A stretch of 64,000 bases of DNA. It comes from Pegethrix bostrychoides GSE-TBD4-15B. GTDB taxonomy: Bacteria; Cyanobacteriota; Cyanobacteriia; Elainellales; Elainellaceae. Below, piece by piece: positions 1-64,000 of this stretch (positions are counted from its first letter, which is position 1; each line of letters begins with the position of its first letter). Below the pieces are notes generated by a model. The model searched no databases and had not been told where the DNA came from. It saw nothing but the letters and a program-made list of their open reading frames with translations. Made by a program: the position numbers and the translations under genes. The stretch is from assembly GCA_019359155.1 (NCBI GenBank), contig JAHHHV010000085.1:1-64000 (forward strand), written 5' to 3'.

Positions 1-1350
1 CTTCTCAACGCGCACCGCACGGTGGAGACGGTGGATCTGCTGCGGGCGATTGAGAAGGCTTCGGGGCGGAACCTGCAATTTTTGTTTGATCAATATGTGT
101 TTCGGGGCGGGCATCCAGACTATAAGGTGGCCTACAGCTGGGACGGCGACAGCAAGCTGGCTAAGTTGACGGTAACGCAGACGCAGGCAACTCCCGGCGA
201 CAGCAGCAGCCAGAGCGGTTTGTTTGACCTAAAAATTCCGATTGGCTTTGGCCAACTTGACGAGGTGGGAACGCCGAGCTTTCAGACTTTTACGGTACGG
301 CTGCATGAGTATGAGCAGAGCTTCTATTTTCCGCTGGCTGAGAAGCCGCAGTTTGTCAGCTTTGATGTGGGTAATGCTTACTTAAAGACCGTGACGCTGG
401 AGTATCCGCTGGCGGAGCTAAAGGCGCAGTTGCAGTCTGACCCTGACCCAATTTCGCGGATCTATGCGGCTGAGGCGATTGCTAAAAAGGGCAGTCTGGA
501 GGCGGTGCGGGCGTTGGCGTTGGCGCTGAAGCAGGATGCATTTTGGGGCGTGCGGGCTGAGGTGGCGGGTGAATTAGGCGGCGTGAAGCTGAATCAGGTG
601 TTTGAGGAGCTGGTGTTGGGGCTGCAAGATCCAGAGGCGCGGGTGCGGCGGGCAGTGGTGAATGCGCTGGCGAAGATTAAAACTCCGGCGAGTTTTGCGG
701 CGCTGAAGCCGATGGCGGAGCAGGGGGATGCTAGCTATTACGTCGAGGCGGCGGCTCTGGCGGGGTTGGGCAGGATTGCAGCTAATTTTACGGCGCGTTC
801 AATGCAGCCTCAGATTGATGAACTGCTGGTGCTCTATCGGCAGGCATTGGCGGAGCGGGCGGGTTGGAATGAGACGGTGCGGAGTGGGGTGATTAGCGGG
901 TTGAGTCAGCTCAAAACTTCGGAGGAGGCGCTGGGATTGATTTTGGACTATACGGCGGCGGCGGTGCCGCAGGCGCTGAGGCTGTCGGCAATTCGGGCTT
1001 TGGGCGGTATTTCGGTAGGGCAGCTGCCGCTGCATCTGGAGCGGATTTTGAATCGGCTGGAGGAGCTGTCTTGTGAATCGTTCTTTCTGACGCAGGTGGC
1101 GACTGTGAATGCGCTGGGGCAGATGGAGACGGTGCGGGCGCTGAGGGTGCTGTCGGGTTTGGCGGAGCAAACGCCGGATGGGCGGGTGCGGCGGATGGCA
1201 GAGGAGGCGATGCAGCGGGTGCAGAAGGCGGTGGGTTCGGATCAGGCGGTGAAGCAAATGCAGGAGGAGTTGGATCAGCTGAAGAAGGATAATCAGGAGT
1301 TGCGGAGTCGGTTGGAGAGTTTGGAGGCGAAGAGTAAGTTGGGGGATTAG
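1..1350 (+). CDS. M1-family aminopeptidase, C-terminal part (5' end outside window)
   Basis: The reading frame is open from base 1, so the gene starts upstream and the catalytic HExxH domain is not visible. The first residues (ETVDLLRAIEKASGRNL, then FDQYVFRGGHPDYKV) match the end of the catalytic domain and the start of the beta domain of M1 metallopeptidases. From about residue 140 to 400 the protein is a run of HEAT-like alpha-helical repeats (for example DPEARVRRAVVNALAKIK), the helical C-terminal domain of cyanobacterial PepN-like enzymes. The last 35 residues are a charged coiled coil. Family knowledge: zinc exopeptidase removing N-terminal residues from peptides in the cytoplasm. It converges with priA, 70 bp away. 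Confidence 0.85.
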   Translation, partial: LLNAHRTVETVDLLRAIEKASGRNLQFLFDQYVFRGGHPDYKVAYSWDGDSKLAKLTVTQTQATPGDSSSQSGLFDLKIPIGFGQLDEVGTPSFQTFTVRLHEYEQSFYFPLAEKPQFVSFDVGNAYLKTVTLEYPLAELKAQLQSDPDPISRIYAAEAIAKKGSLEAVRALALALKQDAFWGVRAEVAGELGGVKLNQVFEELVLGLQDPEARVRRAVVNALAKIKTPASFAALKPMAEQGDASYYVEAAALAGLGRIAANFTARSMQPQIDELLVLYRQALAERAGWNETVRSGVISGLSQLKTSEEALGLILDYTAAAVPQALRLSAIRALGGISVGQLPLHLERILNRLEELSCESFFLTQVATVNALGQMETVRALRVLSGLAEQTPDGRVRRMAEEAMQRVQKAVGSDQAVKQMQEELDQLKKDNQELRSRLESLEAKSKLGD

Positions 1351-1420
1351 CGAGGAGATTAGCGGAATTGATGTTATGGGGAGAGTTGTGAGGAGATTTG
1401 GGGAGAGTTGGAGTTCTGAG

Positions 1421-3952
1421 CTACAGCAAATGCAGCGGATCAACATCTACCGTCAAACTCACGCCCGCCGCGCAATACCCCTGTAGCTCCGGCAGCTCCG
1501 GCAGAGCCAGCGGTTCAGCCCCCCAGCTCTTCAGCAAAACCTGCCACCGATATCGATGCGCTACCCGCGCCACTGCCGCCGCCGTTGGCCCCAGCAGCTC
1601 ATAGTCCCCCTGCCCTGCCAAATGCCGCCGCAGCGCCTTTGCCAGCTTCTTCGCTGTCTGCTGCACTGCCGCCTCATTCACCCCGCTCAGCCGCAGCAGC
1701 AGCAATTCCCCATAGGGCGGATAGTGCAGCCCCAGCCTCGGCTGAAGCTCTGCCTCCGCAAACGCCGCATAGTTCTGTCGCACCGCTGCCTGCACCGCCT
1801 CATGCTCTGGCGAATAGGTCTGCAAAATCACCCGCCCCGCAAATTCCCCGCGCCCCGCCCGCCCCGCCACCTGCGTCAGCGTCTGAAAGGCTCGCTCCCC
1901 GGCGCGATAGTCTGCCAAATGCAGCAGACCGTCCGCTGCCACCACGCCCACCAGCGTCACCTGCGGTAGGTCAATTCCTTTGGTCAACATCTGTGTGCCC
2001 ACCAGCAGATCTGCCTCGCCTGCGGCAAACCGCCCCAAGAGCGCCCGATGCGATCCTTTGGTGCGGGTCGTGTCGCTGTCAAAGCGAATGCAGCGGAGCT
2101 CTGGTAGCTCCCGGTTTAGCTCCTGAATCACCCGCTGAGTGCCGCTGCCAAAATGCTTCAGGTAGGGCGAACCGCAGGCTGGACAGTTGGCTGGCTGACT
2201 CTGCTGATAGCCGCAGTAGTGGCAGTGCAGCGACTCGCGTCCGCCGGGATGCGGCTGGTGGTAGGTGAGCGACACATCGCAATGCGGACATTCCATGACG
2301 TGACCACAGCTGCGGCAGGAGACAAAAGTGCTGTGGCCGCGCCGATGAATGAACAGAATGCCCTGCTGTCCCTGCCGAATTAAATCCTTCAGCGCATTCT
2401 GCAAGCTCCCGCTAAAAATTGAGCGATTGCCCCGATGCAGCTCCTGCCGCATATCGATCACCTCAATGGGCGGCAGTGGCCTTGCCTGGACACGCTCCGG
2501 CAGCGACAGGTAAAGCGGATGGGGCGAGAAGGGCATGGGCGGCGCAGTGAAGTTGACCCAGGTTTCCAGAGCGGGCGTGGCCGAACCCAGCAGCAGCGGA
2601 CAGTTAGCTGCCTCAGCGCGCCACTCGGCCACCTGGCGAGCGTGATAGCAGGGCATCGGCTGATCCTGCTTAAAGCTATCGTCATGCTCCTCGTCTAAAA
2701 CGATCAGCCCCAGATTGGCTAACGGCGCAAAGACTGCCGAGCGCGTGCCGATGATCACCTGTGGCTTTGGCTCTAGCATTTGCCGCCAAGTATCGTAGCG
2801 CTCGCCCGCCGACAGACCGCTGTGATAAACCCGCACCCGCGAGCCAAATCTGGCCCGAAACCGATCGGTGAGCTGCGGCGTCAGGCCAATTTCGGGCACT
2901 AGCACCAGCGCCGAACGCCCCTGCTCCAGCAGCGGCGCAATCGCCTGCAAGTAGACCTCGGTTTTGCCAGAACCCGTCACGCCATGCAGCAAGACGGGGC
3001 GGTAGCAGGTGACGGATTGCAGCGCCTTCAGCACTTCAGCCTGCGCCGGGGTGAGCAATTTGGGCTGGTCGGCAGCTACAGGGCTGGTTTCTAGCCGCAG
3101 CATCTCGCGGGGCTGGATCACCAGACAGCCTTTCTGCTCCAGCAGCTTCAGCACGGACGAACTCACCTGGGTAATTTGCAGCAGTTCTTGCAGCCACAGC
3201 TCGCCGCCGCGCTGCTTTAAGAGATCCAGAATCTCCTGCTGACGCGGACTCAACTCAACGCCTTCTGTTTGAACCCGCAATACCGACTGTCGCTGCTTAG
3301 GGCGCTGCGCGGTTGGCGTGGCCAGATAGCTCTCTACCCAGCCGCGCCGCAGCAGTTCCCGTAGCCCTGCCTGCGCCTGCCTGACCTGCCGCTGCAAATA
3401 CTGCCAAGAGTAATCGCCCTGCTTTTGAGCCTGCAAGAGCGCCAAAATCTGCTGCGCGGCTGGATGCGTTGCCTGCTCAGGGTGGCCTAGTCCAATCAAC
3501 CGCAGCCGCCGCTGCGAACGCCCCAGCAGTCCCGGCGGCAGCGCCACCCGAATCACCTGCATCAGCGAACTGCGGTAGTAGATCGCCACCTGCTCCAAGA
3601 GCTGCCAGTAGCCCGCCGGGAAAAAAGCGTGGCTCACCACCTCGCTGACCGGACGCAGATTGAGCGGCGGCAAATCTGGAGGCAGCTGCTCCAGCAGCCG
3701 AATCGCCACCGCCCCAACCTGCTGCGCCCCAAACGGCACGCTCAAGATATCGCCCGCCTGTACCAAAAGCTCGGCAGGCAGAACATAGGTATACAGCCCC
3801 TGTGCGCCGGGACAGTCCACCAGTACCTCAACCCAGCCAGCCGTATGCTGTGCCGCCGTATACTCTGCCGATGATTCAGCTACGGCAATCTGGCCAGGGA
3901 CAGGGGCAAAATCAACAGCAAGATCAGAGACAGCGCAGTTAGACGAGCGCAT
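1421..3952 (-). CDS. priA: Primosomal protein N' (PriA replication-restart helicase)
   Basis: 843 residues. The N-terminal 3'-DNA-binding domain begins near residue 40 (WVEVLVDCPGAQG). Walker A GVTGSGKT is at about 324-331 and the DEEH box at about 420. The zinc-binding cysteines lie near 550-600 in pairs (CRSCGHVMECPHC, CHYCG, CPACG). The C-terminal helicase motifs include GTQMLTKGIDLP and QVAGRAGR. Family role: binds stalled or repaired forks and reloads the replicative helicase. The annotated ATG has no clear Shine-Dalgarno, and the conserved domain starts about 39 residues in, so the true start could lie further downstream. It is single and faces the long gap before the sigma gene. Confidence 0.97.
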   Translation of the reverse strand: MRSSNCAVSDLAVDFAPVPGQIAVAESSAEYTAAQHTAGWVEVLVDCPGAQGLYTYVLPAELLVQAGDILSVPFGAQQVGAVAIRLLEQLPPDLPPLNLRPVSEVVSHAFFPAGYWQLLEQVAIYYRSSLMQVIRVALPPGLLGRSQRRLRLIGLGHPEQATHPAAQQILALLQAQKQGDYSWQYLQRQVRQAQAGLRELLRRGWVESYLATPTAQRPKQRQSVLRVQTEGVELSPRQQEILDLLKQRGGELWLQELLQITQVSSSVLKLLEQKGCLVIQPREMLRLETSPVAADQPKLLTPAQAEVLKALQSVTCYRPVLLHGVTGSGKTEVYLQAIAPLLEQGRSALVLVPEIGLTPQLTDRFRARFGSRVRVYHSGLSAGERYDTWRQMLEPKPQVIIGTRSAVFAPLANLGLIVLDEEHDDSFKQDQPMPCYHARQVAEWRAEAANCPLLLGSATPALETWVNFTAPPMPFSPHPLYLSLPERVQARPLPPIEVIDMRQELHRGNRSIFSGSLQNALKDLIRQGQQGILFIHRRGHSTFVSCRSCGHVMECPHCDVSLTYHQPHPGGRESLHCHYCGYQQSQPANCPACGSPYLKHFGSGTQRVIQELNRELPELRCIRFDSDTTRTKGSHRALLGRFAAGEADLLVGTQMLTKGIDLPQVTLVGVVAADGLLHLADYRAGERAFQTLTQVAGRAGRGEFAGRVILQTYSPEHEAVQAAVRQNYAAFAEAELQPRLGLHYPPYGELLLLRLSGVNEAAVQQTAKKLAKALRRHLAGQGDYELLGPTAAAVARVAHRYRWQVLLKSWGAEPLALPELPELQGYCAAGVSLTVDVDPLHLL

Positions 3953-3984
3953 AGGAGGAGTGCATGAAGTACATAAATACTATC

Positions 3985-4016
3985 ATTGGTTCGATGGGGC
4001 ATTGGTTCGATGGGGC
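3985..4016. repeat. Perfect 16-bp tandem duplication
   Basis: The unit attggttcgatggggc occurs twice head to tail (3985-4000 and 4001-4016) just upstream of priA. Seen directly in the sequence. Function unknown; it looks like a slippage or duplication product. Confidence 0.95.
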
Positions 4017-4427
4017 AAGCTCGCAAAGATTCAGCCAGCTTGCCCCAGACGCTAGATATGGAGTTTGACTCACGTAGTCTAGTGCAGGATGCTGGCTTTC
4101 GCCATAAAGTTTGGAATCAGGCTCAAACTAGACTCGAATCAGACTCAAATAAGACTCAAACTGGTCTGAAGCTGAGCAATCGCCGCATTCTCCAAATCAA
4201 CAGAATTTGTTTAGCTTTGTAGCCTGAGCTAAATTTGCTTTGCATTTCTTTAGAATGTTGAGCGCTGTTGCCAGGAATATTGGCGGTATGGCAATGGAAC
4301 CTGCAGATCGACCGGAGAATCGGCATTTCAGCCGGGCCAGCGCTAATTTTTGGCTGAGCCAAACCGCAGGGAACTGAGCAATATTGCTGAACTATTTGGT
4401 TTTTTTTAAAAAAAATCGGTTTGGGAC

Positions 4428-4455
4428 TTGTCATTAGGCAAGAGCCTGCTATATT
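4428..4455 (+). promoter_or_regulatory. Candidate sigma-70 promoter P1 toward the sigma factor gene
   Basis: TTGTCA (4428-4433), 16-bp spacer, TATATT (4450-4455): each hexamer is one base from consensus. A start near 4462 would give a leader of nearly 900 nt before the sigma gene, or could serve an unannotated RNA. Confidence 0.45.
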
Positions 4456-4653
4456 AGACTCACCTTAAGCCTAGTTCCTAGATTTAGGGGTGCTCCAGAG
4501 CGGGTCGAGAGTTTAGTTTCCAGCGATATAGGTGCTGTTTTACAGCAATTTCTGCAAGCAGGCAGAGCCATCACATCGCGTTTGGACTAGCGCTAGCGAT
4601 ATCGCAGCCGTCGAGAGGAGTTGATCTTGGTGCATGATGACCAGTTCACTAAT

Positions 4654-4701
4654 ATCTTTTAAGACAGTCATCTTTTAAGACAGGCATCTTTTGAGATGGG
4701 C
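4654..4701. repeat. Three tandem 16-bp repeats abutting a -35 box
   Basis: Units at 4654-4669 and 4670-4685 (atcttttaagacagtc and the same with one change) are followed by a more degenerate third copy at 4686-4701. The next base begins or overlaps the TTGACA hexamer of promoter P2. The position suggests activator sites in phase with the promoter; this is inference. Confidence 0.85.
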
Positions 4702-4729
4702 TTGACACAGGCAGAAAGTCCTGTAGATT
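4702..4729 (+). promoter_or_regulatory. Candidate sigma-70 promoter P2 toward the sigma factor gene
   Basis: A consensus TTGACA at 4702-4707, a 16-bp spacer, then TAGATT at 4724-4729 (four of six consensus bases). It lies immediately after the three 16-bp repeats. Predicted leader to the sigma gene is about 610 nt. Confidence 0.5.
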
Positions 4730-4813
4730 AGCCATTAGTTGAAATCTTGCACAGAGCGGCAACAAAGGTGGCAACCAAAGGCAGCAACAGATTTCGTCGG
4801 GCAGATTGATTGA

Positions 4814-4847
4814 GCAGTTCGGTGGTTAGAGCAGTTCGGTGGTTAGA
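4814..4847. repeat. Perfect 17-bp tandem duplication
   Basis: The unit gcagttcggtggttaga occurs at 4814-4830 and again at 4831-4847, within the presumed leader of the sigma gene. A similar 13-bp near-perfect pair (atacacaaagtc plus one base) follows at 5125-5150. Confidence 0.95.
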
Positions 4848-5257
4848 ACAGATCGTTGGGCAGATAGCTCGCGGTGATCTGAATCTATACGCTGGTTCGT
4901 AGGCTACGGTCACGGTTCGTGAACGGAATTGGGATTGGGCGCTCGATTAAATCGTGCGGCTGAGGTTTGTCTCCCGATTTTAGATCTGTTTAATCTCTTT
5001 GGTCTTTTGAGGTCGGTTTAATTTTGTAAATCGAAGTTGCTTGAATTGATCAATTAGTCGTTTAATTGCTTATTCCCAGCTTTACCTAAAAGTGAAGTCT
5101 AGACATAGTCAACATAGTTAATCAATACACAAAGTCCATACACAAAGTCAGTGCAGGTATCGGGTGGATCAGGCCAGAACGCGAGAGCATCTTTACAACC
5201 GATCTTTTTTATATCTCTAAAGAATTTTCTGCGTTCCTGGCTGATCTTACTTGCATT

Positions 5258-5271
5258 CTGAATTAATTCAG
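5258..5271. promoter_or_regulatory. 14-bp perfect palindrome upstream of the sigma gene
   Basis: ctgaattaattcag is its own reverse complement and ends 79 bp before the sigma start. A dimeric regulator could bind here. No known cyanobacterial consensus (NtcA, LexA, Fur) is matched as far as I can tell. Confidence 0.35.
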
Positions 5272-5350
5272 GCTTGGCTCATCTAGATGTCTCCTCTAAA
5301 CGGTAGACAGCCTCATTCCACTACAACCCAAATCGAACCCTAAGCAGACC

Positions 5351-6523
5351 ATGAATAATTCCATTCTTGATTCCACCGATCCCTCCCGACTGGCTGTGGT
5401 TGTCGGCGATGAATATCTGGGAGAATCGCCTACGGACGTGCAGTCGATGGATATCTCGCAGGCGGCTCGCACCGTCGTTGAGGGCAGCGAACTCTCGGAT
5501 GCGATGGGTTTCGGCTCAGAGGAGGGTCTAGAAGACCTGATGGCGAGTCGAGCCTCTGGCTACCGCAAGACCATCACAGATGACGCAGTGGGCGCATTCT
5601 TTAAGGAGATGGCTCGCTATCCGCTGCTGAAGCCAGATGAAGAGGTGGAGCTGGCGCGCCGGGTGAAGTTCCTCAACGATATTGAAGAGATGAAGGAGGC
5701 GCTAGCGCTGGAGCTAGAGCGCCCTGCCACCAAAGCCGATTTGGCGGCTAAGCTGGAACTTACCGAACGCCAGTTGGAGCATCGGCTGTACCTGAGCCGG
5801 GTGGCTAAGCGCAAGATGATTCGCTCCAATTTACGGCTAGTCGTCTCGATTGCCAAGCGCTATTTGAACCGGGGCGTGCCGTTTCTGGATCTGATCCAAG
5901 AGGGCGCGCTAGGGCTAAATCGCGCCACTGAAAAGTTTGATCCAGATAAAGGCTATAAGTTTTCGACCTATGCCTACTGGTGGATTCGTCAGGGCATTAC
6001 CCGCACCATTGCCAACGATGCCCGCACGATCCGGCTGCCGATTCACATTGTCGAAAAGCTGAACAAGCTCAAAAAAGCGCACCGCGAGCTGCGGAAAGAC
6101 CTCAACCGCAACCCGACTGAGTCTGAGCTAGCCGCCGCGCTGGATATGACCGCCGAACAGCTGCGTAACTTGCAGCAGGTGCGCCGTCGCTCGCTGTCGC
6201 TGAATCATCGGGTAGGCAAAGGTGAAGATACCGAGCTGATGGAGCTGCTGGAAGATAGCAGCACTCAGTCGCCAGAAGCCAAAATGAGTGAGACGATGAT
6301 GCAGAACGAGATCTACGCTGTGCTGGGCGAGGTCTTGACCGAACGCGAACGCGACATTATCGCCCTGCGCTATGGCCTGACCACGGGCGAAACCCACACG
6401 CTAGAAGAAGTGGGCGGCATCTTCAATCTCTCGCGGGAGCGGGTGCGCCAGATTCAGACCAAGGCGATGCGGAAGCTGCGTCGTCCACAGGTGGCGGCAA
6501 GGCTGAAAAGCTGGTTGCGGTAG
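5351..6523 (+). CDS. RNA polymerase sigma factor, RpoD/SigA family (probably group 2, SigC-like)
   Basis: 390 residues with the full sigma-70 layout: an acidic N-terminal stretch (1-70), region 1.2 (DDAVGAFFKEMARYPLL), region 2 (RSNLRLVVSIAKRYLNRG, FSTYAYWWIRQGITRTI), region 3 and region 4 with the helix-turn-helix LEEVGGIFNLSRERVRQI. Members of this family direct RNA polymerase to -10/-35 promoters. The short acidic N-terminus and the EMARYPLLKPDEEVELARRV segment differ from the EIGRIRLL-type segment I remember for principal SigA, and fit my memory of group 2 SigC. The subgroup is therefore inference. The gene stands alone behind a long leader with tandem promoters and repeats, which suggests heavy regulation. 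Confidence 0.93.
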   Translation: MNNSILDSTDPSRLAVVVGDEYLGESPTDVQSMDISQAARTVVEGSELSDAMGFGSEEGLEDLMASRASGYRKTITDDAVGAFFKEMARYPLLKPDEEVELARRVKFLNDIEEMKEALALELERPATKADLAAKLELTERQLEHRLYLSRVAKRKMIRSNLRLVVSIAKRYLNRGVPFLDLIQEGALGLNRATEKFDPDKGYKFSTYAYWWIRQGITRTIANDARTIRLPIHIVEKLNKLKKAHRELRKDLNRNPTESELAAALDMTAEQLRNLQQVRRRSLSLNHRVGKGEDTELMELLEDSSTQSPEAKMSETMMQNEIYAVLGEVLTERERDIIALRYGLTTGETHTLEEVGGIFNLSRERVRQIQTKAMRKLRRPQVAARLKSWLR

Positions 6524-6563
6524 AGCTAACGGTAGTCATTGCGATAACTCTTGTGGCAGGCTT

Positions 6564-7541
6564 GTGGCAGATTCACATTCCATTTTGATTCGCGCTGCGG
6601 TTCCCTCTGACGTATCGGCGCTGTTCGAGTTAATCTTGGCGCTGGCTGACTATGAGCAGCTAGCTGACCAGGTGACAGGCAGCGCCGAAGCGTTGGGGCA
6701 GCATCTGTTTGGCTCGGCCCGCTGCATTCAGGCGATTGTGGCCGACTGTGCGGGGCAGGCTGTGGGCTTTGCGCTGTTTTTCGTCAACTACTCCACCTCA
6801 ATTACGCAGCCGGGACTCTATCTCGAAGATTTGTTTGTGCTACCAGACTATCGGGGCGGCGTGGGGAAGGCTCTGCTGTCGCGGCTAGCGCAGATTGCGC
6901 TGGAGCAGGGCTGCGGACGGCTAGAGTGGAGCGTGCTGGACTGGAACACCCCCGCAATTGGCTTTTACAAACGCATCGGGGCGCAGGTGATCGAAAACGC
7001 CCGAACCTGTCGGGTGGCTGGCACAGCGTTGACTCGGCTAGCAGCTTTGAGCCAGCCAGATCTGCGTCCGGCTACGGCTGCTGATCTGCCGGATATTTTC
7101 AGGTTAGTCAAAGCCAATATTCAGCATGATGGCGGCTTGGAGAGATTCACGGGCACCGAAGCTGTGATGGCTCAGCATCTGTTTGAGCAGGCTTATGCAG
7201 AGGTGGTGTTGGCAGAGCGAGACGGTCAGACGGTGGGGCTAGCGCTTTACAACCTCACCTACTCAACATTTTTGACTCAGCCCGGTCTGTTTGTGGAAGA
7301 TCTGTTTGTGCAGCCGCAGTATCGCAGTCAGGGGATTGGGACGGCGCTGTTGGGCTATCTGGCGCAGCAGGTGGTGGCGCGGGGCTACGGCAGGCTGGAG
7401 TGGGGCGTGCGCGTCTGGAATCAGCAGGCCCTTGCGTTTTATCAGCGGCTGGGGGCAACCGTGCTGCCTGACTGGCGATTTTGCCAAATGGTTGAGCCAG
7501 AAATTACGGCGCTGGCCAATTTGCAGACCAGTTTGACATAG
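6564..7541 (+). CDS. Protein with two tandem GNAT acetyltransferase domains
   Basis: 325 residues, GTG start. Two homologous halves (about 6-155 and 165-315) each carry a GNAT fold. Matching signatures are QPGLYLEDLFVLPDYRG and QPGLFVEDLFVQPQYRS, then GRLEWSVLDWN and GRLEWGVRVWN, then FYKRIGA and FYQRLGA. This resembles the diamine/thialysine N-acetyltransferase branch. Copy 2 has an intact acetyl-CoA loop (YRSQGIGTALL). Copy 1 reads YRGGVGKALL, one residue short, so its cofactor site may be weakened. The start lies inside an 11-bp tandem duplication (cttgtggcag at 6550 and 6561), giving two alternative GTG/TTG starts. Substrate unknown. It follows the sigma gene by 40 bp on the same strand and may be co-transcribed. 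Confidence 0.88.
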   Translation: MADSHSILIRAAVPSDVSALFELILALADYEQLADQVTGSAEALGQHLFGSARCIQAIVADCAGQAVGFALFFVNYSTSITQPGLYLEDLFVLPDYRGGVGKALLSRLAQIALEQGCGRLEWSVLDWNTPAIGFYKRIGAQVIENARTCRVAGTALTRLAALSQPDLRPATAADLPDIFRLVKANIQHDGGLERFTGTEAVMAQHLFEQAYAEVVLAERDGQTVGLALYNLTYSTFLTQPGLFVEDLFVQPQYRSQGIGTALLGYLAQQVVARGYGRLEWGVRVWNQQALAFYQRLGATVLPDWRFCQMVEPEITALANLQTSLT

Positions 7542-7620
7542 GCTAAACATAGACTAAGTTGATACCGTCCGGTTCTCTGAGCCAAACGCTACAATCTAAC
7601 CGCATCCCTCCAAAATACAC

Positions 7621-7646
7621 CAACCCATACGAGCAACCCATACGAG
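7621..7646. repeat. Perfect 13-bp tandem duplication in the leader of the SnoaL-like gene
   Basis: caacccatacgag occurs at 7621-7633 and 7634-7646, ending six bases before the ATG at 7653. It occupies the ribosome-binding region, where no good Shine-Dalgarno is visible. Confidence 0.95.
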
Positions 7647-7652
7647 GCGTAT

Positions 7653-8039
7653 ATGACCACTCCAGAAGCTATCTTGGCGACCAATCAGGCATTTTATCAA
7701 GCTTTTGAGCAGCTCGACATTCATGCGATGGAGCTGATCTGGTCGAAAAGCCCTAGCGTCACCTGCATTCATCCCGGTCGAGCCGCGCTCAAAGGCTTGG
7801 ATCAAATTCGCTTTTCCTGGGATCAGATTTTTAGAAATACAAAGCAGCTTGAGCTGGCGGCTGACATTATGGCGGTGGAGCTGCGGGGGACGCTGGGCTA
7901 TGTAGTGCTGCTAGAAAATCTGGTGCAGGTTGTGCCCGAAAAGCGGCTGGAGGTGCAGACATTGGTAACCAATATTTTTGAATGGGAAGAGGGCAACTGG
8001 TTTCTGCTGCATCGTCACAGCAGTCCCTTAATGCAGTAA
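7653..8039 (+). CDS. SnoaL/NTF2-like fold protein
   Basis: 128 residues, the normal size for a one-domain NTF2-like (SnoaL_3 type) protein: an N-terminal helix (AILATNQAFYQAFEQLDI), a central WSKSPSVTCIHPG segment and C-terminal strands ending LLHRHSSPL. Related proteins are small-molecule-binding or isomerase-like cone folds, and the substrate cannot be read from the sequence. The conserved W, H and C-terminal HRHSSP suggest an intact pocket. It converges with bioB. Confidence 0.8.
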   Translation: MTTPEAILATNQAFYQAFEQLDIHAMELIWSKSPSVTCIHPGRAALKGLDQIRFSWDQIFRNTKQLELAADIMAVELRGTLGYVVLLENLVQVVPEKRLEVQTLVTNIFEWEEGNWFLLHRHSSPLMQ

Positions 8040-8068
8040 TCGCAGGGGTTCGTAAATCTTCAGCAACC

Positions 8069-9061
8069 CTAGCCAATCGCGCCAATTGCCGCCAGCAGCG
8101 CTTGATCTGCGTCTTGCTCTGGGTTCTCGGTAGTGAGCAGCTTTTCGCCATAGAAAATTGAGTTCACGCCCGCCATTAGGCAAAGCACCTGCGCTTCGCG
8201 GCTGAGCTGGCTGCGTCCAGCGCTGAGCCTGACCCTGGCGCTGGGCATCAGGATGCGAGCTGTGGCGCAGATTCGCACGAGATCGAATGGGTCAACGGGC
8301 GGTTGGTCGGCCAAGGGCGTTCCGGCAACGGCGGTGAGGGCGTTGATTGGCACGCTTTCGGGATGGGGGGTGAGGTTTGCTAGCGTTTCCAGCAGCTTGG
8401 CTCGATCCAGCAGCGTTTCGCCCATGCCAATGATGCCGCCACAGCAGAGCGTAATCCCGGCGCGGCGGACTCGCTCCAGCGTTTGCAGGCGGTCGTCGTA
8501 GCCGCGGGTGGTAATAATTTGGTCGTAGTAGTCGGGGCTGGTGTCGAGGTTGTGGTTGTAGGCGGTGAGTCCGGCGGCGGCGAGTCGTTCGGCCTGTGCG
8601 TCGCTGAGCATTCCTGCCGTGACGCAGGCTTCTAGCCCCATCTGGCGCACGCCAGCCACCATCTCCAGCATCTCGTTAAAGGCTTTGCCGTCTTTGATCT
8701 CCCGCCAGGCCCAGCCCATGCAGAACCGCTCTGAGCCATTGGCTTTGGCCGCACGAGCCGCCGTCAGCACGGCTTCCACGCTCAAGACTGGCTCTGGCGT
8801 AACACGGGTGTCGTGGTGGGCGGACTGGGGGCAGTAAGCGCAGTTTTCGGCGCAGCCGCCAGTTTTGACGCTGAGCAATGTGGCGAGCTGAATATCGCGG
8901 GCGCTATGCTGCCGATGCAGGCTCTGCGCTTGATAGACCAGATCGAGCAAAGGCTGCTGCAATATATCGAGAATTTCGGCGGCTGTCCAGTCGTGGCGCA
9001 GGACGGATTGAGAGGCTTGCGGCATGGGTGGAGAACGATAGGCTGCGGTCTTGCCGATCAT
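8069..9061 (-). CDS. bioB: Biotin synthase
   Basis: Radical-SAM enzyme converting dethiobiotin to biotin. The SAM-binding cluster motif [11 protein letters not shown] (CxxxCxxC) follows LSVKTGG. Family motifs [32 protein letters not shown] and the C-terminal [16 protein letters not shown] are all present, including the residues for the second (2Fe-2S) cluster. The frame extends to a TTG at 9082. ATGs at 9061 and 9025 are better starts and none has a strong Shine-Dalgarno. No other bio genes are adjacent, which is common in cyanobacteria. Confidence 0.96.
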
Positions 9062-9179
9062 ACAGCGTTGCAGATCAGACAATCTTGCAAATCATACCGC
9101 GCATCATTCCCGTTGACGCAGCGCCGCTCAACTGACTTTCTCAATCCAGGGCAACGACCTATCGCGCTAGATCGACAGC

Positions 9180-9308
9180 CTAAAAGGACGGTCGATTGCC
9201 TTTGTTGAGAATCACAATTGCCTTGTCAATATCACGACTCTTGATGCCCCTGACCGCAATCAGGATGGCTTTGATCAGCGCAACTTCGTCGTCGGAAAGT
9301 GTAACCAT
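9180..9308 (-). CDS. Small hypothetical protein (42 aa), divergent from the RHH gene
   Basis: ATG at 9308, stop at 9180. It encodes MVTLSDDEVALIKAILIAVR followed by a basic tail. The frame reads as two amphipathic helices. It is divergent from the ribbon-helix-helix gene across a short region carrying CGTAAA repeats. I do not recognise the family. It could be a toxin-like or accessory peptide of that gene, or chance. Confidence 0.35.
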   Translation of the reverse strand: MVTLSDDEVALIKAILIAVRGIKSRDIDKAIVILNKGNRPSF

Positions 9309-9387
9309 ATCGCTAAAACCTCTTGTACTAAAGAATCCTCAAGACCTAGCTCGCTAAATCTTGCTGATTTTATTTTACAGTAAACCG

Positions 9388-9411
9388 CGTAAAGTCGTAA
9401 AGACGTAAAAT
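9388..9411. repeat. Three CGTAAA iterons on an 8-bp period (candidate operator)
   Basis: CGTAAA at 9388-9393, 9396-9401 and 9404-9409, each exactly 8 bp apart, with a weaker AGTAAA just before. They sit directly upstream of the RHH protein gene. Arrays of short direct repeats are typical operators for ribbon-helix-helix autoregulators; assignment to this protein is inference. Confidence 0.6.
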
Positions 9412-9428
9412 CGCAAGGTTGTTCAGCC

Positions 9429-9668
9429 GTGCGAGAAAATGAAGCCTGCTGCATTGACAGATCGCAAGTGGCTAAGGACAACAAGCGCAAACCAGAGGTA
9501 AGAGCATATGTCGATGAAGACTTGGATCGATTGATCAAGACGATCGCTAGCCTGAAGGGAATCTCTATCTCTGAATTGCTGAATCAGGCGATAGAGAATT
9601 ACTTGCAGCTTCCAGACGTGCAAAAGCTAGTCGAGAGACATCGACTGGATGAAATTGAGGATGAGTAA
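9429..9668 (+). CDS. Ribbon-helix-helix (CopG-like) DNA-binding protein
   Basis: The body is a short N-terminal strand (KPEVRAYVDEDLDRLIK) followed by two helices with ISISELLNQAIENYLQL, the standard layout of CopG/Arc-type RHH repressors and antitoxins, then an acidic tail. The GTG at 9429 gives 79 aa. A second GTG at 9468 gives a 66-aa protein starting MAKDNKRKPE, which fits the family better because residues 1-13 look non-conserved. No toxin gene follows downstream, so it may be a free-standing repressor or an orphan antitoxin. Confidence 0.7.
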   Translation: MRENEACCIDRSQVAKDNKRKPEVRAYVDEDLDRLIKTIASLKGISISELLNQAIENYLQLPDVQKLVERHRLDEIEDE

Positions 9669-9776
9669 ATTCTAGTTTCGCTTGAGCACGGCGAGGATTG
9701 ACGTGACGAAAGACTTGTTTGCTAATTGAGAGATCTGAAATCTGACTGTAATAGCCAGAGAGCCGAGCTACTTCAA

Positions 9777-11054
9777 CTAGACTGCTTCAGGCTCATCTCG
9801 AACCTTGAAGTACCAGTACAAGTTTGCGACAGCCATATTTGACATCTGATTAAGGTTTGAGGCTGTCAACGCCTTATGACCAGCTTGAGTTGCCTGCTGA
9901 CTAATGTAAGTTTCTGGTTCAGATCGCAGCTCAGGCTTTAGTAGAAATCGCAGCTGATCTTGTAGAGAATCAGGATGAGATTTTGACTGTAGATCTTCGT
10001 ACTGTGTTTGTTCAGAAGGTATCTCTAGATGTTCTAGCACTGAACTGGCGTCTGCTTTTGAATGGCTAAAATCAGCACTTTGCAGAAGCTGAAGTTCAGA
10101 TTGAGGAAGCAGTCGCAGCCAATCAACCTGATTTTGCCACATGCTCAAAACTGCCAAATCCTGGTCGTGAACTCGGGTAATCTCAGGGAATAGGAGATTT
10201 AATTCTTGTTCAGATTCACAGCGGTCAACAATAGCCAAAGCATCGGTAAGAATTCTCTCTTGAAGTTGGGCAAGACAATGACTTAGTGCCTCCGGCTCAT
10301 TTTGTAGTTGGTAAATTAGAGCGATTGTCTGTTCAATTACCCAAGCACATTCCAGCCGCCGGAGTTGTCCTGCTGCACAAGTTTCTTCGAGCAGGTGAGG
10401 GTTGCGATAATCAGCTAAAGCTTCCATCAAAGTTTGTTTTGCGTTTGCCAAATCGGTATTTCTGATGCTCAAGTCATCGCACAGCATTGCCACTTTAAGC
10501 AGTCTCGTAGCCTCTAAAAATTTTCCATAAGCTTGAATGAGTATGAGGCGATGCTGCTCGAATTTAATGTCTTTAGCAACTTCTTCAATACGTCGAATGA
10601 TCTCAGCGCCTTGACTACTAAAAGCTTTCTTCAAGTCAAAAAAGCCTTCTTTAACTTCCAGTCTCAGATGCTTCACGTCTTCTCTCAGCTTTAGAATTTG
10701 CCGTAAGCTGACTGCTGAGATGGCCAAATTTGCGGCCACACCCACACCAATCACAGCCGTAGTTGCCTGGAGAACGCTCAGACTTGTCTGGAGTGATTGA
10801 ATTCCGGCCTGGGTTGCTTGGAAGCCTTGATTCACCTGATACATTTGCGCTCCATTCATGCCAAGCTGAACCGGAGTCGTGATCGGATTGAAGGGAACAC
10901 CGTTATTCCTCACAATTCCTACAGCATTACCAACAAATTGCCCGGTGGCGCTGTCTCTAGCCAAGCCTAATGGGACACCAGCGGCATTAAAGACCTGTGC
11001 ATACTTACCAGCAGCTAGACCAGCCTCGACCAAAGGCGGAAATTGGAACAGCAT
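9777..11054 (-). CDS. Uncharacterised membrane-associated coiled-coil protein, divergent from a dynamin-like GTPase
   Basis: 425 residues, family not recognised. Residues 1-80 are a proline/glycine-rich head (GVPFNPITTPVQLG). About 85-120 is a hydrophobic stretch (TAVIGVGVAANLAISAV) that could span or insert in a membrane. About 120-165 is a charged coiled coil (LREDVKHLRLEVKEGFFDLK). The rest is a long helical domain, leucine- and glutamine-rich, with no catalytic motif I can see. The gene is AT-richer than its core neighbours and shares a 150-bp divergent promoter region with the TerB-dynamin gene, so joint regulation is likely. A membrane partner or effector of the GTPase is a reasonable guess, not a demonstrated role. 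Confidence 0.75.
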   Translation of the reverse strand: MLFQFPPLVEAGLAAGKYAQVFNAAGVPLGLARDSATGQFVGNAVGIVRNNGVPFNPITTPVQLGMNGAQMYQVNQGFQATQAGIQSLQTSLSVLQATTAVIGVGVAANLAISAVSLRQILKLREDVKHLRLEVKEGFFDLKKAFSSQGAEIIRRIEEVAKDIKFEQHRLILIQAYGKFLEATRLLKVAMLCDDLSIRNTDLANAKQTLMEALADYRNPHLLEETCAAGQLRRLECAWVIEQTIALIYQLQNEPEALSHCLAQLQERILTDALAIVDRCESEQELNLLFPEITRVHDQDLAVLSMWQNQVDWLRLLPQSELQLLQSADFSHSKADASSVLEHLEIPSEQTQYEDLQSKSHPDSLQDQLRFLLKPELRSEPETYISQQATQAGHKALTASNLNQMSNMAVANLYWYFKVRDEPEAV

Positions 11055-11164
11055 ATTTTCACATGATAGGCAAAGTAATTACCTCTAGCTTAAATTAGAT
11101 ACTTCATGAAGATAACCGTATTTTCTCGGTGAAGGTTGTGAACTTCAGCAATGCTCTGGGTACA

Positions 11165-11188
11165 TTGAACATAATAAATGTCTATTAT
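11165..11188 (+). promoter_or_regulatory. AT-rich dyad in the divergent promoter region
   Basis: ataata (11171-11176), six bases, tattat (11183-11188) is an inverted repeat centred between the two divergent genes. TATTAT is a plausible -10 for the dynamin gene, whose ATG is 17 bp on. The upstream TTGAAC is only 12 bp from it, too close for a normal -35. Confidence 0.3.
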
Positions 11189-11204
11189 TTCTCTCCCAGC
11201 TTAA

Positions 11205-13751
11205 ATGGATACCTCCCTAATCAGTGCTAATACGGTCGAACTCCTATCGCACCTCACGGGGCAAACCTTGCGAAAAGAAGACCTCACGCCTCCTATTGTC
11301 TTTCTCTCGCCGCTTATTACGGTGCTGACAGGTGTAATGTTTGCCGATAAGACCATCACTGATGAAGAAAAACAGCAATGGCAACAGACCATCAAGAAAT
11401 TCCTACCCTCAGACAAAAATGTGGTGGCGTTCGCGCAAGCGCTAAGTCGAGGAGTTCGACAGCAGAAGATTTACATCAAGCGAGATGAGTTACTCAAGCT
11501 GACACAACCCCTGTCTGTAGCGGAACGTTTACTGCTGCTAGGTCTGGGATACGAAATGTCGGCAGCAGATGGGGAGGTAAGTGCAATTGAGAAGCAGTAT
11601 TTACAGCTGGTTGCCAAGCACTTAGAAATTGATATTAATCATCTAAGGGTCTTGGAAGCTGGATTCTCTCGACAAGCGGCTGATCTGGCTGCACTCTGCG
11701 AAGTGCGGTCACTTCTTGACCCGGCTCGCTTTCATGACCTAGATACAATGTTCGTCAATGCTGCGAATAGTTTGTTGGAGACATTACCTACTCAGCCGGA
11801 GGAGGTTGCCATTCAACAGAACCATGCTCCATCTTATGACCAATTAAGAGAATTTCAGAAACGCCAAAACCAACTCGTTAACTTGTTTCATCAACTCTAT
11901 CAAATTATTCAAACTTGCGTTGAAAATGGGCTTTTAGGCAATCATTTAATAGATGGAGTCAGCGCAGCCTCCGAAAAATTGCAGTCTCAGCGCTTTCGAG
12001 TAGCAGTAATCGGAGAGTTTAGTCAAGGAAAATCGACATTATTGAACGCTTTGCTTGGGGAAGAAATTCAACCCACCAGAGTAATTCCCTGTAGTGGAGC
12101 AGTGACAATTCTTAAATATGGCAGTAAGAAACGAGTCATCTGCCGTTACAAAGACGGGCGAGAGGAAGAAATTTCGACTCAGAGCTACAAAGACAAAGCT
12201 GCGATTCCTCGAGATGTTGCTCAAGGAAAGCGTGCAGAGAGCTTGGCTGATTCTGAAATTGACGAAATCATCTTTGAACATCCTGATTTGGCTCTATGTC
12301 AAAGCGGTGTAGAAATTGTTGATTCACCTGGTCTAAACGAACATCCTGATAGAACGGCTATCACGCAAAAACTCCTTAAAGACACAGATGCTGCCATTTT
12401 TCTCACTAATGCGACTCGCTTGCTTCCAGAAAAAGAAAAAGAATTGATTCAAGATATTAAAAGGAATCTGACTGGGGATAGTACAGCCCCTGCTGAGAAT
12501 CTTTTTATTGTCGTCAATTTCTTCGATCTCATTGACGAGGAAGAAGACCGCCATGATGTTGTTCAAAGGCTTGAGGGATTTGTCAAAGACGAAAATCTGC
12601 TAGATATATCGAGCAATCGTGTTCACTATATTTCTGCTAAAGCTTCATTAAAAGCCAGTTTGAAGCAAATTGAAGATGAATATCTTCAGGCATTTCGACA
12701 GTTTACACAGGCTATCGAAAACTTCTTGACGTTAGAGCGAGGTGCCTTGAAGATCGCTAAATCAAGTAAAAGTATCGAAACAATCGTCACAAATTCCTTA
12801 AACGGTCTAGCTCAAGCTGAGTCTTTTCTAAACGACAAATTAAAATTGTCTGAGACGGATAAGCAAAGGATTTTAGATCAAATTGGTGAAGCAAGTGGAC
12901 GCGATGTTAAAATCCGCCAACTGGCAGATAGCCTGAAAAAGCAGGCATTTGCTGAAACAACTAAATCTTGGAATGCATGGATTGAGAAGCTGCCAAAGCC
13001 GCTCAAAGTTAGAAGTTATCGCTGGCGTTCTAATCATGGTCCTATTTGGAGCCAGGATCAGTTGATTCAGGATTATGTTGATCAGTTTGTTAAAGATCTT
13101 TCGGATGAGATTGATGAATGGAGTAGAACACAATTTGCTGATATAATTCTCAAGCGCAATCTTGAGGTGATGGATTCAAGTATTTACATAGAGCTGGAAG
13201 CAATTCAATCTCAATTGAGCAAAATCGACTCACAGATCAATACAGATTTAAGTAGCCAACTCAATTTTACCATCGGTGGGATCCGTGATGACTTCGCAGA
13301 TGTTGGTGGTTTTCTTGGCGGTATTGGCGTGGGTGGAGCTTTGGCAGCTGGATTGCTCCTTTTCAATCCAATCGGAATAATCGGAGTGATCCTAAGTGCA
13401 GTAGTTGCCGCGGGAGCCGGTTCATTTGCATCTGGACTGTTTAATGCAGATGGTCTGAAAGAAAAAATAAAAAATAAAGTTATCGAACTAGGATTCCAGA
13501 AAATTAATGAGTCAATGCCAAAAGCTCTTGAGAAATTAGACGAAATAATTTCTTCAACATTTGAGAGCCGTGTTCAATCTGCTAGCCGAGTTATTTCAGA
13601 AGCTATTTCACTCTCTGAGAGTCTTTTAGAACAGCAAGAAAAATCTTATGCAGCGACTTTGGAACAGCGTGAACAACAAAAAGCGTTAATTGCTCAAAAT
13701 CGTCAGCAGTTGGAGCAGGTGAGGCAAGAAGTTAAAACTCTAGTTAACTGA
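11205..13751 (+). CDS. TerB-like domain fused to a dynamin-family GTPase
   Basis: 848 residues. Residues 25-165 look like a TerB/tellurite-resistance helical domain (LGYEMSAADGEVSAIEKQYL). From about 255 comes a dynamin-like GTPase: P-loop GEFSQGKST, switch I threonine within VIPCSGAVT, DxxG as VDSPGLNE, and NFFD in the place of the N/TKxD motif. Helical stalk segments follow. A strongly hydrophobic glycine-rich hairpin (about 690-750, GGIGVGGALAAGLLLFNP) resembles the membrane paddle or TM hairpin of bacterial dynamins. The end is a glutamine-rich coiled coil. Bacterial dynamin-like proteins remodel or hold membranes, some in stress or phage response. No N-terminal signal is visible. A decayed second 3' end lies 700 bp downstream. 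Confidence 0.85.
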   Translation: MDTSLISANTVELLSHLTGQTLRKEDLTPPIVFLSPLITVLTGVMFADKTITDEEKQQWQQTIKKFLPSDKNVVAFAQALSRGVRQQKIYIKRDELLKLTQPLSVAERLLLLGLGYEMSAADGEVSAIEKQYLQLVAKHLEIDINHLRVLEAGFSRQAADLAALCEVRSLLDPARFHDLDTMFVNAANSLLETLPTQPEEVAIQQNHAPSYDQLREFQKRQNQLVNLFHQLYQIIQTCVENGLLGNHLIDGVSAASEKLQSQRFRVAVIGEFSQGKSTLLNALLGEEIQPTRVIPCSGAVTILKYGSKKRVICRYKDGREEEISTQSYKDKAAIPRDVAQGKRAESLADSEIDEIIFEHPDLALCQSGVEIVDSPGLNEHPDRTAITQKLLKDTDAAIFLTNATRLLPEKEKELIQDIKRNLTGDSTAPAENLFIVVNFFDLIDEEEDRHDVVQRLEGFVKDENLLDISSNRVHYISAKASLKASLKQIEDEYLQAFRQFTQAIENFLTLERGALKIAKSSKSIETIVTNSLNGLAQAESFLNDKLKLSETDKQRILDQIGEASGRDVKIRQLADSLKKQAFAETTKSWNAWIEKLPKPLKVRSYRWRSNHGPIWSQDQLIQDYVDQFVKDLSDEIDEWSRTQFADIILKRNLEVMDSSIYIELEAIQSQLSKIDSQINTDLSSQLNFTIGGIRDDFADVGGFLGGIGVGGALAAGLLLFNPIGIIGVILSAVVAAGAGSFASGLFNADGLKEKIKNKVIELGFQKINESMPKALEKLDEIISSTFESRVQSASRVISEAISLSESLLEQQEKSYAATLEQREQQKALIAQNRQQLEQVRQEVKTLVN

Positions 13752-13811
13752 CGAAGAAGATATAGAACTATGGAAAGTGTTTTGTGTAAACATCATCTGC
13801 CATTCAAAATA
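13708..13811. repeat. Dispersed direct repeat, copy 1 (3' end of the dynamin gene plus flank)
   Basis: About 104 bp covering the last 14 codons of the dynamin gene and about 60 bp beyond. It is repeated with high identity at 14422-14527. Shared landmarks are QLEQ..RQE..TLVN-stop and the flank aaacatcatctgccattc. Confidence 0.9.
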
Positions 13812-13831
13812 GTGCTATCTATCCCTCTTCT

Positions 13832-14089
13832 GTGACTCTCGCTGAAGAAAAACTACTGGCACAAAGAGATCACTGGTTTAGAGAAAAGTCTGGCGAGGGC
13901 AGAAAAACGACTGAGGCAAGGAAAATGATTTTTAACATCGAACAGCCACTACAAGTCAATTCAACTCTGTCTACCCTACTGGCTGAGCTGGGAGAAGAAT
14001 GCGAGAAGGTTGTCTTTCTCCTGACTCACCTCAAATTTACTAATCTAACCGACGACCCGAAAGGCGGCATTTATCCTGTAAATAAGTGA
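13832..14089 (+). CDS. Small hypothetical protein upstream of DUF4926
   Basis: Up to 85 residues from a GTG at 13832. An ATG at 13925 with aaggaa just before it would give a 54-residue protein. The second half (ECEKVVFLLTHLKFTNLTDD) reads as genuine protein; the first third is basic and low in conservation signals. It ends 10 bp before the DUF4926 gene, so the two probably form an operon. I do not recognise a family. Pairing of two short genes in an accessory island suggests a toxin-antitoxin-like module, which is inference. Confidence 0.5.
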   Translation: MTLAEEKLLAQRDHWFREKSGEGRKTTEARKMIFNIEQPLQVNSTLSTLLAELGEECEKVVFLLTHLKFTNLTDDPKGGIYPVNK

Positions 14090-14099
14090 GGGACTAATT

Positions 14100-14348
14100 A
14101 TGGCACTCAAAGAATATGACGTTGTTGCTCTAACTAATGAGACTAATGAGATTCCAGCGATCCACAAAGAGACCAATCAACCGATTTTGCTTAGAAATGG
14201 GCAGGTTGGTACAGTGCTGATGAACTTCGACAATCAGGCTTACTTGGTTGATTTTGCCAATGTTCAAGGCGAAACTTACGCGATGGAAACTGTCCCTGCC
14301 ACACAACTCATGCTTCTGGCTTACGAGCCAGTTTCAGTTGAGAATTGA
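14100..14348 (+). CDS. DUF4926 domain protein
   Basis: 82 residues. The pattern YDVVALTNE, then LRNGQVGTVLMNFDNQAYLV, then ETYAMETVPATQLMLL matches DUF4926, a short beta-rich domain common in cyanobacteria and usually found beside another very small gene in toxin-antitoxin-like pairs. ATG start, 10 bp after the preceding small gene. Function is not established. A hicB remnant follows 12 bp downstream, so the locus has collected several such modules. Confidence 0.8.
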   Translation: MALKEYDVVALTNETNEIPAIHKETNQPILLRNGQVGTVLMNFDNQAYLVDFANVQGETYAMETVPATQLMLLAYEPVSVEN

Positions 14349-14360
14349 GACTTGGAGATA

Positions 14361-14420
14361 TGAAATATACAATTGTCATCCAATGATCAAATGAAGATGG
14401 CTATTTTGTTGGGTGCCTAA
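14361..14420 (+). pseudogene. hicB antitoxin remnant with an internal stop
   Basis: Reads MKYTIVIQ, stop TGA (14385-14387), then SNEDGYFVGCL. HicB antitoxins usually begin MKYTIVIQWS.ED.YFV..LPE, so the TGA replaces the tryptophan TGG. The frame ends abruptly where the dynamin 3'-end repeat starts, so only about 20 codons survive. No hicA is visible. Confidence 0.7.
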
Positions 14421-14421
14421 G

Positions 14422-14527
14422 CAATTAGAGCAGTTAAGGCAAGAAGCTGGAACCTTAGTTAACTGACAAAGCTCAAGATTAAAACTATGGGGAGTGTTTC
14501 GCGCAAACATCATCTGCCATTCAAAAT
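14422..14527 (+). pseudogene. 3' end of a second dynamin-like gene (direct repeat, copy 2)
   Basis: Encodes QLEQLRQEAGTLVN then TGA, against QLEQVRQEVKTLVN then TGA at the end of the intact dynamin gene. Homology continues about 60 bp past both stop codons. The rest of this second gene is missing and is replaced by hicB sequence. This fits deletion or recombination between tandem paralogues. Confidence 0.75.
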
Positions 14528-14700
14528 GGAACATCTAGTAAATCACGGTAGATACACAACTTGTATCCACCCGCACCATCCGGCTGAACTTGCAGCAGCA
14601 CGGGCGCAAGACTGCGATCGCGGCTATTGGAAAACTGTACCAGATCGCCAGAGCCAGCGGTCGAAAAGCTCGGATCTTGCCAAGCCTACTGAAGCCCGTC
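14522..14700 (-). pseudogene. Fragment of an unknown gene
   Basis: On the minus strand a coherent frame reads AWQDPSFSTAGSGDLVQF, then SNSRDRSLAPVLLQV, then QPDGAGGYKLCIYRD. It is preceded by an in-frame TAG and then by frame-shifted but similar-looking sequence (DNYPSAATV). The composition is that of a secreted or beta-rich protein. I cannot name the family. It has no start and no neighbours to explain it. Confidence 0.35.
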
Positions 14701-14763
14701 GCGACTGTTGCTGCGCTAGGATAGTTATCTAGCAAGACTGAATTCTTGGAAGGGATGGAACCC

Positions 14764-15169
14764 TATGGCCATTGATGACTATGACAGCGCAATCTCGCTG
14801 AGCCATCAGCTAGAGGCCAGTGGCCCTTTCAGGTACGTCCTGGCAAACCGCTGCTCAAGCTGATGCAAAACAAAGGTAAGCCGATGAGCTGAGCGCGACT
14901 ATGCGGTAGAAAAGGTGATGTACAGCGGGGATGAGGGTGGCATCGTCTGTATGCTCCAGGGTAAAGCAACAGATAAAGAGCTGATAGGCGCATCGCTGAC
15001 ACACCTAGTGATCGATCCAGGCCATCCCCTAGCCGAATCAGTCAGAGTTTATCAGCGACAGCGGACTCGTCGGTTGAGACAGCAAGAGCAGCGAGGCTTT
15101 GCCGCTCTAGTCAGCTCATCTGATTTGGCGGAGAAGAAAAGGCGAGGCGGTGGATTTGGGACTCGATGA
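14764..15169 (+). pseudogene. Frameshifted hypothetical gene
   Basis: Starts at an ATG with a reasonable upstream ggaagggatgg and reads MAIDDYDSAISLSHQLEASG, shifts frame (RPGKPLLKLMQNKGKP), then shifts again to an open frame from 14888: AERDYAVEKVMYSGDEGGIV followed by THLVIDPGHPLAESVRVYQR and a basic tail, ending at 15169. The three segments join into one plausible protein only if two frameshifts are allowed. The C-terminal part alone could still be expressed from GTG 14915 or ATG 14918. I recall similar SGDEGGI..CL proteins as conserved cyanobacterial hypotheticals, unnamed. Confidence 0.5.
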
Positions 15170-15213
15170 TGAGTGATCTATAGAGGTAGATTCATGTCTG
15201 ACAGCCTCAGAGG

Positions 15214-15345
15214 TTGTCGATCAACCCCCTCAATTCGCATCGGTTGCAGCTTGCCAAAAGCCCTAACCGCAATCGGAATACACCGCACAACCAGAACAAT
15301 AACAGCGGGTTTCGGGTTGTCTGTCTTCCCCTTGCACTCTTTAGC
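15214..15345 (+). other. DGR-like template/variable repeat or formylglycine-enzyme C-terminus remnant
   Basis: The + strand reads SPNRNRNTPHNQNNNSGF followed by RVVC. Asparagine-rich AAC/AAT runs ending GFRVV are the hallmark of template repeats, and of the C-type-lectin/formylglycine-fold variable regions, in diversity-generating retroelements. No reverse transcriptase or avd is visible nearby, and the upstream part of a target gene is absent. The frame continues to a TAG at 15469 but has no convincing start. Confidence 0.45.
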
Positions 15346-15452
15346 GCCAGAGTTAGTGAATGGGAATTTATCAAACGTGCCGCAGAAGAGTCTAGATCTG
15401 CTCCGGCGATGCTGGCATTTTGTAAAGCCAATCAGCATCCAAAAATCAAAAC

Positions 15453-15495
15453 GAGCCGGATGGTTTGGTAGGTTCGTCGAAGACTCATCCGGCTC
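15453..15495. repeat. 10-bp inverted repeat downstream of the DGR-like sequence
   Basis: gagccggatg (15453-15462) and catccggctc (15486-15495) can pair across a 23-nt loop. DGR variable regions are often followed by a hairpin, but those usually have very short loops, so the link is weak. It could equally be a remnant terminator. Confidence 0.5.
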
Positions 15496-15729
15496 ACCAG
15501 AACAGCAGATAGAAATAATTTCACATCCATAAGGGCATTTGGAGAACTGCGGGCTGGCACCATCGCTGCGGGCGTGGGAGCCAGCTTTGACATCCTGACG
15601 CACTCTCAGACTGAGAAGCAAGCAGTTTCGCTGAGCATTCCGATCCAAGATTTAGCTCAAGCGGGTAACGTTAGAATACAAGCCCCTGCTTGCTACAGCG
15701 CTCACCCACCGTTTGCCAGTCGATTGTCT

Positions 15730-16596
15730 ATGTCACTCCTGCTCAAGATTTCGCTGGGGCTGATTAGCCTTGCCATCGCCGCCTATCTCAGCGCCTGTCT
15801 GTGGCTTTATCTACGGCAGACTCGGATCATTTTTTTGCCCTCCGCCACGATTGAAACCACGCCAGCCGACTATGGCAACCGCTTCGACGACATTTGGATT
15901 CCCGTCGGCAGCGCGGGCGAAAAACTGCACGGCTGGTGGATTCCGGCCAGCGGCCCAGAGACAGCCGTCATCCTCTATCTGCACGGCAACGGTGCAAATA
16001 TTGGTGCGAACGCCGAGCAGGCCAATCGCTTTCGGCAAATTGGCCTTTCGGTGCTGCTGATTGACTATCGCGGCTACGGACGCAGCGCCGGATCTCCCAA
16101 CGAACAGCAAGTCTATGAAGATGCAGAGGCAAGCTGGCAATATTTGATACAGGCGCGGCAGGTGCAGCCCCAGCGGTTATTTCTGTATGGGCATTCGCTA
16201 GGCGGCGCAATTGCAATCCATCTGGCGCTTCAGCATCCCGACGCGGCTGGACTGATCGTGCAGGCTTCTTTTACCTCTATGCGCCAGATGGTGGACTACG
16301 AAATGCCACGCAGCATTTTCCCAATTGATCTGCTGCTCACCCAAAAATTTGACTCCATCAGCCGAGTCTCCGAGCTAAAAACGCCGCTGCTCTACATTCA
16401 CGGACTAAACGATCTGCGCGTCCCTGCCCTCATGAGCCAGCAGCTTTACGAAGCTTCCCCCGATCCCAAACAGCTCTACCTCGTGCCTGATGCCGGACAT
16501 AACAACGTCGCGCAGGTCGCAGGCATAGAATACCTGAAATGCATTCAGGAATTTGTGCAGCAAAATCTGGACAGAGCACCCATAACACTGCCCTAG
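15730..16596 (+). CDS. Alpha/beta hydrolase, membrane-anchored (BEM46/ABHD13-like)
   Basis: 288 residues from ATG 15730; the frame is open further upstream without a good start. An N-terminal hydrophobic helix (LLLKISLGLISLAIAAYLSA) anchors it. The fold signature follows: LYLHGNGAN oxyanion region, nucleophile elbow YGHSLGG, acid in HGLNDLRVP, and histidine in PDAGHNNV. This matches the BEM46/ABHD13-like serine hydrolase group. The substrate is not predictable. All catalytic residues are present. It converges with the large acidic protein gene, 12 bp away. Confidence 0.9.
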   Translation: MSLLLKISLGLISLAIAAYLSACLWLYLRQTRIIFLPSATIETTPADYGNRFDDIWIPVGSAGEKLHGWWIPASGPETAVILYLHGNGANIGANAEQANRFRQIGLSVLLIDYRGYGRSAGSPNEQQVYEDAEASWQYLIQARQVQPQRLFLYGHSLGGAIAIHLALQHPDAAGLIVQASFTSMRQMVDYEMPRSIFPIDLLLTQKFDSISRVSELKTPLLYIHGLNDLRVPALMSQQLYEASPDPKQLYLVPDAGHNNVAQVAGIEYLKCIQEFVQQNLDRAPITLP

Positions 16597-16608
16597 CTCC
16601 AGGCTGGT

Positions 16609-19600
16609 CTAGCCCTGCTGCTCGGCAGGCGATGCTGTGGAGCGGGTGACGCTGATGGTCACAGGGAGCTGTTTGGCCGTGCTGCCCGTTGCCGTCCAGG
16701 ACAGCGAAGCTATGGTGAGCTGCTGAGCATCCGGCAACACCGTAAACTCGCTTTTGAATGGGACAGTCTGCTGAGGCTGAAGCTGCGGAAAGGTCAGCTT
16801 GCCAGTGGCTGCGTCGCCAGTACCGCTGCTGTAGGCCAAATCTACCGCCACAATCGGCTGGTCGGTGTGGTTGGTGATGCAGCCCACAATCGGGCTGGGC
16901 TGAGACACAGAGGCCGGATCAAACTGAACACTACTTAGCTGAATCGGCTGCGAATCAGCGGTGGTTTCAACGGGCGCACAGCTGAGCGTAGCGGCTCCTG
17001 CTGGATTGGCATCTGGACTAGGCGAAGTTTTGATATTGGCGGCTGCCAGTGGTGCATCCGTCAAAACAGGCTGATTCGCCTTGCGCTGAGCAACTGCCAG
17101 GTAGTTTTGATATTCAGCTAGCTTTTGCTGAGCAGGCGCGTAGCTAGAACTAGAGTCGGGAATCGCCCTCAGGAGCTGAATCGACTGCTGCCAGCGGTTG
17201 GCCACCAGCTTCCAGTCATCTACCGACTGAGCCGTTTGCCCCAGCTCCACCGCGCTATCTGCCCGCTCTAGCGCCACCTGAAGCGGAGTCTGAGCGTCTG
17301 GATTGGCTGAGCTAGGCGACGAGGGAGCGGGTATCGCGGGAGCGGCATCAGGGGAAGCCGGTGCAGTTTCGCTGGCGGGAGGCGGATTCGGCGGCGCGGC
17401 AATTCTGTTTCTGAACAGCACAAAGCCCAGCAGTCCGCCCAGGAAGGCACAGAGCGGCAGCAAGACCCAAATTAGAGAGGGCTGGCGGGAGTCTGGCGGG
17501 GTAGCTCTGGGCGCGGCGGATGGCGAAACGGGTGACGCGGCGGGTGGCTCAACTGATGGCTCAACTGGTCGATTGGCAAGATGATTGGGCGGGCCAGCGG
17601 TGACTCCGGTCTGAGCCGCAGCAGACGGAGCGGAGGTTTCGTCAATCACATAGCCAGTCTCATCGTCAATATCTAGATCGAGCGGCTCTTGCAATTCACT
17701 CTGGCGCAGCTCAGCCTGCCAGTCGGAGGCATCTGTCTCGCTGTCAAAAAATTCGTCGGGCAGTGGTTCAACAAAGCCCTCCCGAAAATCGCCCAGCCCT
17801 TGCTCCAGACTGTCTTGGGTCAGATTTTGGGTCAGATTTTCCGAAACCGGACTGGCATCCGGATCATCAGGTCTGCGTCTGCGGCCAGCCGTTAATCCGG
17901 CAGCCAGCCCAGCCGCCCCCAAGCCAGCCGCTCCCAAACCAGCTCCCAAACCAGCCCCGCCAGACTCAGGCAAATCTTCAGGTCGATTTGGGTCAAGATT
18001 TGCGGCGGCAGACGAGTCGATAGCTGTGCCTTCAGGGGTTTCGCTCAGCAGCTCGGCCAAGTCCAAATCTGGCAGATCAACATCTAGCTCGTCCTCAGAA
18101 TCGTCAGCCAAATCGAGCTGCGGCAAATCAGATTGGATCGGATCGAGAGCATCTAAACCGGGAGAGTCTAGCTCTGGACTATCTGGACTGTACAGATTCA
18201 ACAGGCTTAGCTCTGTCTGGAGATCTGTCTGGAGATCTGTTTGGATATCTGCCTGGGGATTAGGCGGGTATAGATCTAGCTGATCCAACTGATCCAGATC
18301 AGGGGGCTGCGCGGTGGCTTCTGAAAATTCAGCCTCTGTAAGCTCTGAGAATTCTGGTTCATCTTCCCAGTCTCGTAGGAAGTCAGGCGGCAGCTCTTCG
18401 TAGTCATCTTCTAAAGCGGCTGCATCTAGATCCGCCTCAGCGCTCTCTGAGCTTGGTTCAAGAGATGTATCATCTGAAAACTCGTCCCAAGGCCGCAGGG
18501 TGGCAGACAGCGCAGTTGGGTCTTCAGCGAGATCTTCAGGCAGATTCTCAGGTAAATCTTCAGTCAAATCACCGTAGGTTGGTGCAATAATTAGCTCATC
18601 CACAGGCTCCAGACCAAAATTCACACTTCCCGCCTCTAGATTTTCTGGTTCTAAATCGGCTTCTAAGGCGCTTAGTTCAAGATCATCGGGTTGATGTTCC
18701 GGCTGGTCATCTAAGCTCAAATCGCCGAGTAGATCAGCCTGCGGATCTAGATCCGCAGGCTGATCCAGCGCCTGATCTAGTGAATCATTTGATAGCTCAT
18801 CTGGCTCCATTAAGAAATCGGGCAGCGTTAGCTCAGGCTCCGCATTTAGCTCAGGCTCTGCATTTAGCTCAGGCTCTGCGTTCAGATCAAACTCTGCGTT
18901 CAGATCAAGATCCTCAAATTCTATATGGCTCTCCGCACTCACAGCAGGCAATTCAGCCACCAACGACTGCTGAAGATCAATTTGGTTATCGGGCAAGTCT
19001 TGAGGCAAATCCTGGGTGAGATCTTCCGGTAGATGCTGCATCCAAGGCTCTTCGCTAAAAGATTCCGTCACGTCTGACTCGGCGGCAAACAGATCTTCGA
19101 GCTGCTGGCTGGAAATCTCAGAAAAGTCAGGCTCCACAGGCTGAGCGTTTAGAGACATCGATTCAATTGGTTCAATTGGATCGATCGGGTCTGGAAGCAG
19201 GTCTGGGGGCAGGTCTATGGACTGCGTTGGCTCAATGGCTGGGGGCGCAGACTGATCATGCACAGGCTGATCGCTCATCAAATCAGCCAAGAATTCTTCT
19301 GAGAGCGGCTGCTCTAGCTCGGCTTCGTCCAACGGCTCCAGCACGGGAATTTGGCTAATGAAAGTGGCTTCTGGGAAGTCGTCGTCAGCCGCTTGCTCTG
19401 AGACATCAGGTTCCGCCAGTTCAAACTCCTCTGCCTGAACAGGCTGATCCAGGAAGTCGAGCAGGTCGATTTCGGAGTCACTAGAGTCACTTGCAGCTCC
19501 TTCAGGCTCGCGGGCAGGCGCATTGACCCACAGCTCGGTTGGCAGTGGCTCCATTAGGTCAGAATCAGCCATCAAATCCTGGAAGTCCAGATCCTGAGAG

Positions 19601-20439
19601 TCCAGATCCTGGAGGTGATCAGCACTCAGCGACTCCGGCTCTACAGCCAGATCGTCAAGATAGGCGGACTGTGGCTGCATGGACTCAGTGGGGAAGTCGG
19701 CTTCAGCAGGCTCGTCTGATAACTCGTCTAGAAAGCTGAGGATGCTGGCATCTGTAGCCGGATCCAGCGCGGCAGCCAGATCTTCTAGCTCTTCAGGCTC
19801 AGTTGCGCTGTTATTTTCTGGGTTGTTTTCTGGGTCAATCTCTGGGTCAGCCTCTAGATCAGCCTCTAGACCTAAACTGGCGTTGGTATCTACGACAGCG
19901 GGCGGCTGGGCAGATCTGGACATTGAGAGCAACTCTTGCAAAAAGTCGGGGCGCTGCTCAACGAGCGTATCTTCATCAGCCCACAGGTCGTCTAGCTCAG
20001 ATTGCAGAGATGCAGATTGTGGTGCGGCGTTGAGTTCGCGGTCTTGAACCAGCGTATCTTCTAAGCTCTGGACGTGAGTATCTTCTAGGCTCTCAATTGT
20101 CGTGATATCCGGGTCAGTTTCTGATTGAATGTTTAAGGGAGCCGTGTTGCTGAGCTGCAACTCCTGCATCCAGGCTGGATAGCTCGCCCCGACCTGCTGC
20201 CCAATGATCCGCACCATCCGCACCGACTGAATGCCCAGGTTGTTAATGCCCTTCTGCACAAACGCAGTCAAAGCTTGGCGGTTGGGGACGCGCTCGGCCT
20301 CCAAAACCACCTCCAGACAGTCCCCCTGACGCTCAACCTTAGCCAGCATTCCTTTAGACTCCAGCGATTGATTCATCAACGCTGCGACTGCCTCAGGATC
20401 ACCCAGCTTTGCCCGTTCTAAAACATTGGAATCTGTCAT
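16609..20439 (-). CDS. Very large acidic membrane protein (1276 aa), cyanobacterial hypothetical
   Basis: Residues 1-95 are a compact N-terminal domain (ERAKLGDPEAVAALMNQSLE, then VPNRQALTAFVQKGINNLGI) that I associate with a conserved cyanobacterial family of unknown role. About 100-960 is extremely acidic low-complexity sequence rich in D, E, L, P and S, with local repeats (NAEPEL three times, QTDLQTDLQTEL). One membrane helix follows at about 1000 (LIWVLLPLCAFLGGLLGFVL). After it come a helical segment (residues 1070-1130) and a beta domain with one lone cysteine in TLSCAPVE and one in VGCITNH. The likely arrangement is a long acidic cytoplasmic arm and a periplasmic or lumenal C-terminal domain. 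Function unknown. Confidence 0.85.
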   Translation of the reverse strand: MTDSNVLERAKLGDPEAVAALMNQSLESKGMLAKVERQGDCLEVVLEAERVPNRQALTAFVQKGINNLGIQSVRMVRIIGQQVGASYPAWMQELQLSNTAPLNIQSETDPDITTIESLEDTHVQSLEDTLVQDRELNAAPQSASLQSELDDLWADEDTLVEQRPDFLQELLSMSRSAQPPAVVDTNASLGLEADLEADPEIDPENNPENNSATEPEELEDLAAALDPATDASILSFLDELSDEPAEADFPTESMQPQSAYLDDLAVEPESLSADHLQDLDSQDLDFQDLMADSDLMEPLPTELWVNAPAREPEGAASDSSDSEIDLLDFLDQPVQAEEFELAEPDVSEQAADDDFPEATFISQIPVLEPLDEAELEQPLSEEFLADLMSDQPVHDQSAPPAIEPTQSIDLPPDLLPDPIDPIEPIESMSLNAQPVEPDFSEISSQQLEDLFAAESDVTESFSEEPWMQHLPEDLTQDLPQDLPDNQIDLQQSLVAELPAVSAESHIEFEDLDLNAEFDLNAEPELNAEPELNAEPELTLPDFLMEPDELSNDSLDQALDQPADLDPQADLLGDLSLDDQPEHQPDDLELSALEADLEPENLEAGSVNFGLEPVDELIIAPTYGDLTEDLPENLPEDLAEDPTALSATLRPWDEFSDDTSLEPSSESAEADLDAAALEDDYEELPPDFLRDWEDEPEFSELTEAEFSEATAQPPDLDQLDQLDLYPPNPQADIQTDLQTDLQTELSLLNLYSPDSPELDSPGLDALDPIQSDLPQLDLADDSEDELDVDLPDLDLAELLSETPEGTAIDSSAAANLDPNRPEDLPESGGAGLGAGLGAAGLGAAGLAAGLTAGRRRRPDDPDASPVSENLTQNLTQDSLEQGLGDFREGFVEPLPDEFFDSETDASDWQAELRQSELQEPLDLDIDDETGYVIDETSAPSAAAQTGVTAGPPNHLANRPVEPSVEPPAASPVSPSAAPRATPPDSRQPSLIWVLLPLCAFLGGLLGFVLFRNRIAAPPNPPPASETAPASPDAAPAIPAPSSPSSANPDAQTPLQVALERADSAVELGQTAQSVDDWKLVANRWQQSIQLLRAIPDSSSSYAPAQQKLAEYQNYLAVAQRKANQPVLTDAPLAAANIKTSPSPDANPAGAATLSCAPVETTADSQPIQLSSVQFDPASVSQPSPIVGCITNHTDQPIVAVDLAYSSGTGDAATGKLTFPQLQPQQTVPFKSEFTVLPDAQQLTIASLSWTATGSTAKQLPVTISVTRSTASPAEQQG

Positions 20440-20611
20440 AGCTCAATTGGATGCACAAATCGATTTGCTTAATTTTTTGCTCTACAATCTTGGCAGCAGA
20501 TGCGATCCCGGTCAGGTTCTGGCCGTCTAGCGCCCCTGTTTAGACTGTCTGTCTGGCCTGTCGTTCGCCCCGTTGGGCTTTGCCCTGTTTAATCCTCTAT
20601 TCCTCCAGCAT

Positions 20612-22204
20612 ATGAGCATCGGATATCTCGCCTTAGTCTTGCACGCCCATCTGCCGTTTGTACGGCATCCGGAGAGTGACTATGTTCTAGAGGAAGAGTG
20701 GCTGTTTGAGGCAATTACCGAAACCTACATCCCGCTGCTTCAAATGTTTGAAGGGTTTAAGCGAGACGGAATCGATTTTAAGATCACGATGAGCCTGACA
20801 CCGCCGCTGGTGTCCATGCTGCGCGATCCGCTATTGCAGCACCGATATGATAACCATCTTGCTCAGCTTGAAGATCTGATCACCAAAGAAATTGATCGGA
20901 ATGTTCACAATGGACACTTACGCTACCTAGCTGAATTTTATGCCACTGAGTTTAGCAAGGTTAGACAAACCTGGCAGAACTATCAGGGCGATCTGATCAA
21001 AGGCTTCAAACAGTTTTTAGACAGCAACAACCTGGAGATCATCACCTGCGGGGCGACGCATGGCTATTTCCCGCTGATGAAGATGTATCCGCAGGCAGTC
21101 TGGGCGCAGATCCGGGTGGCCTGCGAGCACTATGAAGAAACTTTTGGCCGTCCGCCCAAAGGCATCTGGTTGCCCGAATGCGCCTACTACGAAGGGCTAG
21201 AGCGGATGATTGCCGACGCGGGGCTGCGCTACTTCCTCACCGACGGCCACGGCATTCTCTACGCACGTCCGCGCCCCCGGTTTGGCACCTACGCCCCGAT
21301 CTTTACGGAAGCTGGCGTGGCGGTGTTTGCCCGTGATCAGGAGTCGTCGCAGCAGGTCTGGTCATCCGAAGTTGGCTATCCCGGCGCTGCCGAATACCGC
21401 GAGTTTTACCGAGATTTGGGCTGGGATGCAGACTACGAGTACATCAAGCCCTACGTGATGCCCAACGGCCAGCGCAAAAACGTCGGCATTAAGTACCACA
21501 AAATTACCGGGCGCGGGCTAGGGCTAAGCGACAAAGCTCTCTACGACCCGCACTGGGCCAAGGAAAAAGCTGCTGAACATGCGGCCAACTTTGTCTATAA
21601 CCGGGAGCGGCAGGTGGAGCACCTGCATGGCGTGATGCAGCGCCCGCCGATTATCGTCTCGCCCTACGACGCAGAGCTGTTTGGTCACTGGTGGTATGAA
21701 GGTCCCTGGTTTATCAACTATCTGTTCCGCAAAACCTGGTTTGACCAGTCCACCTACGCGATGACGCATCTAGCCGACTATTTGCAGCAGCACCCGACGC
21801 AGCAGGTTTGCCGTCCGGCGCAGTCGAGCTGGGGCTTTCGCGGCTTCCACGAATATTGGCTGAACGAAACTAACGCCTGGATCTACCCGCATTTGCATAA
21901 AGCCACCGAGCGGATGATTGACCTGTCGCGGCATGAAGTAGCCGACGAGCTGGAGGTGCGCGCCCTGAATCAGGCGGCGCGGGAGCTGCTGTTGGCGCAG
22001 TCTTCGGACTGGGCGTTTATTATGCGCACGGGGACGATGGTCCCTTACGCCGTGCGCCGCACTCGTTCACATCTGATGCGCTTCAACAAGATTTGGGAAG
22101 ATCTGCGGCAGGGCAAGGTAGATTCGGGCTGGCTGGAAAAAGTGGAGGCGATTGACAATATTTTCCCCAGCATTAACTACCGCACCTATCGGCCTCTGGG
22201 GTAA
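20612..22204 (+). CDS. GH57 1,4-alpha-glucan branching enzyme
   Basis: 530 residues from ATG 20612; an upstream in-frame TTG at 20573 is less likely. The N-terminus GYLALVLHAHLPFVRHPE is the GH57 motif 1. WLPECAYYEGLERMI carries the catalytic glutamate, and SPYDAELFGHWWYEGP carries the acid/base aspartate. A C-terminal DUF1957-type helical domain follows. Family knowledge: GH57 branching enzymes introduce alpha-1,6 branches into glycogen or related glucans, using a retaining mechanism. It is divergent from the acidic protein gene and has no other glycogen genes adjacent. Confidence 0.93.
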   Translation: MSIGYLALVLHAHLPFVRHPESDYVLEEEWLFEAITETYIPLLQMFEGFKRDGIDFKITMSLTPPLVSMLRDPLLQHRYDNHLAQLEDLITKEIDRNVHNGHLRYLAEFYATEFSKVRQTWQNYQGDLIKGFKQFLDSNNLEIITCGATHGYFPLMKMYPQAVWAQIRVACEHYEETFGRPPKGIWLPECAYYEGLERMIADAGLRYFLTDGHGILYARPRPRFGTYAPIFTEAGVAVFARDQESSQQVWSSEVGYPGAAEYREFYRDLGWDADYEYIKPYVMPNGQRKNVGIKYHKITGRGLGLSDKALYDPHWAKEKAAEHAANFVYNRERQVEHLHGVMQRPPIIVSPYDAELFGHWWYEGPWFINYLFRKTWFDQSTYAMTHLADYLQQHPTQQVCRPAQSSWGFRGFHEYWLNETNAWIYPHLHKATERMIDLSRHEVADELEVRALNQAARELLLAQSSDWAFIMRTGTMVPYAVRRTRSHLMRFNKIWEDLRQGKVDSGWLEKVEAIDNIFPSINYRTYRPLG

Positions 22205-22213
22205 GTTGGGGGG

Positions 22214-22588
22214 CTAATCGTTGAGCTGCTTTACCGTCACATCAATCGCGTTGACATCTACGGTGCCGGGGGGTGTCAGGCGGTAAAACTGGTTGCCCTC
22301 AACCTTCAAAGGCTCACTGCAACTGGGGCAACGCATTTGGGTGTTGTTAATGCCCGCCGACTCCACGCCACAGACGGGGCATTGAGCCATGACCAAGTTA
22401 CGCTTCAGCCACCAGCGAAAGCCCAGAAAGGCTAATATCGGCGTGACCAGCAGTACGGCAATCAAAATAAATACCGATTTGACGATCCAGCCCAGCCCCA
22501 CCGTGCCCAGTAGCCAGACGACGGCCAGCAGGATCAGCCAAAAGCGTAGACCCGAAAATTGGATGCTTCGATAGCGATTGGGGTTCAT
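22214..22588 (-). CDS. Small membrane protein with a zinc-ribbon-like domain
   Basis: 124 residues. The ATG at 22588 is set by a strong Shine-Dalgarno (ccaggaggacat) even though the frame extends further upstream. Two adjacent hydrophobic helices (FWLILLAVVWLLGTVGLGWI and FILIAVLLVTPILAFLGF) are followed by two CxxC pairs (CPVCG and CPSCS) forming a zinc ribbon, then a short beta tail. Cyanobacterial conserved hypothetical; function unknown. It converges with the branching enzyme gene, 9 bp apart. Confidence 0.8.
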   Translation of the reverse strand: MNPNRYRSIQFSGLRFWLILLAVVWLLGTVGLGWIVKSVFILIAVLLVTPILAFLGFRWWLKRNLVMAQCPVCGVESAGINNTQMRCPSCSEPLKVEGNQFYRLTPPGTVDVNAIDVTVKQLND

Positions 22589-22738
22589 ATGTCCTCCTGG
22601 CGGCTTGGCGTTGAAAATGCGGTATGCGGGCAGAGCTAAATTCCGCTTAGTCTCAGGATAAACCAAGCCGCCAGCGACGCAAAACTTGCCGAGATAGGGA
22701 TTTCTCACCTCAGTCCAGGGGGATGCCCTCCGGCAAAG

Positions 22739-23962
22739 CTAACCTGACCCCAGTAGCACTTGCAGCCGAGCCGTGAAAGCCGCTTTGCCAAACCGCTCAA
22801 TGGCTTGCCGTCTCAGCCAGCTACCATCACAGCGAGGGTCAAAGGCTGCGCCGCGCTGACGCTGGGCAATTGCTTGCAGCATCTCCAGACAAGCCTGAGC
22901 CACGGCTTCTGGGTCACGATGCGGCACTCGCCAGCCTAGCTCGCCGTCTCTGAGGGGATCAGCCGAGCCGTCTGCGTCGCCAGAGAGGACTGGAATGCCG
23001 CAGGCCATCGCCTCCAGGTAAACAATTCCAAATCCTTCCTGGGAGGGCATCACGTAGGCATCTGCTAGCCGGTAGTGCTCCAGGAGATCCGCTGTCGCCA
23101 CAAAGCCAGCAAACACAACTCGGTCGGCAATTCCCAGTTCAGCGGCTAGTTCTGCCAGTCGCGGCTGGTCATCGCCCCGACCCACTACCAGATATTTGAC
23201 TTCTGGAAAGCTTTGCAAAATCTGCGGCAAAGCCCGCAGCGTCACGTCTACGCCCTTATAGATGTCGCCCGACCAGAGCCGCGCTACCGTCATCAACACT
23301 TTGGCATCCCGCAGACCATATTGCTCCAGCAGCGCGGGCGACTTGGCGGCGGGCGTAAAGGCATCGCCATCGATCGCGCAGGGCAGGAGCTGAATTTTGC
23401 TCAGGTCGAGCTGGTTGGATGCAGCTGAGCGGTCGCGGCTGTAGCGGCTCACCGTCCAGATTTGGTCAGCCTGCTGCAAGGCCAAGCGCTGCCAGCAGGG
23501 CAGAGGCGCCCAGACTTCTTTGCCGTGGGTGATGACCGTGTAGGGAATGCCGAAGGGCTTGCAGCAGAGCCAAACCAAAGGCGCAAGATAGAGATGCCCG
23601 CAGATCAGTCGCTGTGGACGGTGACGCAGCAGATAGAGCAGCAGTGCGCCAATTATCCAGAGGCGACTGAGCAGAGCGGAGCGCGTTTTGAAATAGTGAA
23701 ACCGCAGGGCAGGACTCGCAAAGGGATGCTCACAGCAGCGGTCGCGCAGCAGAAACACATCGGCGCTGGGAACTGGCTCCAAGGCAGCAAGGCTGCGAAA
23801 AATTTGTCTAACAAACGACTGAATCCCCCCCTCGCGCTCAAAAATCTCCAGAAACAAAAACAGGTACGGGGCGTTAGAAGACGATGAGATCGTGGGCTGA
23901 GCAGCGGAACGACGCACCTGGGCAAGCTGCTCTAATGTCGAGAGATAGGAGGAGGGATTCAT
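22739..23962 (-). CDS. Glycosyltransferase family 4 (GT-B fold)
   Basis: 407 residues from ATG 23962; a TTG at 23983 would add seven. Rossmann-like N-terminal half; the acceptor side has ICGHLYLAPLVWL and THGKEVWAPL. The donor half starts VLMTVARLWSGDIYKGVD and has the EX7E motif within EGFGIVYLEAMACGIPVL, typical of retaining GT4 enzymes that use nucleotide sugars for exopolysaccharide or lipid glycosylation. Substrates cannot be read off. No signal peptide. It stands alone, not in a visible polysaccharide cluster. Confidence 0.92.
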   Translation of the reverse strand: MNPSSYLSTLEQLAQVRRSAAQPTISSSSNAPYLFLFLEIFEREGGIQSFVRQIFRSLAALEPVPSADVFLLRDRCCEHPFASPALRFHYFKTRSALLSRLWIIGALLLYLLRHRPQRLICGHLYLAPLVWLCCKPFGIPYTVITHGKEVWAPLPCWQRLALQQADQIWTVSRYSRDRSAASNQLDLSKIQLLPCAIDGDAFTPAAKSPALLEQYGLRDAKVLMTVARLWSGDIYKGVDVTLRALPQILQSFPEVKYLVVGRGDDQPRLAELAAELGIADRVVFAGFVATADLLEHYRLADAYVMPSQEGFGIVYLEAMACGIPVLSGDADGSADPLRDGELGWRVPHRDPEAVAQACLEMLQAIAQRQRGAAFDPRCDGSWLRRQAIERFGKAAFTARLQVLLGSG

Positions 23963-24089
23963 GGCGCTGACGGCTGACGGCAAAGACTAGACGACAAAGA
24001 TGAACCAGCGGTGGCTGGCCTTCCCGTCTAGGATTCACGCAGATTCAGCAAAAGTCCCAGATGTTGAACGGGCGGTTGAACGGGCAGCT

Positions 24090-26777
24090 CTAATCTTCTT
24101 CTGTCACCGCGCCGCGCACCAAAATAACGCTGCAAGGGCTGGCTCGCGTGATTGCCTCCGGAATATTGCCTTTGATCACTTGCTGGAGCAGCCCTTCCCG
24201 ACTCGCGCCCAGCATAATCACATCGCAGGCTTTCTCGGTCGCCAAATCGACCACTGCCTCAGCCACCGGCCTGCCCCAGACCGGACAGGCTTCCACCGGG
24301 CAACCCAAGCGATCACCCAAGTCCGCGACCAGACTGTGAAGCTGATCCAGCCCGTCAGACTCAGCGGGATCAAAGACCTGACAGATCCGCAGATCTTGCA
24401 GCCCCGCCGCTCGAAAAGCGGGCAGCAGATCGAGTGCTCTTTGGGCATTGGGGCCACCTGCGACCGGAACCAGCCAGTGCCGAAACTGGGCTGGCTCTTG
24501 CAACTTCACCAGCATCACCTCGCAAGCCGCCTGCCGAATCACCGTATCGACCGTGCTGCCAAAAATCCGTCCGGGCGTATTCGGCGCGCCGTTCCAGCCC
24601 ATCAGCACCAGGTCAATATGCCGCTGCTTCACGGTTTCTAGGATGGCGTGCGCCGGATCATGCGCCAACCGGATCTGCGTGTGAATGGGCAGGCCATACT
24701 GCTGGACGAGACTTGCGGCCTGCTTCAGCAAGCGCCGACTGCGGGTAGTGCGGACTGCGGCTTCTGAGGGTGGCTGAGCGCGGGGCACCGTTACTACTTG
24801 CAGAGATTCAATTTCGTAGCTGCGAGCCGCCGCAATTGCTGCCGCCAGATGAATCAGCGTTGGGGCAGTCTCTGGGTTACTGAGCGGCACCAGCATCCGG
24901 CCTCTGCCAATCGCCGGGGAGCGCGTCTGATACACCAAATAAGAGGGCACGGGCGCAGGCCCCAGCTTTACCGTATGGTTAACCTGGTTTGCCTCAGCCC
25001 GAATGATGTCAGCGCGAGTAATGATGCCGACTAGCTTTTGGCCATCGGTGACAGGCAGGCGGCTGATATTAAAGCGATTGAGCAGATAGAGCACCTGAGA
25101 GAGCGAATCTTTGGGCGTGACGGTAATCGGCTGCGGGGTCATCACCTCGCCTAACGTGGCGGTCTGCGGATCGGGCGGCTGGCGGCTGGGATTCGACAGA
25201 TCGCCCAGCGTCACCAGCCCCACCAGCCGTCCAGCATCCACCACCGGAAAGCCGCGATGGTGTGAGCGCGAGAAGGCCTGCATCGCTTCGTCGAGGCTGA
25301 GCGAGCTTGCTAACGTTTCGACCCGGCGCTGCATCAAATTTGCGGCAGTCAGGTTTTCCCAGGGGCTATGGGCGACGCTGGGCTTTGCAATCTGGATGCC
25401 GTTGGCGGCCAGCAGGCGACCGTAGATTGAGCCGGGTGCTAGCTTATCGCTGATCAAATAGGCAATGACCGAACCAATCATCAGCGGCAGCACCAGATTG
25501 AAGTCGGTGGTGATTTCAAACACGATCACGATGGCGGTGATCGGGCCGCGCGTCACGGCGCTAAAAAATGCCCCCATTCCGGCTAGCGCATAAGTGGAAG
25601 AGCCGCTAATTCCGACCGGCATCCCAATCGCCACGCCCACCCAGCTTTCCAATAAGTGCGCGGCGCTGCCCACAAGATGCCCTAGCGAAGCACCCAACAA
25701 GAGGGCTGGGGCAAACAGCCCGCCGGGAGCGCCCGCCCCGTAAGCCACCAGCGTTAGCAGAAACTTGACCACAAAGGCCAGCAGCGTAAACCCCCAGCCT
25801 GCATCGCCAGTGCTGACTAATTCTTGCAGACTAGCGCTATCTCGAAAGGCTACTGGCAGCAGCATCACAGCGCTACCTGACAGTAGCCCTGCTAGCCCAA
25901 TTTTTCCGGGTAGCCCCAGCTTCACCACCCGCCGATAAAAGGCAAGACTCGCAAAGATTCCCCAGCTTAGCAACCCTCCCAACAGCCCTGCTAGCAGCCC
26001 CAAAATCAAGAAAAACGGCAGGTCTTGCAGCGAAAAATTGGTAACCGACTGCGCCATCTCCAGATCGAGGCTCAGTCCCTGCCCGCCTAGCAGCCGCGAT
26101 ACCACCGCCCCCACAAACGAAGCCAAAATCGCCGTGCCCAGCGTCAGCCCCGAAAAGTCCTGCAAAAACTCCTCGACCACAAACAGCACGCCCGCGATCG
26201 GCGCGTTAAACCCAGCCGCTAGACCCGCCGCTGCCCCAGCTGCAATCAGCTGCCGTCGGTAAGCAGGCGAGGTGGGCAGCCATTGACCGAGCTGAGCCGC
26301 CAAAGCCGCCCCAATCTGCACGGTGGGTCCCTGCCGCCCCAGATTCAGGCCAGAGCCAACTGCTAGAATGACGCTCACCATCTTCACCGCAGCCACGCGC
26401 AGATTTAGGGTTAGCGGCACGTCGGCCAGTACTGCCTTCACCTGCGGAATGCCGCTGCCTGCGGCCTCTGGAGCCAGTCGCTCGATCAGCAGTCCAGAGA
26501 GTAGGCCGCCCAGTCCCCCCAGCAGTGGCAGCATGATCCAGGCCGGATACTGATGCGAGAGCTGCACCCGCCAGCCGCCCAGCCAGCCAATGCCCTGCTT
26601 CAGCAGCACAGCCGCCAGCCCTGAAACCACCCCAATCACGCAGGCTTCCAGAATAGCTAGCCGTCTCGACCCCACCCAGAGATGCTGATAGCGCTGCAGC
26701 CAAGCGGGGGGCCAGGCAAGTAGTTTAGAAAATAGCCCAGAAAACAGCCCAGAAAACAGCCTAGAGAGATGCCGCAT
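24090..26777 (-). CDS. ClC-family chloride transporter with CBS pair and two Usp domains
   Basis: 895 residues. ClC core at about 40-455: GSGIP (107-111) and FAPALLLGASLGH are intact, but the gate motif is GRQGP (147-151), with glutamine where ClC antiporters have the gating glutamate (E. coli E148). The inner proton glutamate region reads VVEEFLQDF and is kept. Two CBS domains (about 470-595) follow, then two universal-stress-protein domains to the end, the second with LGASREGLLQQVIKGN. The Usp pair and CBS pair probably sense nucleotides and energy state. The N-terminus is a short SGLF repeat from a 12-bp DNA repeat. The Glu-to-Gln change suggests an uncoupled or channel-like mode. Confidence 0.95.
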   Translation of the reverse strand: MRHLSRLFSGLFSGLFSKLLAWPPAWLQRYQHLWVGSRRLAILEACVIGVVSGLAAVLLKQGIGWLGGWRVQLSHQYPAWIMLPLLGGLGGLLSGLLIERLAPEAAGSGIPQVKAVLADVPLTLNLRVAAVKMVSVILAVGSGLNLGRQGPTVQIGAALAAQLGQWLPTSPAYRRQLIAAGAAAGLAAGFNAPIAGVLFVVEEFLQDFSGLTLGTAILASFVGAVVSRLLGGQGLSLDLEMAQSVTNFSLQDLPFFLILGLLAGLLGGLLSWGIFASLAFYRRVVKLGLPGKIGLAGLLSGSAVMLLPVAFRDSASLQELVSTGDAGWGFTLLAFVVKFLLTLVAYGAGAPGGLFAPALLLGASLGHLVGSAAHLLESWVGVAIGMPVGISGSSTYALAGMGAFFSAVTRGPITAIVIVFEITTDFNLVLPLMIGSVIAYLISDKLAPGSIYGRLLAANGIQIAKPSVAHSPWENLTAANLMQRRVETLASSLSLDEAMQAFSRSHHRGFPVVDAGRLVGLVTLGDLSNPSRQPPDPQTATLGEVMTPQPITVTPKDSLSQVLYLLNRFNISRLPVTDGQKLVGIITRADIIRAEANQVNHTVKLGPAPVPSYLVYQTRSPAIGRGRMLVPLSNPETAPTLIHLAAAIAAARSYEIESLQVVTVPRAQPPSEAAVRTTRSRRLLKQAASLVQQYGLPIHTQIRLAHDPAHAILETVKQRHIDLVLMGWNGAPNTPGRIFGSTVDTVIRQAACEVMLVKLQEPAQFRHWLVPVAGGPNAQRALDLLPAFRAAGLQDLRICQVFDPAESDGLDQLHSLVADLGDRLGCPVEACPVWGRPVAEAVVDLATEKACDVIMLGASREGLLQQVIKGNIPEAITRASPCSVILVRGAVTEED

Positions 26778-26786
26778 GAGGCGAAT

Positions 26787-29264
26787 TTAATGAGTTAGCT
26801 TCAATCTCTCATGCTTCTGGCGTTTGAGGAAATCTTCGAGCGCAAACTGATTCAGCGGCTCGGCAAAAAAGTAGCCCTGCCCTGCCTGACAGTCGAGGGC
26901 GCGCAGCTGGGCGAGCTGTTCGGCGGTTTCGATGCCTTCGGCCACGGTCGCGATATTGAGGCTTTGAGCCAGCCGCACAATCGAGCGGACGATCTCGCTG
27001 TTTTTGGAATCTTCGGGCGCAGCGCTATGCTGGCCGCTCGATGCACTGGGCTTTAGCGCTCTGACAAACGTGCGGTCAATCTTCAGCACGTCTACCGGGA
27101 AATGATGCAGATAGCTGAGCGAGGAATAGCCCGTGCCAAAGTCATCTAGGGCAATCCGTACGCCCATCTGCCGCAGCCGAGCCAGCGCCGCAGTTGCCAA
27201 ATCGGTCTGCTCAAGTACGATTGTTTCGGTGATTTCCAGCATGATCTGATGCGGTGACAGACCCGTTTCTTGGAGCAGCGTTTCCAGATAGTCTACGCCG
27301 TCCGGCTGCGCCAGATGCTTGCCCGACAGGTTAAGACTCAGCCGCAGATCGGGGTAGAACTGCCGCCACTGGGCGATCTGATGGCAGGCTTGCCGCACCA
27401 CCCAGCGCTCAATCGGCAGGCTGCATCCCACATCTTCGGCCATCTGAAGAAACTGCGCTGGAGCCAGCAGTCCTCGCTTAGGGTGATGCCAGCGCACCAC
27501 GGCTTCTAGCCCCCAGAGCTGACCGCTGGCCAGCGCCACAATCGGCTGATAGTAGACGCGGAGCTGCTGCCGTTCAATCACTTGGCGCAGATCAGTTTCA
27601 AGCTCGCGCTTGGTGAGGATCTCGGCATACATGGCTCCATCAAAAATCACGTAGTTGCCGCGCCCCCGCGACTTGGCGCGATACATGGCAATATCGGCCT
27701 GGGTTAACAGCTGGCTAAACGGCATTTCAGCAGAGGTGGTGATGGCAATTCCCAGGCTTGTGCCAATCTGAATCGCCTGACCGCAGAGATGAAATGGCTG
27801 ATGCAGCGCGATCAAAATCCGGTCGGCCACCTGCTCTGCTTCGGTGAGGTCGCTGGAAACGAGCAAGATCGCAAACTCGTCGCCGCCTAGTCGCGCCAGC
27901 GTGTCTGCCCGCCGAATGCAGGCTTGGAGCCGATCGGCTACCTGTACCAACAGCTCGTCTCCCGCATCGTGACCCAGCATGTCGTTGATCGGCTTAAAGC
28001 GATCCAAGTCGAGGTAGATCAAGCCCATTTGGTCGAGCCGCTGGGTGCTGAGCGTTTCTTGACCCACGGCATAGAGCCTGCGCCGATTTGCCAGTCCGGT
28101 CAGTGGATCGGTAAAGGCCAGCCGCTCAATTTCTGACTCATAGAGCTTGCGGCTAGTAATATCTCGCCCCACCGACTGAATTTCCACCACCTGACCTCTG
28201 GGGCTAAGAATCGCTCGGTCTGTCCACTGCTGCCAGCGCTGCTGCTGGTCGGCGGTAGCGGTCAGCCGCTCGGAGAACTGCACCGGATGAGCCGCGCTGA
28301 GAGTGGAGATCTGCGAGAGCAAGGCGGGCAGCTCTGACTGGGGCACCAGATCAAACAGGTTCATCTGCTTGAAGTTTTCGGCCTGAAACCCAAAAGCATC
28401 GGCATAGGCCTGGTTCGCGAAGGTGAGCGAGCCGTCGTAGCGAAAGCGGCAGATCATCTCCATTTGGTCTTCGACAATGGCGCGATAGTGAGACTCGCTG
28501 GCTTTGAGTGCATTGCGGTTGCGGCGCAGCAAGGCCATCAGCCCCAGCGCCACGCCAGTCATGATGCTCATCGCAAAAATCGAGTTTTGAATCTGATCAT
28601 AGGCTCCGTTAGCGCGCATCAGCTCTGGCAGCATTGCTGAGACCCCAATCACCCAGACCTGGCTGTGCGGCGTGTCGCTCAAGGTGACCGGACTCCAGAC
28701 CGCAATCTCATGACCGCTATCACGGGTCAACGGCTCCCACCAGGGGGCAGAGTCACGCGCCCGCTGCGGATTCCAGATATACCAACCCTTACCCTCTCGC
28801 CCCTGCATGACGGCTTGAGTCATCTCTTCGTAGTGCCCAGCGCCGTGCTGCCGCTGGATCGCAAAAATTAGGGCAAGGCTCTTACCTTGGTATTCGGCTG
28901 GAAAGTCAGGACTTTGATCGAAGACCACCGCAGTGGGTGAATAGACCCAGACCCGACCCGACCCGACGGTTTGAATCGGTTTAATAAAATTATTGAGTAT
29001 CTCTTGCTCAACTTGCTCTGTGAGTGGGGCAGCAGCTGCATTGGGGTCGTCTGGCCGGCCTCGCTGCTGGCTGGCTCGGTTCACATAGATGCGAGCCGCA
29101 CGCGCTGCGCTGCGCGTCACCTCAAGCTGCGCTGCCTGATAGGTCTGAATGGTGGCAGTTTCTAAGCTTTGACTCTGAGCCACCACGGTAGACCAACCGC
29201 AGCCAATCAGCAGCAGGGGCAATGCGCTGAGAGAAAAGCCAGTTCGACGTTTTTTCAAGTTCAT
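26787..29264 (-). CDS. Membrane sensor with PAS, GGDEF and EAL-like domains
   Basis: 825 residues. An N-terminal helix is followed by a periplasmic sensor region of about 200 residues (Cache-like or DUF3365-like, uncertain) and a second helix near 230 (IFAMSIMTGVALGLMALL). Then PAS (about 260-370), GGDEF with RLGGDEFAILL near 461 and EAL near 586. The EAL signature reads EAV in GLEAVVRWHHP, while the metal motif DDFGTGYSSL is intact. Cyclase activity looks possible; phosphodiesterase activity is uncertain. It lies 9 bp after the ClC stop on the same strand, with a second GGDEF-EAL gene upstream, so this is a c-di-GMP signalling pair. Confidence 0.95.
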   Translation of the reverse strand: MNLKKRRTGFSLSALPLLLIGCGWSTVVAQSQSLETATIQTYQAAQLEVTRSAARAARIYVNRASQQRGRPDDPNAAAAPLTEQVEQEILNNFIKPIQTVGSGRVWVYSPTAVVFDQSPDFPAEYQGKSLALIFAIQRQHGAGHYEEMTQAVMQGREGKGWYIWNPQRARDSAPWWEPLTRDSGHEIAVWSPVTLSDTPHSQVWVIGVSAMLPELMRANGAYDQIQNSIFAMSIMTGVALGLMALLRRNRNALKASESHYRAIVEDQMEMICRFRYDGSLTFANQAYADAFGFQAENFKQMNLFDLVPQSELPALLSQISTLSAAHPVQFSERLTATADQQQRWQQWTDRAILSPRGQVVEIQSVGRDITSRKLYESEIERLAFTDPLTGLANRRRLYAVGQETLSTQRLDQMGLIYLDLDRFKPINDMLGHDAGDELLVQVADRLQACIRRADTLARLGGDEFAILLVSSDLTEAEQVADRILIALHQPFHLCGQAIQIGTSLGIAITTSAEMPFSQLLTQADIAMYRAKSRGRGNYVIFDGAMYAEILTKRELETDLRQVIERQQLRVYYQPIVALASGQLWGLEAVVRWHHPKRGLLAPAQFLQMAEDVGCSLPIERWVVRQACHQIAQWRQFYPDLRLSLNLSGKHLAQPDGVDYLETLLQETGLSPHQIMLEITETIVLEQTDLATAALARLRQMGVRIALDDFGTGYSSLSYLHHFPVDVLKIDRTFVRALKPSASSGQHSAAPEDSKNSEIVRSIVRLAQSLNIATVAEGIETAEQLAQLRALDCQAGQGYFFAEPLNQFALEDFLKRQKHERLKLTH

Positions 29265-29492
29265 GTGAGTTGAGAGTGAAACTGAGAGCCTCTAGCGCCA
29301 CGAAACCAGCGAGTCTCTAGACCAGAATCAATATCAGAATCAGAATCATTTTGACAGAGCTGATCAAGCGAAGTTGACCGGAGCTAAATTCACAATCAGG
29401 AAACACAGAAGCTTGGATGCTCAGTTGTTAGGCTGAGCCTAGAGAAAATGGCTGGCTTGATTTGGACTAACTTGATTTGACCTTAATCTAGC

Positions 29493-32216
29493 TCAGCACT
29501 GCGTCAAGTTGCGCCGTTTCTGGCTGGTTTCTGGCGGTAGCGTCGTCCCACCAATGAGCATGGCAGCAATTTTGCTAGCTTCAACAGGCCGAGAAAACAG
29601 AAATCCTTGGATTTGCTCACAGCCAATCTGCCGCAGCAGCTGGAGCTGGGTTGCGGTCTCGACTCCTTCTGCCACAGTCGTCATCCCCAGCTTATGCGCT
29701 AGAACCACAATTGCCTCCACAATTTCTAGGTTATCTTGAGTCGGCTGTAGCCGTTGAATAAAGGAACGATCAATTTTTAACGTGTCGATTGGGAAACGGT
29801 GTAGATAACTCAGCGAAGAATAGCCCGTACCAAAGTCATCAATGCTGAGCTGAACACCAAATTGCTTGATCCGCCTAAGTTTTGCCTTGGTTGCTTCACC
29901 AGTATTTATAAAAATGCTCTCGGTAATTTCCAGCTTCAGGTTTTCAGGAGAGAGTCCTGTACGTGCAAGCGTTTGCTCCAGAGATTCTAGAAAATCGGCC
30001 TGAAAGAACTGCCGACTCGAGAGATTGACGCTTAGAGTTAGAGCGGCACAGCCTGCAAACTGCTGCTGCCAGCGCTGCATTTGAACGCAAGCCTGATGCA
30101 GCACCCATTCGCCCAAGCGCACAATCAGTCCAGTTTCTTCGGCAATCGGAATAAATTCGGCGGGCGAAACCCAGCCCTGCGTCGGATGATGCCAGCGCAG
30201 CAGCGCCTCAAATCCGGCAATTCGGCAGCTGTGAATCTCGATGATGGGCTGGTAGTAGATCTTCAGCTCTTGCTGCTCAATGGCTCGCCGCAGGTCGGTT
30301 TCGAGCTGAAGTCGGGTAACGGCCTGCGTATGCATCACTGCATCAAACAGCTCGTAGCTAGCCTTGCCGTTGGCTTTAGCCCGATAGAGCGCAATATCGG
30401 CATTCCGCAAGAAGCTCTCCGGCTGCGCGCCGCCATTCGTGCTAATGACAATGCCAATGCTGGTGCTGATAAACACCTCGTTGCCGCTGATGTTAAACGG
30501 CTTTTGCAACTCATGAGAAATTTGGTTGGCGAGCTGCGTTGCATCTTGAATATCCTGGATCGGATCCAGCAGAATCACGAATTCATCGCCGCCAAATCGA
30601 GCGATCACGTTGTTGTCAGCGAGCCGATCTGCTATGGCTTGATGTTTTATGACAATAGCCTGAAGCCGTTGGGTGACAGCAACCAACAGCTGATCGCCAA
30701 TCAGATGTCCCAAACTGTCGTTGACCAGCTTGAAATAGTCTAGATCGAGAAACAGTATGGCGAAGCAATAGCTGCTCTGTTGGCTGGCCTGTTGGCCGAT
30801 CTGTTGGCTGCTCTGTTGACTGCTCCAGTCGCTGCTCCAGTCAGAGCTTTGGCTCAAGAAATAATCGCGGCGAGCAATTGCCTCGCGGAGCTGTAGCCGG
30901 AAGGCTGTTTGATTCAGCAGACCCGTGAGCGGATCGTGATGGGCGTTGTATTGCAGGGCGTTGAACGAGAGCTGAAGCTGTTCAGCCATATGGTTAAATG
31001 CTCCGGCCAGCAGGGCGAGTTCACCGAATCGGGACGGCGGCAAATGCTGATTCCAGTGACCTTTGGAGAGGGCATCTGCCGCTGAGATCACGCCTGAGAT
31101 TGGCCGAACTAGACGCTGAGCTGTCCAGAGGCCAATCAAGGTAGAAACTGCTAGCGCCCCCAAACAGAGCCAGACCGTGGTGCGGGTGTTGGCGTTGATC
31201 GTTTCCATAAAATCTGCCTCTGGCACCGTCACGACCACGAGCCAATCCAAACCCTGCTGATCTTGAAACGGCATCACCTGCAAAAACTGCCGCTCACCTG
31301 CCAGCTCAAACTCAAGCTGCTGAGGCGCGTTAATTTGATCAAGCCGCCGAAATGTCTGGCCGAGGAACTGAGCAGTCTGACTCACGAGTAGATCGCTAGA
31401 CTGGGTAGCCAATAGCCTTTCTGGCTCTTGCGTTTTGGGGTCAAGCCGAAAGGGCTGCTGAGGCGTTGAGGTGGCGACAAGCGTGCCGTTTCGCTCAATG
31501 ATGAAGGTCTGTCCGGTTTTGCCAACGTGAATTTCCGACAGAAATTCGCTGATGCTGGTCAATGTCAGCTCTGCATCCGCCACGCCCAGCAGCTGCCCCT
31601 GCGCGTCATAGAAGGGCTGATCAGCAGAAATCACTAGCCGCTGCGGATTAATCGTCACGTAGGGTTCTTGCCAGACTGACCGACCGGCCTTGACTGCCGT
31701 CTGATACCAGGGTCGCCGCCGATGATCGTATTTGGCATCAACGGTTTGTGAAACAATCTGGTCTTGGGCATCTAGGATGCTGTCTGTGAGGCCACCTTCC
31801 GGGTTCCAGAGGCTGAGAATGCGTCGCCCCTCTTCGTCGTAGGCAATGCCTGCATAGCTCGGCGTTTCGGTGGCGAGCGTGATGCCGCTGAGCTGGCTAA
31901 ACTGCCGGAGTTGAGCGGCCAGCTGCTGTTGAATGAGCTTCTGGTTGTCTAGATCTAGCATCCCCAGCCGCAGCGCATCGACGTTAACCTGATTGACTAG
32001 GGGCGCAATTCGGAGATGGTCGCTGAGCTTTTGCTGAATCCGGGCGGCCACTTCGTTGCGGAGCTGGCTGGCCAGATCGTTCACGGCTTTCTGGCCGTTT
32101 CGCAGCGAAATCCAGCCCGTCAGGCTGACGACAACAAAGATCTGCATCACAAAAGGCACCACCAGCAAAAAGCTGAGGGGCAGGTTGCGGATTGAAACTC
32201 CACGGTTGTTTGGCAT
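29493..32216 (-). CDS. dCache-HAMP-GGDEF-EAL c-di-GMP signalling protein
   Basis: 907 residues. Membrane helix at about 15-40 (LLVVPFVMQIFVVVSLTGWI), dCache extracellular sensor (about 45-335, with DAKYDHRRRPWYQTA), second helix (about 345-365), HAMP (about 365-420), GGDEF (RFGGDEFVILL near 544) and EAL (GFEALLRWHHP near 670, DDFGTGYSSL). Both catalytic signatures are intact, so both c-di-GMP synthesis and hydrolysis are possible. A glutamine/serine-rich insert of about 30 residues (454-484) interrupts the GGDEF domain between the DPLTGLLN motif and FLDLDYFK. It is encoded by short DNA repeats and is unusual. The 5' leader carries alternative hairpins. Confidence 0.96.
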   Translation of the reverse strand: MPNNRGVSIRNLPLSFLLVVPFVMQIFVVVSLTGWISLRNGQKAVNDLASQLRNEVAARIQQKLSDHLRIAPLVNQVNVDALRLGMLDLDNQKLIQQQLAAQLRQFSQLSGITLATETPSYAGIAYDEEGRRILSLWNPEGGLTDSILDAQDQIVSQTVDAKYDHRRRPWYQTAVKAGRSVWQEPYVTINPQRLVISADQPFYDAQGQLLGVADAELTLTSISEFLSEIHVGKTGQTFIIERNGTLVATSTPQQPFRLDPKTQEPERLLATQSSDLLVSQTAQFLGQTFRRLDQINAPQQLEFELAGERQFLQVMPFQDQQGLDWLVVVTVPEADFMETINANTRTTVWLCLGALAVSTLIGLWTAQRLVRPISGVISAADALSKGHWNQHLPPSRFGELALLAGAFNHMAEQLQLSFNALQYNAHHDPLTGLLNQTAFRLQLREAIARRDYFLSQSSDWSSDWSSQQSSQQIGQQASQQSSYCFAILFLDLDYFKLVNDSLGHLIGDQLLVAVTQRLQAIVIKHQAIADRLADNNVIARFGGDEFVILLDPIQDIQDATQLANQISHELQKPFNISGNEVFISTSIGIVISTNGGAQPESFLRNADIALYRAKANGKASYELFDAVMHTQAVTRLQLETDLRRAIEQQELKIYYQPIIEIHSCRIAGFEALLRWHHPTQGWVSPAEFIPIAEETGLIVRLGEWVLHQACVQMQRWQQQFAGCAALTLSVNLSSRQFFQADFLESLEQTLARTGLSPENLKLEITESIFINTGEATKAKLRRIKQFGVQLSIDDFGTGYSSLSYLHRFPIDTLKIDRSFIQRLQPTQDNLEIVEAIVVLAHKLGMTTVAEGVETATQLQLLRQIGCEQIQGFLFSRPVEASKIAAMLIGGTTLPPETSQKRRNLTQC

Positions 32217-32601
32217 GTAAGGTTGAGAGGAGCGCAGGAACCTGATGACTTGTTCAAGTCATCGCATCAAGTCATCAGCCCTAGCCTGGTAAATAGCCGA
32301 CCAGAGAACAGCGAAAAACCACAGATCAGCGCCGCTGAGCGACACTCAGCGGCGGATGAATCTAGCTACCGACCGAGTAAATTGGTCTAGCTTAGCTCAG
32401 TATACACACGGGGATTGCCAATCCAGTCAGATGCATCGCCAGTGCAAATTCATACTGATACTCGAAGATACTAAAAAATTAGTGGAAAACTCGGGGGGAG
32501 TGGAGCGCTGTCCACTGGCTAAAGTTGATTTTAAGCCAGTCTACCTCTCTAGCGTTCAATGGCATTTCTGTAGCGCTGAAGTTTCTACTGAGCTGAAGTT
32601 T
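32217..32601. other. Intergenic region with two hairpin structures
   Basis: 385 bp with no credible coding sequence. It contains the alternative hairpins at 32242-32278 near the GGDEF-EAL start, and a GC-rich 10-bp stem with a 5-nt loop at 32330-32354 (cgccgctgag / ctcagcggcg). On the minus strand that stem is followed after about 10 nt by a short T run, so it may terminate the 148-aa gene. Nothing else is recognised. Confidence 0.5.
32242..32278 (-). promoter_or_regulatory. Mutually exclusive hairpins in the leader of the GGDEF-EAL gene
   Basis: On the + strand, ctgatgacttg (32242-32252) can pair either with caagtcatc (32255-32263, 9-bp stem, 2-nt loop) or with caagtcatcag (32268-32278, 11-bp stem). 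The element ends 26 bp before the start codon of the minus-strand gene, so it would lie in its mRNA leader or serve as a dimer operator. Confidence 0.5.
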
Positions 32602-33048
32602 CTACTGAGATGCCAAATCACCTGACTGCAGAGTTTGCCAGTCTTGCCGAAGATGCTCGCCCCATTTTTCGGCTAACTCTAGATCCGTAAAGGGAATCTG
32701 CATAGCCCCATCGTGAAGCTGAAGTTCGAGCGCAATCGGCTGATTGCCCGCCTTGATTGCTGCTGTAGAGTCTCCTAGCCCAATCGCTTGGCCGCCGAGC
32801 CGCAGCCGAATTGCCTCCACCTGACTCAGCGTCACCGACTGGAGTTCGACTGGCCCGCGTCGCGTCGGCTTACCCCAGACCAAATCGCCGCCCTTTTGAC
32901 CCAGAGCCGCATAGATGTCGTACTTGGCGTGGTCAAACGGCTCTGCCCAGATCCGGTAGGCTTCTAGCTTTTGATATTCGTTCCAGCCCGCCCAGGCCAG
33001 CCAGCAAAATACGCCCAGCAGCGGTAGCCAGAGCAATCCTCTTGTCAT
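32602..33048 (-). CDS. Conserved cyanobacterial hypothetical protein, single membrane helix
   Basis: 148 residues. The N-terminal hydrophobic helix (LLWLPLLGVFCWLAWAGW) is followed by a soluble beta-rich domain (DLVWGKPTRRGPVELQSV, then VEAIRLRLGGQAIGLGD), possibly periplasmic or lumenal. The tail is helical. Not recognised by function. ATG start at 33048. It is divergent from the ferrochelatase-like gene across 150 bp. The normal length and clean frame support a real gene. Confidence 0.8.
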   Translation of the reverse strand: MTRGLLWLPLLGVFCWLAWAGWNEYQKLEAYRIWAEPFDHAKYDIYAALGQKGGDLVWGKPTRRGPVELQSVTLSQVEAIRLRLGGQAIGLGDSTAAIKAGNQPIALELQLHDGAMQIPFTDLELAEKWGEHLRQDWQTLQSGDLASQ

Positions 33049-33199
33049 AAAATTTGAGTCGGTTTCAAACTATCTATTTGCACTCTATCGCCTAGTCTCA
33101 GCCTTTTTACAGATCAAGACAGATTTTTGTCATCTCCTAGCTATCCCCTGGAGGGGGATGTTACCCTAAGTTCATGAGAAGGTTCACAATATTGCAGAG

Positions 33200-34408
33200 G
33201 TGCCCGTGGTTGCAACTCCCGAAAAACAACAGCTAGCAGGCGCTCAAACGCCTGATTCGCCTCAGTCTGCCCCGTCAGAGCGGATTGCCGTTTTGCTGAT
33301 GGGCTACGGCGAAGTCGAAAGCTACGAAGACTTTGCTAACTATAACGAGCAGGCGCTTAACCTGCTGACCGCCAAATTTGCCCCCGTCCCCACCTGGATC
33401 TATCCCAGTCTGGCCAAGCTGCTGGCCATGTTTGACCTGCACGAATGGCAGCATCAGCACGGCAACTTTATCTCGCCCCACAACGCTATCTTTGAACGGC
33501 AGCGGGCTGGCATCGAGCAGCACTTGCAAGAGCGCTGGGGTGAGCGAGTGCAGGTGTTCAAAGCGTTCAACTTTTGCGCGCCGTTCCTGCCGGATCAGGT
33601 GCTGGCTGAGGTCAAGGCGGCTGGCTTCGACAAGATTTTGATCTATCCGCTGCTGGTCGTAGACTCGATCTTTACCAGCGGCATTGCCGTTGAGCAGGTG
33701 AACAAGGCACTCACCGCCATGTCCGGTGAATCTGAGCATTGGGTAAAGGGGCTACGCTATATTCCCTCGTTCTTTGACCGTCCGGCCTATCTGGATCTGA
33801 TGGCGCAGATGGTGGAGGAAAAAATTACCTCGGATCTGGCGGCAGCGCATCTGCCCTCGCAGATTGGGATTGTGCTGATGAACCACGGTTGTCCACATAA
33901 GGCCAAAGGCTTCACCTCGGGGATTGACGAAAGCCAGAAGCTCTATGATCAGGTGCGCGACCGCTTGATTGCGCGCTATCCGCTGATTTCGGTGGGCTGG
34001 CTAAATCACCAAACGCCTTTGATCGACTGGACGCAGCCCAACGCTGATCTGGCCGCCAAAAATCTGATTGACCTAGGGGCAACGGCGCTGCTGTTCATGC
34101 CGATTGGCTTTGCCACCGAAAATCACGAGACGCTGCTGGATGTTGACCATATTATTCATGGCCTTCAGCGTAAGCGTCCGGATGTCACCTACGTTCAGAT
34201 GCCCTGTGTCAACGATCGGCCTGAGTTTTTGGCAATGGCGGCAGACTGGGCAGATGCCCAAATTGCGGAGCTGCTTTCTGAGCAGGCGCTTTCAGTGAAT
34301 CGAGCGCTGGCTGCACAGGGGCACAGTCACGATCACGGACATGCTCATGATCACGGGCACAGCCATGATCACGAGCACAGCCATGATCACGCTGGACATC
34401 ATCACTAA
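33200..34408 (+). CDS. Ferrochelatase-family (HemH/CbiX-like) protein with a histidine-rich tail
   Basis: About 402 residues. After a variable first 25 residues, the chelatase fold starts (IAVLLMGYGEVESYEDF) with two similar halves, the second around IGIVLMNHGCPHKAKG and LLFMPIGFATENHETL. The conserved His and Glu of class II chelatases are plausible in MNHG and ENHE. The last 35 residues are a (HD/HG/HS) repeat with about 15 histidines, likely a Ni/Co/Zn/Fe store or delivery site. It is not the usual HemH with an LHC-like tail, so it may chelate another metal or act as a chaperone. GTG at 33200 or GTG at 33206; AGAGG at 33196 suits the second. It ends at a strong terminator. Confidence 0.8.
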   Translation: MPVVATPEKQQLAGAQTPDSPQSAPSERIAVLLMGYGEVESYEDFANYNEQALNLLTAKFAPVPTWIYPSLAKLLAMFDLHEWQHQHGNFISPHNAIFERQRAGIEQHLQERWGERVQVFKAFNFCAPFLPDQVLAEVKAAGFDKILIYPLLVVDSIFTSGIAVEQVNKALTAMSGESEHWVKGLRYIPSFFDRPAYLDLMAQMVEEKITSDLAAAHLPSQIGIVLMNHGCPHKAKGFTSGIDESQKLYDQVRDRLIARYPLISVGWLNHQTPLIDWTQPNADLAAKNLIDLGATALLFMPIGFATENHETLLDVDHIIHGLQRKRPDVTYVQMPCVNDRPEFLAMAADWADAQIAELLSEQALSVNRALAAQGHSHDHGHAHDHGHSHDHEHSHDHAGHHH

Positions 34409-34432
34409 GAAAGAGACTGGCGGAGAGCAGTA

Positions 34433-34475
34433 AGCGCGGGTTTGGAGAGCAATTTCCAAGCCCGCGCTAATTTTT
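34433..34475 (+). terminator. Rho-independent terminator after the ferrochelatase-like gene
   Basis: 14-bp stem (34433-34446 with 34455-34468, one G-T pair), 8-nt loop, then aattttt. It stops + strand transcripts before the convergent response regulator gene. Confidence 0.85.
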
Positions 34476-34485
34476 ACGATCCCCA

Positions 34486-35214
34486 CTAAACCAGACCAGA
34501 GCGCAGCGCCACGACCGCCGCCTGCACCCGATCATCAACTGACAGCTTGTTCATAATTGAACGCACGTGACATTTGATTGTGCTGAGGCTGAGATAGAGC
34601 GTTGCCGCAATTTCGGGGTTGCTCTTGCCCTCTACCACGAGCCGCAGCACTTCGAGTTCGCGGCCTGAGAGCGGGCTAGAACCCTGCGCCATTGGCTTCA
34701 GGTAGCCCAAGACGCGGCGAGCAATCTGCGGATCGAGATAGATAGCGCCCTCTTGGGCTGAGCTAATCGCCACCTGAAGCTGATCGAGCTTTGTGCCCTT
34801 GACGCAGTAGGCATCGGCACCGCTGGAGAGTGCGGCCATCATTTCGTGATCAGCGGTATGTGAGGTCAGCATAATCACAGGCATCTGCGGCCATTCGGCT
34901 TTGATCTGACGGGTGGCGGCAATGCCGTCGAGCTGCGGCAGGCCAATATCCATCAGCACCAAATCCGGCTGGAGCTGTCGCGCTGCTTCAACACCCGCAT
35001 AGCCATCTGTGGCTTGCCCGACAATCGTAAACTGCGGATAATCTTCAAAAAACTGCTCCAAGCCAAGCTGCATCACCAGGTCATCTTCCACCACCAACAG
35101 GCGGCTGAGGCTAGATGTGGTGGAACTTGTGGCCGAACTGAGGTGTGAACTAGAGGTCAGATTAGAGGCCAGACTCGGAATCAAATCTGGCTTGGACGCA
35201 GATTGAGTCAACAT
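34486..35214 (-). CDS. NarL/LuxR-family response regulator
   Basis: 242 residues from ATG 35214, chosen for its ggaggt Shine-Dalgarno seven bases before. A serine/threonine-rich linker (1-35) is followed by the receiver domain: RLLVVEDDLVMQ acidic pocket, phospho-acceptor Asp in LVLMDIGLPQLDG, and VIMLTSH. The LuxR-type helix-turn-helix follows (SGRELEVLRLVVEGKSNPEIA, then LSTIKCHVRSIMNKLSV). It binds DNA once phosphorylated. The histidine kinase on the opposite strand, 340 bp away, is the likely partner. The intergenic region has a 12-bp triple repeat. Confidence 0.95.
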   Translation of the reverse strand: MLTQSASKPDLIPSLASNLTSSSHLSSATSSTTSSLSRLLVVEDDLVMQLGLEQFFEDYPQFTIVGQATDGYAGVEAARQLQPDLVLMDIGLPQLDGIAATRQIKAEWPQMPVIMLTSHTADHEMMAALSSGADAYCVKGTKLDQLQVAISSAQEGAIYLDPQIARRVLGYLKPMAQGSSPLSGRELEVLRLVVEGKSNPEIAATLYLSLSTIKCHVRSIMNKLSVDDRVQAAVVALRSGLV

Positions 35215-35333
35215 GGTTATACCTCCATGCGTCAGAGATTCAGGCGCTGCACAACCGCCCAAACCTCACTGTATGTCAGACGCTATAGCAGAATGGCAGC
35301 TCAGTCTTCACCCGATTGGATAGTTTAGGCTGC

Positions 35334-35369
35334 CTGAGATTTGCCCTGAGATTTGCCCTGAGATTTGCA
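35334..35369. repeat. Three tandem 12-bp repeats between the divergent regulator and kinase
   Basis: ctgagatttgcc at 35334-35345, 35346-35357 and 35358-35369 (last base differs). The position midway between the divergent two-component genes makes a regulator-binding site possible. Confidence 0.9.
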
Positions 35370-35552
35370 GGGCGATCAAAGTGACCAACTGGGTGAAGAC
35401 GGCTTTGAACGCGGCTGCTAGATTGGCCTACAAACGCTCCGTCTGACGGTTTCTCTGAGGGTAGGTTGAGTCAATCTTCTTGCCCTCTTCCCCTTCAATC
35501 TGGTTAATCTGGCAGCTAATTCAGCATTTCTACTATTCTGCGAGGCAATCCT

Positions 35553-37046
35553 ATGGCGGCAGGGGGCAAAGCAGGGAGTGAAGCAGGGGGAGTGCTCAAT
35601 AAGCTGCGCCAACAGCAAACCGGGCTGTGGAAGCACCTCGTGCAAAAAATTGAGCAATGCTGGCCGCAGCAGGTCGAATCTGCCGACTACCGGGCTTGGC
35701 GGCATCAGTTTTTGTCAGAGCGGCTACGGCTCTGCTTTTGGATTGCTGTACCCTGTTTTATGACCTTTGTGCTGCGAGACAGCTACGAGCTGTTTCTGTA
35801 TCCCGAGCAGTTTAACCAAAAGATCGTAGAGGATTTCGGCAGTTCTAATCTGGTCAATCAGCTGCGCTATCTGACAATCGTTGGCAATGCGGTGGTAGGA
35901 CTGCTGCTCATCGCCTGTCTGCTGCTGCGCCGGACGCTTTGGGGTCAACGCCATCCGGGGCTGCTATTTCTCGGCTTCTCCTGGTCGATGACGGTGGTTC
36001 CGCAAATCATTGGCACATATTTTCAGATCCCGGATTCGGGTGGCGGCGGCTGGTTCTTGGTGTTTCTGGTGCAGGCAACGCTGATGCCTGTGCGCTGGCG
36101 GCTGCATTTGCTCTCGCAGCTCGGCACGATGGCCTATTTTATCGGCATTAATTCCCTGCTGGGTCTGACGGCAATTGAAGGCCAGTCAATCTATAGCAGC
36201 GGCATTTTTATTCTGCTGTTTTGGTTTTGCTTTATTTGCGATCTGGCGGTGTATCTCTATGAGCGGCTACAGCGCAACGAGTTTCAGTCTCGGCGGGAGC
36301 TGCGCTTGTTTCTGCATACGGTTTCGCATGACTTGAAAACGCCAGTCATGGGCACGGCGATTGTGCTGCAAAATCTGCTGAAGAAGACGGAGGACGAGCA
36401 AATTTCGGTGAATCGACAGGTACTAGAGCGCTTGTTGCAGGGCAGCGAACGCCAGTTAGACCTAATTCATTCGCTCTTGGAAGCCCATACTGCCGAAGTT
36501 CAGGAGCTAGTGCTGCACCGTCAGCCCACCGATCTGCGCCAGTTAGTCAGCACTGTTTTGGCGGACTTAGAGCCAGCCTTGCTCAAAAACCAAATTCAGC
36601 TCCATCACCAAATTGCCGCAGATCTGCCCAAAATTGACGTTGACCCTACCCAGCTCTGGCGCGTTTACAGCAACCTAATCACCAACGCTGTCAAGCATAA
36701 TCCGCACGGCATTGAAATCACGCTGCGCGCCGAGCTACTCGACAAACGCTGGCTCCCCAGACTGCCGAGACTCGCTCGCTCGCGCCAGTGGCTCTGCTGC
36801 TACGTCAGCGATAGCGGTGTGGGGATTCCGCCCGCCCAGCACAGTCGGCTGTTTGAACTCTATGCGCGGGGCAGCAGCGCGCGCTATATGCCCGGTCTCG
36901 GTTTGGGTCTCTATCTCTGTCGGCAAATTATCACGGCACATCAGGGCGAAATCGGGATTGCCGACTGCGAGACGGGCGCAACCTTCTGGTTTTTGCTGCC
37001 CTTGGCCGAGGGTTCTGCCCCCGCCGCAGCCCCAGCCGCAGAATAA
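35553..37046 (+). CDS. Membrane histidine kinase
   Basis: 497 residues. Five or six membrane helices lie between about 55 and 235 (for example FWIAVPCFMTFVL, LLLIACLLLRRTL, GIFILLFWFCFICDLAVYL), without a large periplasmic loop, suggesting a membrane or small-ligand signal. The dimerisation/phospho-acceptor box is VSHDLKTPVMGTA. ATPase motifs are N box NLITNAVKHNPHG, G1 DSGVGIP and G2 GLGLGLYLCRQII. It autophosphorylates and passes phosphate to a receiver, probably the divergent NarL-type regulator. An alanine/proline tail ends the protein. Confidence 0.94.
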   Translation: MAAGGKAGSEAGGVLNKLRQQQTGLWKHLVQKIEQCWPQQVESADYRAWRHQFLSERLRLCFWIAVPCFMTFVLRDSYELFLYPEQFNQKIVEDFGSSNLVNQLRYLTIVGNAVVGLLLIACLLLRRTLWGQRHPGLLFLGFSWSMTVVPQIIGTYFQIPDSGGGGWFLVFLVQATLMPVRWRLHLLSQLGTMAYFIGINSLLGLTAIEGQSIYSSGIFILLFWFCFICDLAVYLYERLQRNEFQSRRELRLFLHTVSHDLKTPVMGTAIVLQNLLKKTEDEQISVNRQVLERLLQGSERQLDLIHSLLEAHTAEVQELVLHRQPTDLRQLVSTVLADLEPALLKNQIQLHHQIAADLPKIDVDPTQLWRVYSNLITNAVKHNPHGIEITLRAELLDKRWLPRLPRLARSRQWLCCYVSDSGVGIPPAQHSRLFELYARGSSARYMPGLGLGLYLCRQIITAHQGEIGIADCETGATFWFLLPLAEGSAPAAAPAAE

Positions 37047-37094
37047 TTTCGCTGGAGCCGCTATTCTGGAGTTGGATCTTTTACCAGAACTACC

Positions 37095-38096
37095 ATGACT
37101 CGCGAGCTGATCCGGCAGAGCGACCTGATCAACCAACTTGTCCTCGACCGCAGCACGATGGAAGAGCTAGGGCGGGTGGATTTGCTCTGGAGCTATCCGC
37201 CGTCGCATCGGGTGCTGGGGTTTATCTGCAAGTCGGGCTTCTTGGGCAACCAAAAGTCGGCTTTTCAGCTCGGCCAGATTGGGGCAATCGGAGTCAGTGG
37301 CTTGCTGATGCAAGGCCAGCCCGAAAAAACTACCGTAGAGCGAGTGCGGCGGCTGGAGTCGCTGATTGACCACGAAATTTGGAGCGAGGACGGCAACCGA
37401 ATTGGCCGGATTGTAGACTGCCTGTTTCTGCTGCAAACGGGCGAAATTACCCAGTATCTGTTTGTCTCTAGCGGCTGGACGGGCGTGCTGGGCGAATTCT
37501 ATCAGCTGCCGCCCAGCCAGATTCTTGGCTTTGGCAAGCAGCGCGTTCGAGTGGCCGAAGCTGAATTTGAACTCTATCAGCCCAGCCTGTCGCAAAAGCT
37601 TTCCCAGAGCTTGAGCCAGCGGGCTGAAGTGACCGCCGAGCAGGCCAAAGTGCAGTTGCAGCAGGCCAAAGTCAAGGCACAGCAACTATCGCAACAGCTC
37701 ACTCAGAAGGCGCAGGTACTCAAAGCCCAGGTGAGCGAGACAACGCAGGTGTTGCTGGAGCAGGTTGAGTCTGGGTTTGAGACCATTTCTACGCAGGTTG
37801 AAGAAGCGTTTGAGTCGATTGAAGCTCCTGCTCGCCCAGACTTCCGCTCGCTGCATCAAGAGAATCTTGAGCCAACCTCGGATCAGTCTCCTGTCAGGAA
37901 TCTAGATTGCGAGCTGGAGGATATTTGGGGCGATGACTGGGAGGCTGATCAGGCCGTTGCCCCAAAACCTGTCGTGCTTCAGTCTGACTCGCCCGAACCG
38001 GTTGTGCCTCAGCCAGAAAGCCAGCGCTCAGCCCAACCCGACAATCTTGAAAACCTGGAAGATAAAAACCTGGAAGATGACGAGCCTTGGATTTAG
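37095..38096 (+). CDS. PRC-barrel domain protein with coiled coil and acidic tail
   Basis: 333 residues. Two PRC-barrel-like beta domains lie at about 15-85 and 90-165 (MEELGRVDLLWSYPPSHRVL; IDHEIWSEDGNRIGRIVDCL). A glutamine-rich coiled coil (about 170-250, AKVQLQQAKVKAQQLSQQL) and a disordered acidic C-terminus follow. Cyanobacterial PRC-barrel proteins are implicated in thylakoid biogenesis and photosystem quality control, and in chloroplast and archaeal division contexts; the role here is not established. It lies 48 bp after the kinase on the same strand. Confidence 0.85.
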   Translation: MTRELIRQSDLINQLVLDRSTMEELGRVDLLWSYPPSHRVLGFICKSGFLGNQKSAFQLGQIGAIGVSGLLMQGQPEKTTVERVRRLESLIDHEIWSEDGNRIGRIVDCLFLLQTGEITQYLFVSSGWTGVLGEFYQLPPSQILGFGKQRVRVAEAEFELYQPSLSQKLSQSLSQRAEVTAEQAKVQLQQAKVKAQQLSQQLTQKAQVLKAQVSETTQVLLEQVESGFETISTQVEEAFESIEAPARPDFRSLHQENLEPTSDQSPVRNLDCELEDIWGDDWEADQAVAPKPVVLQSDSPEPVVPQPESQRSAQPDNLENLEDKNLEDDEPWI

Positions 38097-38103
38097 CGCC
38101 TGT

Positions 38104-39045
38104 TTAGCAGCGTTTTTCTAGCGCCTGCATCACCAGCTTAGGAATCTTAGAAGGCCGATCGGCAACCGGAACCTTAGCTCGCTTGAAGGCCGCCAACTTG
38201 CTCTCAACCGAGCCAATCTCCGTGCCTATCCTGGCGATCCGCGAAGAAATAATCGCCCCCGCATGACCAATCTGCTGACCTTTGGGGGCAGTTATGCCAG
38301 CCACATAGGCCACGACTGGCTTTTCAATCGCTTCGGCAATATAGCGCGCCGCAGTTTCTTCGCTTTCGCCGCCGATTTCACCCACCAGCACAATCGCCTC
38401 GGTTTGCTCGTCTTCTTCTAGAATTTGCAGCCACTGCTGAAACGAAGATCCGACAATCGCATCGCCGCCAATCCCCACCGCAATGGACTGGCCTAGACCG
38501 GCTCGAGTTAGCTCCAGCGCTACTTCCGAGGTCAGGGTACCGCTGCGGCTAATGATGCCCACTGATCCAGGCTGATAGCAGTAGGGCGGATGCGTGCCCA
38601 GCAGAATTTTGTCCGGGATGATAATGCCAGGACTGCTAGGCCCCACCACAAACGTCTCGGTGGACTCTGCCTCGCGCAGCAGCCTGACCATATCGAGCGG
38701 CGGAATGCCTTCTGTAACCAGCACGAGCTGTCGAATTCCAGCCGCCATCGCCTCTAGCGCCGCATCCAGCATGGTATAGGGCGCGACGAACAGCACAGCC
38801 ACATCTACAGCGCCGACCTGCTCAATCGCTTGCTCAACCAAATCAAACACCGGAATTCCAGCAGCTTCCGTGCCGCCAAAGGCCGGACTCACGCCTGCCA
38901 CAATTGACGTACCGTAGCGCTGCATCAACGGCACATAGAGTGCGCCTAGCGGTTCAGCAATCCCCTGAACCAGTACTCGGCTGCCAGCAAAATCCATCGC
39001 TGGCAGCGGCTGACCTAATCCCCTTACTTCCCTGATTTCGCTCAT
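38104..39045 (-). CDS. sucD: Succinyl-CoA synthetase alpha subunit-like (ADP-forming)
   Basis: 313 residues, family length about 290-315. CoA-binding fold at the N-terminus (GSRVLVQGIAEPLGALY). The ligase core holds VGPSSPGIIIPDK, GIISRSGTLTSE and the phospho-acceptor histidine in KGQQIGHAGAI. With SucC it interconverts succinyl-CoA and succinate plus ATP in the TCA cycle. It overlaps the upstream sucC stop by 4 bp (ATGA), typical of translational coupling. The N-terminus is slightly divergent from the classic SucD, but all catalytic features are present. Confidence 0.9.
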   Translation of the reverse strand: MSEIREVRGLGQPLPAMDFAGSRVLVQGIAEPLGALYVPLMQRYGTSIVAGVSPAFGGTEAAGIPVFDLVEQAIEQVGAVDVAVLFVAPYTMLDAALEAMAAGIRQLVLVTEGIPPLDMVRLLREAESTETFVVGPSSPGIIIPDKILLGTHPPYCYQPGSVGIISRSGTLTSEVALELTRAGLGQSIAVGIGGDAIVGSSFQQWLQILEEDEQTEAIVLVGEIGGESEETAARYIAEAIEKPVVAYVAGITAPKGQQIGHAGAIISSRIARIGTEIGSVESKLAAFKRAKVPVADRPSKIPKLVMQALEKRC

Positions 39046-40259
39046 GCAGAGGCCAAGATCAGCGGTGAATTACCCGTCTGGGCTGGCTGACTGGCTCCAT
39101 GGGGAGGACTGACGCTCTGAGTAGCTGGCGCTGCTGAACGTTTGACAGCTTCTAGGACTGCTTCATCGATTGACTCAAACACCGGCACATCCATTGCGGC
39201 CAACAGCCCCCGCGCCGAGTGAAACTGGTCGCCTGCCAAGCGCACCACGAACGGCACTTGCTGACCGGACTGCCACTTCAAGAAGCCCGCGATGGCTTCA
39301 GCCACCTGCAAGCAGGAAGCTACGCCACCCAAAATATTTACCAAAACTACCTTGACGCTTTTTTCCTGCGTAATCAGGTCAAACGCTTGCTTCAGCCGAT
39401 CTTGCAGGACGCTGGGCGGGCAGCAGTGGCGATAGTCGCCGCCCAAATCCACAAAATTTGCGGCTTTGCCTTTGCTCTTTTGCAGCAAGTCCAGCGTCGC
39501 CATCGTCAAACCTGCCCCGTTGCAGAGTACGCCGATATTGCCCTCGCGCTCGACTAGGTTGATGCTGCAAGTCAGCGCGTGGGGAACAGCTTGGTCGGGA
39601 ATGGTGGCAACTAGCGAAGCCAGCTCTGGCTGCCGACCAATGGCCGCATCGTTGACGACAATTTTGCCATCAAGCGCCATGAGCTCTTGGTTTGAGCTAA
39701 CCGCCAGCGGGTTAATTTCTACCAGATCCAGATCGCGTTCCGTAAATAAGCGATACATCTTTTCAACGATATCGGTGACAGCCGAGAGCAGCTTGCCCTC
39801 TAGCCCCATTTTGAGTGCTAGCCGCCGCGCGTAATACGGCGAGAATTCTTGGGTTACGACCACCTGCGAAATCTTGCTGAGCTTCGCCTCAACTTCAACA
39901 CCGCCGAACTGAGAGCCGAGCAGTACCGGGCGACGAGTGGCGCTATCTAAAGCAACAGCTATGTAAAACTCGCGCTCTGCGTTGTACTTGGCCTCTGCTA
40001 GCAGCACTTTGGGATATTTGCCCATAATCGGCAGGTGAAAAATTGCCTGAGCTGCCGCAATCGCGTCGATCGTGTTTTCCACAAATCGAATGCCGCCCAT
40101 CTTGCCGCGAGCGCTAGTGTAAACCTGCGACTTCAAAACGACGGGGAACGGAATAGTCAGCCCTTTCAACTCGGTGGGGCGGTCGATGCGCTGTGAGGGC
40201 AACACGGGGATACCCTGTTGACGGAACAGCTCTTTGGCCTGATATTCTAACAAATCCAT
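39042..40259 (-). CDS. sucC: Succinyl-CoA synthetase beta subunit-like (ADP-forming)
   Basis: 405 residues from ATG 40259 (MDLLEYQAKELFRQQGIPVL); the open frame extends 47 codons upstream without conservation. ATP-grasp domain with FPVVLKSQVYTSARGKMGGI, the magnesium-site region LVEINPLAV, and the ligase domain with CNGAGLTMATLDLL and VNILGGVASC. The last 25 residues are a non-conserved proline/glutamine tail. It forms the alpha2beta2 or alpha-beta enzyme with SucD. Translationally coupled to sucD. Confidence 0.9.
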   Translation of the reverse strand: MDLLEYQAKELFRQQGIPVLPSQRIDRPTELKGLTIPFPVVLKSQVYTSARGKMGGIRFVENTIDAIAAAQAIFHLPIMGKYPKVLLAEAKYNAEREFYIAVALDSATRRPVLLGSQFGGVEVEAKLSKISQVVVTQEFSPYYARRLALKMGLEGKLLSAVTDIVEKMYRLFTERDLDLVEINPLAVSSNQELMALDGKIVVNDAAIGRQPELASLVATIPDQAVPHALTCSINLVEREGNIGVLCNGAGLTMATLDLLQKSKGKAANFVDLGGDYRHCCPPSVLQDRLKQAFDLITQEKSVKVVLVNILGGVASCLQVAEAIAGFLKWQSGQQVPFVVRLAGDQFHSARGLLAAMDVPVFESIDEAVLEAVKRSAAPATQSVSPPHGASQPAQTGNSPLILASA

Positions 40260-41067
40260 AGGTTTAGTCCCAAAACTGATGCTAACGAGACAGGAACTCA
40301 GAAAGCTACCAGCGTAAATAACTCTGGTTAAGAGAAAGTTAATATAGCTCTCTTGAGGATACCCGCTGATTGAAATTCCTGAATGCAACATTTGCTGCAT
40401 TTTTGAAGAATAATGCTGACTTTTCTGACGGTTTATCTAGCCATAGCGCTTGAGAAGGGGTTGACTTGTAGCAGCCTGACAGCTCGTTGCTCCCGCTCAG
40501 GCGCTCTAGTCTTAGGCCATAGTCTCCATAGTCTCGATCACCAACAGGTTTCAACTGGAGGCAGACTCATCAAACATACAGAGTAGCAGTAAGCTCAAGC
40601 CTCATTCCCCATCTCTGGGTAGAACATTCGGCAAGCTACTTGTGCCAGAGTTGATGCCTCAAATCTTAATCATCTACAGAGCACTAAATCTCTGTCTCAC
40701 AGACTACTCTCAGGCGAGATCTAACGCTTGAAATCTAACTTTCAGCAAGCTCTAAGCAGGCTCTAAGGCAGGTAACCTACTCTTGCTGCCTTGAACCGCA
40801 GCCACCAAAACACCACACTACAACTCACGTGACAAATCAGGTGACCGTGAAGCTCGAACGCTACATTCGAGAGCTGCACTTCTAAACCAGCAGCTAGATG
40901 TCAGACTATCATCGCCCACAGGTCGAGTCAACCGAACTGATTCAGGAAATTCAACAATAAACTTTACTTAAGAGCTTGAGTGAACTGAATCGTTCTCTGA
41001 GAACTGATTAAATTGGGGATAGCGTGAGTTGCAGTCACAGTTCAGCATTTAGCTCAGGAGAAAGGCA
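40260..41067. other. 808-bp intergenic region between sucC and ald
   Basis: No believable gene on either strand. It must carry the divergent promoters of sucCD and ald. There are local imperfect repeats (gactatg at 40520 region; agctctaagcaggctctaag near 40750) and a 13-bp palindrome at 40992-41004. No tRNA or known riboswitch is recognised. Confidence 0.6.
40992..41004. promoter_or_regulatory. Palindrome GTTCTC-T-GAGAAC upstream of ald
   Basis: Two perfect 6-bp half-sites with a single central base, ending 63 bp before the ald start codon. It has the form of a dimeric repressor or activator site. No regulator can be named from the sequence. Confidence 0.4.
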
Positions 41068-42153
41068 ATGGAAATTGGTGTGCCCAAAGAGACTAAAGAC
41101 CAGGAGTTTCGGGTTGGCCTCAGCCCCAGCAGCGTCAGGAGCTTGAGCGATTACGGGCATACGGTGTTCGTCGAAGCCGGGGCAGGGCTTGGCTCAGGCT
41201 GCACGGACGCAGAATACAGTCAGGCGGGAGCCAAAATCACCTCGGCAGTGGCAGCCTGGGAACGCGCTTTGGTGGTGAAGGTGAAAGAACCCCTGCCCAA
41301 TGAATATCCGCTGATCCAGTCTGACCAAATCCTCTTTACCTATCTGCATCTAGCGGCCAACCGAGCGCTGACTGAGCGGCTGATTGAGTCGGGCGTGACG
41401 GCCATCGCCTATGAAACTGTAGAGCTGCCCAACCGCAGCCTGCCCTTGCTCACGCCGATGAGCATTATCGCTGGACGGCTTTCGGTGCAGTTTGGGGCGA
41501 GGTATTTGGAGCGGCAGCAGGGCGGACGGGGCGTTTTGCTGGGCGGCGTACCGGGAGTGCGTCCCGGCAAGGTCGTGATTTTGGGCGGCGGCGTGGTGGG
41601 CACAGAAGCGGCAAAAATGGCAATTGGGCTGGGCGCTCAGGTGCAGATTATTGATCTGAACCTGGAGCGACTGGCGTTCCTGGAGACGCTGTTTGGTTCG
41701 CGGGTGGAGCTGCTCTACAGCAACAGCTCGCAGATTGAAGCCTCTGTGCCGGAGGCAGATTTGCTGATTGGCGCAGTGCTGGTGCCGGGACGACGTGCGC
41801 CAATTCTAGTCTCAAAAGCGCTGGTGGCAAAGATGCGGCCTGGTTCGGTAATTGTTGACGTGGCAGTTGACCAAGGCGGCTGCATTGAGACGCTGCGCCC
41901 CACCTCGCACAGCAGCCCCACCTACGTTGAATCAGGCGTGGTGCATTACGGTGTGCCCAATATGCCGGGTTCTGTACCTTGGACAGCGACTCAGGCGCTC
42001 AACAATAGCACCTTTCCTTACGTGCTGAAGCTGGCCAATCAAGGGCTGGCGGCATTGGAAACCGATTTGGCGCTGGCGCAGGGGCTAAACGTGCAGCAGC
42101 ATCAATTGGTGCATCCGGCAGTCCGCGAGGTGTTTGCCGATTTAGCCAAGTAA
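41068..42153 (+). CDS. ald: Alanine dehydrogenase
   Basis: 361 residues, the usual length (360-375). The N-terminus MEIGVPKETKDQEFRVGLSP is the family signature. The catalytic lysine lies in VVKVKEPLP and histidine in FTYLHLAANRALTE. The NAD-binding loop is VVILGGGVVGTEAA. The motif VDVAVDQGGCIETLRPTSH is also present. It catalyses reversible NAD-dependent deamination of L-alanine to pyruvate. A good Shine-Dalgarno (aggagaaaggca) precedes the ATG. In cyanobacteria it helps amino-acid nitrogen assimilation and release. Followed by a weak AT-rich hairpin terminator. Confidence 0.96.
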   Translation: MEIGVPKETKDQEFRVGLSPSSVRSLSDYGHTVFVEAGAGLGSGCTDAEYSQAGAKITSAVAAWERALVVKVKEPLPNEYPLIQSDQILFTYLHLAANRALTERLIESGVTAIAYETVELPNRSLPLLTPMSIIAGRLSVQFGARYLERQQGGRGVLLGGVPGVRPGKVVILGGGVVGTEAAKMAIGLGAQVQIIDLNLERLAFLETLFGSRVELLYSNSSQIEASVPEADLLIGAVLVPGRRAPILVSKALVAKMRPGSVIVDVAVDQGGCIETLRPTSHSSPTYVESGVVHYGVPNMPGSVPWTATQALNNSTFPYVLKLANQGLAALETDLALAQGLNVQQHQLVHPAVREVFADLAK

Positions 42154-42178
42154 TCTTCATGCATTATTAAAAATTAAA

Positions 42179-42200
42179 AAATGTATCTTTGACTACATTT
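42179..42200 (+). terminator. Weak AT-rich hairpin after ald
   Basis: aaatgta (42179-42185) pairs with tacattt (42194-42200) around an 8-nt loop; the right side is T-rich. A weak intrinsic terminator. Confidence 0.4.
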
Positions 42201-42269
42201 CTTCTAGACTGGACGAAAATAGAACCAACAGAAGTAATCGCTGTTCTATTCAACCCTAGGAGACGACCC

Positions 42270-42452
42270 ATGAAAGTTGATACCGTTCCAGTTCCCCGCA
42301 ATCCGCAGGAGCTTGACCGCGCCATTCGTCGCTATCGATCGAGCAACTGGCGCGGACGCGAGCTGTTTTGCCACTGGCAGGCGATTCGGCTAGCGGCGCT
42401 GGCGCAAGCAGATCTGAGCGAGGATCAAATTCCGGGCGGAGACAGCTATTAG
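42270..42452 (+). CDS. Small hypothetical protein (60 aa)
   Basis: ATG at 42270 is supported by a clear aggag ten bases upstream. The protein is basic at the centre (RAIRRYRSSNWRGRELFCHW) with a short C-terminal SEDQIPGG tail. The single helix-rich domain is not recognised; similar short basic proteins occur in cyanobacteria. Its stop codon lies inside the left arm of an 18-bp perfect hairpin, which may end its transcript or protect it. It sits between ald and vipp1, same strand, so read-through from ald is possible. Confidence 0.7.
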   Translation: MKVDTVPVPRNPQELDRAIRRYRSSNWRGRELFCHWQAIRLAALAQADLSEDQIPGGDSY

Positions 42453-42484
42453 ATAGCTGCTATCTAGCAGCTATCTAATAGCTG
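42443..42484 (+). terminator. 18-bp perfect hairpin spanning the stop codon of the 60-aa gene
   Basis: cagctattagatagctgc (42443-42460) and its exact reverse complement (42467-42484) flank a 6-nt loop tatcta. The TAG stop lies within the left arm. No T tract follows, so it is either a Rho-type or mRNA-stabilising structure or a regulator site. Confidence 0.6.
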
Positions 42485-42611
42485 AGCGTTCCCTCAATCG
42501 CGGTAGCTGTGCAGGCTGCTGCGATTTTGGTTAGTCAGCCGCAGCTCAACTCGGCAGGTGCGATACGATAGATGCGGGAATGCGACTTGACGTGAGACGA
42601 GCGGTGAAGCT

Positions 42612-43367
42612 ATGGGACTTTTAGATCGATTGAGTCGTTTGATTCGAGCCACGCTGAATGACCTGATTGGGCAGGCTGAAGATCCAGAGAAGATTCTGGA
42701 GCAGACCGTGATCGAGATGCAGGACGACCTGATTCGGCTGCGGCAGGCTGTGGCTCAAGCGATTGCCACTCAAAAGCGCACCGAGCGACAGTGTGCACAG
42801 TCCCAAACCAGTGCCGAAGACTGGTATCGTCGCGCTCAGCTGGCGCTGCAAAAAGGCGATGAGTCGCTGGCGCGGGAAGCCCTCAGCCGTCGGCAGGCGC
42901 TGCAAGAGACGGCTACAGCCCTGCAAACCCAGATTGATCAGCAGCGGGTGATCGTGGAGAAGCTAAAGCAAAACATGCGGCTGCTAGAAGGCAAAATCTC
43001 CGATGCCAAGACCAAAAAAGATATGTATATTGCCAGAGCGCGTTCTGCCAAAGCCTCGCAGCGGCTGAACGAAATGCTGGGCAACGTCGGCACTCAGGAC
43101 GCGATGGCGGCTTTTGAGCGGATGGAAGAAAAAGTGTTGCAGCTCGAATCTCAGGCCGAGGCGGTGGCTGAGCTAAACGCAGGCGACAGCATCGAAAAGC
43201 AGTTCAAGTCTTTGGAAAGCAGCAGCGTAGATGCAGAGCTAGCCGCCCTGAAAGCCCAGATCGCTGCGCCCATGCTGGACAGCCCGCCTGCCAGCCCGCC
43301 TGCCAGTCTACCCAACTCGACTGACGCTGAAATTGAGCAGCTGCGCTCACGCTTAGAAGAGGCTTGA
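42612..43367 (+). CDS. vipp1: Vipp1/IM30 (PspA-family ESCRT-III-like membrane protein)
   Basis: 251 residues. The amphipathic helix at the N-terminus (MGLLDRLSRLIRATLNDLIG) and the EDPEKILEQTVIEMQDDLI segment are the PspA/Vipp1 signature, followed by long coiled-coil helices. A C-terminal linker rich in P and S and a last short helix (DAEIEQLRSRLEEA) match the extra Vipp1 tail that PspA lacks. It oligomerises into rings and rods on thylakoid membranes and is needed for their maintenance. The linker carries a short proline/alanine/serine repeat from a local DNA repeat. Convergent with holA. Confidence 0.93.
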   Translation: MGLLDRLSRLIRATLNDLIGQAEDPEKILEQTVIEMQDDLIRLRQAVAQAIATQKRTERQCAQSQTSAEDWYRRAQLALQKGDESLAREALSRRQALQETATALQTQIDQQRVIVEKLKQNMRLLEGKISDAKTKKDMYIARARSAKASQRLNEMLGNVGTQDAMAAFERMEEKVLQLESQAEAVAELNAGDSIEKQFKSLESSSVDAELAALKAQIAAPMLDSPPASPPASLPNSTDAEIEQLRSRLEEA

Positions 43368-43379
43368 TCTAGCAAAGGC

Positions 43380-44360
43380 TCAATCTCTGCGATAGAGCAG
43401 CGACAGCTCGATCGCCTTCATTTGCAGCGCCTCCAGCGGCTCAGCCCCCATTTTTAAGCTAAACTCCAGCTCTAGCAAAATCGGCAGCGTTTGCAGAAAG
43501 GCGTGGGTGGAAATTCCCTTCACCTCCTGACGCAAAAAGTAGAGCTGCTTCGGGTTGTTCACCTCGGCCAGTCGCGCTACCTCGCGGTCGTCGCGATCGC
43601 CAGCTTCTACCGTTAGCTTCACCCAGAGCCGCGTCCGAAAATAGCCCACCAGCGTTGCCACAATCCGCAATGGCGCTTCGTTGCGGTTGAGTAACTCACC
43701 AATCAGCGAGAGAGCACTGGCCGTGTCGCCTTCCCGAATCGCCGCCGCGAGCTGATAGCTGCTCTGAGCCGAGTTGGTCACTAGGCTGGCAATCGCCGCT
43801 TCGTCTAGGGTGCTTGTTCCGGCATAGAGCCGCAGCTTTTCGAGTTCGCTGTAGAGCTGGCGCGACTGACTCCCCACCGAGTTAACCAACGCCTGCACCG
43901 CTCCAGCAGTCAGCTTTACGCCCGTCTCTTGGGCTGCCTTTCGCACCTGTTGAGCGATCAAATCGGTGTTCCAAGCCGGAATCAGGCTAAATTCGCAGAT
44001 CTCCGCATGTTTTTGTAAGAGCTTGGTGGACTTGATCCGACCGTCCGGCTTGTTTGTCGTCGAAAATAGCAGCACGGTTTCTGGTGGCAGCTTCGGGAGC
44101 GTTCGCTCTAGTTCGGCCAGCAGATCCTCAGCACAGCGCTGAAAAACGGTCGTTTCGGCTAGCCAAATAAACCGACTGCCGCTGCCAAACGGAGCCGTCA
44201 TCGCCAAGTTCAGCGCCTGAACCACCGCATTGGGCTGGTCAGCAGCCAGCTTGCTGTAGTTAAAATCCGCCCAGTTCGGGTCGAGGCTCTGCTGGCGCAG
44301 GCGGGCGGCGGCTCCGTTTAAGGCAAACTCGTCATCGCCCCAGTAGAGATAGATTGACAT
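43380..44360 (-). CDS. holA: DNA polymerase III delta subunit
   Basis: 326 residues, normal for HolA (about 330). N-terminal AAA-like region IYLYWGDDEFALNGAAARL. The middle has FIWLAETTVFQ and LLFSTTNKPDGRIKSTKLL, and the C-terminal helical collar SQSRQLYSELEKLRLYAG then SLIGELLNRNEAPLRIVATL. Clamp-loader subunit that opens the beta clamp. It has no Walker A GKS, as expected for delta. Convergent with vipp1 and divergent from the 2H phosphoesterase-like gene. Confidence 0.95.
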   Translation of the reverse strand: MSIYLYWGDDEFALNGAAARLRQQSLDPNWADFNYSKLAADQPNAVVQALNLAMTAPFGSGSRFIWLAETTVFQRCAEDLLAELERTLPKLPPETVLLFSTTNKPDGRIKSTKLLQKHAEICEFSLIPAWNTDLIAQQVRKAAQETGVKLTAGAVQALVNSVGSQSRQLYSELEKLRLYAGTSTLDEAAIASLVTNSAQSSYQLAAAIREGDTASALSLIGELLNRNEAPLRIVATLVGYFRTRLWVKLTVEAGDRDDREVARLAEVNNPKQLYFLRQEVKGISTHAFLQTLPILLELEFSLKMGAEPLEALQMKAIELSLLYRRD

Positions 44361-44459
44361 AGGATTTGGGCATCGCTGGCTGATTTTAGGTTCCCCGTCG
44401 CGCTTGGGGCAAATTGCCGCTAAATTAAGGGAGGTGGCTCAACGCAGAGGCAAATTAGG

Positions 44460-45239
44460 TTGGACGATACTTATCAGGTTTATATCAATCGCGTCGCCCG
44501 CATGACGCTGCCAGAGGCGTATCAGACTCAGGTGCAGTACATTCAGCCTTCTCCCAAGTATGCGCCCGACGCCGCCGGAGTGATCCAGCCTGCGGCCTTT
44601 CCGGGCTACACGGTGATTACGCCGCCTTGGCGAGACGATCCAGAAAACGCCGGGTTTTACGAGCATCTCGCCAGCTATCAGCAGCAGGTCTTAGAAAAAC
44701 TGCCGCCCGGTCTGCTGATTCCGCTGCCTGCGAAGAGCTTTCATTTTACGCTGGCCGACCTGATCTGGGCGAGCGCCTATCGACATGCGATCCAGAATCC
44801 TGAGTTTGAGCCAAGCCTGCATCAGCGCGTCGCCGAAAGCTTCCAAAAAGTACCCGCGCAGTCTGATCAACCCATCCAGTGGCAGGTGATTGGCCTGTTT
44901 CTGCGGACGCGGGCGCTGGGAGTTTGCCTCGTGCCCAAAGACGAAGCTTCCTATAACCGGGTGATTGAGCTACGCCGCACGCTCTACCAGAACTCTGACC
45001 TGATTGGCCTGGGCATTGAGCAGCAGTATGACTTTACGGCACATATTACGCTGGGCTACTTCGGCGAACCTGCCGCCGATATCCACCGCGAGACGCTGGC
45101 TGAGACGCTGATTAAGCTGAACGAATGGTGGCTGGAAACGGGCGAACAGTTGATTCAGGTGCAGCGAGCCGAACTCCGCAAGTTTGCTGATATGACCCGC
45201 TACCACCGTGAACCGGACTGGCCGAGCTTTCAGTTTTAG
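44460..45239 (+). CDS. DUF1868-like 2H phosphoesterase-superfamily protein
   Basis: 259 residues with a TTG start. Two H-x-T motifs, FHFTLADL near residue 98 and AHITLGYF near residue 197, give the paired catalytic histidines of the 2H (LigT/CPDase) fold. Between them lie helices and a VIGLFLRTRALGVCLVP strand. DUF1868 members are 2H-like proteins of unknown substrate; cyclic phosphodiester hydrolysis on RNA or small molecules is possible. Convergent with ycf37. Confidence 0.82.
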   Translation: MDDTYQVYINRVARMTLPEAYQTQVQYIQPSPKYAPDAAGVIQPAAFPGYTVITPPWRDDPENAGFYEHLASYQQQVLEKLPPGLLIPLPAKSFHFTLADLIWASAYRHAIQNPEFEPSLHQRVAESFQKVPAQSDQPIQWQVIGLFLRTRALGVCLVPKDEASYNRVIELRRTLYQNSDLIGLGIEQQYDFTAHITLGYFGEPAADIHRETLAETLIKLNEWWLETGEQLIQVQRAELRKFADMTRYHREPDWPSFQF

Positions 45240-45259
45240 AGCCATTGAGTAGAGCAGGT

Positions 45260-45793
45260 TCAGGAGGCAGGCGCTAACCGCTTTCGCATTGACTCAGCGC
45301 GGCGCTTAGCGGTAGCGTTTTTAGCGTCAATTTTCAGCGCAGCTTCGTAGGTTTCGAGTGCCTGCGGGATTAGCTGCTTTTTCTCGTAGGCAAAGCCCAG
45401 ATTATTCAGCGCCGTGGGGTAATCGGGCAGCAGATCCAGCGCCTCTCTATACTGCTTAATCGCCAGATCAAACTGCTCTTGCGCCGCATAGGTAAAGCCC
45501 AGCGCGTTATGTACCAGCGCTTCGTTTTCAGCACCCTCTAGGTCTTTAGCCTTCAGCGCTTTCTGAAACTGCGCGACCGCCTGACTGTAGAGCCGCTTAT
45601 CTAGAAAAATACTGCCCAGCTCGTAATGCTCTTTGGAACTGCCTTTGCCCTGGGTCAGCTTGGCTTGCAGCTTGGAGAGTGCGGTTTCGGTACGGCGTGT
45701 TTTCAAAATCTGGCGAAACACAAACCAGCCGGCGGCGGCGAGCAGCACGACTAAAATGCTGAGGTAAAGGATAGGCAAGGATTGGTCGTTCAT
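45260..45793 (-). CDS. ycf37: Ycf37-like TPR protein (photosystem I assembly)
   Basis: 177 residues from ATG 45793. One N-terminal membrane helix (ILYLSILVVLLAAAGWFVF) and three TPR motifs (EHYELGSIFLDKRLYSQAVA; LVHNALGFTYAAQEQFDLAI; TALNNLGFAYEKKQLIPQAL). The size and layout match cyanobacterial Ycf37, which assists photosystem I assembly or stability in thylakoids. Its neighbour, the ndhCKJ cluster, is also a thylakoid complex. Confidence 0.88.
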   Translation of the reverse strand: MNDQSLPILYLSILVVLLAAAGWFVFRQILKTRRTETALSKLQAKLTQGKGSSKEHYELGSIFLDKRLYSQAVAQFQKALKAKDLEGAENEALVHNALGFTYAAQEQFDLAIKQYREALDLLPDYPTALNNLGFAYEKKQLIPQALETYEAALKIDAKNATAKRRAESMRKRLAPAS

Positions 45794-45933
45794 AGCTCTC
45801 AAATTTCTGTCCAGATTCCAGACTAGGGTACAGGCTGAGCCTGTCGCCAAAAAAGCAATGAGTCTTAGCGAATGGGCTTTGGATCACCGATCCTGCCCAA
45901 CCTCCAAAACCCATCGCTGTTTAAATCAGTCTG

Positions 45934-46458
45934 TTAGTAAGCGTCTTGCAGCTCGAAGAAATCGGGCGAGACATAGTCTTTCCGCAGTGGGAAGCCGACC
46001 CAATCTTCGGGCATCAGGATGCGCTTCAGGTTGGGATGGCCTTCATAGACGATGCCGTACATGTCATAGCATTCGCGCTCCTGCCAGTCAGCAGTTTTCC
46101 AGATCCAGTAGACCGAAGGCAGCTTGGCATCGTCGCGTTGCAGAAACACCTTGACGCGCAGTTCGTCAGGCCGATCGGCGTTATCACTGACTTTGATCAG
46201 GTGGTAAGCGCTGACCAACTCGCCGCCGGGGCCAGTATCGTAGGCAAACTGGCATTGCAGGTAGTTAAAGCCGTAGGCATAAAGCGCAGTGCAAAACGGC
46301 AGCAGAAACTCACGGTCTACCTTGACGATTTCTACGCCCAGGTGATCCGACTCCATCACCTCATGCTCAAAGCCATTCTCGGTGAGCCATTTGGAGATTT
46401 TGCCTGCCTCAACAATCTGAGTGGCTTCGGCCTCTGGAGCCTGCGTTTCATCAGCCAT
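45934..46458 (-). CDS. ndhJ: NAD(P)H-quinone oxidoreductase subunit J
   Basis: 174 residues. The family motif [20 protein letters not shown] is present, with the [17 protein letters not shown] end. It is the NDH-1 peripheral-arm subunit (NuoC-like). Start ATG at 46458 overlaps the end of ndhK by 8 bp. It completes the ndhC-K-J order found in cyanobacteria and chloroplasts, used for cyclic electron flow and respiration. Confidence 0.97.
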
Positions 46459-47188
46459 TTTCGACCTCCTGCTTCTCGGCCTGTTCCAACGCCATCGGCA
46501 TTCCCATTGCCTGCATCAGCTCTTTGGGCGGAGCCTGACGCGCTTCGAGCTGGAGATATCTGCCGTCATGGATCAGCGGCACGGGCTTCATGTTGTGCGT
46601 CGTGCTGTAGTAGCGGTGAGTTTGCGCCACTTCGCCGCGCTCAGCCAGCGACTCGTTCGAGATCTTTTTTCGCAGCTTAATGATCGCGTCGATGATCGCT
46701 TCGGGACGGGGCGGACAGCCGGGAATATAGACATCCACCGGAATCAGCTTGTCCACGCCGCGCACGGCAGAGGGAGAATCCATGCTGAACATCCCGCCAG
46801 TAATCGTGCAGGCTCCCATCGCGATCACGTATTTGGGGTCGGGCATCTGCTCGTAGAGCCGCACTAGCGCCGGAGCCATCTTCATCGTCACCGTGCCAGC
46901 CGTGATGATCAAATCGGCCTGACGCGGGCTGCATCGGGGTAGTAGGCCAAAGCGGTCAAAGTCAAATCGACCGCCAATCAGCGCTGCAAACTCAATGAAG
47001 CAGCAGGCTGTGCCGTAGAGCAGCGGCCAAAGGCTGGAGAGCCGCGCCCAGTTGTAGAGGTCATCGACGGTGGTGAGCACCACGTTTTCAGACAGCTCTT
47101 TGGTCACTTCAGGCCGCCCAATTGGATTGAGCAACTGCTGCATCATTTCCGCTTGGGTCGGCGAGGTGGGGGTGGGGTTCATGACCAT
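46451..47188 (-). CDS. ndhK: NAD(P)H-quinone oxidoreductase subunit K (iron-sulfur N2)
   Basis: 245 residues. Ligands for the N2 4Fe-4S cluster: the CC pair in [15 protein letters not shown], plus the cysteines in [12 protein letters not shown] and [12 protein letters not shown]. Transfers electrons to plastoquinone in NDH-1. The start may be ATG 47188 or ATG 47182 (MVMNPT); it overlaps ndhC by up to 10 bp. Slightly long at the C-terminus, as in other cyanobacteria. Confidence 0.98.
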
Positions 47189-47541
47189 TCAAGTGCTCCT
47201 TTGCGCCAGGCATATACAAGGGCAACGACTAAGATGCCAATAAAAATCAGGGCTTCGACGAAGGCCAACAGCCCTAGCTGGTTGAAGGCGACTGCCCACG
47301 GATACAGAAAAACTGTCTCTACGTCAAAGACAACAAACACCAGCGCAAACATGTAGTAGCGGATGTTGAACTGGATCCAAGCGCCGCCAATTGGCTCCAT
47401 GCCAGACTCATAGGTGAGGGCACGCTCAACGCCGCTGCGCCGGGGAGCCAGCACAAACGACAGGCCAATTGCCGCGCCCGCAACCAGGCTGCAAACAATC
47501 AAAAAGACCAGAAAATATTCGTAACCGCTGAGGACAAACAC
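47179..47541 (-). CDS. ndhC: NAD(P)H-quinone oxidoreductase subunit 3
   Basis: 120 residues, GTG start. Three membrane helices (for example [20 protein letters not shown]). The quinone-site loop carries the invariant [12 protein letters not shown] segment, and a second conserved stretch is [13 protein letters not shown]. First gene of the ndhCKJ operon. About 150 bp upstream, across a plausible promoter gap, is trmD. Confidence 0.97.
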
Positions 47542-47697
47542 AATAGCCGCCGCCTGAGAATGGTTAACTCTTCTTATGCTAGCTGGTTTTTACAATTTAT
47601 AAAGCTGTTGCAGCATAGCGTTTTGCGAGATTGCTGATAGAAAACCCTAATCAGTTTCAATGCGGATTCAATAGGTGAAAGCGGCAGATTCTGCCTG

Positions 47698-48399
47698 CTA
47701 CTGCCCCAATCCCTGCTCCGCCTCCATCCAGGCTTGCCAGAGGTCGGGGCGGCGGGTGCGGGTACGCTGCATCTGCTGGTCTTTGCGCCACTGGGCAATC
47801 GCCGGATGATTGCCCGAGAGCAGCACCTCCGGCACTTTCCAGCCACGAAACTCGGCGGGGCGGGTGTACTGCGGGTAGTCGAGCAGTCCTGACTCGAAGC
47901 TCTCCAGCTTTAGCGACTCCTCTTTGCCAACGGTTCCGGGTAACAGCCGAATCACACCGTTCAGCAGCGCCAGCGCCGGAATTTCGCCGCAGGTGAGCAC
48001 AAAGTCACCCAGCGAAATTTCCCGCGTTACTAGATTCAGCACGCGCTCATCCACGCCTTCGTAATGGCCGCAGATCACCACAATCTGGTCGTAGCTCGCC
48101 AGCTCTTGAAACAGCGCCTGCTGCATCGGCTGGCCTTGCGGAGTCATCAATAGCACCTCGCGCCGCGGCAGAACGGGCAGCGATTCGACCGCATCAAAAA
48201 TCGGCTCTGGCTTCAGCAGCATCCCCACGCCGCCCCCATACGGCTCATCGTCTACCTTGTGGTGCTTGTCAGTGGTGAAGTCGCGGGGATTCGTGAGCTG
48301 AACGCTGGCAATCTGTTTGGCCAAGGCTCGCCCCACCAAGCCAGAACTGAGCGGCGAGGCGAAGAAATCGGGAAAGAGTGTGACAATATCGAAGCGCAC
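47698..48399 (-). CDS. trmD: tRNA (guanine37-N1)-methyltransferase
   Basis: 233 residues, the normal TrmD length, GTG start. N-terminal FDIVTLFPDFF, the knotted SPOUT core CGHYEGVDERV, catalytic/binding SLGDFVLTCGE, and LLDYPQYTRPAEFRGW. It methylates G37 next to the anticodon and prevents frameshifting. The gene ends 157 bp before ndhC on the same strand and could share transcription. Confidence 0.97.
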   Translation of the reverse strand: MRFDIVTLFPDFFASPLSSGLVGRALAKQIASVQLTNPRDFTTDKHHKVDDEPYGGGVGMLLKPEPIFDAVESLPVLPRREVLLMTPQGQPMQQALFQELASYDQIVVICGHYEGVDERVLNLVTREISLGDFVLTCGEIPALALLNGVIRLLPGTVGKEESLKLESFESGLLDYPQYTRPAEFRGWKVPEVLLSGNHPAIAQWRKDQQMQRTRTRRPDLWQAWMEAEQGLGQ

Positions 48400-48560
48400 A
48401 GATTGAGACAGGTTCTAAAGAGTTGAGCAGCCATCCAGAATCCGCTTTCATTATCCCTTGGTTGGTCTTCAGATGAGTTGACTCTCAAGCCCGACATACT
48501 TTAGCGCAACATACTTTGGCGCGCTCGCACGACTCTTGAGATTAGGAGTCGCAGATCGCG

Positions 48561-48647
48561 TTATTGACAGATTTGCTGAATCTGATGGGTGCTGGCGGCG
48601 ATGCGCGGATCGACGGGGGTAGTGGCTTGGTAGTCGAGGTAGATCAC
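48561..48647 (-). pseudogene. Cysteine desulfurase (NifS/IscS) N-terminal fragment
   Basis: GTG at 48647 gives VIYLDYQATTPVDPRIAAST, matching the family start IYLD..ATTPVDPRV, then ends at a TAA after 28 codons with no PLP lysine or catalytic cysteine. The rest of the gene is missing. It is next to Uma2 genes in the accessory zone. Confidence 0.7.
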
Positions 48648-48669
48648 GGTTGGTCGATCGGTTCGTGGA

Positions 48670-49353
48670 TCACGGCTGCTGAAGTTGGCTGATGAACTGC
48701 TGGTGTTCGGAGCTGTGGATGCCCTGCTGAAGCGTGGCAAGTACGGCAGGCAGATCGCCTGAGAGGAGCGGATTGCCTGCGAGCCAGAGGCCGGGAAACA
48801 CTCGGCTGCGAAGGATGCCTGCCTCGTCGGGGAGCAGGGGCTTGTAGGTTTCGTCTTCGAGGTAGAACCAGTCGAGCTGCTGGCTGTAGGTACGCCAGAC
48901 GAGATATTCTGGGATGCCGTTGCGACGGTAGACGCGGAGCTTGTCGTGCAGGTCGTAGGAGGTGCTGCTGGCGGCAATTTCGACGGTGAGTTCGACTGCA
49001 CCTTCAAGGTAGCCATCGGCGCTGATGCGGGATTGGCCACCAGTTTCGCGGCGCAGGACGGCATCGGGCTGGGGTTCGTTGTCGGCATCGAGGCGGACGG
49101 TGGGGTTGTCGTAGGCTGCAACTCCGGGGGTGGCGGCTCTATAGACCCCTAGCCAAGTCATTATGTCGGCATGGGGCTGGCTGTGAATGACGCGGACGGG
49201 TGAACTCACGTAGACGACTCCTTCGATTAGTTCGGCTTTTTTGAGCTGAGGCATGGCGCTGTAGCGACGCTCAAATTCGGCGCGAGTGAGTCGGTCGCCG
49301 TTTTCCAGTGGCGGCAGTTGGCTGAGGCGTTCGGAGCTATGGTGGGTTGTCAT
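48670..49353 (-). CDS. Uma2-family (DUF820) restriction-endonuclease-like protein
   Basis: 227 residues. PD-(D/E)XK-like signature: EAEL-type segment KKAELIEGVVYVSSP, then NEPQPDAVLRRE, VELTVEIAASSTSYDLHDKL and YRRNGIPEYLVW. Uma2 proteins are very abundant in cyanobacteria and are seen as putative nucleases with unsettled roles. A second, divergent-sequence copy lies upstream on the same strand. ATG at 49353. Confidence 0.93.
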   Translation of the reverse strand: MTTHHSSERLSQLPPLENGDRLTRAEFERRYSAMPQLKKAELIEGVVYVSSPVRVIHSQPHADIMTWLGVYRAATPGVAAYDNPTVRLDADNEPQPDAVLRRETGGQSRISADGYLEGAVELTVEIAASSTSYDLHDKLRVYRRNGIPEYLVWRTYSQQLDWFYLEDETYKPLLPDEAGILRSRVFPGLWLAGNPLLSGDLPAVLATLQQGIHSSEHQQFISQLQQP

Positions 49354-49392
49354 GGGTTGTAGCGAGCTAGAGGTTTGGCGGTTGGCCGTATT

Positions 49393-50001
49393 TTAACGTC
49401 GGCTGTCATCGACGGGTGGTGGAGCGGCTGGGAGGTTGACATCGGCGTAGAGGTCTTGCAGGTTGGCTTTGAGCTGGAGGCTGGGGAGTTCAAAGCTGCT
49501 GCTGTCTGGGTTTTGGCTGGGGCTGTAGGATTGCAGTACCCAGAGTCCGGCTTCGTTGCGGCGGAAAGCTTCGAGGCGCTGGTGGCGGCTGTTGAGCAGG
49601 ATGTATTCTTGCAGGCTGTCGAGGGTTTGGTAGTCGGCAAATTTGTCGCCGCGATCAAATGCCTCTGTGGAGTCGGAAAGTACTTCGGCGATCAGGCGGG
49701 GGAAGCGTTTGTAGGTGGGGGTTTGCTGGTCGCGGGGGTCACAGGTGACGAGGAGATCGGGGTAGTAGAAGCAGTTGCGGGCTTCGATGCGGGCTTTCAT
49801 ATCGGAGATGTAGACTTGGCAACCGCTACCGCGCAGATGGTTGCGGAGCAAGATGGCTAGGTTGAGGGCAAGGGTGATGTGAATATCGGTGGCTCCGGCC
49901 ATGCTGTAAATTTCGCCGTTGATATATTCGTGTTTGGTGGGGCTTTCTGCCTCCATTTGCAGGTATTCGTCGGGTGAGAATTGTTGGGGTGAGGTGATCA
50001 T
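49393..50001 (-). CDS. Uma2-family (DUF820) restriction-endonuclease-like protein
   Basis: 202 residues. Signature PDEYLQMEAESPTKHEYING, then IEARNCFYYPDLLVTCDP, FPRLIAEVLSDSTEAFDRGDK and QTLDSLQEYILL. It is of a different subfamily from the downstream copy (residue identity is low by eye). Together they form a tandem pair, 39 bp apart. C-terminal proline-rich tail. Confidence 0.93.
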   Translation of the reverse strand: MITSPQQFSPDEYLQMEAESPTKHEYINGEIYSMAGATDIHITLALNLAILLRNHLRGSGCQVYISDMKARIEARNCFYYPDLLVTCDPRDQQTPTYKRFPRLIAEVLSDSTEAFDRGDKFADYQTLDSLQEYILLNSRHQRLEAFRRNEAGLWVLQSYSPSQNPDSSSFELPSLQLKANLQDLYADVNLPAAPPPVDDSRR

Positions 50002-50115
50002 GGCTGCATTGGAGGCGAGAATTGCGGGCTGAATGGTTTTAATGTAGTACGAAGTTAGTACTGATAGTTGCTGACTCCAGCTATACTGAACCTTGTCGAG
50101 ATTTGGGGTATTCTG

Positions 50116-50382
50116 ATGAACTTCTCTCCTGCACTACAGCAAGCGATTGAACAAATTGCCTTAAGCCAGGGTATTTCGTCAGAGCAATTTATCGTTCAGA
50201 CATTAGTTGAAAAGATCAATAGTCTCAAGCACCGCAGTTTAACGGTTTCAACGTCCCAAACTGGTCTGAGAGAGCAGGATGGCATTCTTGTCTTTGATAC
50301 CGAGGCTCTCGACCACATTGACTTCAACGCACTCATTGCTAAAAGCCGGGAAGAACGCGCATTGGAGCAGAGTGGACTATGA
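50116..50382 (+). CDS. VapB-like antitoxin
   Basis: 88 residues from ATG 50116. An N-terminal helix (LQQAIEQIALSQGISSEQFI) looks like a ribbon-helix-helix or short-helix DNA-binding head; the tail LDHIDFNALIAKSREERA is acidic. The stop codon overlaps the ATG of the PIN-domain gene by 4 bp (ATGA), the classic toxin-antitoxin arrangement. No toxin activity is expected because the toxin gene is broken. Confidence 0.75.
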   Translation: MNFSPALQQAIEQIALSQGISSEQFIVQTLVEKINSLKHRSLTVSTSQTGLREQDGILVFDTEALDHIDFNALIAKSREERALEQSGL

Positions 50383-50604
50383 ACGTTTTGTTTGACAGCT
50401 CCGTTGTGATTGCGGCATTGCTCCAAAGCATCCAAATCACGCGCCTTGCTTCATCCAACTACAGGCGGCAGAGTTGCGTCAAACTCAAGGCTATCTTTCT
50501 ACCCACAGTTTGGCAGAAGTTTATTCGGTGATGACCCGAACCCCCAGTCAACCGCGAATCTCTCCCCCAAGCGGCTCTCAAAGCAGAGGCAGATAAAATA
50601 CTGA
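50379..50604 (+). pseudogene. VapC-like PIN toxin, 5' part, frameshifted and interrupted by an IS element
   Basis: Starts MNVLFDSSVVIAALLQS, then a frame change gives HPNHAPCFIQLQAAELRQTQ and HSLAEVYSVMTRTPSQPR. These are PIN-domain sequences: the first Asp in FDSS and the Glu in LAEVYSVMTR. The IS5-family element then interrupts it, and the 3' fragment continues at 51499. The middle of the domain is also missing. Confidence 0.8.
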
Positions 50605-51498
50605 GAGGGCATCTGAGAAGTATCGGGCTAGGCAAGCCGCCTCAGCATGACTCGGATCATCGCTACCTGAATCATCGCTTCTGAGGTTTTCGGCAACCCC
50701 TCGTAATCTTTACTCAACCGACGACACCAATTCCACCAACCAAACCTCCTCTCGACAATCCACCGCTTTGGTAGGACAACGAAGCCCTTTGCCGTATCTG
50801 AACGCTTCACGGTTTCGATAATCCAGCGGTAATGATCCATCACCCAACGCATGAATTCTGCACCTTCATATCCCCCATCCACCCAAATCAACACCAGCCG
50901 CATGAACTGTTGTCGTATCCCATTCAACTTCTCAAACACCAACTTTGCACCCTCTCGCTCTGGTACGCTGGCAGCCGTAACCACCACCAAAATCATCAGT
51001 CCCATCGTATCGACCAATAGATGGCGTTTTCGACCTTTGACCCGCTTGCCCCCATCGTAGCCGACTGCTTCATGCACCATCGTGGCACTCTTGACTGACT
51101 GACTATCCAGAATCATTGCCGAAGGACTCGTCATCCGGCCGTCTGAGACTCTCACCCATTGCCGCAGTTTGTCGTGAATTCGTTCCCAATCCCCCTCAAT
51201 TCGCCATTGGCGAAAGTAGTGATAGACCGTCTTGGGCTTGGGAAAATCATGGGGCAACAACTCCCAAGCACAGCCTGTCACCAAGAGGTAAAAAATGGCA
51301 TTGACGACGGCTCTCATATCCACGGTTCTCGGTCGTCCACCGGGTTTGGCAGGCGGAATTAAAGGACTCAGCAGTTCCCATTGTTCATCGGTTAAATCGG
51401 TACGATAGGATGAAGTCATGGCTCTCATCTCCTGTGTCTGTGTTTTTTCTAATCATAGGGTAACAAGATGAGGGCTTTTATACTTCTCAGATGCCCTC
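50605..51498. mobile_element. IS5-family insertion sequence (894 bp)
   Basis: Terminal inverted repeats of at least 18 bp (gagggcatctgagaagta at 50605 and its complement ending at 51498). Flanked by a direct repeat TGA on each side (50602-50604; 51499-51501), matching the 3-bp TNA target preference of the IS427/IS1031/ISL2 groups of IS5. The single transposase ORF is on the minus strand. Confidence 0.92.
50628..51428 (-). CDS. IS5-family transposase
   Basis: 266 residues. DDE residues: D in MILDSQSVKSA, D in LIWVDGGYEGA and E in WIVERRFGWWNWCRRLSKDY. N-terminal YRTDLTDEQWELLSPLIPPA is typical of IS5/IS1031-type transposases. The frame is intact and the element is probably still active or recent. 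ATG at 51428 or 51419. Confidence 0.95.
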   Translation of the reverse strand: MRAMTSSYRTDLTDEQWELLSPLIPPAKPGGRPRTVDMRAVVNAIFYLLVTGCAWELLPHDFPKPKTVYHYFRQWRIEGDWERIHDKLRQWVRVSDGRMTSPSAMILDSQSVKSATMVHEAVGYDGGKRVKGRKRHLLVDTMGLMILVVVTAASVPEREGAKLVFEKLNGIRQQFMRLVLIWVDGGYEGAEFMRWVMDHYRWIIETVKRSDTAKGFVVLPKRWIVERRFGWWNWCRRLSKDYEGLPKTSEAMIQVAMIRVMLRRLA

Positions 51499-51548
51499 TG
51501 ACGCTCAATCCTAGTCACTTTAGCCGTTTGAGTACTGAGATCGCCTGA
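51499..51548 (+). pseudogene. VapC-like PIN toxin, 3' part
   Basis: Removing the IS and one TGA repeat joins DKI (before the IS) to LTLNPSHFSRLSTEIA, then a stop. This is the usual C-terminal PIN pattern, so the IS inserted near the end of the toxin gene. Confidence 0.65.
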
Positions 51549-51590
51549 ATCACGGAGGTTCCTGAGTAGTTGTTAGTAAGCTCAACCTCC

Positions 51591-51633
51591 GCCATAGCTT
51601 AAATCCCTGATTGGTCGCTAGCGAAATGAGCGG
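51591..51633. repeat. Direct repeat of the 3' end of the HNH gene
   Basis: 43 bp that match 51705-51747 at 39 of 43 positions. On the minus strand they encode PLISLATNQGFKLW, the same as the end of the HNH protein. This is a remnant of a second copy of the gene or its tail. Confidence 0.9.
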
Positions 51634-51684
51634 CTGCGTCTAGCACTCTGAACGAAAATCATTAGGCAGTTCGCTCAGGTGGAG

Positions 51685-52374
51685 TCACGCGCTATATGAG
51701 GTCTGCCATAGCTTAAATCCCTGGTTGGTTGCGAGAGAAATGAGCGGTGGGATCGCGTTGCTGTAAGCGTTTCTCAGCTTTTCTAAGTCCAGTAAATCAT
51801 CCTGATTTTGAATCCTCAGATCGTTGATATATACTTCTACTGTTTCATCCCATGTATTTTGAGGTGTTGTCTCATGAAAGGTTCTCAAGCCAAGATGCTG
51901 AGCCGTGATGAATTTCTCAAAAGCATGATCTGGAGGCAGATTATTCGATTTAGAGGAATTGACTTCAGGTGTCGTGGGTACTAAATTCCAAAGCTGATCA
52001 TGTGCAACGAATGACCAGGGTAAATAATGATCTAGAGAAAAATTATTTGCATCTATTTTTTGGTCTGAGTAGATGCAGTAGAAATCAATCTGATTCAGAA
52101 TCAGTTTCCAGTAGTTAGTCTGTTTCAATAAAGACTCTCTCTTGCTGGGTGTAACCAGCTTGCAAACTAATCCAGGTGTGCTGGGGTTACGCCTCTGCAT
52201 GTAGCCAAGCCACTCCCATGCTGCCCAGTCGCGAACAATTGTGTAGTGCTTTTCAAAATAAGCAGCCCAAGACGGATGAAAGATAATTGAACTGCAAGAA
52301 CCATGTTTTGTAGAATCAAAATGGTATAAAGTCTTATATTTCCTGAAACTCACTTCTGCTACTTTAGGCACCAC
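51685..52374 (-). CDS. HNH endonuclease-like protein, N-terminally truncated
   Basis: 229 residues from GTG 52374, but the frame stays open to the IS junction at 52433 (FLESELQGIKNKGKE...), so the natural start is lost. HNH core: YCIYSDQKI, then FSLDHYLPWSF (DH), and LWNLVPTTPEVNSSKSNNLP (N). The usual CxxC zinc pair is reduced: CIYS instead of CIYC. N-terminal parts of this family contain a DNA-target region that is absent here. The fragment is AT-rich and looks inactive. Confidence 0.75.
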   Translation of the reverse strand: MVPKVAEVSFRKYKTLYHFDSTKHGSCSSIIFHPSWAAYFEKHYTIVRDWAAWEWLGYMQRRNPSTPGLVCKLVTPSKRESLLKQTNYWKLILNQIDFYCIYSDQKIDANNFSLDHYLPWSFVAHDQLWNLVPTTPEVNSSKSNNLPPDHAFEKFITAQHLGLRTFHETTPQNTWDETVEVYINDLRIQNQDDLLDLEKLRNAYSNAIPPLISLATNQGFKLWQTSYSA

Positions 52375-52433
52375 AACATCAAGATTGGTTTCTTTCCCTT
52401 TATTCTTGATTCCTTGCAGCTCACTTTCGAGGA

Positions 52434-53675
52434 ATCAGTAGATCACAAATTCACGTTGAGAGAGGCAAAAAGATGGCAGTGACGACAGGAAAATGTCGTT
52501 CGACTGCCCGAGAGAGGAACTCCAACATCGTCTTGAGTGGAAGCAACTGACGAAAAACAACTCTGCCTCCCCGTTGGCTGCGACTGACATAGACCCACAG
52601 CAGATAGACCCACAGGTTAACCAAGATAAAGGCAAGCGCCACAAACAACAACCTCAGCACAGGATTCTTGCTCGTCGTCCGAATCCGACAATGGTTCTTG
52701 ATTCTGTAACTGCTCTCAATGCCAAAGCGCTCTCGATACTGCTCAAAGAGCTGATGCAGTGCCACTTTAACCCGGTGAACAACATAGAGAAAATACTGCA
52801 CCCCATGCCGACCATGCCGACCTTTGTGATACCGACAAACCACCCGCATCTGGCAACTCACCGTCCCATGCAGTTGACTGTTGAGGCTGTAGTGAGTGGC
52901 ATAGCTCTTGCGGCCTCTGAGTAAAGCCCGAGTCCCCCCTGTTTTGCCCCGAATCACCGCAGGCAGGATAAATCGGATGTTGAGGGCTTTGAGCCAGCGA
53001 ATCACGGGCACACTGTAGAAGCCTCACTTGAGATAGAGCCGTTTGACTCCAACGCGCAGCGGATGCAGCATGGCCAGTAGAATCGTCACGGTTGCCACCA
53101 AAGTCTCTTGGCGATGCACGGCATGAATACCCAGAGTCAGACGTTTGTGGCGAGAGACCAAGTAGACCGTGGCATAGGCAAAGAACCGAGTCGTACCTGC
53201 TTTGGCTTGAGAGCGATAGAGATAAGCGGCTTCGAGTTCACTGGGATTGCCATAGTAAGGAATCAGGTGTAAGTCAATGGCGATGCGATGTTTGGCCTTG
53301 CGAATCTTGGCAGGAATACGACTTTGCAAAGCTTGATTGAGCTGCTGCTCTAGAGTCTCCATGTCATTGAGTTTATCCAGGTGATAGCGGATGCCGTTAC
53401 CGCTCGGCATACCTTGAAGCTGTCGGGCGGTATGTTCGATGCTATCGCCGCGACTCGCAGCTCGCAGCAAGAGTTCAAACAGTTCTTGAGGACGATAGCC
53501 GCCCTCCATTTGAATCGGCAGGTGTTGTTGCAAACAGTCGAGAGCAACTTCCAAGGTGGCTTCGTCAGTCAAGGCCGGTGTTGTAGATAATGGAGAGGGG
53601 TAGGTTGTCATGGCTGATTTTCAATGTGTTTAGCCTGACACTACCCCTTTCTTGCCCTATTTGCGATCTACTGAT
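52434..53675. mobile_element. ISH3-like insertion sequence (about 1.24 kb)
   Basis: Inverted ends of 17 bp with one mismatch: atcagtagatcacaaat (52434-52450) and the complement at 53659-53675. I see no clear target duplication. It carries one transposase gene on the minus strand that is broken by a stop codon. It separates the HNH gene from the fibre operon. Confidence 0.8.
52451..53611 (-). pseudogene. ISH3-family transposase with an in-frame stop
   Basis: One frame of 387 codons: first half MTTYPSPLSTTPALTDEATL, catalytic D in RIAIDLHLIPYYG; then LYLK-TGA-GFYSVPVIRWL at 53024-53026, where the family would read LYLDRGFYSV. The stop and the lost Asp kill the first part. The second half (with RFGIESSYRIK) is otherwise open. 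The element is therefore defective. Confidence 0.88.
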
Positions 53676-53740
53676 CATAGGGCTTTCATGATTTGCCTAC
53701 AGTTGAATTTGATTGAGCTGTCAGTCAATCCTACAGTTAA

Positions 53741-55279
53741 TCACTGTATGTACCATAAGTCTATAACTGTGCCGGGTTCGACAATTGAACCTGCTTCAGG
53801 AAACTGTCTATAGATTTTACCGTATATATTTTCCTCGCTCCAGGGTATATTGGGATCTTCAAAAGGCTTATTTTTCTCTGTTGTCATCAAAGGATAATAT
53901 GCATTACCTTCATAGTTGGGAGCGGAATAGACAGAATTCTCATCCCGCTTGAGAGAGAAGTTCCAATCTGGCCAGGTTAGCATCGGAATTTCTTGAATGT
54001 TCCTGCCAATCATGTAGGGAACAACCGCTTGATGTGGCTGTTTCTCGCGCTCCGCTTTGGCTATCTTTTCCTCAGCTAATTTCCGATCTATAAACCTATT
54101 GAGATGAATAATTAAGTCTTCATCTTTGTTCTCGAACCATCTTTGGACGAGAGACATCAAGTCGCTGTCTTTCAAGAAGGCGCTGAGGTGGCGATAGTTA
54201 GAGTTCTGCAAGTTTGTCAGAGATTGCTCCTCAGTCAAAATCACCTGAACGGTAAACTGTCTCTGATCTTTGATATAGCTATCCTCGTAGGCAGTCAGAC
54301 TATATAGCCTGGTTTCATTTGGCTTGAACTGATAAGATTGCTCCTGATCGAGATTGCTGTTCCACTCAACAGTTTTAATCTGGTTCTCAAGAATATATTC
54401 TAAGACTACTCTGTTACAGTTTGAGCTTGAGAAGGTTAGCGTTACAATGTCGCCAGCTCGAATGTTCGGCCTGTCAACGTGAAATCGCAGAGTATCCGGG
54501 CGTTGAGTTGCACTATCTTCAACATAGACCGTAAACTGTCTCTGCTCTTGAATAGTATGCTCCTGAAGAATATTCGTTGTGTACGCTGCGATAGTATATA
54601 CGCATGTCTGAGATGGATTCAGTTGATACGTTTTTTCATGCTCAAGATCGCTGCCACTGCCCCACGCCATTGCATTGCCGACCCATCTCAAGCCCACCAT
54701 GTCACTGCCTGGACTTGAGAAAGTGAGCGTAACGATTTCACCACTCTTGATAAATGGCTTATCGATGTGAAACTGTAAGCCAGTCTTCTGAGCAGTGGGA
54801 ACTTCAGGTAGCCCAATAATTTTCTCTCGTGGCAAGTTGGGGATACGGTCAACCGAAAATACTCCAGCAGTGATTTTTGAGGTGCTCAGCTCAGGAATTC
54901 TACTGTTATCAAGGGTTCCTGAAGTGATTTTATTCGCGTCCAGTTCAGGAATTTGGTCAACAGCGAGTTGGCCTGTGAGTTTAGCTACATCTAGCGCCTG
55001 AATTTGATCAGAAGTGATCTGACCCTGTAAGTTTTGCGAATTTAAATTGGTAATGCCTGAACCAGCGCCCTGAAATTCGGTAGCGAAGATCTTGCCTGCT
55101 ACATGCAGCTTTGCGCTCGGAGATATGGTGCCAATTCCAATGTTTTGATTGGCATCAACGCTGATACCGTCCTCCTCCAGGTTCACACAAGAGTCAATCA
55201 AATCAGCAAACTGCTCTTGTTTAGGGATATTTCCCTTTTGAAAATAGCTCTGCAAGACAGATCTTTTCTGAATAGACAT
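53741..55279 (-). CDS. Fibre-like protein with Ig-like repeats and a PASTA-like end
   Basis: 512 residues, no signal peptide. N-terminal head KRSVLQSYFQKGNIPKQEQF, then a tail-fibre motif NIGIGTISPSAKLHVAGKIF, then four to six beta-helix repeats of about 17 residues (QITSDQIQALDVAKLTGQL and similar). Two matching Ig-like domains follow (LQFHIDKPFIKSGEIVTLTF; LRFHVDRPNIRAGDIVTLTF). The end (VVPYMIGRNIQEIP; FPEAGSIVEPGTVIDLWY) is PASTA-like. Such a modular rod suggests a surface or tail-like fibre. It is the last gene of a five-gene minus-strand operon, with ggga-type Shine-Dalgarno. Confidence 0.75.
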   Translation of the reverse strand: MSIQKRSVLQSYFQKGNIPKQEQFADLIDSCVNLEEDGISVDANQNIGIGTISPSAKLHVAGKIFATEFQGAGSGITNLNSQNLQGQITSDQIQALDVAKLTGQLAVDQIPELDANKITSGTLDNSRIPELSTSKITAGVFSVDRIPNLPREKIIGLPEVPTAQKTGLQFHIDKPFIKSGEIVTLTFSSPGSDMVGLRWVGNAMAWGSGSDLEHEKTYQLNPSQTCVYTIAAYTTNILQEHTIQEQRQFTVYVEDSATQRPDTLRFHVDRPNIRAGDIVTLTFSSSNCNRVVLEYILENQIKTVEWNSNLDQEQSYQFKPNETRLYSLTAYEDSYIKDQRQFTVQVILTEEQSLTNLQNSNYRHLSAFLKDSDLMSLVQRWFENKDEDLIIHLNRFIDRKLAEEKIAKAEREKQPHQAVVPYMIGRNIQEIPMLTWPDWNFSLKRDENSVYSAPNYEGNAYYPLMTTEKNKPFEDPNIPWSEENIYGKIYRQFPEAGSIVEPGTVIDLWYIQ

Positions 55280-55321
55280 AATGTTTCTCCCTATTGTTTT
55301 TCTCCTATTGTTGATATCTCG

Positions 55322-56251
55322 CTAACCGACAGCGAGATCTATGCCAACTCGGGCAGATCCAATTCCTATTGGGGCGACTGGAGGTGGAGGATTAGACGGT
55401 GAATTGGGGCTTGGACCACTCGCATTACCGGGTTCACCTACAGGTTCGCCTCCTGCACCCGGAACTCTGCCTGCACCTGAGGCCAGAATTTTGCCAATCA
55501 GCCCTGCAAGCCCACCCGCTGCGCCAGCTTCTCCTGCTCCAGCAGCACCCCCCAGAAATGCTGTCACTGCGCCTGCGCCAATTGCAATCGGCGTTATCCA
55601 ATCTATCCAATCTGGCCAATCTATTGGCTCTGTCGGAGATGTTGGAGGCAGTTTTGGGAGAGAACAAAGACGAGGATACTTATCTAGCTTTGCCTCAAGA
55701 CTGACAAAAGATACATTGTTCGCGTCGGGAGTTGAGCTGATCGTGTAAAGGTCATCCGAACCGTCTGAGTTCGCTCGGTATACGAAGAAGCAAACAACCG
55801 GCTTCTGTTCTGCTCGCTTTTGAATAAAAACACCCAAGTTAATTGACCTTTTGTCCTCATCACCAAAAGGCTGCTTGCTCTCGGCATTGGCTTTATCAAA
55901 AACTGCCTCACTTGTGACAATCTGGATAATGTTCACACCTGTGTCAATCGCCGCCACAATCGTAAAGCTCTTTTTTTGAATAAAAACCTCAGCCGCAAAT
56001 GTACTCAGCGATATATTTTCTAGCTTGAATTGCTTACCCAGCCCAGCGCTGGTCTTCGAGCCTAGAAGCTTCGAGGTTAACGAAGCAAGCTGAAGCTGCC
56101 CCTTCCACTTCTCGGTGTTCAGAGCAAGCTGAAATATAATGTCGGCTTTCTGAGTCTGTGGATCAGCTCCTCTGACTAGCTTTGTCTTGAGCGGTAGGGC
56201 TGAAATATCAACATCTGCCGAGAGTTCTAGAGTTAGAGGAGGTTTAGACAT
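55322..56251 (-). CDS. Uncharacterised operon protein, beta domain plus Gly/Ala-rich and Pro-rich tail
   Basis: 309 residues. Residues 1-175 are a beta-rich domain (DVDISALPLKTKLVRG; EKWKGQLQLASLTSKLLG; SINLGVFIQKRA). Around 215-265 is a hydrophobic Gly/Ala-rich segment (ITPIAIGAGAVTAFLGG), possibly membrane-inserting. The tail is Pro/Gly-rich. No family recognised; the domain faintly resembles the modules of DUF6603-type proteins (uncertain). It sits between the fibre gene and three smaller genes. Confidence 0.6.
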   Translation of the reverse strand: MSKPPLTLELSADVDISALPLKTKLVRGADPQTQKADIIFQLALNTEKWKGQLQLASLTSKLLGSKTSAGLGKQFKLENISLSTFAAEVFIQKKSFTIVAAIDTGVNIIQIVTSEAVFDKANAESKQPFGDEDKRSINLGVFIQKRAEQKPVVCFFVYRANSDGSDDLYTISSTPDANNVSFVSLEAKLDKYPRLCSLPKLPPTSPTEPIDWPDWIDWITPIAIGAGAVTAFLGGAAGAGEAGAAGGLAGLIGKILASGAGRVPGAGGEPVGEPGNASGPSPNSPSNPPPPVAPIGIGSARVGIDLAVG

Positions 56252-56292
56252 CCGGCTAGAGCGTTGATAATACGCTAAATAATCGCAATCTG

Positions 56293-56595
56293 TTAGATCG
56301 CTACTGGCATCAAGCTTCGGATCAGAGCTATTGGGTCAATTTCATTGGTTCCCTCATCTAAAGAGCCAATAAAATCTTTCCATACTGGCCAAAATACTTT
56401 GGAGCTAACTTCTCCATCTTCAACAGAGATTATAAAATAGGGTTCGGCTGTCCCTGTCTCTAAAATCGGCGCGATTTGCACAGAGAAATCCTCAGGTGCA
56501 GTTCTGCCGATACTCCAGGAGAGCCTGACAGGTTGCTCAAACGGATCAATCCGCAGATCTAATGATCCCTGATTCCCAAATATTGAATTTGCCAT
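56293..56595 (-). CDS. Small operon protein (100 aa), unknown
   Basis: Beta-rich: GSLDLRIDPFEQPVRLSW, then FSVQIAPILETGTAEPYF and a tail IDPIALIRSLMPVAI. ATG at 56595, overlapping the upstream 62-aa gene by 37 bp in another frame. No motif that suggests catalysis. Part of the five-gene operon. Confidence 0.55.
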   Translation of the reverse strand: MANSIFGNQGSLDLRIDPFEQPVRLSWSIGRTAPEDFSVQIAPILETGTAEPYFIISVEDGEVSSKVFWPVWKDFIGSLDEGTNEIDPIALIRSLMPVAI

Positions 56596-56747
56596 TGGTC
56601 ATTTATAGGCGTATGGGTGGTTACTCTTACTTGTTGACCTTGCTGAATATCTAACCAAAAAGTGCTTGAAGCAGTCAAATCGAACCACTTCAAGCGAAGT
56701 TCATGAATGCCATACAGCTCATGAGCAGCCACCTCACCCAGCGCCAC
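56559..56747 (-). CDS. Small operon protein (62 aa), unknown
   Basis: GTG start at 56747; reads HELRLKWFDLTASSTFWLDI and QGQQVRVTTHTPINDQWQIQ. Overlaps the previous gene by 14 bp and the next by 37 bp, typical of tight co-translation. I see no known domain. The overlaps make the frame more believable, but it is short. Confidence 0.45.
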   Translation of the reverse strand: MALGEVAAHELYGIHELRLKWFDLTASSTFWLDIQQGQQVRVTTHTPINDQWQIQYLGIRDH

Positions 56748-57177
56748 CCCCCTCGTGTGAAGCTATTAAGCTCTTGGGCGCTAATATCTCTTGGAAAGTG
56801 GTTTCCTCTATCTGGTCGGCGGGGTCTGAATAGGTAAATGTAAGGCTCAAATTCTTGATGGAGACATCAGCTCCCAGCTTGATTTCATCGGGGTAGTCAG
56901 CAGAGGCATGAAAATATTGCTTACCCTGATCCTTTTCCTTCCCAGCCACCAAAGTTCCAATCAATCTAGGCGGTTTCACACCCGCTGCATCAAGCTCCCC
57001 TACTAGCAGTGCAACCGAGTTATCTAGCTTTGCCGCAAGCGTAGGGTTATCGTAGGCAACAAGTACTCTGGCTGTCATTTTTGCAGGTGGCGATGCATTC
57101 ACCTTAGGGAAGGTAATATCAGCCTGAAAGTTACCGCTAAACTTCCTAGTTTCCGCAGTCTCAGTTTCTTCCGCCAT
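56734..57177 (-). CDS. First gene of the fibre operon (147 aa), unknown beta-rich protein
   Basis: Begins MAEETETAETRKFSGNFQAD. Beta strands alternate with polar turns (KMTARVLVAYDNPTLAAKL; DVSIKNLSLTFTYSD). The region DVSIKNLSLTF resembles FKLENISLSTF in the 309-aa protein, so both may share a fold. ATG at 57177. The operon promoter should lie in the AT-rich 180 bp upstream. Confidence 0.6.
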   Translation of the reverse strand: MAEETETAETRKFSGNFQADITFPKVNASPPAKMTARVLVAYDNPTLAAKLDNSVALLVGELDAAGVKPPRLIGTLVAGKEKDQGKQYFHASADYPDEIKLGADVSIKNLSLTFTYSDPADQIEETTFQEILAPKSLIASHEGGGAG

Positions 57178-57361
57178 GAAAAATTACCCCAGTGAAGTGA
57201 AATGAGTTTTCGCAAAGCTTTTTCTTAGGAAACCCTGCATTAAAGCTACGCAGTGAACCTAAATTGTGTTTACGCATTACAGACTCTATACGACTCTATA
57301 GAGGCATCAAATATATTTTTGTATGTTTAGATACAGAAATCTCAAAACGTTTTAACCGCTG

Positions 57362-57624
57362 CTGCACCAAAAAGAGCTGCTGCTGCTGCCCGACTACCCC
57401 CACTACGAGAAGTTTGCCAAGCTGAGCCGGCAGGAGCAAGACTGGGGGCTGTTGAGCGACTGGCAGCAGATTCGCAGCGCGGCTGGCTGAAATGCCTAGA
57501 AGAGCACTGCGCTGAGCTGAAGGGGCATCGCATCGTCTGGCGCAAGGACGCTGATCCCTATCGGGTGAAGCTAGTGCAGGCGGCTCGCAGGCGGCAGGGG
57601 TCGGATGCGTCACCTGTTGATTAA
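57362..57624 (+). pseudogene. Unknown gene remnant with a frameshift
   Basis: First frame: LLLLPDYPHYEKFAKLSRQE then QDWGLLSDWQQIRSAAG; after a one-base shift near 57480: GWLKCLEEHCAELKGHRIVW, then RKDADPYRVKLVQAARRR, stop at 57622-57624. The two halves join smoothly, so it is the 3' end of a decayed gene. Family not recognised. Confidence 0.45.
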
Positions 57625-57701
57625 ATGAGCTAACTGCCATCATCCGCTGATGGACTGGTAGGAAGCGGCCATGAGCTAATCGAAATCACGAAGACAGGAA
57701 C

Positions 57702-59702
57702 TTATGAGGACAAGTAAGTATAGCGACTCAGGCTATGCTCGTAGTTTTGCAGCAGCAGCCTTGCCTCTTGCAGCGTGATTTGATTATCCTGAAGCGCTTG
57801 CTCGGTGCGGCGGCGAATTTTTTCGATCAGGTCTTCTGAGTCATATTGCACATAGCTCAGCACCTCGGTCATGGTGTCACCCTTCACCACATGCTCAATC
57901 TGATAGCCCTTGGGCGTGAGCTTGATATGGACGGCGTTGGTGTCGCCAAATAGGTTGTGCAGGTTGCCCATCACCTCTTGGTATGCGCCGTTGAGAAACA
58001 TGGCCAGGTAGTAGGGTTCGTGCTGATTCACGGGCTGATTCACAGGCTGATCTGGGGGCTGTGGTTCTAAAGGGTTTAGCGGGTGTAGTTCCAGCACGTA
58101 TTTGATGTCGCGCAGGTCAATGAACTGATCGACTTTGCCATCGCTGTCGCAGGTGAGGTCAGCTAGCGTGGCGCGGCGGGTTGGCTCTTCGTCCAGTCGA
58201 TGGATCGGCATAATCGGGAAGAGCTGATCGATTGCCCAGCTATCGGGAGCCGACTGAAACACCGAAAAGTTAACATAGTAGATCGAGGCCATGATCTTTT
58301 CGAGATCTTCCAAGTCATCCGGCACGTAGTCCTGCTGCCGCACGATGGCGAGAATTTTAGCGCAGCAAGCCCAGTAGAGGCGTTCGGCTCTGGCGCGATC
58401 TGGCAGGCTAATGTAACCAAAGCCAAACTTGCTGATGATTTCCTCTTTGAATTGGTTCGCGTCGTGATAGGCCTCCTGGTAGTTATCGACGCTGATCGAC
58501 TCGTAGGTTTCGTAGAGGTTGCGGAGCAGCAGCGGATCTTGCGGGCTAGGCGGCTCCGGCAGATCGGGCAGTACATCGCTGGTGCTGAGCACGTCAAACA
58601 CCAGCACTGACTGATGCGCTGCAATCGCCTGACCACTTTCGCTGACTAGAGTTGGGACAGGAATTTGGCGCTCCTCGCAGGCTTCTTTCACCTCCACGAC
58701 AATATCGTTGGCGTAGTTTTGCATACTGTAGTTTTTGGAGGCGTAGAAGTTGGTTTTGGAACCGTCATAATCGACCGCCAAACCGCCGCCCACGTCAAGA
58801 TACTGCATGTTGGCTCCGAGTCGCGCTAGCTCCACGTAGATCTGGCTGGCCTCACGGATTGCGTCTTTGATGACGCTAATTGCCGAGATCTGCGAGCCGA
58901 TATGGTAGTGCAAGAGCTGCAAGCAGTCCAGCATATCTGCCTGCCGCAATTTTTCCACCGCCTGGATAATTTCGGGAATCTTCAGGCCAAACTTCGCCCG
59001 ATCACCTGCCGAATTTCCCCAGCGGCCAACCCCTTTGGTGCTGAGCTTGGCTCTGATGCCCAAAATTGGCTTCACGCCCAGCTTACGCGCCGCTTCGATG
59101 GCCATTTCGACTTCTTCGGCCTGCTCCAGCACGATAATCGGGATATGGCCAAGCCGCTGCGCCAGCGTCGCCGTTTCAATATACTCGTGGTCTTTATAGC
59201 CGTTGCAGACTAAGAGCGCTCCAGGCGTATCCAGCGTCGCCAGCGCAATCATCAGCTCCGGCTTAGAGCCAGCTTCTAGGCCAAACTGATGCCGCTTGCC
59301 AAACCGCACCAAGTCTTCGATCAAATGTCGCTGCTGGTTACACTTGGTAGGGAAGACACCCCGGTATGCGCCGGGATAGCTGTAGCGGGCGATGGCTTTG
59401 GCGAAGCAGGCGTTCAGGCGTTCGATGCGGTCTTCCAAAATGTCGGAGAAGCGAATCAACAAAGGCAGACCCAGATTGCGCTGTTTGAGAGCATTCACCA
59501 GCTCATAGAGATCCAGTGAACCGCCCCGGTCAGCCTGCGGCGATACGGTGACGTGACCCGCGGCGTTGATTGAAAAATATGGCTCGCCCCAGCCCTGAAT
59601 CCGATACAGCTCTTCGCTCTGCTCGATAGTCCAGCGTTTGACGAGAGCGCTGTCGTTATGCTCAATCTCTAGATTTGCAGCGACGATGGATGGCTCTGTC
59701 AT
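57702..59702 (-). CDS. speA: Biosynthetic arginine decarboxylase
   Basis: 666 residues, the SpeA length of about 650-690. PLP lysine region GVFPTKCNQQRHLIEDL; AGSKPELMIALA; HYHIGSQISAI; phosphate-binding MQYLDVGGGLAVDYDG. The C-terminal sequence after 510 has the SpeA insertion and Q/P/N repeats (QPVNQPVNQ) encoded by a 12-bp DNA repeat. It decarboxylates arginine to agmatine for polyamines. The usual SESGRA reads SESGQA here, a change near the PLP site. Otherwise complete. Confidence 0.95.
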   Translation of the reverse strand: MTEPSIVAANLEIEHNDSALVKRWTIEQSEELYRIQGWGEPYFSINAAGHVTVSPQADRGGSLDLYELVNALKQRNLGLPLLIRFSDILEDRIERLNACFAKAIARYSYPGAYRGVFPTKCNQQRHLIEDLVRFGKRHQFGLEAGSKPELMIALATLDTPGALLVCNGYKDHEYIETATLAQRLGHIPIIVLEQAEEVEMAIEAARKLGVKPILGIRAKLSTKGVGRWGNSAGDRAKFGLKIPEIIQAVEKLRQADMLDCLQLLHYHIGSQISAISVIKDAIREASQIYVELARLGANMQYLDVGGGLAVDYDGSKTNFYASKNYSMQNYANDIVVEVKEACEERQIPVPTLVSESGQAIAAHQSVLVFDVLSTSDVLPDLPEPPSPQDPLLLRNLYETYESISVDNYQEAYHDANQFKEEIISKFGFGYISLPDRARAERLYWACCAKILAIVRQQDYVPDDLEDLEKIMASIYYVNFSVFQSAPDSWAIDQLFPIMPIHRLDEEPTRRATLADLTCDSDGKVDQFIDLRDIKYVLELHPLNPLEPQPPDQPVNQPVNQHEPYYLAMFLNGAYQEVMGNLHNLFGDTNAVHIKLTPKGYQIEHVVKGDTMTEVLSYVQYDSEDLIEKIRRRTEQALQDNQITLQEARLLLQNYEHSLSRYTYLSS

Positions 59703-59806
59703 GCTCGGTATCTTGCCCTTCTAGATCGACGTCCTGAGCTGATAGTTTATCGCATTCGATTACCTGCTGCGGGTTGTCCTGCTCACCTCACGCAAACTAA
59801 TGCAGT

Positions 59807-60280
59807 CTAATGCGGCTCGCGATTCCCCTGATTGGTACAGCGCACTAACCAGTAGCTAATCGTCAGGGCAAAAATCGCCAGTCCTAAACCGATCAAGTCT
59901 GTGCCGGAGAGCTTGGTAAAGTCAAAAATTACGATCTTTCGAGCCACGGCGGTCAGGGCTGTGACAATCACTAGCTCAATCCGAATGCCGCTGCCGCGCA
60001 GGTAGGCCGTAATGTTTTCTAAGACCTCGAGGGCAATCAAAATGTTTAAAAATGCGCCAAAGATTTCAATGAGCGACGAGCTGAAAAAGCCATAGGGGAC
60101 ATCGCGAACCACCTCTGCAAACAGCACAAACCCGAGCTGAACGATGGAAACTGCCAGCACGCCCAGCATCATCAGCGACAGCAGCTTGGAAACCAGCACC
60201 TCGACTTTGCCAATTTGGCCTAAAAAGCTTCTGTTGCTTTCAGTAGAGGTGAGGCGACGCAGCAGATTGCCTAGATTCAT
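59807..60280 (-). CDS. PsiE-like phosphate-starvation-inducible membrane protein
   Basis: 157 residues with four membrane helices ([79 protein letters not shown]). The pattern of RxG..IxL..V near the third helix matches the PsiE family. The function of PsiE proteins is poorly known. Divergent from queG across 56 bp. Confidence 0.85.
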
Positions 60281-60336
60281 GTCAAATCACCGAGAATGGA
60301 CAGAGAGCAAGAGCTTTACGACGAGTTTTCATAATA

Positions 60337-61368
60337 ATGCGTCATGTCCGGCAATTTGGGAGCGGCAATTTGGGAGCAGTGAATCTAGGCGACGAGTCAC
60401 TCAAGCAGCAAATTCAGCAAAAGGCGCGGGCGCTGGGCTTTCATAAAGTCGGAGTTGCGGCGGTCAAAGACTGGGAAACTGGCGCTGAACCGCTGCAAGC
60501 TTGGCTAGAGCGAGGCTTGCAGGCTGATATGAGCTGGATGGCGAACCCCAAGCGTCAGGATATTCGGCAGCTGATGCCAACTGTACAGTCGGTGATTTGC
60601 GTGGCGCTCAACTACTACCAGCCGCAGGAGCGTCCAGAACGTCCAGATTTGGCGAAGATCTCGCGCTATGGCTGGGGGCGGGACTACCACCGGGTGCTGC
60701 ATAAGCGGCTCAAGGCGCTGGCGCTGTGGCTGGAAGCGCAAGGATTCGAGGCGAGATATTACGCCGACACAGGGCCTGTGCAGGACAAAGTTTGGGCGGA
60801 GCGTTCTGGGCTAGGCTGGATTGCCAAAAACAGCAATTTGATTAGCCGCGACTATGGCTCCTGGGTGTTTCTGGGCGAAATTCTCACGAATGCTGAACTG
60901 CCACCCGACTCACCGCATCTACCCCACTGCGGCACCTGCACTCGCTGCCTGGATGCCTGCCCTACCAACGCGATCACACAGCCCTTTGTAGTGGATGCCA
61001 ACCGCTGCATCGCCTACCACACTATCGAAAACCGGGCTGAAACGCTGCCGCCCGAAATTGCTGCCAACCTACAAGGCTGGGTAGCGGGTTGCGATATCTG
61101 CCAGGATGTCTGCCCTTGGAACCAGCGTTTTGCCCAGCCAAGCGACATCCCCGACTTTCAGCCTTATCCCTGGAACATTGCGCCTAGCCTCAGCGAGCTA
61201 GCCAGCATCTCAGAGGCCGACTGGCAGCAGCGATTTCCGGCTTCAGCCCTGCGCCGAATCAAGCCAGAGATGCTACGCCGCAACGCTCAGGCCAATTTAA
61301 ACTCGCTAGAATTATCTCCTGCGAGAGCTAGCCAACAGGCGACAGCAGCCTTAAAACAGCAGCCTTAA
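60337..61368 (+). CDS. queG: Epoxyqueuosine reductase
   Basis: 343 residues from ATG 60337; a GTG at 60379 is a real alternative since the first 14 residues derive from a DNA tandem duplication (ggcaatttgggagc twice). Cobalamin-dependent domain with LNYYQPQE and [17 protein letters not shown]; two ferredoxin-type 4Fe-4S clusters [12 protein letters not shown] and [14 protein letters not shown]. Final step of tRNA queuosine synthesis. C-terminus ends in a 14-bp duplication creating QQP then stop. Confidence 0.94.
60350..60377. repeat. Perfect 14-bp tandem duplication at the start of queG
   Basis: ggcaatttgggagc occurs at 60350-60363 and again at 60364-60377. If queG starts at the GTG 60379, the whole duplication lies in its leader. 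Confidence 0.95.
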
Positions 61369-61370
61369 AA
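61343..61370. repeat. Perfect 14-bp tandem duplication at the queG stop
   Basis: cagcagccttaaaa occurs at 61343-61356 and 61357-61370. The second unit supplies the TAA stop of queG; the first is in another phase and codes through. Confidence 0.95.
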
Positions 61371-61387
61371 AAGATGTTGAGCAGAGT

Positions 61388-61945
61388 CTAACGCTGCAAA
61401 AACCGACCTGCCATCGACATCGCATCGCCAATATCCACATCGCCATCGCCGTCAGCATCCAAAAATCCGTTCAAGACAGTGTTGGCACTGGCAGAGTTAG
61501 CGCTGGCAGTCTGAGAAGTTGGTACAGTAGAGCTGCCTAACTGAGATCCCTGCTTCAGCAGATTCAGCACAATTGGGATCAGGATCGGCAGGAGCGCCAG
61601 CACTTTGTTGGCGGTGAGTCCGGTACGCTGCGCCACATCTTGCGCCACCTGCTGCTGCTGTCCCGGCGAGAACAGCGACTCCAGCACGTCCGCGCTAGAA
61701 CCTGTGCCACCATACTGATTCACAATTGCTTCAGCTCGACCGGCACCGCCTGCTGCTCGCTGCTGCTGGAGTGCAGACCGTACATGTGTGCCTACAGTTG
61801 AGAGCATTGTCTGTGTTGCTGAGGCATCTAGCCCCTGACGACTGGCGAGCTGCTGTACCGTGCCCAAAATTGCCCCTAGCTGATCGGGGCTGGCCTGCTG
61901 ATGCGGGTTGTTGACAGCGCCCAGGATTTGATCGAAAAGTCCCAT
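61388..61945 (-). CDS. DUF937 protein with a dockerin/EF-hand-like tail
   Basis: 185 residues from ATG 61945 (MGLFDQILGAVNN). Helical DUF937 domain (LGTVQQLASRQGLDASATQ; VLALLPILIPIVLNLLKQG). The last 25 residues FLDADGDGDVDIGDAMSMAG have the D-x-D-x-D pattern of an EF-hand or dockerin half-repeat, which may bind calcium. DUF937 proteins are common in cyanobacteria; function unknown. Convergent with queG. Confidence 0.85.
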   Translation of the reverse strand: MGLFDQILGAVNNPHQQASPDQLGAILGTVQQLASRQGLDASATQTMLSTVGTHVRSALQQQRAAGGAGRAEAIVNQYGGTGSSADVLESLFSPGQQQQVAQDVAQRTGLTANKVLALLPILIPIVLNLLKQGSQLGSSTVPTSQTASANSASANTVLNGFLDADGDGDVDIGDAMSMAGRFLQR

Positions 61946-62076
61946 AGTTCTGCGTGAAGAGAAACTTAAGATATAGCGAGCTTGTATAAAATTCTGCTGC
62001 ATAGACTGCGAAGCGGGCAGATCCAACTAGAATCTGCCCGTCACTCAAACCATTAGCCCACCGTAGCTAACCCGGT

Positions 62077-62427
62077 CTAACCAACCGTGACTTGGCTGAT
62101 ATCAACTTCGGTGGCGCCATCTACAGTCATCGCCACCGAAACCATCTTGTCTAGAATCTGCTGGCTAGGCACTTTGCCTTTGAGCACAACCTTGCTGCTG
62201 AGCTGAGCCACCCAGAGCGTATCCACATCGTCCAGCATCGGGTCTTCGTCGAAAGCCAGAGCTACCCGCTTAGCCATACCGCTTTCGTCAAACTCTCCGT
62301 TCAAGCCAACTTTGGCTGCCGGAATGCTCTCACCAGAAGCGCCAACTGGAGCGGGCACAGGGACTGCGGTCGTCCCTGCATCTTCTTTTTTCTTGCTGCC
62401 GGGAAATAGTCTACTTAGCCAACCCAT
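62077..62427 (-). CDS. BON-domain protein
   Basis: 116 residues. A charged N-terminal segment with a lysine stretch (SRLFPGSKKKED) and a proline/alanine linker precede a BON domain (residues 50-114: LWVAQLSSKVVLKGKVPSQQ, then ATEVDISQVTV). BON domains bind membranes or ligands in the cell envelope. No signal peptide is evident. Confidence 0.82.
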   Translation of the reverse strand: MGWLSRLFPGSKKKEDAGTTAVPVPAPVGASGESIPAAKVGLNGEFDESGMAKRVALAFDEDPMLDDVDTLWVAQLSSKVVLKGKVPSQQILDKMVSVAMTVDGATEVDISQVTVG

Positions 62428-62666
62428 AGTTTCAATTCTCCAAAATTTCGATCATTGGTCGAGGTCAAGCTATCAGCAAAATGCGCTAGCTGGCCAAAAA
62501 AACAAAATTAATTTAGCTTTTAACCAATTGGCAGGGGTGATAGCTTTCTGCCACGCCGAAATTATACAGTTAAGAGCTGTAAAGCAATATCACTCAGGAG
62601 TCATAGACCTGGGTGGTCGCTCAATCAAGCGAGACTTAGTCAGCTGAATCAAGCCAGAGGAGAGCC

Positions 62667-62909
62667 ATGATGAATCCTGCCGAAAGTTTTTCAGAAAAAT
62701 CTGCTGAGCAAGCCGCCATCAACTGCGCCCAAGCCTGCGTCAACGGCTGCATTTTAGGCGAGCAGTGCCCGAACCAGGAATACCGCGACCAGACCGCCAA
62801 ATTTATCCAGGAAACGCCGCTCGATCAAATGCTGGCAATGGCCGAAGAAGCCATCCGCAAGAAGCGCAGCGCGCCGCCGCAGTGGGTTTATCCAGATGAG
62901 GAAGGCTAA
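62667..62909 (+). CDS. Small conserved cyanobacterial protein (80 aa)
   Basis: ATG at 62667 (or 62670) with agaggaga before it. Three cysteines with C-x3-C-x3-C plus another (CAQACVNGCILGEQCP) suggest a metal or Fe-S site. The tail ends QWVYPDEEG. I recall similar unnamed cyanobacterial proteins, but give no function. Alone between a BON protein and nadA. Confidence 0.75.
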   Translation: MMNPAESFSEKSAEQAAINCAQACVNGCILGEQCPNQEYRDQTAKFIQETPLDQMLAMAEEAIRKKRSAPPQWVYPDEEG

Positions 62910-63011
62910 CGGAAACTAGCTATAGGCCAACCGCAGATGAGGCCAGCCCCAGATTGGGACTAAATATTTTTTTCTACCAGTTTGTTCAGCACAAATTTTG
63001 GTGAAAAAAAC

Positions 63012-63017
63012 TATAAT
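63012..63017 (+). promoter_or_regulatory. Consensus -10 box upstream of nadA
   Basis: TATAAT at 63012-63017, 55 bp before the GTG start. No good -35 hexamer is found at 16-18 bp, so activator-dependent initiation is possible. Confidence 0.4.
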
Positions 63018-63072
63018 TAGCGAGTAAAGCGTTTGCTGCTCGTCGTCCCATCTGCAAAATTTTCCTTTAGCC

Positions 63073-64000
63073 GTGTTTATAACTACTCGTCCGCACCAGA
63101 ATTCTGCTCCAACTGATCTGTTTGCTGCAATTCAAACCCTGAAGCGCGAACTCAATGCTGTGGTCTTGGCGCATTACTATCAAGATGCGGATATCCAGGA
63201 CATAGCCGACTACTTGGGCGACTCGCTTGGCCTTTCGCAGCAGGCTGCCGCCACTGAAGCAGACGTGATCGTGTTTGCGGGCGTACATTTCATGGCCGAA
63301 ACCGCCAAGATCCTCAATCCTGACAAGCTGGTACTGCTGCCAGATCTCGATGCGGGCTGCTCGCTGGCAGACAGCTGCCCACCTGCGGCTTTTGCAGAGT
63401 TTAAGGCTAAGCATCCCGATCATCTCGTGATCTCCTATATCAACTGCACGGCTGAGATTAAGGCGATGAGCGACATCATCTGCACCAGCTCAAACGCCGT
63501 CAAAATTGTGCAGCAGATCCCAGACAACCAGCCGATTATCTTTGCGCCAGATCGCAACTTAGGGCGGTACGTGATGCAGCAAACTGGACGCGAGCTGCTG
63601 CTGTGGCAGGGCAGCTGCATGGTGCATGAGACATTCTCAGAAAAGAAGCTGGTGCAGCTTCAGGTTCAGCATCCGGATGCCGAGGTGATTGCCCATCCCG
63701 AATGCGAGCCAGCGCTGTTGCAACATGCCAACTACATTGGCTCAACGACGGCACTGCTGAACTACGCCAAAACCAGCCCGCGCTCGGCTTTTATCGTGGC
63801 GACTGAAGCTGGAATTCTGCACCAGATGCAAAAAGCTGCGCCCGACAAGCAGTTTATTCCAGCCCCGCCAATCAACCAGTGCGCCTGCAATGAATGTCCG
63901 CATATGCGGCTGAACACGCTGGAGAAGCTCTATTGGGCGATGAAAACCCGTGCCCCCGAAATTACTCTGCCCGACGCGACGCGAGAAGCTGCTCTCAAGC
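63073..64000 (+). CDS. nadA: Quinolinate synthase (3' end outside window)
   Basis: GTG at 63073; the frame is open to the end of the window (309 codons seen). [20 protein letters not shown] is the family start; the 4Fe-4S cysteines lie in [25 protein letters not shown] and [14 protein letters not shown]. Makes quinolinate from iminoaspartate and dihydroxyacetone phosphate for NAD synthesis. The ligand C-terminus (family length about 320-330) should end within 20-30 residues of the edge. Confidence 0.95.

Follow-up and report, generated by a model that had tools for sequence, protein, structure and literature searches.

A diverged partial copy of the 3' end of a TerB-dynamin gene in the cyanobacterium Pegethrix bostrychoides

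We identified a second, diverged copy of the 3' end of an intact TerB-dynamin gene a short distance downstream of that gene in Pegethrix bostrychoides GSE-TBD4-15B. The copy probably arose as a partial duplication, through recombination where an AT-rich block ends, and would have drifted since then as non-coding DNA. It lies in the window analyzed here, a stretch of 64,000 nucleotides (positions 1 to 64,000 of contig JAHHHV010000085.1). In a BLAST search of the whole genome, positions 13705-13810 matched 14420-14527 with 82% identity (E = 1.4e-22), and these were the only two copies found. The match includes the final 14 codons and stop codon of the dynamin reading frame (13707-13751, recurring at 14422-14466), which encode the tail peptides QLEQVRQEVKTLVN and QLEQLRQEAGTLVN in the two copies, and 59 bp of 3' flank (13752-13810, recurring at 14467-14527). 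This bears out the preliminary description of the locus as far as the tail and about 60 bp of flank recurring at 14422-14527 with changed residues are concerned. A local alignment of the copies scored 65, whereas 500 dinucleotide-preserving shuffles reached 19 at most. The edges of the repeat are sharp, with the final 23 nt identical and similarity ending at 13810 and 14527. Copy 2 lies some 600 bases from the end of the dynamin gene, with 609 bp between the two copies. The features of the region are as follows.

11205-13751, forward strand: TerB-dynamin gene, 848 amino acids, the source of the repeat (Pfam Dynamin_N and TerB; PADLOC LeoA).
13705-13810, forward strand: copy 1, the end of the intact gene (last 14 codons and stop codon) with 59 bp of its 3' flank (BLAST and local alignment).
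13810-13855, forward strand: piece resembling another site of the same genome, on contig C18 (46 nt, 83%, E 1.5e-5; 13821-13855 in a local search).
13851-14072, forward strand: end of small gene Y (...KEITGLEKSLARAEKRLRQGK) and start of gene Z, from about 13925, with Z cut off (67-69% DNA identity to loci L114, L115 and L116).
14070-14089, forward strand: final codons of a DUF6883-type gene (YPVNK-stop), aligned with the DUF6883 gene that is intact in L119 (PF21814, 82.6 bits).
14100-14348, forward strand: DUF4926 gene, open, 82 amino acids (PF16277, 59.2 bits, cut-off 29.1; 64-71% amino acid identity to three relatives).
14352-14418, forward strand: hicB-like antitoxin gene, 5' stub only, carrying an in-frame TGA, with the DNA match ending by 14411 (87% over 47 nt to L117; HicB_lk_antitox, 41.3 bits).
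14420-14527, forward strand: copy 2, in which dynamin tail and flank recur in apparently decayed form, without a start codon or gene body upstream (alignment, relatives and ortholog-pair comparison).
14751-15166, forward strand: hypothetical protein with a broken reading frame, belonging to the same debris (over 417 nt, 72% to L124, which has an intact 135-aa frame).

The intact gene contains a dynamin GTPase domain (Dynamin_N, PF00350, 94.1 bits, cut-off 27) and a TerB domain (31.5 bits in Pfam, cut-off 24.4). It resembles the LeoA/LeoBC-type dynamins in its PADLOC matches (LeoA, E 1.4e-25; LeoBC, E 1.1e-18), but it scores only 31.1 bits against the LeoA/HP0731 family model (NCBIfam NF041922), whose curated cut-off is 325, and its own family differs from these dynamins in having the TerB domain and a partner gene that adjoins the dynamin in 71 of 80 related loci. 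Our literature search found no paper on a bacterial dynamin combined with TerB. Among four other genomes of the genus, the sole full dynamin of this family is in G001, with 46% identity. The GTPase domain has been lost in several relatives that keep the C-terminal half of the dynamin, in two cases as an open fused frame. Dynamin clusters with 29-33% identity to the TerB-dynamin occur in relatives such as G086, G084 and G012.

Fragments of other genes cover the spacer from 13810 to about 14411, apart from a short gap near 14334-14351, and copy 2 starts where the hicB stub stops. Gene Z is an open frame in L114 (83 aa) and L115 (91 aa). Farther downstream, the match of 14751-15166 to L124 passes through more than one frame in the window. 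Dynamin or partner sequence beyond the tail does not recur in the spacer or downstream; comparison of 9700-13703 with 13811-14418 and 14528-15573 by blastn and tblastx gave only chance-level matches, the best with E 0.28. A short, diverged piece of a neighboring gene, lacking start and body and lying amid fragments, is what is seen in bacterial partial gene duplications and truncated pseudogenes generally, and nothing notable sets copy 2 apart from these; it holds 3' flank besides codons.

One could imagine the 106-bp sequence as a mobile or dispersed repeat lying next to the dynamin gene by chance. Its sharp ends would fit, as would a small inverted repeat, TGTTT...AAACA, that can be read by eye in the flank. 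We consider this extremely improbable, given that one copy forms the coding end of the intact dynamin gene, that the genome holds just two copies, and that 97 relatives gave no full match and two partial ones, of 32 bases (G071) and 23 bases (G058). These short matches are not dynamin ends; the dynamin match of G071 lies on a different contig, and in G058 no dynamin was matched at E 0.001. No full match to copy 1 was found in 35 other genomes of the order, and none of the matches listed outside the genome itself covered either tail in 386 genomes of the phylum, searched with the best two candidates per genome. A plasmid collection gave no match to the repeat, and viral contigs gave no exact match to its 23-nt end. 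The mobile repeat was rejected on these grounds, and the first proposal was right in that the sequence does not behave as one.

The two tails differ by nine substitutions in 42 bases (33 of 42 columns identical, 79%), and the flanks by seven substitutions and four gap columns (51 of 62 columns identical, 82%). Transitions make up 15 of these 16 substitutions; adding column 13704/14419, which is outside the BLAST match, gives 15 transitions and two transversions. In ortholog pairs, which are not mutually independent, the flank was much less similar than this at comparable tail divergence: all 24 pairs with 75-82% tail identity had a flank identity of at most 57% (0/24 reaching 0.80), and none of the 82 pairs with 60-75% tail identity had a flank of at least 0.80. 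At tail position 9, where all 76 relatives with a residue carry L, I, M or V, copy 2 shows Ala, and at position 10 it has Gly, which occurs there in 0/76. Because its flank is as similar as its tail and it carries residues absent from 76 relatives, copy 2 does not look like an old functional paralogue; as judged from these two features of the alignment, it appears unconstrained. The earlier view of copy 2 as a paralogue tail and not a recent copy was thus right in that it derives from a dynamin 3' end and is diverged, not fresh, and is not supported insofar as an old functional paralogue was meant.

The mixture of synonymous and non-synonymous differences, which had been offered as proof of that view, does not decide the matter. 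Changes between the copies fall at codon positions 1, 2 and 3 in the numbers 3, 2 and 4, and since ortholog pairs of equal divergence show much the same spread (0.36, 0.24 and 0.40), these counts, expected to reveal a loss of constraint in copy 2, do not discriminate constraint from drift and were set aside as evidence. No significant match to the 3' flank in the window came from the flanking DNA of 77 relatives (E 0.45 at best), and therefore the changes in the flank cannot be polarized.

We propose that recombination put the small-gene fragments (Y/Z, the DUF6883 tail, DUF4926 and the hicB stub) directly 3' of the dynamin gene, and that copy 2, comprising 14 codons, the stop codon and about 59 bp of flank, would have been created or left over in that event. 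The recombination site would be the right edge of the AT-rich block that contains the dynamin and its partner gene; GC content is 42-46% in the partner, dynamin and spacer, 52% directly downstream, and 55-62% in the neighboring genes. The duplication was presumably partial from the outset. A one-ended or single-crossover recombination seems likeliest, and a tandem duplication of the gene end followed by deletions would be equivalent in outcome. Copy 2 would then have drifted as non-coding DNA, with no function of its own. The event is not visible before and after because the nearest dynamin found, among the relatives searched, has only 54% protein identity.

The preliminary description took copy 2 for the remnant of a lost gene, and on that account two full dynamins of one family once stood in tandem, the second of which was deleted and overwritten by fragments of toxin-antitoxin type until 14 codons and the flank were left. 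We think this unlikely, although it is the alternative that we take most seriously. A diverged dynamin end does stand beside a dynamin, and relatives L174-L179 and L183 have lost large 5' or internal pieces of the gene with the 3' part kept, which makes the loss of an entire gene mechanically feasible. The tail could also be ortholog-like in origin, as three of 33 ortholog pairs with 82-88% tail identity have a flank of at least 0.80. Against these points, the remnant amounts to just 14 of about 848 codons, whereas the shortest C-terminal piece among the relatives has 197 residues (L183), and flank and tail have drifted at one rate.

The survey of relatives also speaks against a tandem pair. 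We found no second dynamin C-terminus or GTPase region within the flanks examined at any of 80 related loci from 77 genomes (L046, L088-L107 and L145-L203), 29 of which have at most 1.5 kb on either side, some reaching contig ends. Outside these loci, strong dynamin matches occur in G144, G282 and G061, the last cut off by the end of its contig. No tandem second dynamin was found in 98 relatives (best nine candidates per genome), 386 genomes of the phylum (best two), 217 genomes of one family (best four) or one scan of genome contigs; with so few candidates scored per genome, further distant dynamin copies may be missed. Three genomes, G586, G577 and G634, each have two matches to the TerB-dynamin family, which would favor a former pair, but in each the matches lie on different contigs, those of G577 and G634 being short enough for their ends to conceal adjacency. 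The claim that a complete second dynamin gene was once present is thus not supported, with none in the 80 loci and nothing beyond the tail recurring in the spacer.

A likeness to known dynamin pairs had also been suggested. Tandem pairs do exist in cyanobacteria, and both the Tandem A and Tandem B pairs (PMC5827413) and the operon-paired dynamins (PMC6104087) resemble this locus in having two dynamin sequences side by side. The Tandem A and Tandem B pairs, as presented in PMC5827413, each consist of two full genes that differ substantially in sequence and belong to two different families, whereas at the present locus a single full gene is accompanied by 14 codons with 82% DNA identity.

A further alternative is that the inserted foreign DNA carried its own, already diverged dynamin end, so that one tail is resident and the other incoming. 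This could have occurred by single crossover of a small circle, by homology-facilitated illegitimate recombination (homology at one end and illegitimate joining at the other), which PMC3240628 describes for several bacteria, or by a site-specific element using the gene end, as e14 does in icd. The anatomy fits, since a diverged gene end is repeated on both sides of foreign DNA, as in E. coli K-12, where 153/165 nt are shared between the 3' end of icd and the displaced end, icdC, on the other side of e14. The differences from that system are considerable. Element e14 is 15.2 kb long and has an integrase and an excisionase, but the spacer here is 609 bp with no integrase among its identified pieces (Y/Z, DUF6883 tail, DUF4926 and hicB stub). 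In icd/icdC the shared stretch starts within the gene, and third positions account for 11 of the 12 tail differences, whereas the dynamin copies differ at all codon positions, with 4/9 at the third, in a tail that is weakly conserved anyway. The repeat has its longest exact match (23 nt) at its 3' end, and the shared core of a gene-restoring element would be expected at the 5' end. A tail that had diverged in another lineage should also bring a less similar flank. We regard an incoming tail as improbable. It is less probable still, and quite speculative, that small cassettes of toxin-antitoxin type repeatedly land or are exchanged at the dynamin 3' end and its flank, each exchange leaving a diverged gene end as e14 does in icd, by homology and without an integrase.

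Partial duplication thus remains our preferred explanation. The locus has the look of ordinary genome debris, and none of our results shows that a second dynamin gene was ever present in full. The tempting annotation of a lost dynamin pair is corrected to one of gene-end debris bordering an acquired block, which matters little as a finding. The more useful by-products are the partner gene adjoining the dynamin in 71/80 loci and the relatives that keep the C-terminal half of the dynamin without its GTPase domain.

The gene encoding the TerB and dynamin domain protein (11205-13751, 848 aa) is followed in this draft assembly (92 contigs, 5.72 Mb) by a second copy of its own 3' end. The repeat is real: 13705-13810 (copy 1: the last 14 codons, or tail, the stop and 59 bp of flank) recurs at 14420-14527 (copy 2) with 82% identity and an E value of 1.4e-22 against the whole genome, and the local alignment of the two copies scores 65, compared with a maximum of 19 in 500 shuffles. 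These coordinates are shifted by a few bases from those of the preliminary description, in which copy 2 was taken for the remnant of a lost, tandem dynamin gene. The reading that we favor, with moderate confidence, is a partial duplication: recombination would have duplicated the dynamin 3' end and brought in fragments of small genes, and copy 2, now functionless, would since have drifted.

We rejected the possibility that the sequence is a mobile repeat. The source genome contains only two copies, and 97 other genomes gave matches of 32 and 23 bp only, both away from dynamin ends. Copy 1 had no match in 35 further genomes of the order, the repeat had none in plasmids, and its 23-nt end had no exact match in viral contigs. 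In 386 genomes of the phylum, searched for the best two matches per genome, none of the matches listed from outside the organism's own genome covers either tail.

The 609-bp spacer between the copies is a string of pieces of other genes, and further pieces lie downstream of copy 2:

13810-13855, piece resembling contig C18 of the same genome
13851-14072, end of small gene Y and start of gene Z, the latter truncated near 14070 but intact in two related loci (L114, L115)
between Z and the DUF4926 gene, last codons of a DUF6883 gene
14100-14348, DUF4926 gene, open
matched part ending by 14411, hicB-like stub with an in-frame stop
14751-15166, broken hypothetical frame
15209-15271, 3' end of a transposase-like frame
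15263-15497, piece of a retroelement template region

These pieces explain the spacer except for a gap near 14334-14351. One related locus (L119) carries the DUF6883-DUF4926-hicB-like row intact, and the start of copy 2 at 14420 adjoins the truncated end of the hicB stub. The region of approximately 1.8 kb at 13811-15573 is crowded with truncated pieces (Y, Z, the DUF6883 tail, the hicB stub, the dynamin tail, the broken hypothetical, the transposase end and the retroelement piece) around the one open DUF4926 gene.

The stretch at 15209-15500 is retroelement debris, in which the transposase-like piece is followed by a stretch reading NRNRNTPHNQNNNSGFRVVC. The Rfam RT-14 match at 15337-15495 is below threshold (33.4 bits versus a gathering cut-off of 48.1). 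On contig C44 of the same genome, a reverse transcriptase gene is accompanied by a template-like stretch that matches and by a pair of genes ending in FRVVSSASRT, a set that resembles a diversity-generating retroelement.

That a whole tandem dynamin gene was reduced to its tail seems to us rather unlikely. Most bacterial dynamin genes are described in PMC6104087 as paired in operons, and cyanobacterial tandem dynamins appear in PMC5827413 as Tandem A and Tandem B, with substantially different sequences; pairs of that type would not yield a tail with 82% DNA identity. We examined 80 dynamin-family loci from 77 genomes (L046, L088-L107, L145-L173, L174-L193 and L194-L203; strong matches in G061, G282 and G144 lie outside this set). 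In the DNA examined, none of the 80 loci has a second dynamin C-terminus or GTPase region; at 29 of them this DNA extends at most 1.5 kb on each side, and three (L180, L188, L189) stop at a contig end short of the C-terminus. Nor does any dynamin or partner sequence other than the tail recur in the spacer or downstream of copy 2, and the complete second gene of the preliminary description is not borne out. Three genomes (G586, G577, G634) have two matches each to the dynamin family, on different contigs. The dynamins of the nearest relatives have approximately 53-54% protein identity over most of their length. In several relatives (L023-L028, L038, L039), short proteins with 32-45% identity match the dynamin over its N-terminal 180-200 residues alone, the part that contains TerB.

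In several relatives, which we assume to be Nostoc-like, most of the dynamin is gone and the 3' part is kept; the GTPase part has been lost repeatedly while the C-terminal half stays. The residues kept (numbered as in the G161 dynamin) are:

L174, 526-850
L175, 1-45 joined to 507-850 as a single open frame (398 codons)
L176, 555-851
L177, 1-58 and 560-850
L178, 600-851
L179, 506-851
L183, 1-294 joined to about 654-850 as a single open frame (489 codons)

The partner gene is retained in L174-L177 and L179. These reduced dynamins could be either dying genes or working GTPase-less forms.

Copy 1 agrees with the family at tail positions 5, 9 and 10 in an alignment of 77 relatives. Copy 2 has Ala at position 9, where all 76 relatives with a residue have L, I, M or V, and Gly at position 10, found in 0 of 76; its change from Val to Leu at position 5 is unremarkable (Leu in 8 of 76). 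The copies are 79% identical in the tail and 82% in the flank (51 of 62 columns), and drift of a non-coding duplicate would be expected to change codons and flank to the same degree in this way. We compared 270 pairs of relatives, not independent of one another, with at least 60% amino acid identity over the last 42 codons. Flank identity was at least 0.80 in 0 of 82 pairs with tail identity of 60-75%, 0 of 24 at 75-82% (maximum 0.57, with shuffled flanks reaching 0.53), 3 of 33 at 82-88%, 8 of 39 at 88-95% and 9 of 12 at 95-100%; 80 pairs with tail identity below 60% lie outside these bins. Against drift, the three ortholog pairs at 82-88%, whose tails are only a little more alike than those of the two copies, show the same pattern, and the changes at codon positions 1, 2 and 3 (3, 2 and 4) resemble those of ortholog pairs. 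Transitions make up 15 of the 16 substitutions between the copies, including all seven in the flank (13763-13810 / 14480-14527), numbers too small to build on.

The partner gene (9777-11054, minus strand) occurs in 71 of the 80 related dynamin loci, mostly divergent and sometimes downstream. It has no Pfam match and a weak one to NCBIfam ESAT6_2 (18.5 bits versus a cut-off of 100). An AT-rich block, with copy 2 at its right edge, comprises the partner gene (45.7% GC), the dynamin gene (42.3%) and the spacer (42.9%). GC is 52% after copy 2, 55% in the neighboring hydrolase and 62% in bioB; further AT-rich stretches of the window lie at 4-6 kb and 50-58 kb. Three other members of the genus (L108, L109, L111) have the hydrolase and its large neighboring gene side by side, with no dynamin or partner in the DNA examined there; in another (L110) the hydrolase is present, but the rest amounts to a 48-residue P-loop match. 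The composition of the block and the arrangement in these congeners make a local acquisition likely.

An insertion carrying an already diverged dynamin end is an explanation that we find quite improbable. A displaced gene end of similar anatomy is known from E. coli K-12, where prophage e14 occupies the icd 3' end and the displaced end, icdC, differs at 12 of 165 nt, 11 of which are third codon positions. Unlike that case, the spacer pieces here include no integrase and the differences between the copies have no third-position bias. Homology-driven insertion of foreign DNA (PMC3240628) is a possible source of the repeat. Partial duplication followed by drift remains our preferred account, and the repeated dynamin end is a real but ordinary finding.
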